This document shows, piece by piece, positions 1-36,457 of a DNA stretch of 36,457 nucleotides. The first letter of the stretch is position 1. Each line of letters begins with the position of its first letter. The DNA comes from a virus. The DNA lies in the IMG/VR virus record IMGVR_UViG_3300050821_005476, positions 1 through 36,457 of that record, one strand, 5' to 3'. The notes beneath the pieces are model-generated. The model did no database searches. It was not told the origin of the DNA and saw nothing but the letters and a program-made list of their open reading frames with translations. The position numbers and the translations under genes were made by a program.

Positions 1-241
1 GGGGGCGGGGGCGGGGGTGACCCGGGGGCCTCGGCCGTGGCGGGGGGCGGGCGGCCCCGGCCTCGGCCCGGGGTTGAGGGCGGCCTCGGCCCGGGGTGCT
101 AAGTGATGGCCCCGGCCCGGCGGCGGTGGGCGGTACCGGCGGGGCCGCGGCCGGGGGCCGGGGCTCACCGCGGAGGCGGGCCGGGGTTACTGGCCACGCT
201 ACCCGAGGGGTTGCCAACCTACTTGCCAACCCGGTTGCCAA
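1..241. other. G-rich non-coding left end
   Basis: No convincing gene is visible here. The + strand starts with runs of four to six G separated by single C bases and stays strongly G over C for about 180 bases; such runs could form G-quadruplexes. The reading frames present are low-complexity Gly/Arg/Pro translations. The far right end has the same composition, so if the molecule is circular or circularly permuted the two ends would form one G-rich non-coding block downstream of the HNH gene and upstream of the endonuclease VII/small terminase genes. Confidence 0.6.
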
Positions 242-571
242 CTACCCGAGGCCGTGGGCGAGGCGGGCGGCGGTGGCCTGCTCGGTGGTGATGGCTCGGT
301 GGCATGGCTCGCACTTGGAACGTAGCGCCCAATCCTCCTCGACCCCGGGGTAGAGGTGGTGGACCTCGGTGGCCGGCGCCCCGCAATCACAGAGGTAGCC
401 GTCACGTCTGAGTATCCGCTCGCGGGTCGCGGCCCACCCGGCGGGCATCGAGCGGCCGGGGGTGCCGGTTGCCCACCGGTTAGGGCGTGGGTGGTCTGCG
501 CACCGCCCGTCATCGACCGAGGGTGCGGGGCACCTCGGGTAGCTACACCCGGTCGGGGCTCGGCGTGGCAC
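242..571 (-). CDS. HNH endonuclease
   Basis: Probable HNH-family nuclease of 109 residues. An N-terminal Cys/His cluster (C9, C14, C24, H27) precedes the nuclease core: CDC at 61-63, the HH pair at 71-72 in a TEVHHLYPG context, then C87, C90 and H91 in CEPCH. This is the usual zinc-stapled beta-beta-alpha-metal layout. In many phages such proteins nick or cut DNA during packaging or act as homing nucleases; which role applies here cannot be told. I chose the GTG at 571 because it sits just inside the end of the upstream gene (stop at 543-545). A longer frame extends to 739 but adds only low-complexity sequence. It is the last gene of the leftward early block and lies far from the terminase genes unless the molecule is circular. 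Confidence 0.75.
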   Translation of the reverse strand: MPRRAPTGCSYPRCPAPSVDDGRCADHPRPNRWATGTPGRSMPAGWAATRERILRRDGYLCDCGAPATEVHHLYPGVEEDWALRSKCEPCHRAITTEQATAARLAHGLG

Positions 572-929
572 GGCGGGCGGGCCGTCTGAGCCGGTCGAGG
601 ATGGCGGCGAACTCGGCGGGGTGGGTGGCGGCGAGGCGGGCGAGGGCCTCGGCCCGGGTGCGGCGGAGCCATCGGCGGCGGTTGCCTCGGGCTCGCCGTT
701 CGGCCATGTAGTCTCGCCACCACGCGCGGCACGGCTCACAGGCGGGCTCGCGGGCTCGGCGGTGGCGGGCGACCGCGGCGTGGGTGCCGTGTAGCGGCGG
801 GTCCTTACCGGTGCCCGCGGCCGCGGTGAGCGGTGCCGCGGCCGCGGGTGGTGGTGCCGCCGCGGCCGCGTCCCGTGCCGCGGCCGCGGCGGGCGTCTGA
901 GCGGCGGGCGGCGGCGAGGGCGTTAGCAA
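543..929 (-). CDS. Small basic phage protein with HGT...CEPCR motif; start uncertain
   Basis: The C-terminal 85 residues look real. They contain an LHGTHAAVARHRR stretch, a CEPCRAWWRDY motif and then a strongly basic helix rich in Arg and Ala. Short proteins with an HGT...CEPCR signature are common in actinobacteriophages, and their function is not known to me. The start is not clear. A TTG at 929 is possible but has no good ribosome binding site and overlaps the upstream gene by about 125 bases, through a low-complexity Ala/Pro segment. The reliable part is roughly 543-800. The gene overlaps the HNH gene downstream, which suggests translational coupling. Confidence 0.5.
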   Translation of the reverse strand: MLTPSPPPAAQTPAAAAARDAAAAAPPPAAAAPLTAAAGTGKDPPLHGTHAAVARHRRAREPACEPCRAWWRDYMAERRARGNRRRWLRRTRAEALARLAATHPAEFAAILDRLRRPARRATPSPDRV

Positions 930-1185
930 CCGACCCGTACCGCTTGCGGAGGCGGGCCTCGATGGCCGGCCTACTGCTCGCCGTGGCCCGTTGGGATGAG
1001 CGGGCGAGGGCGGCCCGCACGTGGCGGGGGTCAATCGGGTAGCTCGGCCGCTTACCGCGGTCGGCCCCGGCGCCTCGGGGGTAGGCATAGTTGGCGGTCT
1101 TCCACGAGCGGGTCACGCCGAGCCCGTACATGCGGCGCCCTCGGGCGGAGAGCTGGGCTCGGCTTGCGGTGCGGGTCCGTGCCAT
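805..1185 (-). CDS. Hypothetical basic protein
   Basis: A 126-residue, very basic protein that I do not recognise. The first 80 residues look globular: an RTRTASRAQLSARGRRMYG start, then a SWKTANYAYPRG stretch and a helical segment ending near SVANALAAARR. The last 35 residues are a tract of RGRG and TTTRGRG type, coded by a GC-only repeat. That tail may bind nucleic acid non-specifically, which is inference. The ATG at 1185 was preferred over one at 1314 because the extra 43 residues are low complexity. A leftward -10-like TATCCT lies at 1274-1279 in the 104-base gap upstream, without a recognisable -35. Confidence 0.55.
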   Translation of the reverse strand: MARTRTASRAQLSARGRRMYGLGVTRSWKTANYAYPRGAGADRGKRPSYPIDPRHVRAALARSSQRATASSRPAIEARLRKRYGSVANALAAARRSDARRGRGTGRGRGGTTTRGRGTAHRGRGHR

Positions 1186-1289
1186 ACGGGCCAGGATACG
1201 CCGAGGGCGCCCCGGGCCGAGGGGGGGAGTCGGCCGGGGCGCCCGCGGTGTGATGCCGCTACGCACTACAGCTAGGATACGCGGCGGTG

Positions 1290-1553
1290 TCACCCCGCCG
1301 ATTGCGGCGGCCACCCGGGGTTAGACTCCCGGCGGCCCGGTAGCTCGGCCTCGGCCAGCGGGGGCAGCGGCGGTAGGTCGGCCTCGGGTATCGACCACGC
1401 CTCGATGTCGGCCCAATCGGTTGTGAGGTCGATGGGGCCGACCGCGCTCTCGACCTGGTCGGCGAGCGAGCGGAGGTGGGCGGCCATCGCCGGGGCAAAC
1501 ATGCGGTGCGTCCGCTCCTGGTTGACGGTGACCCGGACATATAGCGAACTCAT
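1290..1553 (-). CDS. Hypothetical protein
   Basis: An 87-residue protein of unknown function. It begins with a beta-like MSSLYVRVTV stretch, continues as an amphipathic helix (MAAHLRSLADQVESAV) and ends in a Pro-rich tail. Its ATG overlaps the TGA of the DUF932 gene upstream (ATGA, 1550-1553), so it is probably translated by reinitiation from that gene. No catalytic motif or membrane segment is seen. Confidence 0.65.
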   Translation of the reverse strand: MSSLYVRVTVNQERTHRMFAPAMAAHLRSLADQVESAVGPIDLTTDWADIEAWSIPEADLPPLPPLAEAELPGRRESNPGWPPQSAG

Positions 1554-2611
1554 GCGGTGACGACCTCTCGGACTAGGTTAACCATGTGAACCTTGGCGGC
1601 CGAGGGCTGGAGGATGGCCCGCTTGAATAGCGACTCGGCGTTGCGGGTGGCCCGGTAGTGGTCGAGGTACTCGGCCCCGGCCTGCACGAGCCCGAACGCG
1701 GTGTCGGCGATGCCCTCGGAAGTCTTGCCCCCGAGGATGCCCTCGACGGTGCGGCGGGCGGCCTCGACGTTGGCGGCGGCCCGGTCGGTTATGCCGGGCT
1801 CCATCGGGATAAACGCGGTGAGCCACGCGCGGGTCTGCTTGCGGGTGACCGGTATGGCGGCCATCTCGTTAGCCCACCCGACGTAGGCGGCGAACTCGGC
1901 CCGGACCCCGGTGATGGCCCGGCGGGCCTCCTCTATGCGGTCCTCCCACCCGGCGGTGTGCCGGAACGTGAACACGGTGCCGTTGCGGTCGGCCTCGGCC
2001 TCGGCCGCGCGTACGGTGTTGGCGCACACCACCCGTACCGAGGTGGCCTGTAGCCGCACGCCCCCGTTGCCGTCGTGGCGGGCGGTGATGACGAAATACG
2101 GCAGGGTGTAGGTCTGGTCGCCGAGGATGGTTACGGGCTCATCGAGCAGAGCCATAGCCCACGTGCAAGCCCCGCCCTCGACGGACCCGGCGGTGTCGTA
2201 TTTGACCCCGGGCTGGTCTAGTACGGCCTGGGTGATGCGGCCGTAATCGGCGTGGGTGATGGGGTGGTATCCGTTTTTCGTGGTGCCGAGTGTGGCGGTG
2301 AAGTCGTCTGACTTGATGATGCGCTGGAATCCCTCGACGGATTGGAGCGAGCCCTCGACCAGCTTGGCGACCTGCCGGGCCACGGTCTCGGGCTTAGTGG
2401 CCCGGGTGGTGGTGATGAGCCGCTCTATGCCCTCGGCGAGCTGGGCGGGGGAGAGGCGGCGAGCCCAGAGCGGGTCGGCGATGGGGTCCCATGTGAGCCC
2501 GGCCCACTCGCGGGCCTGCTCCCAACTCTCGGGGTAGTCCTCGTGTACGTCGGCGAGGCCGTGCCAGGCCGGGGTCCGTACGCAATAGCCAGAGTCAAAG
2601 TATGCGGTCAT
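1550..2611 (-). CDS. DUF932 phage/plasmid-like protein
   Basis: A 353-residue protein of the DUF932 type (phage/plasmid-like, TIGR03299-like). Typical features are the N-terminal TPAWHGLADV region, the central TTKNGYHPITHADY stretch, the RVVCANTVRAA motif and the C-terminal RATRNAESLFKRAILQ segment. Members are common in phages and plasmids of actinobacteria, usually near DNA-metabolism genes; the molecular role is not established. The ATG at 2611 is preceded by CGGAAGGGACACC, a leader shared with the next gene upstream and with the gene at 33530-34009. The gene probably shares a transcript with 2645-2929, starting from the promoter-like palindrome near 2981. Confidence 0.85.
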   Translation of the reverse strand: MTAYFDSGYCVRTPAWHGLADVHEDYPESWEQAREWAGLTWDPIADPLWARRLSPAQLAEGIERLITTTRATKPETVARQVAKLVEGSLQSVEGFQRIIKSDDFTATLGTTKNGYHPITHADYGRITQAVLDQPGVKYDTAGSVEGGACTWAMALLDEPVTILGDQTYTLPYFVITARHDGNGGVRLQATSVRVVCANTVRAAEAEADRNGTVFTFRHTAGWEDRIEEARRAITGVRAEFAAYVGWANEMAAIPVTRKQTRAWLTAFIPMEPGITDRAAANVEAARRTVEGILGGKTSEGIADTAFGLVQAGAEYLDHYRATRNAESLFKRAILQPSAAKVHMVNLVREVVTA

Positions 2612-2619
2612 GGTGTTTC

Positions 2620-2632
2620 GGTGTCCCTTCCG
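2620..2632 (-). promoter_or_regulatory. Conserved CGGAAGGGACACC leader / ribosome binding site
   Basis: This 13-base string lies 8 bases upstream of the DUF932 start. Identical copies precede the starts at 2929 and 34009. It contains a Shine-Dalgarno-like GGAAGGG core, but its conservation extends over the ACACC that follows. Confidence 0.6.
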
Positions 2633-2644
2633 ATGGGGTGGAGG

Positions 2645-2929
2645 TTAGAGGTTGGCGGGTAGGGTGTTGGCGCACACGGGCCGGGGGTCGGCGGGGCCGA
2701 GGGCGACAGTGAGAGCGGCGAGGGTGAACTCCTCGGCGGGCATGTCGCCGACCGGGGTGCCGTCGACCACGATGAACACGCGGCCAGCGGAGCGGGTGAA
2801 CTGCACATAGCCGGCGGGGTCGCCGGGGTAGTGGCTCCTGTAGTTGACGACCGCGGATACGTTGCCCTCGGCGTCGGCGGCCGGGGCCGGCCATGCGGCC
2901 GCGCGGGCGGCCTCGTGGGTGGTGCTCAT
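2645..2929 (-). CDS. Hypothetical protein
   Basis: A 94-residue protein that I do not recognise. Residues 1-20 are Ala-rich. The rest reads as beta-strands (NVSAVVNYRSHY, GYVQFTRSAGRVFIVVDG) followed by a helix and the sequence ALGPADPRPVCANTLPANL. The last part resembles the VCANT motif of the neighbouring DUF932 protein, a small hint of related function or of common descent. It is the first gene after the promoter-like palindrome at 2969-2994, has the CGGAAGGGACACC leader 5 bases before its ATG, and is followed closely by the DUF932 gene. Confidence 0.65.
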   Translation of the reverse strand: MSTTHEAARAAAWPAPAADAEGNVSAVVNYRSHYPGDPAGYVQFTRSAGRVFIVVDGTPVGDMPAEEFTLAALTVALGPADPRPVCANTLPANL

Positions 2930-2934
2930 TCGGT

Positions 2935-2947
2935 GGTGTCCCTTCCG
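2935..2947 (-). promoter_or_regulatory. Conserved CGGAAGGGACACC leader / ribosome binding site
   Basis: Second exact copy of the 13-base leader, 5 bases before the ATG at 2929. A GC hairpin (CCCGCCC/GGGCGGG, 2951-2966) lies between it and the promoter-like site upstream. Confidence 0.6.
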
Positions 2948-2968
2948 TTGCCCGCCCCCCGGGCGGGG

Positions 2969-2994
2969 GGTGGTGCTACCACCTTAGCACCACC
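2969..2994 (-). promoter_or_regulatory. Promoter-like extended -10 inside a perfect palindrome
   Basis: GGTGGTGCTA at 2969-2978 and TAGCACCACC at 2985-2994 form a perfect 10-base inverted repeat with a 6-base spacer. Read leftward it contains TGCTAAGGT (2989-2981), matching an extended -10 of TGnTAnnnT form. No clear -35 is visible. The arrangement is what is expected of a repressible promoter whose operator covers the -10. It would drive 2645-2929 and the DUF932 gene, with transcription starting near 2974. Confidence 0.5.
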
Positions 2995-3437
2995 TCGGGG
3001 TGTTGTATTCCGGGGCCACAGAACCGCGGGCAGACCCCTCCCGGTCTGACGACGAACCGCGCGAATCGTCCGGGGGAGTGATAAAGATTTATCACCCGGG
3101 GGCAGGCCGGGGGGCGGCGGCCAGCCCCGCCGATTATGGCCCGTGACCGCGGGTTGCACGCTACGTTAGTATGCCCTTCCCGGGCCTGTACGCCACGCTA
3201 ACGGCCTCGACCCCCGGTTAGCTGTCCTTACCCTCGGGAGAAAAGTTAGGGATTTGCCGAGGCCGGGGGCCGGATTCAAACACGCTCTATCGAACACCCC
3301 GAGCCCGGTAATAAGCTCGCCGCGGGCGGGCCGGTGCTCTCCTCGATTTGCGGGCCTCGGGGCCGGGGGGTAGGCAACCATACCGGCCCCGCCTCCTCGG
3401 CCGTCCTAGCGAGGAGGGCAGGCCGGGAACGGGCACT
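2995..3437. other. Non-coding region with hairpins and an AT-rich palindrome
   Basis: No gene is supported here; the frames present are low-complexity shadows. The region holds a CAGACC/GGTCTG hairpin (3031-3048) flanked by two GAACCGCG copies (3021 and 3054), the AT-rich palindrome at 3078-3095, and several TAAC/GTTA elements between 3163 and 3250. Its lower GC content than the surroundings and its repeats would fit a control region or a replication origin. The sequence alone cannot choose between these. Confidence 0.5.
3078..3095. promoter_or_regulatory. 18-bp AT-rich palindrome, candidate operator or origin element
   Basis: GTGATAAA, then GA, then TTTATCAC: a perfect 8-base inverted repeat that is three-quarters A/T in a genome that is about 70 percent G/C. 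Its compact two-fold symmetry resembles a dimeric protein binding site. It is not followed by a T tract, so it is not a standard terminator. Confidence 0.5.
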
Positions 3438-3683
3438 CTAGCGGCGGGCCGCCCCGGGCCGGTCGGCGAACCCCTCGGCCCGCTGGCCGGGCCGGCCCCA
3501 TAGCTCACGGCCGCCCTCGGCCGTCTGCACGAGCACGAGCCGCCCCTCGCCCGGGGCGTGGCAGACCAGCCCCGCCGGGCCGACCGATTGATGCTCGGCG
3601 AATACAGACGGCCCGGTGAAGTCTCGATGACACGCGGCACAATGGCACATCGGCCAGCCGGGTACCTTCCCGTGTGCGCACAT
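3438..3683 (-). CDS. Small zinc-binding protein (FDXHR-like)
   Basis: An 81-residue protein with a CHCAACHRDF motif near residues 13-22, then FAEHQ and a later Cys/His in VCHAPG. This spacing (CxxC, aromatic, then F-x-x-H and a trailing Cys) resembles the small FDXHR-type putative zinc-binding proteins of actinobacteriophages. The usual FDxHR motif is degenerate here (FAEHQ). Function is unknown; nucleic-acid binding is likely but is inference. It is the last gene of the operon that starts with the exonuclease at 9981 and is followed by a non-coding control region. Confidence 0.65.
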   Translation of the reverse strand: MCAHGKVPGWPMCHCAACHRDFTGPSVFAEHQSVGPAGLVCHAPGEGRLVLVQTAEGGRELWGRPGQRAEGFADRPGAARR

Positions 3684-3692
3684 GCCCCGACC

Positions 3693-4112
3693 CTATCCGG
3701 CCTCGGCGTGCGGGCAGAACGTGACATCTTCACCGCGGTCGGCGGCGAGCCCCCACGCCCAGACCCGGGCGTCAAGCTCGGGCTTAGTGAGCGTCACGAG
3801 CGGCGCCCTCGGCCCGGCCCCGAGGTCCCGCCATTGCCACCGGTCGCCGAGCGGCCGGATAAACCAGACGGTGACCCCGGGCAGGGTAGCGAGTTGACGC
3901 AACGCCCGGCCTTGCCCCTCGTTGCCGGGTACGGGCACGCCCTCGCCCTTAGCCTCGATGAACAGGAACCGGCCCCGCCTCTCGGTGAACCCGTCAACGT
4001 CTGAAAAACTGCTCGCCCCCGGTAGCAGCCCGTCGAATATCTCTAGGTCCAGTTGCCTACCGCTGGCCACGAAACACCCCCGCCGGGTACAGTCCCACCG
4101 CCACCTAACCAT
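3693..4112 (-). CDS. PD-(D/E)XK-like nuclease (putative)
   Basis: A 139-residue protein with the pattern of a small restriction-fold nuclease: a DVD motif near residues 38-40, then after a short strand FLFIEAKG, giving ExK at 53-55, then a conserved Gln (Q66) in GNEGQGRALRQL. VRR-NUC-like and resolvase-like phage nucleases share this layout. The DNA substrate is unknown; a role in recombination or processing with the nearby RecT-like and exonuclease genes is plausible. I chose the ATG at 4112, directly after the methyltransferase stop, over one at 4184 because the longer form adds only Ser-rich sequence inside the upstream gene. Confidence 0.6.
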   Translation of the reverse strand: MVRWRWDCTRRGCFVASGRQLDLEIFDGLLPGASSFSDVDGFTERRGRFLFIEAKGEGVPVPGNEGQGRALRQLATLPGVTVWFIRPLGDRWQWRDLGAGPRAPLVTLTKPELDARVWAWGLAADRGEDVTFCPHAEAG

Positions 4113-4113
4113 G

Positions 4114-5103
4114 TCACACGACCCGGACCTGAGCGACGACCCCGAACCGGGCGAACTCGCGGACAAACGCGGCCACCTCGTCACCGAGGTACAGAACCGC
4201 TTGCCCCTGTAGCGGCGAGGCGGGGGGCCGTGACGGGTGCCAGAACCCGCCCTCGCCCCCGAGGCGGCCGAGGGGGAAGCACACCGCGGCCGAGCGGGTG
4301 GCTATCTGCTGAAACCACCCGGTCTCGGTGCCGTTGTTAACCAGCACGAGGGCGGCCGTCACGGTGCCCGCGTCACGCTCACGGCATAGCCGTTCGGAGA
4401 AACGGTCTATCTCGGGGTGGCTGTAGGGCGGATTCATCCACACCCGCCCGGCCCACGGGTTGCCATCGGCTAGCCCGTCATCCTCGACGGTGTAGTACCG
4501 GGCGGCCCCGACCGTTTTGTTAGCCTCGGCCGTCGAGGCCGGGTCGAGGTCGATAGCGCCCATCACCGCGCGGGCCGCGTCGAGGTACGCCTCGGGGGTG
4601 TACCACTCGTATTGACCCGAGTTGTGCCCCACGAACGGGCCGGGGCCTGCCCGGCGGAGTAGCTCGGCCCACGAGAGAATCTCGTCTATCTCGGCGGCGT
4701 GGGCCTGTAGCCCGGCCAGGTCACCGGCCCCGTACTCGTCGCGGAGCGTGCGGTACTCCTTGAGGCGTTGCGGGGCGACCCCGATGTCCTCAAGCGAGAC
4801 CGCCCCGTTCTCCGGGGGTCGGAGAACGGGGCCACGCTTCAGGGTGTCGGCCGGGGTGGCTATCTCGCCCGCGGCCTGCCCGGCGTCGACCAGGTCGGCG
4901 ACTCGCACCGCGGCCCGTAGCTTGATGATGACCGCTAGGTTTATCGCGGTGGTGCCCTGCCTGGTCTGCTGAGCCCACGCGCGGGCCGCCTCGGCCAGCC
5001 TTACGACCTCGACCGCGTCGGCGGCCGAGGCTATGTCGGCGAGGGCTCGGGTTGCCTCGTTGAGCCGGGCGAGTGCGGCCCCGGGCTCCTCGGGGGCGGG
5101 CAT
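4114..5103 (-). CDS. DNA N6-adenine methyltransferase (Dam type)
   Basis: A 329-residue protein. The C-terminal half has the features of phage Dam-type adenine methyltransferases: EWYTPEAYLDAAR, then GAIDLDPAS (AdoMet-binding region) and VWMNPPYS, the NPPY catalytic motif for N6-adenine. The N-terminal 150 residues are helical and resemble ParB/KorB-like or DNA-binding extensions found on some phage methyltransferases. It most likely modifies phage DNA to avoid host restriction. The ATG at 5103 overlaps the preceding TAA by one base (TAATG), so it is probably coupled to 5103-5513. Confidence 0.88.
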   Translation of the reverse strand: MPAPEEPGAALARLNEATRALADIASAADAVEVVRLAEAARAWAQQTRQGTTAINLAVIIKLRAAVRVADLVDAGQAAGEIATPADTLKRGPVLRPPENGAVSLEDIGVAPQRLKEYRTLRDEYGAGDLAGLQAHAAEIDEILSWAELLRRAGPGPFVGHNSGQYEWYTPEAYLDAARAVMGAIDLDPASTAEANKTVGAARYYTVEDDGLADGNPWAGRVWMNPPYSHPEIDRFSERLCRERDAGTVTAALVLVNNGTETGWFQQIATRSAAVCFPLGRLGGEGGFWHPSRPPASPLQGQAVLYLGDEVAAFVREFARFGVVAQVRVV

Positions 5104-5513
5104 TAGTTCACCGGCCCGTTAACGAGGGTGAGCGTCACCGGGGCCACCATAGCGGCCACGTCCGAGCCCACCCGCAGATACGCCCGGTAGGCGGGCTCGG
5201 ACGGCTGGTAAACCTCGATGAGCCACGGCACCCCGTACTCGCGGGCCGCGTCGACCCCCTCGGAATGGACCGCGGTGGTGATGTCGGCGAGGCGTTGCAC
5301 GTCGGGGTCGGCGGCGTCGAGCCAAATCTCGTCGGCCAGCAACCCGCCGATGAGCAGGCGGAGGCGTAGCCGCGGGTCGCCGGGGTTGCGCACCGCGGCG
5401 GCGGGCTCGCCGCACGGGCCGCGGTCGGCGTCGACCCACGTGGCCCCGGCGAGGTGGTCGCCGAGAAATAGGCGGATTAGGCGGGTGTCCTGGGTGTAAG
5501 TGGTGGTGTTCAA
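5103..5513 (-). CDS. Hypothetical protein
   Basis: A 136-residue protein of unknown function. It is mostly beta-like with a helix near DVQRLADITTAV and ends VTLTLVNGPVN; no catalytic motif or membrane segment is seen. The start is a TTG at 5513, supported by GGAG eight bases upstream and by overlap with the stop of the previous gene. It sits between the SSB-tail protein and the methyltransferase. Confidence 0.7.
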   Translation of the reverse strand: MNTTTYTQDTRLIRLFLGDHLAGATWVDADRGPCGEPAAAVRNPGDPRLRLRLLIGGLLADEIWLDAADPDVQRLADITTAVHSEGVDAAREYGVPWLIEVYQPSEPAYRAYLRVGSDVAAMVAPVTLTLVNGPVN

Positions 5514-5890
5514 AATGGGAACTCCTCATCTGGGTCGGGGCCGGGCTCGGCCTGTACCGTGCCCGGCCGGTTTTCGAGTAGCTCGCGGGCGAGGGCGGCC
5601 CCGCGTTTGGCTATGCCGGGGTCGACCTTGCCGCGGGCGGCGATTAGCTCGCGGGCCGGGGGAGGTTTGCGGCCGTTGACCGAGGCGAGCCCGTCGAGGG
5701 CGAGGGCGAACGCGGCGCCGGGGTCTCTGCGCACCGCGGCCGCCACGTAGGCGGCGGGGTCGTTGAGCCGCTTACGGCCGAGTATCCGTTTGCGGATTAG
5801 CCCGGCCTGCTCGGCGGTACACGCCCGGCCCGCGCTCGTGAGGATGGCCACGACCACCCGGTCAAGCTCGGCGAGGGCCTCGGGGTCCAC
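5510..5890 (-). CDS. Hypothetical protein with an SSB-like acidic C-terminal tip
   Basis: A 126-residue, largely helical protein. Residues 1-100 hold several amphipathic helices (LAELDRVVVAILTSAG, AEQAGLIRKRIL, DPAAYVAAAVRR) and no OB-fold pattern that I can see. The end is PGPDPDEEFPF, closely like the acidic tip with terminal Phe by which bacterial SSB proteins recruit RecO, RecQ, PriA and other partners. It may therefore recruit host repair or replication factors, or be a diverged replisome accessory; this is inference. The GTG at 5890 was preferred because upstream sequence in the same frame lies inside the nuclease gene and is low complexity. Confidence 0.65.
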   Translation of the reverse strand: MDPEALAELDRVVVAILTSAGRACTAEQAGLIRKRILGRKRLNDPAAYVAAAVRRDPGAAFALALDGLASVNGRKPPPARELIAARGKVDPGIAKRGAALARELLENRPGTVQAEPGPDPDEEFPF

Positions 5891-5894
5891 GTCA

Positions 5895-6275
5895 TCACCG
5901 CCGCCCGTCGAGGCGGTCGAGGGCCTCGGCCGGGCCGCGCGGCGAGGGCGCCGGGGCGTATCCGGCCTCGACCAGCACCGGCAATAGCAGGCGGGGCCGG
6001 ATAATGAGCATGGTCTCGCCGACCACCCGCTCACCGAACCCCGGCGGGAAATACCACAAGAGCGGCACCTCGCCGGGGGCGGCGTACCCCTCGGCTTGCC
6101 GGGTCCACTTATCGGGCCGCCACTCGGCCCCGGTCTTGACCTCGATGGCTACGCCCGGGGTGTTCTCGATGTCTCGGCCGGGCCGCGAGTTGGGGGTCTT
6201 GGCGGCGTCGGGCCAGTAGGGGCGGAGCCACGCGGCGACCCAATCGGGGGCTCGGTTGCCCTTATCTCGGCTCAC
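5895..6275 (-). CDS. PD-(D/E)XK-like nuclease / resolvase-like protein
   Basis: A 126-residue protein with GRDIENTPGVAIEVKTG at 33-49. This supplies the D35 and E45-x-K47 residues of the restriction-like nuclease core, followed by a helix with Q60 (WTRQAEGYA). The D-x(n)-ExK-Q layout is typical of phage Holliday-junction-resolvase-like nucleases in actinophages. It would act in recombination or in resolving replication or packaging branches. The GTG start overlaps the TGA of the upstream gene (GTGA at 6272-6275), which supports it. Confidence 0.68.
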   Translation of the reverse strand: MSRDKGNRAPDWVAAWLRPYWPDAAKTPNSRPGRDIENTPGVAIEVKTGAEWRPDKWTRQAEGYAAPGEVPLLWYFPPGFGERVVGETMLIIRPRLLLPVLVEAGYAPAPSPRGPAEALDRLDGRR

Positions 6276-6709
6276 CGCGGCCCCCGGCGGAACCCGGCGG
6301 GTATGTCGGGCTCGGGCGGTACGGGCACCTCGGCGTCAAAGAGCGAGCCCTCGAATGTGAGCACGAGCTTAGCGGGGGCGTCACCGTCGAGGAGCACCTC
6401 GCCGAGCTTCGGCATGATGGCCCGGCCGATATGGTCCCGAGCGGCGATGACCGCCCGGTTGAGGTCGGCGGCCCGGCCGTTCATCTCGCGTTGCACGTGG
6501 GCGGCCCACCGGCCCATCTCGGCGTTACTGGCCTCGTATGCGGCCTTAGCGCAAGCGTCGGCGATATCCTCGGTGAGCTTGTGGCACTCGCGGATTGCCG
6601 CGCGACAGTCTTTAGCGGCGCCGTGGGCCTCGCGTACTAGCTCGCGCAACTCGGCGAGGAGGGCGGGTAGCTCGGCCAGGTCACCACCGCCGCCGCGCGG
6701 CCCGCTCAT
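6272..6709 (-). CDS. Hypothetical coiled-coil protein
   Basis: A 145-residue protein. Residues 10-100 are strongly helical with heptad-like spacing (ELPALLAELRELVREA, LTEDIADACAKAAYEAS), then a shorter beta part (AKLVLTFEGSLFDAEV) and a Pro-rich end. I do not recognise it. The start overlaps the preceding stop (ATGA at 6706-6709), so it is part of one tightly coupled early operon. Confidence 0.7.
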   Translation of the reverse strand: MSGPRGGGGDLAELPALLAELRELVREAHGAAKDCRAAIRECHKLTEDIADACAKAAYEASNAEMGRWAAHVQREMNGRAADLNRAVIAARDHIGRAIMPKLGEVLLDGDAPAKLVLTFEGSLFDAEVPVPPEPDIPAGFRRGPR

Positions 6710-7269
6710 CCTGGCAACTCGGGGGGTAGCTCAACCGCGGTCGTGCCCGCCGAGGTTAGCCACGTGGGCGGGGCCTCGGGGTAGTGGGCCACGAGCCACG
6801 CGAGGATAGCCCCCCGGTCGATTTGCCAGCCCGCGTAACCGAACCGGGCCACGACCTCGCGCTTGAAATCCTGATAGGGCAGGGTACGGAACCCGCCATC
6901 ACACCAGCACCGGCCGATAAGCTCGGGGTCGGCCTCGGCGTGGGCGACCGGGTCGTACGGTTCTAGCTCCTGCCCATCGGCCCCGGCCCATACGCACCGC
7001 TCGGTCCCGTTGCACTCGGGGCACACGGCGGCGGGGCCTAGTACGTCGATGAGCAGGCACCGGGCGAGGTCGGCGGGGCCTGAGCCCTCGTAACCCCACT
7101 CGAAACCGGTCGGGGAGTGTTTCACCACGTGGCGGAGAGGCTCGCGCCAGCCGGTTTTGAGGTTGTACGCGGTGACGGTTACCGAGCGGTTGCGGTGCCG
7201 GCGGCCGCGGTACGAGGCGGCCGGGCTTACGGTGATAGTCGAGGCGGGGGCCTCCGCGGTGGTGGTCAC
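6706..7269 (-). CDS. DUF6166-like protein
   Basis: A 187-residue protein. The core GFEWGYEGSGPADLARCLLID (about residues 54-74) and YQDFKREVVARF near 135 match my memory of DUF6166-type phage and plasmid proteins of unknown function. Between these is an insert with CPECNG and CWCDGG, a likely four-Cys zinc site. The start is GTG, overlapping the stop of the gene upstream (GTGA). Confidence 0.7.
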   Translation of the reverse strand: MTTTAEAPASTITVSPAASYRGRRHRNRSVTVTAYNLKTGWREPLRHVVKHSPTGFEWGYEGSGPADLARCLLIDVLGPAAVCPECNGTERCVWAGADGQELEPYDPVAHAEADPELIGRCWCDGGFRTLPYQDFKREVVARFGYAGWQIDRGAILAWLVAHYPEAPPTWLTSAGTTAVELPPELPG

Positions 7270-7649
7270 TTTGCCTTACCTTTACCCTCGCCGTCATCGT
7301 CGCCCGCGGCGATATCACCGAGGGCCTCGAATGTCGCCCGTATCTCGTCCTCAAGTTCTAGCGGTAGCGTGGTCTGTCCCGAGCGGGCCTCAAGCGCCCG
7401 GCGGAGTAGCTTCTCGGCCGCGGGGAGGTCTTCACCGAGGAGGGGCTCAATACGGCGGAGCCGCACGGTCACTATCTCCTCTCCGGTGTCCGAATCGATG
7501 GCCACGCGGCGGGCGTCGAATATCACCATTGCCGCGCGTAGCCGCTTCGGCCGGCGGTGGGCGCCCTCGGCCACTAGCTCGGGGGCGATGGCCGCTAGGC
7601 CGTTCTCCTCGCCCTTGGGGAGTACCGCTTGCCTCTTGACATCGGCCAC
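7266..7649 (-). CDS. Hypothetical protein
   Basis: A 127-residue protein of unknown function. The middle (RLRAAMVIFDARRVAIDSDTGEEIVTVRLRRIEPL) looks like beta-strands resembling a small binding domain. The C-terminus is helical and ends in an acidic and then basic tail (DDDGEGKGKAK). The GTG at 7649 is well supported by AAAGGACGG upstream. It is the first gene after a 97-base gap with a GC-rich hairpin, so it may begin a second transcript. Confidence 0.72.
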   Translation of the reverse strand: MADVKRQAVLPKGEENGLAAIAPELVAEGAHRRPKRLRAAMVIFDARRVAIDSDTGEEIVTVRLRRIEPLLGEDLPAAEKLLRRALEARSGQTTLPLELEDEIRATFEALGDIAAGDDDGEGKGKAK

Positions 7650-7693
7650 GGTCTTACCGTCCTTTCAACAGCAACGGGTCGTTGCGGTTAAAC

Positions 7694-7713
7694 GCGGCCC
7701 CGGGCGGGGCCGC
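7694..7713 (-). terminator. GC-rich hairpin between early genes
   Basis: GCGGCCCC and GGGGCCGC form a perfect 8-base stem with a 4-base loop. Read leftward it is followed by GTTTAACC, so only a short T run; it is at best a partial terminator or attenuator. A second small inverted repeat (GCAACG/CGTTGC, 7670-7684) lies just downstream, before the ribosome binding site of the gene at 7649. Confidence 0.45.
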
Positions 7714-7746
7714 GGGTCAGTGGGTGGGTACGGCCCTTGCGGGGCC

Positions 7747-7953
7747 TCATGGGAGCACCACGCGGCGCCTCGGGCTCTCTGGTTGGGCGCCCCGCTGTAC
7801 TCTGCTCCGCCACGCGTGATAGTCACGGTCGAGGAGGGCGACCCCGGGCTCGGTGTCGGCCCCGAGCCGCCGGGCGACCTCGTGTATGGCGTGGGCTCGG
7901 CGGAGGGTGGCGGCGGTGAGCGGGTGTAGCCGCGGTCGGCGGCGGGGCCTCAC
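7747..7953 (-). CDS. Small hypothetical protein
   Basis: A 68-residue basic protein. The centre (LTAATLRRAHAIHEVARRLGADTEPGVALLDRDYHAWRSR) reads as two helices and is more protein-like than a random frame. Its GTG overlaps the RecT-like gene's stop (GTGA at 7950-7953), the same coupling used throughout this operon. Function unknown. Confidence 0.5.
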   Translation of the reverse strand: MRPRRRPRLHPLTAATLRRAHAIHEVARRLGADTEPGVALLDRDYHAWRSRVQRGAQPESPRRRVVLP

Positions 7954-9053
7954 GAGGGGTCACCGGGCCGCTCGGGCTCGGCGGGCGGTGGCTCGGGCAT
8001 ACCGGGCAGCGGGTCGCCGGGGTCGTCGGCGGGCTCGGCGTCGGCGGCCGCGGGCTCGGCGTCGGCGGCGGCGGCCGCGGGCTCGGCGGTGAGCTTGCGT
8101 AGGGCGTCGATAGCCCCGAGCACGGTTACCGCCTCGGCCGCGGTGAGGTCACCGGTGCTGGCAACCTCACGGCCCGAGGTGCCCGCAAGCTGGGTGTTAA
8201 TGAACTCTAGGGCCTCCTCGGCCGACCCCGCCTTGCCTACCGCGTCGAGCCCCTCGATTATCTGCTTACGCTGGGTCCGGGTGAGCTTAGGCTCGGGCGG
8301 CACCGGGGGAGCGGGGTCGGGTTTGTCCATCGGCGGCACCGGGGGCGGGGCGTCGGGTAGCCGCGAGCCGCCCGCCGGCGCTCGCCGCCGCCTCGTGGTG
8401 GTCCGCGGCGCCTCGGGCGGCGGGCCGGCGGTGTCGGCCCCGGGCGTGGTGGCGGCCGAGCCGATGGCGGGCACCTCGGTCGCGCCGTCCTCGATTTCTT
8501 CCACCATGAGGGGCAGGCCGAGGAGGGCATCGGCGGCCACCCACCGGCAAGCCTCGGCCGTGGCACGGGCCACGAGCATAGATTTCGTCTGGGTACGCCA
8601 ATTCCCGTCCATCTTGCCGGGAAATAGCTTGGCGGTGGTGGCCCGTTCGATGTCCCACGTTGAGCGCTGCCACTGTTGCGCCCCGGCCCGGCGGCCGTCA
8701 ACGATGGCCCGAATCGAGGTGGACTCGCGGACCTCGACCTCGTGCCCGTTCTGTAGCAGCAACGCGCGGGCGGCGAGGGCGTACAACCCCACGGTGCCGC
8801 GGATAATCGTTATCGACCGTAGCGAGGCCATCGGGCCGAACCCTAGCTCTTGCCCGGCGAGGAGCACCATAGCCACCGTTTGAACGGTGCGGGTGAAGTC
8901 GAGGTCTTGTTTGGCGTCATCGAGCCACACGCGGAGCGTATCGGGCACGAACTCGGTCGGTACCATCTGCCGGGCTATCTCGGTGGCGGCCGCGGCCTCT
9001 TGCGCCCACGTGGCGAGGCTCTGTCGGTGCCCGTTCGGGCTATCATCGGTCAC
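7950..9053 (-). CDS. RecT-like single-strand annealing protein
   Basis: A 367-residue protein. Residues 10-190 match the RecT-type layout: an N-terminal helical stretch, a MASLRSITIIRGTVGLYALAARAL core, a beta region with the conserved W of AQQWQRSTWD, and a helical end with MLVARATAEACRWVAADALLG. Residues 195-245 are a Pro/Ala linker, followed by a helical C-terminal domain and another acidic Pro/Glu-rich tail. It would anneal complementary single strands in phage recombination or replication, paired with the exonuclease immediately upstream. The GTG start is supported by AGGAG upstream. Confidence 0.75.
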   Translation of the reverse strand: MTDDSPNGHRQSLATWAQEAAAATEIARQMVPTEFVPDTLRVWLDDAKQDLDFTRTVQTVAMVLLAGQELGFGPMASLRSITIIRGTVGLYALAARALLLQNGHEVEVRESTSIRAIVDGRRAGAQQWQRSTWDIERATTAKLFPGKMDGNWRTQTKSMLVARATAEACRWVAADALLGLPLMVEEIEDGATEVPAIGSAATTPGADTAGPPPEAPRTTTRRRRAPAGGSRLPDAPPPVPPMDKPDPAPPVPPEPKLTRTQRKQIIEGLDAVGKAGSAEEALEFINTQLAGTSGREVASTGDLTAAEAVTVLGAIDALRKLTAEPAAAAADAEPAAADAEPADDPGDPLPGMPEPPPAEPERPGDPS

Positions 9054-9123
9054 AACTATCGGCTCCTGTCCTGGGGTTGAGTAGTGGTGCGGGGTCGGGC
9101 TCCCATTCTGAGCCCGGCCCCTG

Positions 9124-9981
9124 TCATTTGGCGGCGGCGGCCGCGGCGGCCAGGTCCACCGCCGCGGCCGGGCCGGCTACCCACGTTTTCATGTCGTCTT
9201 GCCGGTCGAATAGCCACTTGAGGTGCAAGAAAAACTCCCACACGTCGGGGCCGGTATCGACGGGCTGTAGCTCGCACGCATCCGAGGAGATACGCACGAC
9301 CCCGGCGTGGTCGATGCCGAGCCACTCTAGGGGCCGCTCCTCGCCCCCGTCCTCGGTGGCAGCAACGAACACCTCGGCCCACCGGTAGCCGGTGAGCTGT
9401 AGGGCGGCCTCGGGGAAGATACCGCCGCCGGGCTTGCCGGTCTTGAGGTCCAGTAGCCACCGGCCGGCCGGGTAGCGTACGCCCCCGGCCTTGAGGGCGG
9501 GCAGGTCGGCGAGGAGGTCGAGAAACCCGCAATACCGGTGTGTGCGGTTGGCAACGAGTAGCTCGGTGGCCACGGGCTCGGGGTCGAACTCATCGAGCCA
9601 CGCCCGGTAGCTCTCGACGTACCCGAGCGATGCCTCGGGCACCTCGACGGCCTCGCCGGCAATGAGCCCCTCGCCGAGTGCGTGGACCTCGGTGCCGCGG
9701 GCGAGGGCCGGTTTGCTCGTGTTGTCCCACCGGGATTTTTCCAGCGTGCGGAGCCGGGCCGAGGGTGTCATTGCGGCTAGCTCGGTCCAGTGGTCGAGGG
9801 CGTACTCGGCGGTCACCCGGGCCGCCCAGTTAATGAGGTTGTCGTTGGGGAGCATGTCGAGGATTTTCGTCACGCCCGGGGCCTTGACCCCGTCGATTGT
9901 GAACCCGCGGCCGCGGGCACCGTACCGGCGGGTCGACACCCCGGCGGGGCGGGTCTGGGCGGTGGTTATGTCAGTGTCCAC
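9124..9981 (-). CDS. Cas4/RecB-like exonuclease
   Basis: A 285-residue PD-(D/E)XK exonuclease. Key residues in order are H100 in GTEVHALGE, E140, D154 in CGFLDLLADL, D178 and K180 in WLLDLKTGK, and the QLTGYR helix at 195-200. This is the RecB/Cas4-type core used by phage 5'-3' exonucleases. With the RecT-like protein it forms a Red-like recombination pair: resection, then annealing. The typical Cas4 cysteine cluster is not evident. The GTG at 9981 is preceded by GAGAGG; the frame begins the leftward early operon and diverges from the secreted-protein gene. Confidence 0.8.
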   Translation of the reverse strand: MDTDITTAQTRPAGVSTRRYGARGRGFTIDGVKAPGVTKILDMLPNDNLINWAARVTAEYALDHWTELAAMTPSARLRTLEKSRWDNTSKPALARGTEVHALGEGLIAGEAVEVPEASLGYVESYRAWLDEFDPEPVATELLVANRTHRYCGFLDLLADLPALKAGGVRYPAGRWLLDLKTGKPGGGIFPEAALQLTGYRWAEVFVAATEDGGEERPLEWLGIDHAGVVRISSDACELQPVDTGPDVWEFFLHLKWLFDRQDDMKTWVAGPAAAVDLAAAAAAAK

Positions 9982-10172
9982 GGGGCGGGCCTCTCACGCG
10001 ATTAGGTGCCATCGTACTACCGGGGGGTTGTACCCTTCCCGGTTATAGCACGATGCGGTCACCTCATCAATCACCCGCCGGGGCAGGTAAACCGGCCGGG
10101 GGCGTGCCGCGTCTAGCTACCGAACGGGGAGGCCAAACGGGCCGCCCCGGACACACGAACAGGAGTAATCTG
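9982..10172. promoter_or_regulatory. Divergent intergenic region
   Basis: This 191-base gap separates the leftward exonuclease gene from the rightward secreted-protein gene and must hold promoters for both. Leftward, TACGAT (about 10010-10015) is a TAnnnT-type -10 candidate for the exonuclease operon, and TGCTATAAC near 10044-10052 is a weaker one. No strong -35 is visible in either direction. Confidence 0.4.
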
Positions 10173-10688
10173 TTGCAGCTACGCAAGCTCGGCCAGCGGG
10201 CCGCCCTCCTCGTGGGGGCCTCGGCCGCCGCGTCACTCCTCGCCCTCACCGCGGCGGGGGCCGCGTCGGCGACCACGCTCGGGGGCACCCCGCAGCCCAC
10301 CGCACCCCCGACCATCCTCTACACGCCGCCCACCACGCACACGCCGCCCCCGGTCGTGCGGCACCACCCGCCTAAGCCGGTGCGTCAGTGCTTCTACTCG
10401 TGGGAGACCGAGACCGACGTGATTACGCTCGCGGGCCAGAACCCCGAGCCCTACGGCCAGCCGACCGAGCAGTACGGCCAGCCCACGGGCGACCCCTCGG
10501 GCTACGGCCAGCCGAACGGGCACCCGGCCAACACCGAGACCGTGCATGTTACCCAACTCGTGAGGGTGTGCGTCACGGGTGCCAAGGTGGACAGCGTTAC
10601 CGACGTGTCCAGCCCCGAGGCGTGGGTCACCGTGCCCACCCCCTCGGGCAACCCGCCGATTACCGACCGGTACGTCACGGCTAGCTAG
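10173..10688 (+). CDS. Secreted phage protein with YGQP repeats
   Basis: A 171-residue exported protein. A basic n-region (residues 1-9, LRKLGQR), a hydrophobic Ala/Leu core (10-28) and an ASA|TT junction near residue 33 make a convincing signal peptide. The mature part has a Pro/Thr linker, a QCFYSW cysteine, three YGQP-containing units in about 25 residues (PYGQPTEQ, QYGQPTGD, GYGQPNGH) and a second Cys in LVRVCVTG that could pair with the first. The TTG at 10173 is preferred because GGAG lies seven bases upstream and it places the signal peptide at the N-terminus. Function is unknown; a role outside the host membrane, such as superinfection exclusion or wall interaction, is inference. Confidence 0.7.
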   Translation: MQLRKLGQRAALLVGASAAASLLALTAAGAASATTLGGTPQPTAPPTILYTPPTTHTPPPVVRHHPPKPVRQCFYSWETETDVITLAGQNPEPYGQPTEQYGQPTGDPSGYGQPNGHPANTETVHVTQLVRVCVTGAKVDSVTDVSSPEAWVTVPTPSGNPPITDRYVTAS

Positions 10689-10754
10689 TAGCCGCCCGGT
10701 CGTAGCCGCGGCCGGCCACGGGGCGCCCGCTTCCCCCGTGGCCGGCCGTTCGCC

Positions 10755-10773
10755 TGCTACCGTTGAGGTAGCA
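10755..10773 (+). promoter_or_regulatory. Promoter-like extended -10 with overlapping palindrome
   Basis: TGCTACC (10755-10761), GTTGA, GGTAGCA (10767-10773) is a perfect 7-base inverted repeat. Read rightward it includes TGCTACCGT, an extended -10 of the same TGCTAnnnT form as at 2981, 29766 and 34067. It lies 41 bases before the start of 10814-11053, so that gene could be autoregulated. Confidence 0.5.
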
Positions 10774-10798
10774 CACCCCCGTAATTCGGCCCCACGTT

Positions 10799-10811
10799 CG
10801 GAAGGTTCACC
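10799..10811 (+). promoter_or_regulatory. CGGAAGGTTCACC leader / ribosome binding site
   Basis: It matches the CGGAAGGGACACC leader of three minus-strand genes at 11 of 13 positions, here on the + strand and immediately before the ATG at 10814. The GGAAGG core acts as the probable Shine-Dalgarno element. Confidence 0.5.
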
Positions 10812-10813
10812 GC

Positions 10814-11053
10814 ATGTCAGCAACCGCCCCCGCCCCCGCGGCGATTACCACCGCGGCCGCTCGGATGCTAGCGGCCGAGCGTGAGCCCCGCCCGGACCCT
10901 AAGTCGGTGCGTATGCCGCGCGGCCTGTTGCCGTGGTATGAGAAACACGCCGAGACTCTCTCGGCCTCCTCGGGGGTCAAGGTCACGACTAACCGAGCCC
11001 TCGTCATCGCTCTTGAGGCGTACCGGGCGGCCGTCGAGGCCGAGCCCTCGTGA
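10814..11053 (+). CDS. Small possible DNA-binding protein (ribbon-helix-helix-like)
   Basis: A 79-residue protein. After an Ala/Pro N-terminus, the segment SVRMPRGLLPWYEKHAETLS...TTNRALVIALEAYRAAVEAE resembles a ribbon-helix-helix layout: a short basic strand, then two helices. This is a weak fold guess. RHH proteins bind palindromic operators as dimers, and a perfect palindrome overlaps this gene's own promoter-like element. It may be the regulator of the TGCTA sites in this window. It is convergent with the holin: its TGA forms the first bases of the palindrome at 11051-11065. Confidence 0.6.
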   Translation: MSATAPAPAAITTAAARMLAAEREPRPDPKSVRMPRGLLPWYEKHAETLSASSGVKVTTNRALVIALEAYRAAVEAEPS

Positions 11054-11065
11054 AACTATGTTTCA
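11051..11065. terminator. Palindrome between convergent stops
   Basis: TGAAAC, TAT, GTTTCA: a 6-base inverted repeat that begins with the TGA of the rightward gene and ends one base before the TAA of the holin (11066-11068). It is followed rightward by TTATTT. The short AT-rich stem is a weak candidate for a bidirectional terminator. Confidence 0.4.
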
Positions 11066-11305
11066 TTATTTCCCTGGGTCGCCGGGCGGCCCGGGTGGCT
11101 TGCGCTTATTGCCGGCCTTAGTCCCGAGGTACACCGACACCGCCCCGATAGCGGTCCCGAGCACGGCCGCCACGGTGGCTATGTCCTCGGTGGTGACCTC
11201 GCGGCCGCGGTTGAGGATGGCCCCGATTGACCCGATGATGAGCACCGCGAACACCCCGACCACGATGAGCACCGCGGCCAGCCCCCGCCAATCGACCCGA
11301 GACAC
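11066..11305 (-). CDS. Holin
   Basis: A 79-residue membrane protein. A first hydrophobic helix spans about residues 8-31 ([18 protein letters not shown]) and a second about 43-62 ([18 protein letters not shown]), with a charged turn between ([10 protein letters not shown]) and a basic, Pro/Gly-rich C-terminus. Size, two membrane segments and a basic tail fit a small phage holin. It would permeabilise the cytoplasmic membrane and time release of the amidase encoded upstream. The start is GTG at 11305. It overlaps the 3' end of the collagen-like fibre frame by 188 bases, which is unusual and is treated as a finding. Confidence 0.75.
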
Positions 11306-13013
11306 CGCCTAACCGCACGATGAGCCCGGAGGCTTGCGTATGCGCGGAGGCGGGCGGGGTGCCTACCACCGAGGTAGCCGCCTTGAGCACCGCCGAACCC
11401 GAGTAGGGGCCACCGCCGAGCGGCACCGACCGCACCGCGAGCACCGCGTTACTACCGCCGCCGCCCGAGGGCACCGACACCCGCACCGGCCCGAGCGAGA
11501 GCGTGCCATAGGGCAGGGCGTTGTGTAGCGTCAACTGTCCCGAGGCCGGGCCGGTGACCACCGCATCGCCGATACCGTAAATCCACGCGATGATAACCCG
11601 CGGAGTCTCGGTGCCCGGCGGGGCGCCGTTCTCTAGCGCAAACGTCATGTGTGCGCTACCCGCGGACTCGGTACCGGCCGGTATCACGATGGTCGTGAGG
11701 TCCGTATCGGCGTTCTCGGCGATGACCCGGTCTGAGTTGATGGCGCCGAACTGGAATGATTCGAGCCGCCCGACCCGGGCCTCGATGCCGTCGATGCGGT
11801 TAACAATCGGGATGATATCGGCCCAACTGACATCGCCGGGGGGGCCTTGCGGGCCGACCGGGCCGCGTAGGTTGCCGTCGAGGCCGTAGGTCCCGCCGAG
11901 GAGCACCCGGTACACGTTGCCGTTGCCGGGCATGTCGGGCACCGCGTGATTGAGCACTAGCACCATGTCGCCGGGCACGCCGATACCGGCGAGCGGCGGG
12001 TCGACCGGTGACCAGTGCCAGAGGTTGCCCGCGAGCCCTTGCGGGCCTTGCGGGCCGGTAGGGCCGATGAGCCCCTCGGGGCCTTGCGGGCCGGTCGCCC
12101 CGGGCGGCCCGGTGACCTTCATCGCAATCCACGTAAACGAGGGGGTGAGCCCCGGCCCCGTGAACACGATTGCTTGCCCGAGGAGGGCGGGGTTATCGGC
12201 CGGGTTTGAGTTGAGCCACGCCTCGCCGGGCTTCATCTGGTACGGGGCGGGCGGCCGGTTTACCCCGTCGAATCCGGCCGGTATGAGGCCGTCAACGTGC
12301 TGGGCTAGCTCGGAGGCGGTCTTGGTCTGTAGCTCCATCACGATAAACGAGGGGGCGCCGGGGTCGCCGTCTGCCCCGTCTTGCCCGTCCTGGCCATCGG
12401 CCCCGGGGTCGCCCTGCTCGCCCTGCTCGCCTTGCGGCCCGGCCGGGCCTATCTCGCCGGGGTCGCCCCGGTCGCCCTTCGGCCCGGTAGCGCCCGGGGT
12501 GCCGGGGGCGCCATCGGCCCCGCGTGCCCCTTGCGGGCCGGTATCTCCCGGGTCGCCCTTCGGCCCGGGGGACCCGGTCGGGCCGGGTAGCCCACGGTCG
12601 CCGAGCGGGCCGGGCGGGCCGGTGTCGCCGACCGGTCCCTCATCGCCGGGCGGGCCGCGGACCTGCCCGGTTTCAATCCACCCGCCGGGCACCGAGGAGG
12701 GGCCGACAAACAGCCATAGGTACCCGTCGAGGGTGTACTCGCACGATTGGCCGACCCCGACCTGTATGTCGGCCTCGGGGCGCCTCGGCCCGTCCCACCC
12801 GGCCTCAATGAGCCCGTCCTCGGGTAGCTCGGCGGGCTCGCGCGACTCGCCGAACGCGAACACGATGACGGTTGTACCGCCGGGGTCGCCCCGCTCGCCG
12901 CGGGGGCCGCGCAGGCCGGGCGGCCCCATCACCGAGGGCCGGGCCTCGACGGCCACGCCGCCGCCCGGTAGCCGCACCTCGACTAGCCCGCCGGTTACCA
13001 CGTCGTTACTCAT
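11118..13013 (-). CDS. Collagen-like tail fibre protein
   Basis: A 631-residue fibre/minor tail protein. Gly-X-Y tracts occur near residues 30-46, 117-225, 303-333 and 385-395, separated by globular modules; long GXY segments usually trimerise. Two of the modules share a pattern with the fibre at 14425-15636 (GLI-A-W/FDG..., VG-S..Y..DG..W). The C-terminal beta-rich domain (about 440-565) is the likely receptor-binding or tip part. After about residue 570 the frame overlaps the holin and becomes His/Arg/Gly-rich, unlike the rest. A +1 frame would end at a TAG (11309-11311) just before the holin start. The ATG at 13013 overlaps the previous stop (ATGA). Confidence 0.8.
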
Positions 13014-13432
13014 CCTGGCACTAGCTCCTCATCGCGGCCCGGGGCGAGGTCCGGGTTATTGCGGAGCGGGTCCGTTACCCGCGGTTTGACCAGCACTTGC
13101 CCGGCGAGGATGGTTACGCCCTCGCCCGCGGTGGGTTGCATCGCGGCGAGGTCGAACCGGCCCGGCCGTAGCGTGGTGAGCCGCGCGGTTGCCTCGCCGC
13201 GGAGCCACACCTCGACCCCGGTGTCGTCGGCGGCGGTCTCGAAATCGAGGCGGAGCCGGTCGGATATCACCGTGCCGGCGAACCGCCACGCCGATACGTC
13301 GAGGGGCTCGCCGCCCGCGTCGAGGATGGCCACCCGGAACGCGAACGGGTCGCCCTTCACGATGCGGAGCACCGCCTCGGCCGGCCACGCGTCGACCTCG
13401 GCCGGGGAGCACCCCGCGGCCGAGGTGCTCAC
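13010..13432 (-). CDS. Hypothetical tail-associated protein
   Basis: A 140-residue, mostly beta-stranded protein ([51 protein letters not shown]). Many siphophages have a small beta-sandwich protein of this type (BppU-like or fibre-linker domains) beside the fibre; this placement is inference from context. It starts with GTG in a GTGA overlap with the endolysin stop and ends in an ATGA overlap with the fibre gene. Confidence 0.65.
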
Positions 13433-14265
13433 TTGGCGTTACCGCCCTGATTCGACCACGCCCACGAGCCGCCGCCCGATGCCCGCCGGTACGAGCAGAT
13501 GTTACCGGCGCCGTTGACATACGAAATCACCAGAGACCCGGTCGGTGAGACCGCCATCGATACGCCGCTAATGCTCTTACTGGCCGGGTCGACCATGTGC
13601 CACGCCCCTTTAGTGTCGGGGCCAGAGTAGTAAACCCGCTGGTCTGAGCCGCGGCAGGCTCGGTAAATGTCATCCTTGAAAAACACCACGGCGGGGGTCA
13701 TCCTGTCACCTTCCGATGCGTTCGGGGGAGCCGAGGCGGGGGGCGCCCCGCCCGCGGCCTTGCTAATCACGTAATCCCACGGGAACCCGGGGCCGGGGTC
13801 GGTGCGGTCCCTCGGCTGTATGTCCACGTGCCCGCAGAGGCCACGCCCGGACCCCTGAGCTTGCGAGGCCGAGAGCTTGACTATCGGGATGCCGTAGTGC
13901 CGGGCCTCCTCGGCTATCCACTCTGCGCAGTTATCGAGCAGCCAGCCTTGCGAGTTGAGCCAGTAGGACCGAGACCAGCCGTTAGCCGCCCCCGCGGGGG
14001 TACACATCTCGATAGAGGTCGAGGCCGAGTTGTAGTTGCCTTGCGCCCACGCGGCCCGGTCCCGCCGCACGTACTCGGCGATTGTGCCACGCCGCTTGTT
14101 ATCGGCCCCGACGTGTGAGGAGACTTTCGCCGATGGGTTGGCAAACCAGTTGGCGAGAGACTCGATTGTCTGGGCGCCCTCGGTGGTGTGTAGCACGATG
14201 AGCCGCACAGACCCCGAGCGGGCGGAATGGTGCGGTGAGGGCATCCATAGGCGGTTTAGCGCCAT
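13429..14265 (-). CDS. Endolysin, N-acetylmuramoyl-L-alanine amidase
   Basis: A 278-residue lysin. Residues 20-165 are an amidase_2/PGRP-type domain. The zinc ligands are probably H26 (LIVLHTTEG), H146 (CGHVDI) and D156 (TDPGPGFPW), with a supporting HVG at 51-53 in SSHVGADN. It cleaves the amide bond between MurNAc and L-alanine of peptidoglycan. An Ala/Pro linker (171-185) leads to a C-terminal domain (190-278) with aromatic-rich beta-strands (VVFFKDDIYRAC, RVYYSGPD, ICSYRRASGGGSWAW) that probably binds the wall. No signal peptide, so release should depend on the holin. The start overlaps the stop of the small acidic gene. Confidence 0.88.
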   Translation of the reverse strand: MALNRLWMPSPHHSARSGSVRLIVLHTTEGAQTIESLANWFANPSAKVSSHVGADNKRRGTIAEYVRRDRAAWAQGNYNSASTSIEMCTPAGAANGWSRSYWLNSQGWLLDNCAEWIAEEARHYGIPIVKLSASQAQGSGRGLCGHVDIQPRDRTDPGPGFPWDYVISKAAGGAPPASAPPNASEGDRMTPAVVFFKDDIYRACRGSDQRVYYSGPDTKGAWHMVDPASKSISGVSMAVSPTGSLVISYVNGAGNICSYRRASGGGSWAWSNQGGNAK

Positions 14266-14378
14266 TCGGGCACCTCCTCGGCCTCATGTGGCGGGCCGGC
14301 CTCACCGGCCGGCGGGCCGCCCTCGGGGGTGTCGTCGGGCGGGTCCTGGTCGGGCCGGTCGTCCTCGGGCTCGGACAT
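14256..14378 (-). CDS. Small acidic Pro-rich protein
   Basis: A 40-residue protein rich in Asp, Glu and Pro (MSEPEDDRPDQDPPDD, then HEAEEVPEWR). It is supported by a strong GAGGAGG six bases before the ATG and by a 10-base overlap of its end with the endolysin start. Its composition suggests disorder. Function unknown; a possible lysis accessory, given the neighbours. Confidence 0.6.
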   Translation of the reverse strand: MSEPEDDRPDQDPPDDTPEGGPPAGEAGPPHEAEEVPEWR

Positions 14379-14424
14379 ATCGGGGCCTCCTCGTGGTGCT
14401 CTTGACGGTAGGTTACGCCCCTGC

Positions 14425-15636
14425 TCACCTCGGGGTCGCGGGGTCGTAGTCGGGGTCGTAGGCGTCTTGCGTGGCGGGCGGTATGTCGGGGTTGGGCACC
14501 GCGAACGACCCATCGAGCCGCACGAGGGCGTTAGCCGACCCGGTCGGGATGCCGTGCAACTCCAGACCTCCGCCCGGCCCGGTGAACACCCGCGGCGTGC
14601 CGTTATTGTTCCACGGGCCAAAGTTGGTCCATATCGGCCAGCCGGTGTTATGCGTTGGCCGGTACCCGACCGGGAATGTGAAGATGGGGTTAGCCCACCC
14701 CGAGCCGCTCTGTGCCAGCGTGATAGCCCCGGTCACGGTAACCATCGACCGGTCGGCGTTGAGGCGGTATTGCGCCACTAGCTCGGACCCCGGGGGCTGG
14801 TTAATGCCACCCGCGAGCGGCAACATGCGGTGCCACGAGTCGAGGGCCGGGATACCCGCCGGGCCGGGCGGCCCCTCGGGGCCGGGGGGGCCTATCGGGC
14901 CGGGCGGCCCCTGCACGATGCCCGCGTTAAGCCACGGCCCGCCGGGGCCGCTCGCGGTGACGTAGGTCCACATCGAGCCATCGGCGGCGTACACCACCGA
15001 CCACCCGACCTCGACCTGCACGTCGTTAGCCGGGTTGCCCGGGGCGTCCCAATCGGCGGGGATGAGCCCCGAGGCCACGGGCTCGGCGAGGAGGTCGGCG
15101 GGCGTGCGGTTACGGAATGAGCCCACGATGAGCGTTGCTTGCCCTTGCGGGCCGGGCGGGCCTTGCGGGCCGGGCGGCCCGGGGATGGCCCCGCCGGTAG
15201 AGAAATCCTGCTCGCGCGAGGTGAACTCGGCGTCGGCGGCGGCCGCGGCCGCGGCGGGTATCCGCACCCACCCGAGCACGACACCGCCCCGCTCGGCCGG
15301 GGGATGGACCGTAATCTGCCACGTGGCGGCCTCGGGGTCGATGATTTCGGCCCGTATCTCGTCTGTACGCTCGGCCCCGTCGCCCGGGGCTATGAACGCC
15401 TGTAGCGATACCGGCGAGGTGAGTACCGCGGTTGTCCCGTCGCCCGCATCGCCGACCGCTATCCACCCGCGGTCCACGATGAACGCGAGCCCGGCCGAGG
15501 CGGTGAAGTGGGCCGGGGCCACCACCCCGGTACGGCGGCCCGATAGGGCGGTGATGACGACCCGGTCGTCCCACGCGTTATAGCGGCCCGCTTGCCCCCA
15601 CCGCAGCAACCCGCCGCCGCTCGCCGGGGTGGTCAT
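14425..15636 (-). CDS. Minor tail / receptor-binding protein with collagen-like repeats
   Basis: A 403-residue protein. Residues 1-135 are related to the N-terminus of the next gene upstream: both share WGQAG.Y.A.DDR.VI.A.SG.RTG.V.P and a D.GDGT patch. Two GPPG-type collagen tracts (about 154-167 and 241-258) flank a module with VASGLIPADWDAP and DGSMWTYV. The C-terminal domain (270-390) is beta-rich with a WPIWTNFGPWNNNG stretch and may bind host surface sugars. It probably sits at the distal tail. Its ATG overlaps the upstream stop (ATGA). Confidence 0.75.
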   Translation of the reverse strand: MTTPASGGGLLRWGQAGRYNAWDDRVVITALSGRRTGVVAPAHFTASAGLAFIVDRGWIAVGDAGDGTTAVLTSPVSLQAFIAPGDGAERTDEIRAEIIDPEAATWQITVHPPAERGGVVLGWVRIPAAAAAAADAEFTSREQDFSTGGAIPGPPGPQGPPGPQGQATLIVGSFRNRTPADLLAEPVASGLIPADWDAPGNPANDVQVEVGWSVVYAADGSMWTYVTASGPGGPWLNAGIVQGPPGPIGPPGPEGPPGPAGIPALDSWHRMLPLAGGINQPPGSELVAQYRLNADRSMVTVTGAITLAQSGSGWANPIFTFPVGYRPTHNTGWPIWTNFGPWNNNGTPRVFTGPGGGLELHGIPTGSANALVRLDGSFAVPNPDIPPATQDAYDPDYDPATPR

Positions 15637-16514
15637 GTGCCCATGTCCTCAATGGTGAGCAGGAGCCCGGCGCCGAGCGTGGAACCGATGTTATTAGGCC
15701 GGTACTGGCCGACCCCGGCCGACCATATGCGGCCCCGGTAGAGGCGGTTTTGCGGGGCCGGGCCGGTGAACTGGTACACCCACTCAACGCGGGCGGTGCC
15801 CTCACGGTTATAGGCCGGGTACATGATGGCGGCGGCCTGCCCTAGCTCGGTCTGCCCCTCGGTGCCGAACGCGGGGGCCGAGCCTACGCCGATGCGGCCC
15901 GCGAGCGAACCCGATACCGCCATCACCGAGTTAGCCTGAAACACGACCCGGTACCAATGCCGGGGGACGTGGGGGAGCCCCGCGTCACGGGTCCAAACCA
16001 CCGTGGCGGCGGTGCCCCACGTGGTGCCGCTACCCGTGCCCGCGTTGGATTGGGCCGATTGCCACAGTAGCCGCCTCTCGATGTCACGCTCGGCCGGGGT
16101 TATGTCCATCTGGGCGGCGAGGGCGGCCCCGGCGGGCACGGTGAGGTAAACCAGCGGGATACCGGGCCGCCCGGCGGCCTCGGGCTCGGTAATGACGTGT
16201 AGCTCCCACGTGCCCTCGTCGGGCTCAACGTCACACCAGATAACGTCGAGCCGCTCGCCGGTCACCGGGCCGGGGTTGACCTCGACGGCCAGGTCGCCCC
16301 GGTCGCCGACTACCCCCGAGGTCCCATCGCCGCAATCGGCGATGCCGAGCCAGCCCCCGTCGATTATCACGAATAGCCCGGCCCCGGGCCGCGCGGCCAG
16401 CGGCGTAACCAGGCCGGTACGCAACCCGCTAACCGCGGCGATAACCGCGCGGTCGTCGGCCGCATCGTAGTTGCCCGCTTGCCCCCATGCGAGGCGGCCG
16501 CTCGGTGTCGTCAT
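15633..16514 (-). CDS. Minor tail / baseplate protein
   Basis: A 293-residue tail-tip protein. Residues 1-130 form the domain shared with the following gene (LAWGQAGNYDAADDRAVI, then a DCGDGTSG patch), so the two look like a tandem duplication. Residues 140-293 are beta-rich (TVVWTRDAGLPHVPRHWYRVVFQ, ARVEWVYQFTG) and unlike the paralogue, which suggests a domain swap. A GAGGGG site precedes the ATG at 16514. It is probably part of the adhesion apparatus; the specific role is inference from position. Confidence 0.7.
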   Translation of the reverse strand: MTTPSGRLAWGQAGNYDAADDRAVIAAVSGLRTGLVTPLAARPGAGLFVIIDGGWLGIADCGDGTSGVVGDRGDLAVEVNPGPVTGERLDVIWCDVEPDEGTWELHVITEPEAAGRPGIPLVYLTVPAGAALAAQMDITPAERDIERRLLWQSAQSNAGTGSGTTWGTAATVVWTRDAGLPHVPRHWYRVVFQANSVMAVSGSLAGRIGVGSAPAFGTEGQTELGQAAAIMYPAYNREGTARVEWVYQFTGPAPQNRLYRGRIWSAGVGQYRPNNIGSTLGAGLLLTIEDMGT

Positions 16515-16517
16515 CTG

Positions 16518-17762
16518 CTACCCCTCCTCGGGGAAAACGGGCGGGGCCGTCATCGGGCCACGCTGAAACACGGTTCGGGTCGTGAGGTCGAGGCGGCCGA
16601 GCCGCCCGGCGAGCGACTCCCGCGCGAGCGGCGGTGGCATCGAGGTCACCACCGACCAGGTCGCCCGGTCCTCGGCCGCGGATACGGACACCTCGGTTAG
16701 CCGCCCGGTCGCGTCGAGCCCGCCGGGCAAGAGCGGGGTCTCGGCGTATATCGTCACGTCATCACCGACCCGGTACGAGCCGAGCGGGGGAGTGTTCGCC
16801 GGGGGGCTCGCCGACAGTGCGAGGGCCGGGCGGGATTGGGCGCCGGCCATCGTGTTAGCCCGCTCGGCCAGCGTCGAGAGCACAAACGTACCGGGCCAGT
16901 CGTCCACCCCGTCGAGGCGGGGCAAATCGGGTTGCGGCCGGTCGACTACGGACACCGGCCGTACCGCATCGGCGGCCGCGTTTTCGGGGAGGTCGCCGAC
17001 CGCAAACGTGCGAGTGCGGAGCTTATCGGCGTCCCACTGGGCGCGGAACCCTAGCGCGGTGCCCGGTATCGTCACCCCGAGGCCGGTCGGGCCGCCCACC
17101 CGCGGCGAGGCGATGCGGAGCACGCACTCGGGCCGCCCCGCCGCGGTCATGCCGTATTCTGCCCGGAACTCGGGGCCGTCATCGACCCCGGCGAGGTTGG
17201 CGAGCAGTTGCCCGCGGTGCTCGGATTCGAGGTACTCGTACGTGCGGTCACGGTTACGCGGGGCGCCCGCGGCCGTCACCACGCGGACCCCCACGTCGGC
17301 CAGCGGGGCCGCGAGCATGGCAGCAATGGCGGTTTGCTCCATACCCCCGCCCGGCGTCGACCACTTCGGATGCACGTCAAATTGCCGCTTAGTGAGGTAG
17401 CCGGTTAGCTCGGTGAACGTGAGCGACACCCTAACCGAGCCGTCCTCATCGCCGATACCCGAGGGCACCCCGCACCATACCGGGTTAGGGTCCTCGCCGT
17501 ACCACGCCCAGAGGCGCCACGACCAGAGGCGGAGCAACCGCGCGGGGTCGATTCCGCACGGCAGGGTAAACGAGCCGGTGCCGTTGCCGAACCCGGATAG
17601 CCGCGAGGTGAACCCGAACCCGGACACCTGCACCGGGCCGAGGGGCTCGCCGGTCCTGAGCAGGTCGGCCCAGAACCGCCACGCCCCCGGGAGGGGCACC
17701 CGCGGCCGCGGGTCGGTGAGGGCGAACGGCACCGCCGAGGCTACGCCCATGCCGACCGCCAC
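16518..17762 (-). CDS. Minor tail protein, ReqiPepy6 Gp37-like
   Basis: A 414-residue protein that follows the distal tail gene, in the position of the Gp37-like (tail-associated, Tal-like) proteins of actinophages. Residues 20-110 are beta-rich with VSGFGFTSRLSGFGNGTGSFTLPC, a typical start of this family. The middle contains TFTELTGYLTKR and an EYLESEHRGQLLANLA segment, and the end GRLTEVSVSAAEDRATWSVV. Such proteins form the tail-tip hub. I used the GTG at 17762; an ATG at 17750 is equally possible. Confidence 0.75.
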   Translation of the reverse strand: MAVGMGVASAVPFALTDPRPRVPLPGAWRFWADLLRTGEPLGPVQVSGFGFTSRLSGFGNGTGSFTLPCGIDPARLLRLWSWRLWAWYGEDPNPVWCGVPSGIGDEDGSVRVSLTFTELTGYLTKRQFDVHPKWSTPGGGMEQTAIAAMLAAPLADVGVRVVTAAGAPRNRDRTYEYLESEHRGQLLANLAGVDDGPEFRAEYGMTAAGRPECVLRIASPRVGGPTGLGVTIPGTALGFRAQWDADKLRTRTFAVGDLPENAAADAVRPVSVVDRPQPDLPRLDGVDDWPGTFVLSTLAERANTMAGAQSRPALALSASPPANTPPLGSYRVGDDVTIYAETPLLPGGLDATGRLTEVSVSAAEDRATWSVVTSMPPPLARESLAGRLGRLDLTTRTVFQRGPMTAPPVFPEEG

Positions 17763-18667
17763 GCCAGCGTTACCGCGCCCGCCCCTATCGCGTAGAGGTG
17801 AAACCGCGTCGAGGCCACCGCGGGCAGGCGGGCGGGCCGCGAGCCGGGCAGCACGTACGAGGCACGGCCGAGCCCGCCCTCGGCCTCGGCCGCAAGCGTC
17901 GAGGTGTTCACCCGGATTTGCTGGCCACCGGTCAGCGGGGCGAGGAGCACGAACCCGCCCCCGTCAGCGGTGAGCCGAGACTCACCGAGCGGCCCCTCAT
18001 ACAACGCCCAGACCGGGGCCTCGGCGTTGCCGTGGTTGGCAAGCTGGGCGGTGTTCGGGAGGTGGGAGACCGCGTAGTGCCACGGGAACTCGCGGGGGTA
18101 ATCGCGGCCCGTAGCCTCGCCCTCGACCAGCGTCCGCAGCACCACCGTTTGCCACCCGGCCTCGTACCGCAGCGGGTCCGCGGCGGTGAGCGTCACTTGA
18201 TACCGGAACGCCACCGCGCTTAGCCACGTGTGCCGGTACCGCTCGGTGTCCGCTCGCACGTCGGCGGTCAGCATCCGGCCGAGGGCGTCACCGATGGCAA
18301 GCTCACCGGGCACCCGGCGGGCCGACCGCGCGGTGAGCTGGTCACGGAACCCGGCAAGCTCGGCCCGCGGCCCCGTAGCGGCCCCGTGTATAACTATCGT
18401 GCGGGGGCCTAGGGTCTTCGGCCCCCACGCGGCCCCATCGGCGATAGACCGCAACGCATCGTTGCCATCGAGCGGCGGGGAATCGTCCCACCCCTCTACG
18501 TCCTCGACCACGAGGCACAACCCGTTGGGCTGGTCTCCGGTGTCGAGGGCGAGCCCATCCCACGTGACGGGCACTAGCCCGCTCGGCCGCACCGCGAGCG
18601 GGTCACGGCCGTACACCCACCCGGCGGGCTCAAACCCGCGGTCGTAGCGGCGGCGAGGTGTCGTCAT
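17741..18667 (-). CDS. Distal tail protein (Dit-like)
   Basis: A 308-residue protein directly after the tape measure gene, where the distal tail protein is expected. Residues 30-110 include the ALDTGDQPNGLCLVVEDVEGWDD patch and TLGPRTIVIHGAATGPRAELAGFRDQL, features of the Dit N-terminal domain. Later strands (FRYQVTLTAADPLRY, APVWALYEGP) fit a galectin-like C-terminal domain. It forms the ring at the tail tip. The ATG at 18667 overlaps the tape measure stop (ATGA) and is preferred to one at 18691. Confidence 0.78.
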   Translation of the reverse strand: MTTPRRRYDRGFEPAGWVYGRDPLAVRPSGLVPVTWDGLALDTGDQPNGLCLVVEDVEGWDDSPPLDGNDALRSIADGAAWGPKTLGPRTIVIHGAATGPRAELAGFRDQLTARSARRVPGELAIGDALGRMLTADVRADTERYRHTWLSAVAFRYQVTLTAADPLRYEAGWQTVVLRTLVEGEATGRDYPREFPWHYAVSHLPNTAQLANHGNAEAPVWALYEGPLGESRLTADGGGFVLLAPLTGGQQIRVNTSTLAAEAEGGLGRASYVLPGSRPARLPAVASTRFHLYAIGAGAVTLAWRSAWA

Positions 18668-21243
18668 CCGAGCCCCCCGGCGGTAGCCCACGCAAGCTCG
18701 CGCGACACCATCGCCGCGAGTGCCCGCTCATCCATACCCGCGCTCGGGTAGACATTGATGGTCGCCCCGGCCCCGGCGCCGAGCCCGAGCCCGGCGGCGG
18801 CGTGCCCGGCCAGCGGCGAGGTACCGCCGGGCAAGCTCGGGGTCGCCCACTCGGCGACCGCCTCCTCGCGGGCGAACCCGACCTCTAGCCCGCGGAATAG
18901 GTCGCGGCCCATCGGGATAGTGAGCCGGGAGGGCGACCCGATTTTGAGGGCCGAGCTTAGGGCACCGCTCACCTTGGATGCGATGCTAGAAATCGTTGAC
19001 ATCACCGCGCCCATCGCGCTATTCATGCCGGCCTGTAGCCCGGACACGATAGCCGCCCCGCCCGCTCGGGCGGCCCCGACCGCGGAGCTTAGCCCGCTGG
19101 ACACGATGCCCGCTATCGAGCTAAACGCCGATTGCGTCACCGACCGGACCTGGTTAAACGACCCCGACACCGAGGAGAGCACGGCCGAGGCGCCCGAGGA
19201 GGCGGCCGAGCGTATCGAGGCGAACGCCGAGCTTACCGCGGCCGAGGTCGCCGACATTGCCGAGCTAACCACCGAGCGGGCCGCGTTGAATGCCGAGGTC
19301 ACCACCGACCGCACCGCGTTACCCCCGGCCGTCACAATCGAGGTCACGGCCGACATAGCCGCCCGCGTCGACCCGGTGACGGCCGACCACGCCGCGGCGA
19401 TGGCGGAGGCCACCGCCCGGAACACCCCGGCGAGGGCGTTAAGCACCCCCATCAATGGCCCCGCCGCCGCGGCCGCGGCCAGGAACCCGGGTATGAGCCC
19501 CGGGCTACCGCCGAAAATCCACCGCACCACGGTAGCTATCGCGTTGCTGATTACGCCGAGCACCGCGGCGAGGGCACGGGCCGGGGCCGAGAACACCCCG
19601 GCGGCGGCGGCCGCTTGCGTGAGCCCGATAACGAACTGAGCCACCGGGCCGACCACGTTGAGGATTTGCACGAGCAGGAACCCGATAACCTGCACGATGG
19701 CGATAAGGCCGGGGGCGAGGGCTCGGGCCACCGCGGCCATATTCGAGAAACCCTGAGCTAGCACGGTGCCGAGCAGTTGACCGAGCGGGGCGAGGAGCGG
19801 CGTTAGCCGGTCTATCACGGGGGCGAGGTTGTCACCGATGGCCCGGACCAGGTCGAGGATTGGCGGTAGCACCTCGCGGACCCCGCCCACCACGGCCTTA
19901 AACGCTGGCACGAGGGCCGAGGCGAGGGCCTTACCCATCCCGATAACCGAATCTCGGAACGGCTTAGAGGTGGCCACGAGGGCCACGAGGGCGGCGACCA
20001 CGAGCCCCACCGGGCCGAGGAGGGCGGTCATACCCGAGGCCGAGCCGCCCGCGGCACCGCCCGCCCCGGCGAGCCCGCCCGCGGCGCCTAGGGCCGCCTT
20101 GCCCACCGCGAGCAGGGTCGGGGCGAGGAGCTTAATAGGGCCGAGCAGGGTCGTAAACAGACCGCCGATTATCGGTAGCTGGGTGAGGAGCCCGCCCCCG
20201 GTGAACGCGGCGAGGGCACCCGCGGCGATGAGGAGGGCCGGGCCAAATTGCTTGATGACATCGACCACCCGGGCGACCTGCTCGGGCTTGAGGTTGGCCA
20301 GCATCGTTGCCCACTGGGTAATGAGCTTGGTCACCGGGGCCACGAGCGAGGCCACCGCCACGCCGATGGCGTCGAAGATGGGGCCGAGCACCCCGCCGGG
20401 GGCCACCGCCTTACTAAACGCCGAGGCCAGGTCATACAGGCCGAGGATGGCCGGGCCGAGGGCCTTAACGAGCCCTTGCCCGATTGAGAGCTTGATGTCA
20501 TCGATGAGCCGGGGGAACGAGCGGAGCACCTTACCGGGCTCGCGCATCGCCGCCTCATACGCCCCCGCTACCGTCTTGCCCTCATCGAGTACCGCGTTGA
20601 GTACCGCTTGCGCCCGCTCGGCGTCGGTCAGGTCCTTAGTCGCCTTGCCTACCGATTTGGCATAGGCATCGATGGCCTTACCGGCCTGCACGTTGAGCCC
20701 GGCGTTGCGGAGCACGGCCGAGTTTTGAGTCTCGATGCCATGCACGATGTCAGAGAGCACCTCGGTCGAGTTGCGCCCCGAGATAACCGCCGCGTCCTGA
20801 GCCACCCGGGCGAGCGTGGTGGACTTGGCTAGGTCGAGCTGGTTACGCGAGAACGTGGCGACCAACTGCTGAGCGGTGCCCGCCTCGATGCCGTACCCGC
20901 GGATACCGGCGACCGCCTTTTGCATCGCCGGGTAGCTCTGGTTATTCGCTTTGGCCAACGCCTTGAGCGAGGCGTCCATCTCGCCGACCCGGGCCGCGGT
21001 CTTAAACGACTCGATACCGAACCCGATAGCGGCCCCGCTGGCCAGCCCGAGGCCGGTAACCGCGCTCTTGCCAATCGAGCCGAACAGGGTCCCTACGGCC
21101 TTGAGCCCCGAGGTCATCGAGGTACCGATTGACTTAGCGGCGTCCTGCCCGGCCGAGGTCGCCGAGGTGCGGATATCGGCGGCCATCCCCCGGGTGTCGG
21201 CGGTGACCCGGACCTCTAGCCCCGCGTAACTGTAGCTAGCCAT
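18664..21243 (-). CDS. Tape measure protein
   Basis: An 859-residue protein, the longest in the window. The N-terminal 250 residues are helical. The centre (about 330-560) has long hydrophobic Ala/Gly/Val/Leu stretches that may cross the host membrane. A Ser/Ala-rich helical repeat region (about 620-740) and a SALKIGSPSRL motif follow, which is typical near the C-terminus of siphophage tape measures. It sets tail length, and by the usual relation this size would give a tail of roughly 130 nm. No lytic domain is seen. It overlaps the end of the tail chaperone frame by 8 bases. Confidence 0.92.
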   Translation of the reverse strand: MASYSYAGLEVRVTADTRGMAADIRTSATSAGQDAAKSIGTSMTSGLKAVGTLFGSIGKSAVTGLGLASGAAIGFGIESFKTAARVGEMDASLKALAKANNQSYPAMQKAVAGIRGYGIEAGTAQQLVATFSRNQLDLAKSTTLARVAQDAAVISGRNSTEVLSDIVHGIETQNSAVLRNAGLNVQAGKAIDAYAKSVGKATKDLTDAERAQAVLNAVLDEGKTVAGAYEAAMREPGKVLRSFPRLIDDIKLSIGQGLVKALGPAILGLYDLASAFSKAVAPGGVLGPIFDAIGVAVASLVAPVTKLITQWATMLANLKPEQVARVVDVIKQFGPALLIAAGALAAFTGGGLLTQLPIIGGLFTTLLGPIKLLAPTLLAVGKAALGAAGGLAGAGGAAGGSASGMTALLGPVGLVVAALVALVATSKPFRDSVIGMGKALASALVPAFKAVVGGVREVLPPILDLVRAIGDNLAPVIDRLTPLLAPLGQLLGTVLAQGFSNMAAVARALAPGLIAIVQVIGFLLVQILNVVGPVAQFVIGLTQAAAAAGVFSAPARALAAVLGVISNAIATVVRWIFGGSPGLIPGFLAAAAAAGPLMGVLNALAGVFRAVASAIAAAWSAVTGSTRAAMSAVTSIVTAGGNAVRSVVTSAFNAARSVVSSAMSATSAAVSSAFASIRSAASSGASAVLSSVSGSFNQVRSVTQSAFSSIAGIVSSGLSSAVGAARAGGAAIVSGLQAGMNSAMGAVMSTISSIASKVSGALSSALKIGSPSRLTIPMGRDLFRGLEVGFAREEAVAEWATPSLPGGTSPLAGHAAAGLGLGAGAGATINVYPSAGMDERALAAMVSRELAWATAGGLG

Positions 21244-21999
21244 CCTCGGTCACCACCTTTACGCCCGGGATGCCGGCCAGCATCGAGATAGCCTCGGCCC
21301 ACGTGCCGGTCTTCACCCCGCCGCCCGAGGGCGCCTCGGGCCGCTCGGGGGGCAACGATGCGTTGCGCCCGGAATCGACGGGGGCCGCACCCCTCGGCCG
21401 AGGTAGCGGCCGCGGCCGCGGGAAGTTCTTAGCCCCCGCAGCACGCGCGGTCACGTACGTTAGCTCGGCCACCCGGTCCACGAGGAGGGCGAGTAGCTCG
21501 GACTCGGTCGACCATTCCTGCCCGGCCCGCCGGGCGTACGGGGGCAACCCGCGGATAAGCACGGCCACCCGCCGCGGGGTGACGGCGGGGTCGAGGATAT
21601 CGACCCCGTATCCGGCCATAACCGCCGCTTCGGCCTCGGGGTCGAGCTTTGCCGAGCAGGCGGCCGCGAATTTGGGAGGTTGAGCCCCGAGCCGCGCGCT
21701 ATCTCCTCAAATAGCAGGTTGAGGTCACCGACGCGTAGCCCGGCGTCGGCGAGCCCGGCGAACACCTCCTCGCCGAGCAGTTTTTGCAACGCCGTTTCGA
21801 GGTCACCGTTAGCGATATCACGGAACGCCGATACCGGCCACGCCTGGGTCGGGGGCACGGTGTAGGTCGTGCCGTGATAGGTGAACGGGAACGGTTGCGG
21901 CCCGGTGCGGTTGCCCTCGGCCTCGGCCGCGGCGGCCTCGGCCGCGGCGTCGAGGTCGAATGGTTCCGTTGCCCGCCCGTTCGCCGTGGCGGCGGTCAC
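21236..21999 (-). CDS. Tail assembly chaperone GT fusion (-1 frameshift product)
   Basis: Read with a -1 shift at CCCAAAT (21676-21670), the first chaperone frame joins a second frame and gives a protein of about 254 residues. After ...GSGLNLPK it continues FAAACSAKLDPEAEAAVMAGYGVDIL and ends VKVVTEDG just inside the tape measure gene. This is the usual G/GT arrangement of siphophage chaperones, in which a minor fraction of ribosomes shifts and the extra domain binds the tape measure. The downstream frame has only an internal ATG (21617) with no good ribosome site, which favours frameshifting over separate initiation. Confidence 0.8.
21460..21999 (-). CDS. Tail assembly chaperone G (unshifted)
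   Basis: A 179-residue product of the zero frame. Residues 1-108 are the conserved helical part: an acidic Ala-rich start, FPFTYHGTTYTVPPTQAWP, LQKLLGEEVFAGLADAG and LLFEEIARGSGLNLP. After the slippery site the frame continues about 70 residues in Arg/Pro/Ser-rich sequence that lies over the T frame and looks non-conserved. It coats the tape measure during tail assembly. GTG start overlapping the major tail stop (GTGA at 21996-21999). Confidence 0.78.
   Translation of the reverse strand: MTAATANGRATEPFDLDAAAEAAAAEAEGNRTGPQPFPFTYHGTTYTVPPTQAWPVSAFRDIANGDLETALQKLLGEEVFAGLADAGLRVGDLNLLFEEIARGSGLNLPNSRPPARQSSTPRPKRRLWPDTGSISSTPPSPRGGWPCLSAGCPRTPGGPGRNGRPSPSYSPSSWTGWPS
21670..21676 (-). promoter_or_regulatory. 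-1 ribosomal slippery heptamer CCCAAAT
   Basis: In the zero frame the codons are CCA AAT, preceded by C. Slipping back one base gives CCC AAA, so this is a canonical X XXY YYZ site. The -1 frame is open to the stop at 21236. Confidence 0.82.
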
Positions 22000-22637
22000 G
22001 CCGCCGCTTCGGACTTGCCGCGGCCGGCCAGCGGGCCGTTACCCGAGGAGCCGTTACCGTCACCGGTACCGCGCGGGCCGAGCTGCACCCGGGCGAGCTG
22101 GCCGGCGTCATCGAGGGCCGATAGCGTCACGTCGAGCGGCACCGCGGCCCCGCGGGTGAGCTGCATATCACCGGCCGAGGAGAGCGAGGCACGGGTAAAC
22201 GAGAGGCGGAGCACCCGGTCAGAGTCGGCCGAATCGATGCCGAGGGCGTAGAGGTGTTGCGGGGTGTCGGTGCGGATAGCCATGTCTAGCGCGCCGTCTG
22301 AATCGGGGGTGGCCTCATCGGCGTCAAAGTACATCGCCACCGTTAGGCCGTTGAGCTGCCACATGACGAACTGTAGCGTTACGCCGCGTGAGGTGATGAC
22401 CGAGCGGATAGGCGAGACCGATTGCCACGGGGTGATGTCGGTCGAATCGGTGCTCTGGCCGACCGTGGGGCCGTCCTCACTCAGATACCCGAGGATGCGC
22501 CACGGGTCCTCCCACTCATCCTCGGTGGTGTCGGGGGGCTCGGTGCCGGGCGGGGCCACGTAGATACCGGGGCCGTTCGGGGCGCCGACCTGTACTTCGG
22601 TCGGGTCTATCTTCTCGACGGGGGCGGCAGGAGGCAT
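21996..22637 (-). CDS. Major tail protein
   Basis: A 213-residue tail tube protein. The N-terminal IYVAPPGTEPPDTTEDEWEDPWRILGYLSEDGPT is typical of actinophage major tail subunits, followed by DSTDITPWQS, RSVITSRGVTLQFVMWQLN and the beta-rich RLSFTRASL segment. It polymerises into the tail tube. The end (GDGNGSSGNGPLAGRGKSEAAA) is a disordered tail. GAGGAG precedes the ATG. Its place between the tail terminator and the chaperones is standard. Confidence 0.88.
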   Translation of the reverse strand: MPPAAPVEKIDPTEVQVGAPNGPGIYVAPPGTEPPDTTEDEWEDPWRILGYLSEDGPTVGQSTDSTDITPWQSVSPIRSVITSRGVTLQFVMWQLNGLTVAMYFDADEATPDSDGALDMAIRTDTPQHLYALGIDSADSDRVLRLSFTRASLSSAGDMQLTRGAAVPLDVTLSALDDAGQLARVQLGPRGTGDGNGSSGNGPLAGRGKSEAAA

Positions 22638-22639
22638 AG

Positions 22640-23035
22640 CTAAGGCTCCTCGGGGGATGCCGAGCGGGGGCTCGGGGGGGATGGGCGTTGCGGGTGGACC
22701 CGGATTTCGTACCGGGCCACGTAGCGGGGTTGCCCGTCATCATCGGGCAGCCAGAACGGGGCCTCGACCACGGCCACGAGGCACACCACGCCCCCGGGCC
22801 ACGCCACCGAGGGCAGGCCGAGGAGGCGGCGGCGGGCCTGCTCGGCCGCGTCCCGTGCGGCGGTGCGGCGGGCCGCGCGGGCGTCAACTTGCAGAAACGT
22901 CGAGGTGAGCCACCCGGCCGGGTCAAGCTGGGTAGCGGTGTAGGCAAACGAGGTGAGCCCGCGGATATCGCGGAGGTTGGCCCACGCCCACGCCTCGGCG
23001 TCGGGGGCCGCAATCTCGGGCACGGCAAGGCTCAT
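22640..23035 (-). CDS. Tail terminator protein
   Basis: A 131-residue protein directly before the major tail gene. The DIRGLTSFAYTATQLD and VDARAARRTAARDAAEQARRRLLGLPS segments (strand, then long helix) and the C-terminal RYVARYEIRVHP strand fit siphophage tail terminators (gpU-like). It would cap the finished tail tube and join it to the head. Identification rests on order and general fold. The start overlaps the preceding stop (ATGA). Confidence 0.65.
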   Translation of the reverse strand: MSLAVPEIAAPDAEAWAWANLRDIRGLTSFAYTATQLDPAGWLTSTFLQVDARAARRTAARDAAEQARRRLLGLPSVAWPGGVVCLVAVVEAPFWLPDDDGQPRYVARYEIRVHPQRPSPPSPRSASPEEP

Positions 23036-23328
23036 CCGTAGCGCCCTTTAGCCGCGGCGAACGCCCGGCCGAGCGGGGCCACCGCGCGCATTCGCCGGGT
23101 GCCGTACTCGATGTACTTACCCCACCCCACCCCGGAACTCTCCACGAGCGAGGTACCGGGGTCGCGGCCGGGCTTGACCGAGTAGCTCCCGGCGAGGGCA
23201 CCCGATAGCCGCGGCGTGCCACCCGCCGCGGCGCCCGCGATTTCGGCCGCAATCGCCGCCATCATCGGGGCCACCGCATCGCGGCGAGCCCGCGGGTTGA
23301 GCACCGTATAGGTCACGTCACCGGCCAT
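23032..23328 (-). CDS. Neck / minor tail protein (HK97 gp10-like)
   Basis: A 98-residue protein with a helical N-terminus (APMMAAIAAEIAGAA), then GALAGSYSVKPGRDPGTSLVES and YIEYGTRRMRA. The YIEYGT sequence is a hallmark of HK97 gp10-like proteins, which act at the head-tail junction or tail completion. It lies between the stopper and the terminator, as expected. Confidence 0.72.
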   Translation of the reverse strand: MAGDVTYTVLNPRARRDAVAPMMAAIAAEIAGAAAGGTPRLSGALAGSYSVKPGRDPGTSLVESSGVGWGKYIEYGTRRMRAVAPLGRAFAAAKGRYG

Positions 23329-23698
23329 CGGCCCCCCAATTCCCGGTGCCCGTGGCGGTGGCCATCCAGCACCCGAGGCCGGTATCGGCCGGGTCGGTTA
23401 TCTCCCGCACTTGCGAGAGCACGAACCCGAGCCCGCGCGCTTTCACCGCCGAGCCCTCGGCCGGCCGGGCGTCGAGGGGCAGGTACAGGACACCCACGAG
23501 CCCGGCGGCCGGGGCGTACGGGCCTCGGCCGCCAGCGTCGGCGGCCCGCGGGTCCGAGCGGCCCCCGGCGAGCTGGAGGTTGCCCACGCCGCACCACCGC
23601 GGCCGCGGCGGGCTCGGCGGCGGGTCTTCCCACCCGTACCGGTCACTCGGGGCCGGGTCGAATAGCTCAACCGGGTCGTTGGCGAGGATTAGGGCCAC
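23318..23698 (-). CDS. Head-tail stopper / head closure protein
   Basis: A 126-residue protein, beginning VALILANDPVELFDPAP and followed by a Pro-rich stretch and beta-strands (LVGVLYLPLDARP, KARGLGFVLSQVREI). By gene order it is the head closure protein that plugs the connector until the tail joins. I chose the GTG at 23698 by analogy with family members starting near ALI..NDP; a GTG at 23719 would add seven residues. Confidence 0.6.
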   Translation of the reverse strand: MALILANDPVELFDPAPSDRYGWEDPPPSPPRPRWCGVGNLQLAGGRSDPRAADAGGRGPYAPAAGLVGVLYLPLDARPAEGSAVKARGLGFVLSQVREITDPADTGLGCWMATATGTGNWGADGR

Positions 23699-24078
23699 GG
23701 TTGCTCGCCCCAATCCCACTCGGGGGGCACCGGCCCGGGGTCGTCAACCGGGGCCACGAGGAGCGGCACCGATACGAGCCCCGACACAAACGAGCGGTGC
23801 CACTGTGCCCGAGCGATGGCCCGGCCGTAATCGCCGCCGGGCACCGCCGGGTTGTAAACGACAGACTGAGCCCCGGTCTGCACCGAGCTAACCGAGGCGG
23901 CCGGGGGCAGGGTGGCGGCGTACGCCTCCCACATGAGGGCCGCGGTGAGGTGATGGTCCTCATCATCGATGCCCCACCCGCGGCCGATGTCCTCGGCCAT
24001 CTCGACGGGCAGACCGCCGGGCGTGGGCGGGTCCAGAGGAGGCGCCCACGCCTGCCAGGCCGGGTCGGGGGTGGTCAC
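23689..24078 (-). CDS. Head-tail adaptor protein
   Basis: A 129-residue protein just after the major capsid gene. The segment AASVSSVQTGAQSVVYNPAVPGGDYGRAIARAQWHRSF matches the end region of actinophage head-tail connector/adaptor proteins, and the helical HHLTAALMWEAYAATLP fits their core. It attaches to the portal ring. The GTG start overlaps the capsid gene stop (GTGA at 24075-24078). Confidence 0.7.
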   Translation of the reverse strand: MTTPDPAWQAWAPPLDPPTPGGLPVEMAEDIGRGWGIDDEDHHLTAALMWEAYAATLPPAASVSSVQTGAQSVVYNPAVPGGDYGRAIARAQWHRSFVSGLVSVPLLVAPVDDPGPVPPEWDWGEQPWP

Positions 24079-25106
24079 TTCTTAGCGGCCGCCTTGCGCT
24101 CGCCGCCCTCGGGCTCGGCCTCGGCCCCGGGGTCAACCGGGCCGTGCGGGTGGTTAGCGAACAGGCCACCCGCGGGCGGGGTGAGGGCGGATAGCCGCAC
24201 CTTGGCGAACGGGGTAGCCCCGGCCGGAACCCGCTTAGTGACGGGCTTAACGATGCCGCACGCGAACCGAGCCCAGATTTTGCACGGGGTCACGTTGTCT
24301 TGGAACCCCGACACCTGCACCATGCCGGTAGTCGGGTCGGCGATAACGCCCGCGGGCTCAATGCGGAACCTGATGTCTTGCCGAACGCCGATGACCAGGT
24401 ATTGCCACGCCCCGGTGAATAGCTCGGCCGCGGTGGTCTGCGCAAAACCGCTGTAGGCGATGGGCACCCCGTAGAGCGTCGGCCGGGCCGCCGCGCCGAC
24501 CTGCTCGGAGCCGAGCAGGAGGGCGCCGGTTTCGTCACGCACACCGCGCAACATCGATTTGACCGAGAGGTCGGCCGCGTGCCCGTTCACCGCGAGCCCT
24601 TGCGCCTCAACCGCGCCCATAGCCCGGTTAACCCCGTCGACCGCGTCGATACCCACGGTCACCGGTAGCGAGTAGGCGGCGGCGGCGACACCGCCCACGG
24701 GGAAGGTCGCCGGGATGCCGGCCCCGCCGAACAGTACCGTTTCATCGAGGCGCACCGCGATAGCCTCGGCGAGCCGCGAGCGTGCCCACGTCCAGAGGTT
24801 AACGGTGTTGTCCTCTAGGTACTGGTCGGGGATGGCCACGACCGCCGAAATCTCCTCGGCCGTGATGACCTGGGGTGAGAGCTTGAGGTCGGTGTACTGC
24901 TTGCGGCCCGGCCCGGCCGGTTGCATGTTCGCGCCGGTCACCCACTGGGCCGAGGGCAGGGTGCCCGCAATCGGTATCTCGGTGATGCGCGTACCCATCG
25001 GCATAGTCTGGGCAAGCTGTAGCACCGTCGATTGCTGGGTCACCTCCTCGATGATTTGCTGTGAATACTCGTGGGGGATGATACCGGCGAAATCGGCGAG
25101 GGCCAC
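24075..25106 (-). CDS. Major capsid protein (HK97 fold)
   Basis: A 343-residue protein. The start (IIPHEYSQQIIEEVTQQSTVLQLAQTMPMGT), the EIPIAGTLPSAQWV strand, then DLKLSPQVITAEEISAVVAIPDQYLED and the AVRLDETVLFGGAG helix are those of HK97-fold capsid proteins. It forms the shell. The last 30 residues are charged (EPEGGERKAAAKK). The start is GTG with an excellent AAGGAGG, consistent with high expression. A 180-base gap separates it from the scaffold gene. Confidence 0.92.
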   Translation of the reverse strand: MALADFAGIIPHEYSQQIIEEVTQQSTVLQLAQTMPMGTRITEIPIAGTLPSAQWVTGANMQPAGPGRKQYTDLKLSPQVITAEEISAVVAIPDQYLEDNTVNLWTWARSRLAEAIAVRLDETVLFGGAGIPATFPVGGVAAAAYSLPVTVGIDAVDGVNRAMGAVEAQGLAVNGHAADLSVKSMLRGVRDETGALLLGSEQVGAAARPTLYGVPIAYSGFAQTTAAELFTGAWQYLVIGVRQDIRFRIEPAGVIADPTTGMVQVSGFQDNVTPCKIWARFACGIVKPVTKRVPAGATPFAKVRLSALTPPAGGLFANHPHGPVDPGAEAEPEGGERKAAAKK

Positions 25107-25287
25107 GGCGGCCGCCTCCTTAGAGCGTGCGAGGGTAGGGGGCTCGCCGCTTTAGCGTTACCCGCCGCGGTGCGTCACGCTCCCGCGGGGGCCGGGGCAT
25201 CCACCCCGTAAGCGCCCGGATTCGGCTACCGGCTGCCACTCCATCACGGTCGAGGCAACGCGACCACGATAACACCGCGCGGCCCGG
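25107..25287 (-). other. Intergenic leader of the capsid gene
   Basis: No gene is supported here. It is the longest gap inside the late operon and lies before its most abundant product, so it could hold an internal promoter or RNA processing site. No clear -10/-35 pair is seen; the only firm element is the AAGGAGG ribosome site next to the capsid GTG. Confidence 0.4.
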
Positions 25288-25806
25288 TTAGCCCCGGGCC
25301 ATCTGCTCGCGGAAAAAATCGCCGTTAGCCGGGGCGGCCGGGTCCCGCGGCCCGGCCGGAACGCGGCCCGGCGGCGGGGGCACCGCGGCGAGGTCGTCAA
25401 CCGCGGCCTTAATCGCGGCGGTGTCGGGCTTGCCGTCCTTAACGAGCTTGGCGAGGTCGAGGCGAGCTAGGGCCGCCTCGGGCTTAGCGATGCGCCCGGC
25501 GGCCGCGGCCCGGAACTCGGCGGCGGCGAGAGCTTGCGCATGTTCGGCGGCCGCCTCGGCCTTACCCGCCTCGCGGGCCTCGGTAACCGCCCGCTCCTGG
25601 TCGGTCATCGCGTCCTTAGTGAGCTTGCCGAGCTTATCCTCGGCCGCCTTGCGTTGCTTACGCTCATCATCGAGCACCGAGCGGAGCCGGGCTAGCTCCT
25701 CCTCGGGGCTACCGGCCGGGGGCGCCGGGGGAGCCGGGGGCGGGCTCGGCGGCGGCGGGTCGGCGGGCGGAGCCGGGGGCGCCGGGGGGGCCGGGGGTGT
25801 CGTCAT
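25288..25806 (-). CDS. Scaffolding protein
   Basis: A 172-residue protein. Residues 1-32 are almost all Pro/Ala (PPAP repeats). Residues 33-105 are a charged coiled-coil (EEELARLRSVLDDERKQRKAAEDKLGKL, DQERAVTEAREAGKAEAAAE). The C-terminal part (FREQMARG) should contact the capsid. This matches phage scaffold proteins encoded before the major capsid gene. The ATG at 25806 overlaps the MuF-like stop (ATGA). Confidence 0.85.
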   Translation of the reverse strand: MTTPPAPPAPPAPPADPPPPSPPPAPPAPPAGSPEEELARLRSVLDDERKQRKAAEDKLGKLTKDAMTDQERAVTEAREAGKAEAAAEHAQALAAAEFRAAAAGRIAKPEAALARLDLAKLVKDGKPDTAAIKAAVDDLAAVPPPPGRVPAGPRDPAAPANGDFFREQMARG

Positions 25807-26426
25807 CGTTTCGGTCCAATCTCGGGCTCGGCCGTGCAATGGCAATGCCCGTGAGCAGGGAACCCGGCGGCCGCCGGGCTGTAACCGCGCTCGGCGAGCG
25901 CAACGCAAAACGGGCACGCCCCCGGCCGAGCCCGGCGGATAACCCGCCCGGTGAGCCGCGGGTCCGTGCGTGAGGCGTATAGCGTGACGTGATTCGCCAC
26001 ACGGTAGGGCTCGGATGAGGCGAGGCGGGCCAGCCACGAGGCCACCGCCCCGGCGCACTCCTCGGCCGTGGCCCCGGCGGCCGCGCGGGCCAGCCACACC
26101 GAGGGCGCGAGCCGGGTCATGTCAGACAGGCGGCCACCCGAGGCCGAGGAGCCCACGAGCCCGGCCGGTATGCGGAACGGGCCGCCGGGGCGGCCGCCCG
26201 CTAGCACCGTGAGGGCGAGGAGCCACCGCGCGGTCTCGGCCGCGGTGAACTCCTGGGCGCCCTCGGTCCACGAGGCGGTCACCTCGGCCGCGAGCCCCGC
26301 CGAATACAGCGGCCGCCGCGGGTCCCACAAGATGAGCCACACCGCGGCGAGCCGCGCGAGGAGCCCGTTAACCGCCCCGCCGAGGCGGAGCCGGTAGGCG
26401 TCACCCAGAGCCACGCTAACGGCCAC
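25803..26426 (-). CDS. MuF-like minor capsid / head morphogenesis protein
   Basis: A 207-residue protein. The C-terminal PGACPFCVALAERGYSPAAAGFPAHGHCHCTAEPEIG has the CxxC...FPAH.HCxC signature of MuF/VG15-like capsid proteins, likely a zinc site. The N-terminal region is helical (AETARWLLALTVL). It is usually a minor head protein bound near the portal. The GTG start lies at the portal stop (TAG overlaps GTG by one base). Confidence 0.8.
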   Translation of the reverse strand: MAVSVALGDAYRLRLGGAVNGLLARLAAVWLILWDPRRPLYSAGLAAEVTASWTEGAQEFTAAETARWLLALTVLAGGRPGGPFRIPAGLVGSSASGGRLSDMTRLAPSVWLARAAAGATAEECAGAVASWLARLASSEPYRVANHVTLYASRTDPRLTGRVIRRARPGACPFCVALAERGYSPAAAGFPAHGHCHCTAEPEIGPKR

Positions 26427-27823
26427 TACGCCCCGCCCTGCCCGGTTACGCCACCCGCGGCCAGTAGCCGCGCATACTCGCCCTCGGGGCCGCCCAGAGC
26501 CCCTAGGGCGTTAGCCAACTGCTCGGCCTGCTCGGCCGCGCGGAGCGTACGCCACCGGTCGATTTCTTGCGGGCTCGCCCCGTACTTAGCCCATATCACC
26601 TCTTGCGGGATATTGATTGGCGGGGCGCCGAGCTTGCTTAGGGCGTCGGCGAGCTGGGCCACCGAGCGGGTCTCGAAATCGGCCCATATCACCTCGGCCC
26701 CGAGGTCGGCGGCCGCCGGGTTGCCCGTGAGGCGGAGGGCGTACCGGGCGGCGGTCTCCCACCCCTCGCCGACGTGCAACGAGCGGCGGCGGCACTTGGC
26801 CACGAGGCCGGCCTCGGCCGCCTTGATGGCATCGGCCGACAGGTTGGCGATTTGCCCGAGGAGGTAGTGCGGCGGGGTCTGGGTTATCGCCGCCATCTGG
26901 TTAACGTCCTGCTCAACCGAATCGAGGTAGCCGCGGAGGGCCGACTCGGGGAAGCTCCCGAACCGGGCGTCGGGGTTTTCGTTGGCGAGCAGGCGGTTAG
27001 CCCCGATGTCATACGGGGCCACCGGCCGGGTTATCTCGGTGCCATCGGCCGAGGTGACAGTCTGCCGGGCTATCTTGACCCCGGTCGCCCAGATTTGCCG
27101 GAACGCCGAGTAATCGGTTGCCACGAGCCGGGCAAACAACACCGTGTTAATCCGGTCCTGTATCGGTATGCACGAGTGAAGCTCAGACCTCGGCCACCCG
27201 TGGGTCCGCGGTTGCGGGGTTATCTCAATCATGCCCACCGCCCCGGCCGGGTTGGGGAGCACCTCGGGCGGCCCCGTGGCGCCGGCGTGCCACGTGGCGA
27301 TAACGTCAGGCAACATGAGCACCTCGGTACGGCGGCCGAGGGCCTCGGACCCGAACCGCTTGTAACCCGCCGCGCGGCGGCGGCGTGAGCCGGGCTCATA
27401 CAACACCGTTGCCTCGCGCGGGCTCTCGGCCGTCATCTCGACCCCGACCGGGCTATCCGGGTCGGGTTGCACGAGCACAAACGAGGAGCCGCACACCAGA
27501 GCGTCCGATTGCACTAGCTCGGCGTCGGCGTCCATCTGGTTGGCCTGCCAGATAGCCCACGCGTCCTCACCGCCGGTACCGGCGAACCGGAACCCGACGA
27601 CCTGTAGCCGCTCGGCGACCGCGTTCGCCACAAGCTCGCACCAATTCGCGCCGGCCTCTCGGATGAACGCCCGGAACGCGTGCCGCTCGGTGGTGTCGAG
27701 GATGACCGGTATTGCCTCCTCACCGTCGTAATACTCCTGATAGCGGGTCACCCGCGCGACCTGAGCGTCGAGGTGCCGCTCGGCCGCGGCCCGCCACGCC
27801 TGTAGCTCGTTCTCATCCATCAT
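26426..27823 (-). CDS. Portal protein
   Basis: A 465-residue protein of the SPP1 gp6-like type. Features include the N-terminal helix and YQEYYDGEEAIPVIL, the NWCELVANAVAERLQVVGFRF strand-turn region, PQPRTHGWPRSELHSCIPIQDRINTVLFARL and the tunnel-helix region with MAAITQTPPHYLLGQIANLSADAIKAAEAGL. It makes the dodecameric DNA channel at the head vertex. GGAAGGGCGCC precedes tandem ATGs at 27823 and 27820; either may be used. Confidence 0.92.
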   Translation of the reverse strand: MMDENELQAWRAAAERHLDAQVARVTRYQEYYDGEEAIPVILDTTERHAFRAFIREAGANWCELVANAVAERLQVVGFRFAGTGGEDAWAIWQANQMDADAELVQSDALVCGSSFVLVQPDPDSPVGVEMTAESPREATVLYEPGSRRRRAAGYKRFGSEALGRRTEVLMLPDVIATWHAGATGPPEVLPNPAGAVGMIEITPQPRTHGWPRSELHSCIPIQDRINTVLFARLVATDYSAFRQIWATGVKIARQTVTSADGTEITRPVAPYDIGANRLLANENPDARFGSFPESALRGYLDSVEQDVNQMAAITQTPPHYLLGQIANLSADAIKAAEAGLVAKCRRRSLHVGEGWETAARYALRLTGNPAAADLGAEVIWADFETRSVAQLADALSKLGAPPINIPQEVIWAKYGASPQEIDRWRTLRAAEQAEQLANALGALGGPEGEYARLLAAGGVTGQGGA

Positions 27824-27838
27824 CGGGGCGCCCTTCCA

Positions 27839-29470
27839 CTAGAAACCGGCGGCGAGGTAGTCATCGTGCGGCGGGGCCGCGGCGTGGCGTATGGCCCGGT
27901 CCAGCGCCATCACCGCGGCGACCATTGAGTCGATTTTGTCAGTCGACCGCGATTTGTCGGGCTTGAGGTTGCCCGCCGGGTCGGTACGCACGATGAGGTT
28001 ACCGGCCTGCCACGCGATAAGCGGGTTACCCCCGTGCCGGTACAACCCCGAGGCGATGAGGCGGAGTAGCTCTTTTGTCGGGCCGCTCATCGTGGCGAAC
28101 CCCTGCCCGACCTGTATGAGCGGGAACCCCTCGTCTATCAAATCGCTGGCCATCTGGGTAGCCCCCCACCGGTCGAACGCTATCTCGCGGAGGTCGTACC
28201 GCTCGGCGTCGGTGCGCAACGCTACTTTGATGGCCTCGTAATCAATCACGTTGCCATCGGTGACGGTGAGGAGCCCCGCCGCGGCCCACACCGACGCGCG
28301 GCCCCCGGTGCGCCGGTCGAGGTCGGGCACTTGCGATTCGGGGGTGAACACCCGCCAAATCACGTCGTGCCCCCCGCGGGCGTCGGGAAAATCGAGGGCG
28401 TACGAGGCGAGGTCGATAGTCGAGGCCAGGTCGAGGCCGGCGTAACACGTGCGGCCGTCGAGGGCGGGCGGCGGCCCGGCGTAGGCATTCCACCGGGTCA
28501 TGTCGATAGCCCGGCCCGCTTGCGGCGTTTGCATGTTGAGCCGGTACTGTTTGAACGCCCGCTCGGCCGCCGGGTTGGCCACCGCCTTAGCGCACTCCGA
28601 CCGCAGCACCCGCGGGTCCAGATAGTCACCGAGGCCGGGGTTAGCCAGCGCCCACACGGCCTCATCGGTCCAATCCGCATCGGGCGGCACCGCGAACAGC
28701 ACCACGAGCCGGGCATGGTCCAACTCGGGGTCCTCTAGCACCTGCTCAGACCACGTACGCTCGGCGGCCGCGAACCCGGCCGGGTCGTTATCGGCGGTGG
28801 TGGCCAGGATGAGGAGGGGCTCGGCCCTCGCGCCGAACCCGGTACGCAACGCGTCGTAAAGCTCTCTCGACGGCTGGGTCAGTAGCTCATCGATGTAGGC
28901 GGCGTGCGGGTTGGGGCCGAGGGCGCCCGCGGCGTCACCGGCCATCACCGCGAAAAATGAGGCGGTCGATTCGTCGGCGATGCGGGCGGCCGAGCGGGCC
29001 ACGGCCAGGCGGCGGGCGAGGATGGGGGAGAGCTGCACCATGCGCGCGGCGGCCCGGTACGCTAGCCCGGCCTGGTCTTTGTCGAGGGCCAGCCCGTAAA
29101 TCTCGGCGGAGTCCTCACCGTCACCCACGAGCATGTAAAGCATGATTCCGGCGATTAGCTCGGTTTTGCCGTTTTTCCTCGCGGTCGAGAGGTAGCACTC
29201 TCGGTAGCGTCGGACGTAGCGGCGGCGGGCCGGGTCATACTCGACGGTGCCGAACAGCGGGCGGAGCACCCGCTCGCGCTCCCACGTGGCGGGGATGAAC
29301 GCCCGCCGGGCGTAGTCGCCTTTTGTGTGACAGAGCAACTCGGTAAAGAACGCGACCACGTGGCGGGCTCGGGGCTCGCATAGGTGCTCACCGCGGCGGC
29401 GGCACGTCTCGCCGTCGAACACCCGGCCACACGGCGGGAACCGTCGCCGGTCCTGCCGTGGTGGTGCCAT
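27839..29470 (-). CDS. Terminase large subunit
   Basis: A 543-residue packaging ATPase-nuclease. The Walker A region is STARKNGKT (95-103) and Walker B is AAYIDELL (190-197), followed by an ATTADN coupling motif near 223-228. The nuclease domain begins at TCYAGLDLAST (D347), with a later conserved acidic motif at DKIDSMVAA near the C-terminus. It cuts concatemeric DNA and pumps it into the head. A Cys-rich N-terminus (CGRVFDGETCRRRGEHLC) could bind zinc. It starts the late operon. The small subunit gene is 5.4 kb away, unlike the usual adjacent pair. Confidence 0.93.
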   Translation of the reverse strand: MAPPRQDRRRFPPCGRVFDGETCRRRGEHLCEPRARHVVAFFTELLCHTKGDYARRAFIPATWERERVLRPLFGTVEYDPARRRYVRRYRECYLSTARKNGKTELIAGIMLYMLVGDGEDSAEIYGLALDKDQAGLAYRAAARMVQLSPILARRLAVARSAARIADESTASFFAVMAGDAAGALGPNPHAAYIDELLTQPSRELYDALRTGFGARAEPLLILATTADNDPAGFAAAERTWSEQVLEDPELDHARLVVLFAVPPDADWTDEAVWALANPGLGDYLDPRVLRSECAKAVANPAAERAFKQYRLNMQTPQAGRAIDMTRWNAYAGPPPALDGRTCYAGLDLASTIDLASYALDFPDARGGHDVIWRVFTPESQVPDLDRRTGGRASVWAAAGLLTVTDGNVIDYEAIKVALRTDAERYDLREIAFDRWGATQMASDLIDEGFPLIQVGQGFATMSGPTKELLRLIASGLYRHGGNPLIAWQAGNLIVRTDPAGNLKPDKSRSTDKIDSMVAAVMALDRAIRHAAAPPHDDYLAAGF

Positions 29471-29601
29471 AGCGTAATCATGCCGTTAGCTGGGCAAAGA
29501 TGCGAGCTTGGCGGGGTTGACACCGCTTACGGACCTGTAGTTTGGTTGCGGTCGGTCACCGGTAGTGGGGTGTTTCACTCTCGGTCAACCACGAGGTCGA
29601 G

Positions 29602-29636
29602 CCGTGGTGAACCGCGGTTTTTGCGGTTTACCACGG
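29602..29636 (+). repeat. 14-bp hairpin, GGTTTTT loop
   Basis: CCGTGGTGAACCGC pairs with GCGGTTTACCACGG around a 7-base GGTTTTT loop. The single non-complementary position is G/T, which pairs (G-U) only in RNA made from the + strand; on the minus strand it would be an A-C mismatch. This hints that the functional transcript is rightward. Confidence 0.6.
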
Positions 29637-29655
29637 GGGGTCTTGACCTTAGACC

Positions 29656-29674
29656 CCTCAACCTCTGGTTGAGG
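29656..29674. repeat. 8-bp perfect inverted repeat
   Basis: CCTCAACC, TCT, GGTTGAGG. It could be an RNA hairpin or protein binding site between the large terminase start and the candidate small RNA. Confidence 0.55.
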
Positions 29675-29765
29675 TTAGGGCGGGGCCACCGTCGAGGGCC
29701 GGTAACGGTTAGGCGACCGCTACCGCCTCGGTGCGGTGTTGCGCTTCCGCCACCGACCGTTATTC

Positions 29766-29774
29766 TGCTATATT
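29766..29774 (+). promoter_or_regulatory. Promoter-like TGCTATATT (extended -10)
   Basis: Extended -10 of the TGCTAnnnT form, here with a near-ideal TATATT. It is rightward, 40 bases before the terminator stem; transcription would start near 29781. No good -35 is seen at 17-18 bases. Confidence 0.5.
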
Positions 29775-29780
29775 CGAGGC

Positions 29781-29856
29781 GCCTAGTTACGTGGGTCAAA
29801 ACGTAGTCCGGCCGAGGTGGGAGGCACAACCCCCTCGGCCGGGCCGTTTTTTATTT
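29781..29856 (+). ncRNA. Candidate small phage RNA (~75 nt)
   Basis: The segment lies between a TGCTATATT promoter-like site and a strong intrinsic terminator, and has no open frame of note. The predicted RNA would have a short 5' hairpin (TACGT/ACGTA around an 8-base loop, 29789-29806) and the terminator stem. No rightward gene ends here that would need this terminator, which is the main argument for an RNA. The true 5' end is a guess. It could be an antisense regulator, a packaging-associated RNA next to terL, or a relic. Confidence 0.45.
29806..29856 (+). terminator. Strong intrinsic terminator
   Basis: CCGGCCGAGG (29808-29817) pairs with CCTCGGCCGG (29833-29842). The stem can extend outward by a T-G and a G-C pair to 12 base pairs. 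It is followed at once by CG and then TTTTTTATTTT. The T tract is on the + strand only, so it stops rightward transcription. This is the clearest T-tract terminator in the window. Confidence 0.8.
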
Positions 29857-29884
29857 TGCCTCCGCTTGGGATTTGGGTCGCGGC

Positions 29885-29915
29885 GAGCCCGGCCGAGCGA
29901 CACCCGGCCGGGCTC
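29885..29915 (-). terminator. 11-bp stem after the leftward operon
   Basis: GAGCCCGGCCG and CGGCCGGGCTC form a perfect 11-base stem with a 9-base loop, 24 bases beyond the stop of the gene at 29939. It lacks a T tract on either strand, so it is a hairpin terminator of the non-canonical kind or an RNA 3'-end protector. Confidence 0.5.
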
Positions 29916-29917
29916 AT

Positions 29918-29944
29918 CGGTGCTACCGCGTTGCGGTGCTACCG
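29918..29944. repeat. Two direct repeats CGGTGCTACCG
   Basis: Identical 11-base copies at 29918-29928 and 29934-29944, 16 bases apart; the second overlaps the TAG stop of the gene at 29939. Each includes GGTGCTACC, which also occurs at the promoter-like sites near 2972 and 34069, so these may be extra binding sites for the same regulator. Confidence 0.5.
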
Positions 29945-30505
29945 GCGGAGCGTGGGCTCGGGGTCGACCTCGGGTAGCTCATCGGTCGGCGGAGACAGCA
30001 CCCACGCCCACCGCGCGGCCGCCGCGTAGAACACCGCCACCCACTCGCCCGGGTGCCCCTGCTCGGGGTGCCGGGGCTCGGCGTCCTCCTCGGTGTCGCC
30101 CATCACCACCCACGCGGGCCACCCCGCCCCGATGGCGCGAGCTTTGGCGGTGGTGACGGTGATAAACCGCGCGTGGTTGAGGTCGGGCAACTCGGGGTGC
30201 TCGCCGAGGTCGACCGCCTCGATGATGGGGTACGGGCCGCGTTCGGCCGGGGGCCGCGGTAGCCCCTGGTCGGGCCGCTCGGGGCGGCCGGGCCACTCGG
30301 GCCGCTCGGGGAACACGGGGCCGCCGCCTATGCCGGGCTCATCGGGCACCCACGGGAACTCGGGCGACCCGGGCTCCCACGGCCCCTCGGGGAACTCGGG
30401 TATGCCCCAATCGGGCGGGCCGCCGGGCTCGCCGCGGTCGGGCCACGAGGGGCGGCGGGGCGGAACGTACGCCCGCATTTTCACGTACACATCTCGGTAT
30501 GGCAT
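29939..30505 (-). CDS. Hypothetical Pro-rich protein
   Basis: A 188-residue protein of unknown function. Residues 13-90 are dominated by Pro, Gly, Glu and Trp in loose repeats (GPWEPGSPEFPWVPDEPG, RPEWPGRPERPDQG), likely extended. Residues 90-175 look globular: PYPIIEAVDLGEHPEL, FITVTTAKARAIGAGWPAWVVMG, GEWVAVFYAAAARWAWVL. A strong GAGGAGG precedes the ATG. It is the last gene of the operon that starts at 34009, with a hairpin just after it. Confidence 0.68.
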   Translation of the reverse strand: MPYRDVYVKMRAYVPPRRPSWPDRGEPGGPPDWGIPEFPEGPWEPGSPEFPWVPDEPGIGGGPVFPERPEWPGRPERPDQGLPRPPAERGPYPIIEAVDLGEHPELPDLNHARFITVTTAKARAIGAGWPAWVVMGDTEEDAEPRHPEQGHPGEWVAVFYAAAARWAWVLSPPTDELPEVDPEPTLRR

Positions 30506-30789
30506 GGCCGGGTCCTCCTCTGGGTTTGCTCCCGCTCCTCGGCCAGCCTAACTAAGTCATGCCCGCACGGTAGCCCGGCGGGTGATAGCCCCGCGTGACA
30601 GACCGCCGATTGCTCGGCGTGGCCGGGGGCGTCGAGCCACTCGGCGACCGCGGCGTATAGCCGGGGGTCGGCGGGCCGCCCGCGGCCGAGGGACTCGTTA
30701 ATCTTGTGCATCGGCCGGGCGACCGGGTCGCGGTAGTCGGCACACGCGACCCGGCCGTCGAGCAGGCGGATAACCACGTGCCACGGCAT
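30481..30789 (-). CDS. Hypothetical protein
   Basis: A 102-residue protein that I do not recognise. It begins with beta-like PWHVVIRLLDGRVACADYRD, has a helix (PRLYAAVAEWLDAPGHAEQS), two later Cys/His pairs (VCHAGLS, PCGHDLVRL) and an Arg/Thr-rich end with CHTEMC. The Cys and His number suggests metal binding. No ribosome site is seen; instead the 21-base gap upstream is A/T-rich (two TTACAAA-like copies), which is odd for this genome. Confidence 0.62.
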   Translation of the reverse strand: MPWHVVIRLLDGRVACADYRDPVARPMHKINESLGRGRPADPRLYAAVAEWLDAPGHAEQSAVCHAGLSPAGLPCGHDLVRLAEEREQTQRRTRPCHTEMCT

Positions 30790-30810
30790 GATTTGTAATT
30801 TTTGTAACGG

Positions 30811-31818
30811 CTACTCGGCCCGGCGGCGGGGCGGCCGCCACGCCCGGTCGACCTCGGTCCACGCGGGGTCGTCGGGGTCGTCAGGGTCGCCCCCCGCCGC
30901 CCTCACCGCCTCGACGGCCTCGGCCCGCATCGCGCGGAGCCGGGCCGAGATAGCCCCGCCGAGTATCGGCAGGAACGGGTCCCACGCCCCGGCCTGTATC
31001 GACTCGTAAGCGGCGAACGCGGTAGCGGTACACACCGAGAGGTCGGGCCACTCGCCGGGAAGCTCGGCCCCGCTCACCGCGAGGTCGGCGGCGGCCAGAG
31101 CGGAGGCAAACCCGATTTCGGCCCGGCCGGCGTCGGCGGTAACCCGCACCTCGACGGCCGGGGGCTCGCCCACCGGCCCCCGCCGCTCGGGCTGGCCATC
31201 ACCGCGCCCTACGTGGTGCATCACCACGCGGCGAGCCCCCGGCCCGGCGGCGTTGTCTGTCGCCTCCGGTGTTGCCGGGCCGGGGGAGTCGGCGACCGCG
31301 AGCGGGCGTATGCCCTGCTCCCGGGCGAGCCCTAGGGCGGCGGCGACCTCCTCGACAGTGGCGCCCTCGGGCACCGCCCCGCTCTCGACCAGAGCCCGCG
31401 CGACCTCCTCGGCCCCGGGCGGGGGAGTGCCGGGCGGGGCCACATACATTTGATGCCCGGCGGTGTCGGTGCCTAGCTCGGCCCACGGCGGCCGGGGCTC
31501 GGGCGGCCCGGTCACCACCACCCCGGTAAACGGCACGAGGTTATCGGCCCCGCACGAATAGGCGCCCCCGTCGAGGATGGCCTCGACATACGGCCGCTCG
31601 GGGTCGGCGTAGAGGATAAGCTCGGCCACCGTCATAGGGCCGCCATCGGGCGTCGGGTTGCCCAGACCGGGCATAGCCGGGTTAACGTACGTCACCACGA
31701 GCCCCGGTGTCAGGAGGTGCCCGGTCGGGTTAGTGACGTACTCGGCCAGCACCCGCGGGGCCTCGGGGTCGTCGGGGTCGGTGACCACGAACTTGGAACC
31801 TACGAACTTACCGGCCAT
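30811..31818 (-). CDS. Hypothetical protein
   Basis: A 335-residue protein of unknown function. Residues 1-125 are beta-rich (GKFVGSKFVVTDPDD, GLVVTYVNPAMPG, NLVPFTGVVVTGPPE). HQMYVAPPGTPPPGAEE recalls the YVAPPGT of the major tail protein. The middle has helical stretches and a linker. Residues 225-300 hold VEVRVTADAGRAEIGFASALAAADLA. The end is Asp/Pro-rich and basic. It could be a decoration or structural accessory protein, but only context suggests this. GAGGAGG precedes the start. Confidence 0.68.
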   Translation of the reverse strand: MAGKFVGSKFVVTDPDDPEAPRVLAEYVTNPTGHLLTPGLVVTYVNPAMPGLGNPTPDGGPMTVAELILYADPERPYVEAILDGGAYSCGADNLVPFTGVVVTGPPEPRPPWAELGTDTAGHQMYVAPPGTPPPGAEEVARALVESGAVPEGATVEEVAAALGLAREQGIRPLAVADSPGPATPEATDNAAGPGARRVVMHHVGRGDGQPERRGPVGEPPAVEVRVTADAGRAEIGFASALAAADLAVSGAELPGEWPDLSVCTATAFAAYESIQAGAWDPFLPILGGAISARLRAMRAEAVEAVRAAGGDPDDPDDPAWTEVDRAWRPPRRRAE

Positions 31819-31990
31819 CGGGGGCCGCCTCCTCGGCCGGGTCGGTGAGTGTCCACCGCTCGGCGACTAGCCACACATTCGCCGCGGCCACACCGACCGC
31901 CGCGTCCTTATCCTCATCGGCGTAGACCGCCACCACTTGACGGCCGAGGGCCAACGGGGTTTGCCGGAACACAATCCATACGCTAGGCAT
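31808..31990 (-). CDS. Small hypothetical protein
   Basis: A 60-residue protein: PSVWIVFRQTPLALGRQVVAVYADEDKDAAVGVAAANVWLVAERWTL, a beta-alpha-beta-like core, then an acidic end. The ATG at 31990 was chosen over one at 32035 because of a strong GAGGAGAGGAGG just upstream. It overlaps genes on both sides by a few bases. Function unknown. Confidence 0.65.
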   Translation of the reverse strand: MPSVWIVFRQTPLALGRQVVAVYADEDKDAAVGVAAANVWLVAERWTLTDPAEEAAPDGR

Positions 31991-32387
31991 CGGGGGCGCC
32001 TCCTCTCCTCGCCCGCCGGGGCGGCGGGTCGTCATGTCGGCGGCCGCCGGGCACCGGCCGGCCTGCTCGCCGCCGGTCGTGGCTCGCGTAGGGCGGGCCG
32101 GGCTGGCCGGCCGCCTCGGGCACCTTGAGGTCGCCCCGGGCGATGGCCTCGCGGATACCGCGGATTATCACCGCCCGCCGGTCGGCCGAGTGCTTACCCT
32201 CGGCCTCGCGGAGCCGGGCCAGAGTCGCCCAGAGGCCGACGCACACCGCGGCCAGCGATGCCGAGGCTATCGCCTCCGCGGTGCGAGCCGGCGGCCACCA
32301 CCCCGCCGCCATCGCGGTAGCCTGCCCGGCCCCGCCGAGGGCGCCACACCAGAGCACCACCGAGAGCCACCGCCCACGCCGCCTCAT
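31983..32387 (-). CDS. Membrane protein with two predicted helices
   Basis: A 134-residue protein. A basic start (RRRGRWLS) is followed by hydrophobic segments at about 8-28 (VVLWCGALGGAGQATAMAAG) and 37-56 (AIASASLAAVCVGLWATLA), then a charged cytoplasmic tail with a helix (RRAVIIRGIREAIARGDLKVPE) and an Arg/Pro-rich end. Placement within the packaging region but away from lysis genes is unusual. It could be a second holin-like or exclusion protein; this is inference. The start uses an ATGA overlap at 32384-32387. Confidence 0.65.
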   Translation of the reverse strand: MRRRGRWLSVVLWCGALGGAGQATAMAAGWWPPARTAEAIASASLAAVCVGLWATLARLREAEGKHSADRRAVIIRGIREAIARGDLKVPEAAGQPGPPYASHDRRRAGRPVPGGRRHDDPPPRRARRGGAPDA

Positions 32388-32707
32388 CGCGCGGCCCATA
32401 TGCACGAGGGCCGGTGAGAACCGGCCGGGGCGTCACACGTACACCCGTCGAGGGCCGGGGCGGCCTCGGTCATGTCCTGGTAAGACTCGGGCAACCGGCC
32501 CATACCGCGGGCCGCCCACCGCATCGGGTACTCGGCCAGCCAAAGAGCGAGGCGGATACGCCACCACGCCACGAGGCCGAGCCCCTCGGGCCGCGGGCCG
32601 GGCAGGTCCCGCGAGCGAATCGGCCGCCGCCCCGGATAGCCGCTCACACGATGGCCTGTAGCCTCATCGCGGAGCGGGGGAGACCAGAACCTAACCGGCC
32701 CGCTCAT
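32384..32707 (-). CDS. Hypothetical protein with C-terminal Cys motif
   Basis: A 107-residue protein. It has an Arg/Pro-rich N-terminus, an amphipathic helix with many Trp (LGLVAWWRIRLALWLAEYPMRWAARG) and ends DGCTCDAPAGSHRPSCIWAAR. The CxC...H...C arrangement could bind zinc. The start is in an ATGA overlap (32704-32707). Function unknown. Confidence 0.6.
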   Translation of the reverse strand: MSGPVRFWSPPLRDEATGHRVSGYPGRRPIRSRDLPGPRPEGLGLVAWWRIRLALWLAEYPMRWAARGMGRLPESYQDMTEAAPALDGCTCDAPAGSHRPSCIWAAR

Positions 32708-33198
32708 CGCCCGACCACCCGCAACGTATCGTTGCCCTCGGCCTCGGGCGTACGGCGGGCGTACCACTGGGCTACCGCTTGCCGGGATACGCCCACCTCG
32801 GCCGCGATATCCGGCCACGAGAAACCCGCCGCGCGGAGCTTGCCGATAGCCTCATACGCCGCCGCCTCGGCCTCACCCATGATTTGCCACATGAGCCCGA
32901 ACTCGGCAATATCGTTGGCGCCCACCCGCCGGGCCATCGCGCGAATCATGCGGATAGCACCCCGCCCGAAATCGCCGGTCTCGACCACCCGCTCAACGCG
33001 GCGGCCGCGTTGCGAGCAGAGGTCCGAACAGAACCGCCGCCGCCCGATGGGCACCACGAGCGAGCACGAGGGCGCCTCGCACGTATGCGGGGCTCGGCCG
33101 CCCCACTTGCCGCACTCATCCGAACAGAACCGCCGCCGCCCCTTCGGCAGAGCGTTAGAGCACGTCGGGGCGTCACACGCCCGCACCTCGCCGGTCAT
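32704..33198 (-). CDS. Double zinc-finger protein with helix-turn-helix
   Basis: A 164-residue putative DNA-binding protein. Two tandem Cys4 units with nearly the same sequence (C8, C13, C25, C29 and C40, C45, C57, C61; both contain GRRRFCSD) form the N-terminus. A helical middle follows, then a helix-turn-helix at about 125-148 (FSWPDIAAEVGVSRQAVAQWY). The combination suggests a phage transcription regulator or a nucleic-acid-binding packaging factor. The start overlaps the upstream stop (ATGA). The duplication of the zinc unit is visible at the DNA level. Confidence 0.72.
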   Translation of the reverse strand: MTGEVRACDAPTCSNALPKGRRRFCSDECGKWGGRAPHTCEAPSCSLVVPIGRRRFCSDLCSQRGRRVERVVETGDFGRGAIRMIRAMARRVGANDIAEFGLMWQIMGEAEAAAYEAIGKLRAAGFSWPDIAAEVGVSRQAVAQWYARRTPEAEGNDTLRVVGR

Positions 33199-33533
33199 AG
33201 CATCCCCCGTTGTTTCGCGTCGATTTGGGCTCGGACTATCGCGGCCCGTTGCTCGGGCGTGAGCCCGTCCCACCACCGCTCATACGCTCGGAGCGGCGCC
33301 CCGAGCCACCCGAGGAGCCGCCGCAACCGCGGCCGCCGCTCGGGCTCGGCCTCGGCCTCCCGGTCGAGGTACGCGGGGCACTCACACCCCGCGGCCGCGC
33401 AGTAGGTCGAGGGCTCCCGCTCGGGCCACCCCGCCCCGTGGTGCCGGTGAATATCCCACGAGTGCCCGCACCGCGGCCGCATACACGCCGCGTCGGATGC
33501 CCGCCCCGGGTCGGGCCAATCGCCGGTCGTCAT
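33195..33533 (-). CDS. Small zinc-binding protein
   Basis: A 112-residue protein. The N-terminal half holds CMRPRCGHSWDIHRHH and later YCAAAGCECPAYLD, a Cys/His pattern (C-x4-C-x-H...H...C-x5-C-x-C) recurrent in actinophage small proteins and likely to bind zinc. The C-terminal half is a basic helix (RRLRRLLGWLGAPLRAYERW) and a further helix (TPEQRAAIVRAQIDAKQ). Coupled by ATGA overlaps on both sides. Function unknown. Confidence 0.68.
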   Translation of the reverse strand: MTTGDWPDPGRASDAACMRPRCGHSWDIHRHHGAGWPEREPSTYCAAAGCECPAYLDREAEAEPERRPRLRRLLGWLGAPLRAYERWWDGLTPEQRAAIVRAQIDAKQRGML

Positions 33534-34009
33534 CGGGCCGCCCTCCTCGCGGTGTAGACCTCACGGGCCAGCATCGCTAGAAACGCCTCACGCTGGGCGT
33601 GCGTCATCGTAGCGGCCGCCGCGCGGACCTCGCCGAGCACCTCGGCGAACGCCCCGCCCTTAGCCCGCTTCTCAAGCCGGGCACGGGCAAGCTCGCGGGC
33701 ACCCGCCGCCGCCTCGGCCTCGGCCCTCATACGCCGCTCGGCGTCGGGGTCGGCCCCCACGAACTCGGCCCCGCCATACCGGGTAATGGTGTTCTCGCCC
33801 CGGTACACCCGCACCTCGTACAACCCGCCCGGGGTGTAGTGGGCGCCCTTAGTCGGGGCGTACGCGAGCCGCTCGCCATCGGCCGGCCACCACACCTCGA
33901 CCACCGGCCGTTTACGGCCCGGGGCCTGCCCGGCGAATGTCCACCGCTCGGTCGTGGTGGCGTCCTCCTCGGCCTGCTCGGCCGCGGCCGCCTCATCGGT
34001 AATGCTCAT
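33530..34009 (-). CDS. Hypothetical protein, first gene of the leftward operon
   Basis: A 159-residue protein. After an acidic start (MSITDEAAAAEQAEED) comes a beta-rich domain (WTFAGQAPGRKRPVVEVWWPADG, GLYEVRVYRGENTITRYGG), then two long helices with many Ala, Arg and Glu (ERRMRAEAEAAAGARELARARLEKR; AQREAFLAMLAREVY). I do not recognise it. The ATG at 34009 is preceded six bases away by CGGAAGGGACACC. An upstream in-frame extension to 34885 crosses oppositely oriented genes and is rejected. Confidence 0.7.
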   Translation of the reverse strand: MSITDEAAAAEQAEEDATTTERWTFAGQAPGRKRPVVEVWWPADGERLAYAPTKGAHYTPGGLYEVRVYRGENTITRYGGAEFVGADPDAERRMRAEAEAAAGARELARARLEKRAKGGAFAEVLGEVRAAAATMTHAQREAFLAMLAREVYTARRAAR

Positions 34010-34015
34010 TGTCTC

Positions 34016-34028
34016 GGTGTCCCTTCCG
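34016..34028 (-). promoter_or_regulatory. Conserved CGGAAGGGACACC leader / ribosome binding site
   Basis: Third exact copy of the 13-base leader, here before the start at 34009, about 31 kb from the copies at 2620 and 2935. Confidence 0.6.
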
Positions 34029-34066
34029 AACCGGCCCGCCCGATTAGCGAACCGCACAGAACAGCA

Positions 34067-34077
34067 ATGGTAGCACC
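34067..34077 (-). promoter_or_regulatory. Promoter-like TGCTACCAT (extended -10)
   Basis: Read leftward, TGCTACCAT (34075-34067) is an extended -10 of the TGCTAnnnT form, within GGTGCTACC. Transcription would start near 34060, about 50 bases before the ATG at 34009. No full palindrome is present here and no clear -35 is visible. Confidence 0.5.
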
Positions 34078-34109
34078 GCCGCGTATTCCCACGTCGGGGC
34101 CGACCGCGG

Positions 34110-34115
34110 TACCAT
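34110..34115 (+). promoter_or_regulatory. Possible -10 (TACCAT) of the rightward operon
   Basis: TACCAT with TTCCCA 18 bases upstream (34086-34091) is a weak candidate promoter for the three rightward genes beginning at 34195. It would leave a leader of about 70 bases. Confidence 0.3.
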
Positions 34116-34194
34116 AGACACGCGCGGCCCGGCCTCCGGGTCCCTTCCGAGACCGGGCCGCCACCGCTACGCCAACCCGAGGAGCACACCGCCA

Positions 34195-34356
34195 ATGCCC
34201 GACCTATCACCCGCCGCCGCCCGCCTAGAGGGCGAATACCCGTGGGCCTCACCGCGCGAGCTGGAAGCGTTCGCCGCCGCCAACCCCCCCGCCATGCCCG
34301 TAGCCAACCGGGCCGCCCTAGAGGCCGAGGCCGAACCCGCCGAACGGGCCGCATAA
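34195..34356 (+). CDS. Small hypothetical protein, first of rightward operon
   Basis: A 53-residue acidic, Ala-rich protein (MPDLSPAAARLEGEYPWASP, then RELEAFAAANPP and EAEAEPAERAA). It is supported by CGAGGAG eleven bases upstream and by TAATG overlap with the next start. The PWASPRELEAF stretch looks like a capped helix. Function unknown. It is too short to judge by composition alone, but the operon structure argues for it. Confidence 0.6.
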   Translation: MPDLSPAAARLEGEYPWASPRELEAFAAANPPAMPVANRAALEAEAEPAERAA

Positions 34357-34673
34357 TGGCCGGGGGCCGCCGCACAAGCCGGGCCGGCCGAGACAACGCG
34401 GGCGACGGGACCAACTCCCGCGGGGCGTGGTGGAACCGCGGCCACATCATCTCAAACGATGACGAGGAGCTAGCACACGGCAACATGGGCCTCAACGCCC
34501 GCGAACGCCGAGCCCTCGCCGCGGAAAACTCCCGCCCCTGGGGCCAAACCATGTTCGCCCGCGGCGCCGTCACCGACCGGGCCAAAGAGGCCAGGCAAGC
34601 AGCCAAGGACAAACGGGCCGCTAAGGCAGCCAAGGCAACCAAACGCGGAGCGTCCAAGCGAGGCAAAAAATGA
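34356..34673 (+). CDS. Basic hypothetical protein
   Basis: A 105-residue protein. The N-terminus is Arg/Gly-rich (GGRRTSRAGRDN), the middle is GAWWNRGHIISNDDEELAHGNMGLNARERRALAAENSRPW, and the C-terminus is a Lys/Arg/Ala-rich helix (AKEARQAAKDKRAAKAAKATKR) resembling a histone-like or nucleic-acid-binding tail. The start overlaps the preceding TAA (TAATG). Function unknown; binding to DNA or RNA is likely from charge. Confidence 0.65.
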   Translation: MAGGRRTSRAGRDNAGDGTNSRGAWWNRGHIISNDDEELAHGNMGLNARERRALAAENSRPWGQTMFARGAVTDRAKEARQAAKDKRAAKAAKATKRGASKRGKK

Positions 34674-34888
34674 TAGTCACCGTCCAGCCCGACCGGGTGT
34701 ACCTCGACCTCGCCCCCGACCACGTAGGCGAACGCCACCGCACCACTAACCCGCTCGGCAAGTACGGGGTCCGCTGCGATTGGGACGGGCACGGCGGGTT
34801 GCTCGGCATCCACGTGCCCGTGAGCAAGCCGGGCGAGGAGATACGGGTCGATGTCGGCGACCTCCTCGCCGCCGCGGTCGACCACTAG
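34670..34888 (+). CDS. Small hypothetical beta-rich protein
   Basis: A 72-residue protein: MIVTVQPDRVYLDLAPDHVG, then KYGVRCDWDGHGGLLGIHVP and GEEIRVDVGDLLAAAVDH. The strand pattern resembles small DUF2283-like folds, but this is uncertain. The ATG overlaps the previous stop (ATGA). Its TAG stop shares CTAG (34885-34888) with the oppositely oriented small terminase stop, so the two genes converge with a 4-base overlap. Confidence 0.65.
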   Translation: MIVTVQPDRVYLDLAPDHVGERHRTTNPLGKYGVRCDWDGHGGLLGIHVPVSKPGEEIRVDVGDLLAAAVDH

Positions 34889-35301
34889 GCGAGGAGCCGC
34901 TCAGCCCCCGCACCACCACCCGCCGCCGGGCCGCGCAACTGCTGACGGGCCGCCGGGGTAAACCCGAACTCACGCGCCCACATACGCATCTCGGGGCCGA
35001 GCTTGATAAGCCTCGCCACCACCGCCGGGTCCCCGAGGTCTTCCCGGTCGAGCCGCCGCATAGCCGCCACACACCGACACCACGAGGCAAACGCGTCAGC
35101 GTCGACCCGGTGCCCAATCCGCATATGCACAAGCTCGGGCAACTGCTCGTGCCACACCGCGAGCACCTCGGCCGTGAGCCCCGCCGGGGGCACGATGCCC
35201 TCGGGCGTAGGCACGGGCTCGGCCTGGTTAATCCTGCACGGCCGGGCACCGCGTAGCTCTTTCACAACCGCCGGTTGCGGCGCCGGTCCTCGACGGCCCA
35301 T
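34885..35301 (-). CDS. Terminase small subunit (P27 family)
   Basis: A 138-residue protein. It begins MGRRGPAPQPAVVKELRGARP, the common start of P27-type small terminases, has helical VLAVWHEQLPELVHMR and FASWCRCVAAMRRL, and ends near FGFTPAARQQLRGP, also typical of the family. It recognises the phage packaging site and hands DNA to the large subunit. The large subunit gene is 5.4 kb downstream rather than adjacent. No strong ribosome site is seen before the ATG. Confidence 0.82.
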   Translation of the reverse strand: MGRRGPAPQPAVVKELRGARPCRINQAEPVPTPEGIVPPAGLTAEVLAVWHEQLPELVHMRIGHRVDADAFASWCRCVAAMRRLDREDLGDPAVVARLIKLGPEMRMWAREFGFTPAARQQLRGPAAGGGAGAERLLA

Positions 35302-35310
35302 AGCCCGAGC

Positions 35311-35436
35311 TTAGAGCACACCCCACCGCCGGGCCACGGCCAGCACACGACACAACCCCGAGCACCACGCCGAGCCCGGCCTCGACGGGCGGAGCCCGCA
35401 GCATAGGCACGAGGGCGCCGGGGGCTCGGGAGTCAC
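35311..35436 (-). CDS. Tiny Cys-rich protein
   Basis: A 41-residue protein starting with GTG: TPEPPAPSCLCCGL, then SAWCSGLCRVL. The CxCC...C...C pattern suggests a small zinc knuckle. It fills the gap between endonuclease VII and the small terminase, and ends 9 bases before the latter's start. The start has a weak ribosome site, so confidence is moderate. Confidence 0.45.
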   Translation of the reverse strand: MTPEPPAPSCLCCGLRPSRPGSAWCSGLCRVLAVARRWGVL

Positions 35437-35467
35437 GCCGCTTAGACGCGAACGCGGCCCGAGCGGT

Positions 35468-36025
35468 TTACACGTCGGGCACCTCGCCGACCTCGAATAG
35501 CGCGAGCGGCACACCCGCCGCCGCCATCCTCCGGTCTACGCCCGCACGAGCCACCGCGAGATTACGGGCAATCGTGCGGAGCCGGGCCGGGTCATCACCC
35601 CCGAGCCCGATAAGCGTATTGCAATTACCGTGAGCGAGCCCCCGCCAGCACACCGAGCACGCCCAACCTTTAGGGCAATGGCGGTGGTCGTGGTCGAGCA
35701 CCACGATAGCGGCCCCCGCCCGCTTAGCCCGGGGGCCGCGCAACCCGGGGGGAAGGTCGGGCAACTCCTCGCCGCACAGATAGCACCGCCCGCCCTGCTC
35801 GGCGAACATCGCCGCCCACCGCTCGGGCGTAGCCCCGGTGCGCCACCGCTGGGTCCGCACCGGCCCGACCGCGGGGCGAGCCACATACGCTCGGCGTTTG
35901 CGAGCGTTGATTACCGGCGCCCTGCCCACCCGGCGGCGGCGGTCCTCCGCGTTGATGTGCTCGCGGTTAGTCGCCCGGTAGTCCCTCCACCGCTCGCGGT
36001 CGTCCGCACCGTTACCCTTGCCCAT
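35468..36025 (-). CDS. Recombination endonuclease VII homologue
   Basis: A 185-residue protein. The core is CYLCGEELP (C81, C84), then VVLDHDH (111-114) and WACSVCWRGLAHGNCNTLIGLGGD, with zinc Cys near 123/126 and 135. This is the T4 endonuclease VII-type His-Me finger. The basic N-terminal 75 residues are rich in Arg. It resolves branched DNA so that it can be packaged, which fits its place just before the small terminase. A strong GAGGAGG precedes the ATG. Confidence 0.82.
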   Translation of the reverse strand: MGKGNGADDRERWRDYRATNREHINAEDRRRRVGRAPVINARKRRAYVARPAVGPVRTQRWRTGATPERWAAMFAEQGGRCYLCGEELPDLPPGLRGPRAKRAGAAIVVLDHDHRHCPKGWACSVCWRGLAHGNCNTLIGLGGDDPARLRTIARNLAVARAGVDRRMAAAGVPLALFEVGEVPDV

Positions 36026-36457
36026 TAGGGCCGCCTCCTCGATAGGCGCCTAGGGCCGGGGTACCGGGTGCGTCCAACACCCGCCCGGCCCGTTTTGCTG
36101 CCAGCCTAGTTGAGAAACCGGTACGCGACCTCGGTGCCAGTGCGGCCCGCTCTTGGCCCCGGGGGCCTCCGGGGGTCCCTGCCACCCCGAGGGGAGGGGG
36201 GAGGGGCGGGGTTGGGGCTAGAGAGCCCCACACACCACCTTAGAAACGAGTTTGAATCAAGTTGCTGTAACCGCCTAGGTGGTGGGGTTGCGGGGCTTAG
36301 CGTGGCTCTGAGGGCCGCGCAAGTGGCGGGGCTCGGCGGTGCTGGCCGGTGTGCCGGGGTGGGGCTCGGCGGGCCGTCGAGGTGGGGCTCGGTGCGGGGC
36401 CGGGGCGGGGGCGGGGGCCGGGGCGGGGGGCGGCGGGGGGCGGGGCTTACCGGGGGG
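36026..36457. other. Non-coding right end, G-rich
   Basis: No gene is supported here. From about 36180 the + strand becomes almost pure G with few C; the last 70 bases have many GGGG runs. An A/T-richer island (36241-36270) sits inside an inverted repeat. The region lies upstream of endonuclease VII and the small terminase, where a promoter and a packaging site would be expected. Confidence 0.55.
36224..36297 (-). promoter_or_regulatory. Imperfect inverted repeat around an AT-rich island; possible promoter
   Basis: AGCCCC + CACCACCT (36224-36229, 36233-36240) pair with AGGTGGTG + GGGGCT (36277-36284, 36292-36297) around an A/T-richer loop of 36 bases. Read leftward, CTAAGGTGGT at 36243-36234 repeats the -10 region of the site near 2981, so this may drive endonuclease VII and the small terminase. 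Confidence 0.4.

Follow-up and report, generated by a model that had tools for sequence, protein, structure and literature searches.

A gap beside the large terminase gene (terL) of an uncultured phage of actinobacterial type carries sequence signals that give good support to a rightward non-coding transcription unit. Our analysis covered the whole viral record, a window of 36,457 bp with 71% GC in which the genes point leftward nearly throughout. The initial annotation had placed a non-coding RNA with its own promoter and terminator beside terL. The signals for such a unit are present, but its extent is probably larger, about 300 nt (29550-29853), and the 29766-29856 block that had been singled out probably makes up no more than the 3' portion of a bigger element. 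Our preferred reading, which we hold with slightly more doubt than belief, is that the gap may contain a self-contained rightward ncRNA gene with a cargo-type product of about 300 nt. The gap resembles a gene for an RNA that folds and measures about 70 to 300 bases, and we consider it a good orphan candidate among structured phage RNAs. The features discussed below are listed in Table 1.

Table 1. Genes and sequence features in and around the gap beside terL (+, rightward; -, leftward).
Feature	Coordinates	Strand	Description
Portal	26426-27823		
TerL	27839-29470		TerL_nuclease PF20441 at 256-529
Gap from terL to the leftward gene that follows	29471-29938		468 bp, one of the longest intergenic stretches in the window
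Promoter-like site P1	29517-29543	+	TTGACA-15 bp-TAGTTT; predicted +1 about 29550
Structured domain, closed multibranch	29549-29759	+	8-bp closing stem 29549-29556/29752-29759
Domain hairpin	29559-29584	+	
Domain forked arm	29585-29672	+	two hairpins
Domain long arm	29673-29750	+	
Linker	29760-29805	+	AU-rich, weakly structured; contains the extended -10 TGCTATATT
Candidate internal promoter P2	29766-29774	+	TGCTATATT; predicted +1 about 29781
Intrinsic terminator	29806-29857	+	14-pair stem, 9-nt loop, TTTTTTATTTT
Perfect 11-bp inverted repeat	29885-29915		no T-tract; between the terminator and the leftward gene's end
Orphan protein, 188 aa	29939-30505	-	Pro/Gly/Trp-rich (PEFPEGPWEPGSPEFPWVP...)
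Terminase_4 TerS	34885-35301		separate gene, 5.4 kb beyond the gap
Endonuclease VII-type protein	35468-36025	-	PF02945; upstream of TerS

Genomic Setting and Coding Potential of the Gap

The orphan protein encoded next to the gap has neither a family nor a relative in the five records searched for its gene or in viral contigs, and the protein encoded at 30811-31818 has a sole, partial match of 36 residues. The inverted repeat downstream of the terminator could serve the leftward operon as a terminator or an insulator. Of all folds outside the gap, the whole-window scan ranked that at 30751-30960 on the + strand as the strongest (z about -5.1); within it the 30481-30789 gene starts and the 30811-31818 gene ends. 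The promoter-like site that ranks second in the window, at 10047 (-), is TTGATG-17-TATAAC with TG; it reads leftward between a leftward exonuclease gene and a rightward orphan open reading frame of 211 aa (10053-10688, +), a region that is probably a divergent early region.

Like a phage sRNA gene, the gap has no protein-coding signal. Codon-position GC is flat (0.60/0.60/0.60) compared with a GC3 of about 0.8-0.9 in real genes. A protein-coding reading was rejected, as the open reading frames that cross the gap show no coding bias and have no relatives in Pfam or among phage proteins. This agrees with the initial annotation, according to which no rightward gene ends at the terminator. No tRNA or tmRNA was found, Rfam gave 0 matches at its gathering cutoff in the window, and a search of the gap returned none at E<=5 for a pRNA family.

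A Strong Terminator and a Structured Domain

As in a phage sRNA gene, the sense strand of the candidate carries an intrinsic terminator. Its stem (29806-29844), in which 12 of the 14 pairs are GC, is followed by CG and the T-tract at 29847-29857. On a simple score that combines stem, GC content and T-tract, the terminator reaches 35, the best value in the window. When the whole window was dinucleotide-shuffled 150 times, the highest score was 31, and 3000 shuffles of the gap likewise failed to attain 35; the top terminator score in a smaller set of 12 shuffles was 32. The site had been described as the clearest T-tract terminator of the window, a description that these scores bear out. A simple terminator scan with a loop limit of 8 nt overlooks it because the loop has 9 nt.

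Folding of the region that spans the structured domain (29546-29760) gave -123.3 kcal/mol and a z of -6.6 on the + strand, and no shuffle folds as well. Among 486 scan windows on both strands, the domain is the most extreme and holds the four most extreme z values, each of which is rough since the scan used 12 shuffles per window. Terminator and fold thus lie far outside chance; the promoter-like sites do not. The signals of the 29766-29856 block are there, but the block does not stand alone: immediately before it come a highly structured segment of 210 nt and a second promoter-like site.

Two Candidate Promoters and the Length of the RNA

Two candidates for an own promoter were found. P1 ranks first among 267 promoter-like sites on both strands of the window, as scored with a matrix that was set by hand and may not match the host sigma factor. 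It is the only TTGAC in the window with TANNNT 14-20 bp further on, and the best leftward promoter-like site in the gap ranks 31st. Gap shuffles yield a score at the level of P1 in 3% of cases, shuffled windows about once each, and the spacer of 15 bp is short; P1 alone is not significant. Its predicted start coincides with the beginning of the closing stem of the domain, and P1, the structured domain and the terminator follow each other in this order on one strand within 341 bp.

The initial annotation had also reported a rightward extended -10 at 29766, and we found it in place. TGCTATATT is the sole TGNTATAWT on either strand of the 36,457 bp, TATATT likewise occurs once, and the TGNTATAWT motif appears in 0.2% of gap shuffles. 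The -35 region before P2 is poor (best score -1.3), so P2 would need to act as an extended -10. The fold of the surrounding linker (47 nt) is not stable, and its base-pairing targets within the phage come down to one 10-mer.

If P2 were the only start, the gap would encode just an sRNA of about 73 nt that runs from about 29781 to the terminator, with the upstream domain as a separate element. Such an RNA has a fold z of -5.1, and its promoter motif has no second copy in the window and turns up less often than P1 in shuffles of the gap. However, its stability comes almost entirely from the terminator hairpin, which leaves little RNA besides, the -35 region argues against it, and the strongest fold of the window would go unexplained, so that we judge this short version to be unlikely. 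The earlier estimate of about 75 nt with two hairpins holds for one very strong hairpin, whereas the second is a weak one of 5 bp. Because the promoter statistics are not decisive, the choice between an RNA of about 300 nt and one of about 73 nt rests on anatomy.

Strand of the Structured Domain

Read on the - strand, the 29546-29760 region folds with -118.7 kcal/mol and a z of -8.8, again better than any shuffle. Since both strands fold strongly, a leftward role and a role at the DNA level have to be weighed. In the first case, the domain would be a structured leader of the leftward (-) terL mRNA that controls translation or stability, and the terminator hairpin would mainly separate operons. 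The amount of TerL is often regulated, the - fold has the larger z, and, read leftward, the hairpin scores 31 as a terminator (tail ACTACGTTTTG). Yet the - fold contains fewer pairs (77 versus 86) and fewer G-U pairs (2 versus 13), the gap offers no good leftward promoter, and the structure is not common to the terL leaders of relatives, which together make a leader of this kind rather improbable. The G-U pairs themselves favor the + strand weakly because this strand is G/T-rich in the domain.

In the second case, the gap would hold a cluster of inverted repeats that act as double-stranded or extruded DNA, i.e., an operator array, a replication or packaging signal or the remnant of a mobile element, beside a terminator that separates operons. 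The complementary arms and the equal DNA fold energies of the two strands (-61.3 and -61.6) are consistent with this, and the phage encodes an endonuclease VII-type protein; in T4, endonuclease VII acts on branched DNA. However, the repeats are nested and arm-specific and not copies of one operator, no second copy of the element was found in the window or in relatives, and TerS is encoded 5.4 kb away. We therefore regard an element of this type as quite improbable.

Relatives and the Site Upstream of terL

Relatives of TerL in viral contigs share 72-78% identity. In 4 of the 12 close loci (L003, L028, L031, and L032) as well as in the more distant L051, the first gene past terL is directed away from it, whereas most other relatives have this gene directed toward terL; TerS lies immediately before TerL in many distant relatives. 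Judged by this gene order, the spot upstream of terL is a variable cargo site opposed to the late operon. The small genes that point away from terL in L003, L028, L031, L032, and L051 are apparently unrelated in sequence.

L003 (terL match from 973), L028 (558), and L031 (2773) have a common hairpin directly upstream of terL, with a loop of about GGTGGTTCCTTCC in the sense of terL (GGTGGTTCTATCC in L028). The complement resembles the ribosome-binding region of the gene that points away from terL. This hairpin is a possible conserved leader element of terL.

No conserved homologous structure was detected in the terL gaps of relatives, where folds are mostly ordinary; the strongest are those of L004 (-5.7), L029 (-5.3 on the - strand), and L026 (-4.3). 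In L004, a promoter-like ctgaca-18-CAAAAT (score 14.5) is directed away from terL and followed by about 150 nt in which no gene is called and whose end is formed by a GC-rich hairpin with a short run of T. These signals of L004, like the four close loci with a gene directed away from terL, speak for our main reading. Without the hairpin, however, the stability of this block is nothing unusual (z -1.15), and it may be the leftward gene that the hairpin serves.

The initial annotation had proposed, as a test, conservation of the block in relatives that keep its flanking genes, along with covarying stems. The block fails this conservation test, as none of the 12 closest terL loci with upstream flank contains it. 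No homologue of the element was found in 36 records of relatives, and none of the TerL relatives has it by BLAST, by fold or by R1, a covariance model built from a single sequence that finds close homologues only, so that absence is not proof. Structure covariation consequently had nothing to compare. Searches of annotated phages and plasmids gave no match worth noting, 396 actinobacterial genomes gave none with either query, with few candidates scored per genome, and pattern scans of viral contigs returned 0, 3, 0 and 0 contigs. The only R1 matches, those in L115, L013, and L030, were treated as chance, as their alignments contain many broken pairs; their E-values were 0.01-0.05 in a four-locus search and 0.06-0.9 in larger searches, and the L115 match falls inside protein-coding frames.

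The lack of a homologue thus counts against our main reading, as do the non-significance of P1, the strong fold on both strands and the ordinary block of L004. A chance cluster, in the form of a decayed, once-coding or MITE-like insertion with fortuitous hairpins, would suit the hypervariable site, the lack of a relative and a P1 expected once per shuffled window, but is very improbable given a fold and a terminator far outside the shuffles.

Proposed Expression and Function of the Candidate RNA

The sequence itself shows the terminator, the fold, the lack of a coding signal and the variable site, whereas we infer the transcription, strand, start, ends, stability, and function of the preferred RNA of about 300 nt. 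Transcription would start near 29550 at P1, the RNA would fold into the closed multibranch domain, and transcription would stop at the strong terminator, near 29852. A 3' form of about 73 nt that shares this terminator could arise from P2 (TATATT) or by processing. The RNA would be made independently of leftward late transcription, as a "moron"-like cargo. A cargo RNA is probable because the unit opposes the late operon, has signals of the housekeeping type and occupies a site where relatives carry small genes of the same direction as separately transcribed cargo.

We propose that the RNA would act in trans as a regulatory or decoy RNA. The antisense role that the initial annotation had offered as an alternative may also apply: if leftward transcription read through from 29939 into terL, it would produce an RNA complementary to the entire element, and in cis the candidate would, as a by-product, act as antisense RNA against any terL leader transcribed across the gap. 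The bolder proposal of a new class of compact multibranch phage RNA of about 300 nt, self-transcribed as cargo beside terL and acting in trans, for example as a decoy for the host RNA polymerase, the ribosome or an RNA-sensing defence, is one that we put forward with considerable reserve and would not expect to hold. Large structured phage ncRNAs are few and mostly unexplained. If our reading is correct, it would suggest that RNA-only cargo is carried by phages as small protein morons are, and would show that a terminator without a client can point to an RNA gene that is not annotated.

Comparison With Known Phage RNAs

The pRNA of phi29 is 174 nt long, and the phi29-type motor consists of an ATPase without a working nuclease and has no TerS. 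Like pRNA, the candidate would be a non-coding multibranch RNA of a tailed phage, encoded here beside the gene for the packaging ATPase. Unlike in phi29, the nuclease domain of TerL (PF20441) is complete, a separate gene encodes TerS (Terminase_4) and the element has no Rfam match. In addition, pRNA has been called unique to the phi29 group in a review (PMC11476376). The packaging RNA role that had been raised as a speculation for this locus is therefore not supported.

Phage sRNAs, whose lengths run from about 20 to nearly 800 nt, form an established kind (PMC12197685) that includes the regulatory sRNAs OOP (77 nt), IsrK (217 nt), and aQ (220 nt) of prophages and temperate phages (PMC12197685, table). 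These RNAs have known targets and different hosts, whereas the gap element is without a sequence or Rfam match. The candidate shares with them that it is phage-encoded, falls into the same size range and lies between or against phage genes.

Actinobacterial phages make abundant non-coding RNAs, and those of mycobacteriophage cluster A comprise the right-end RNA of L5, D29, and StarStuff, which is transcribed from Pleft, and an RNA from the 63-64 intergenic region of D29 (PMC5712189). No sequence relationship to the cluster A RNAs was found, and the RNA described here is a candidate predicted from sequence; the right-end RNA differs further in that its early promoter sits at the end of the genome and a canonical terminator is missing (PMC5712189). 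What the candidate has in common with the cluster A RNAs is an actinobacterial tailed phage as its source and, as predicted here, a length of a few hundred nt, an origin in an ORF-free gap and a promoter of its own.
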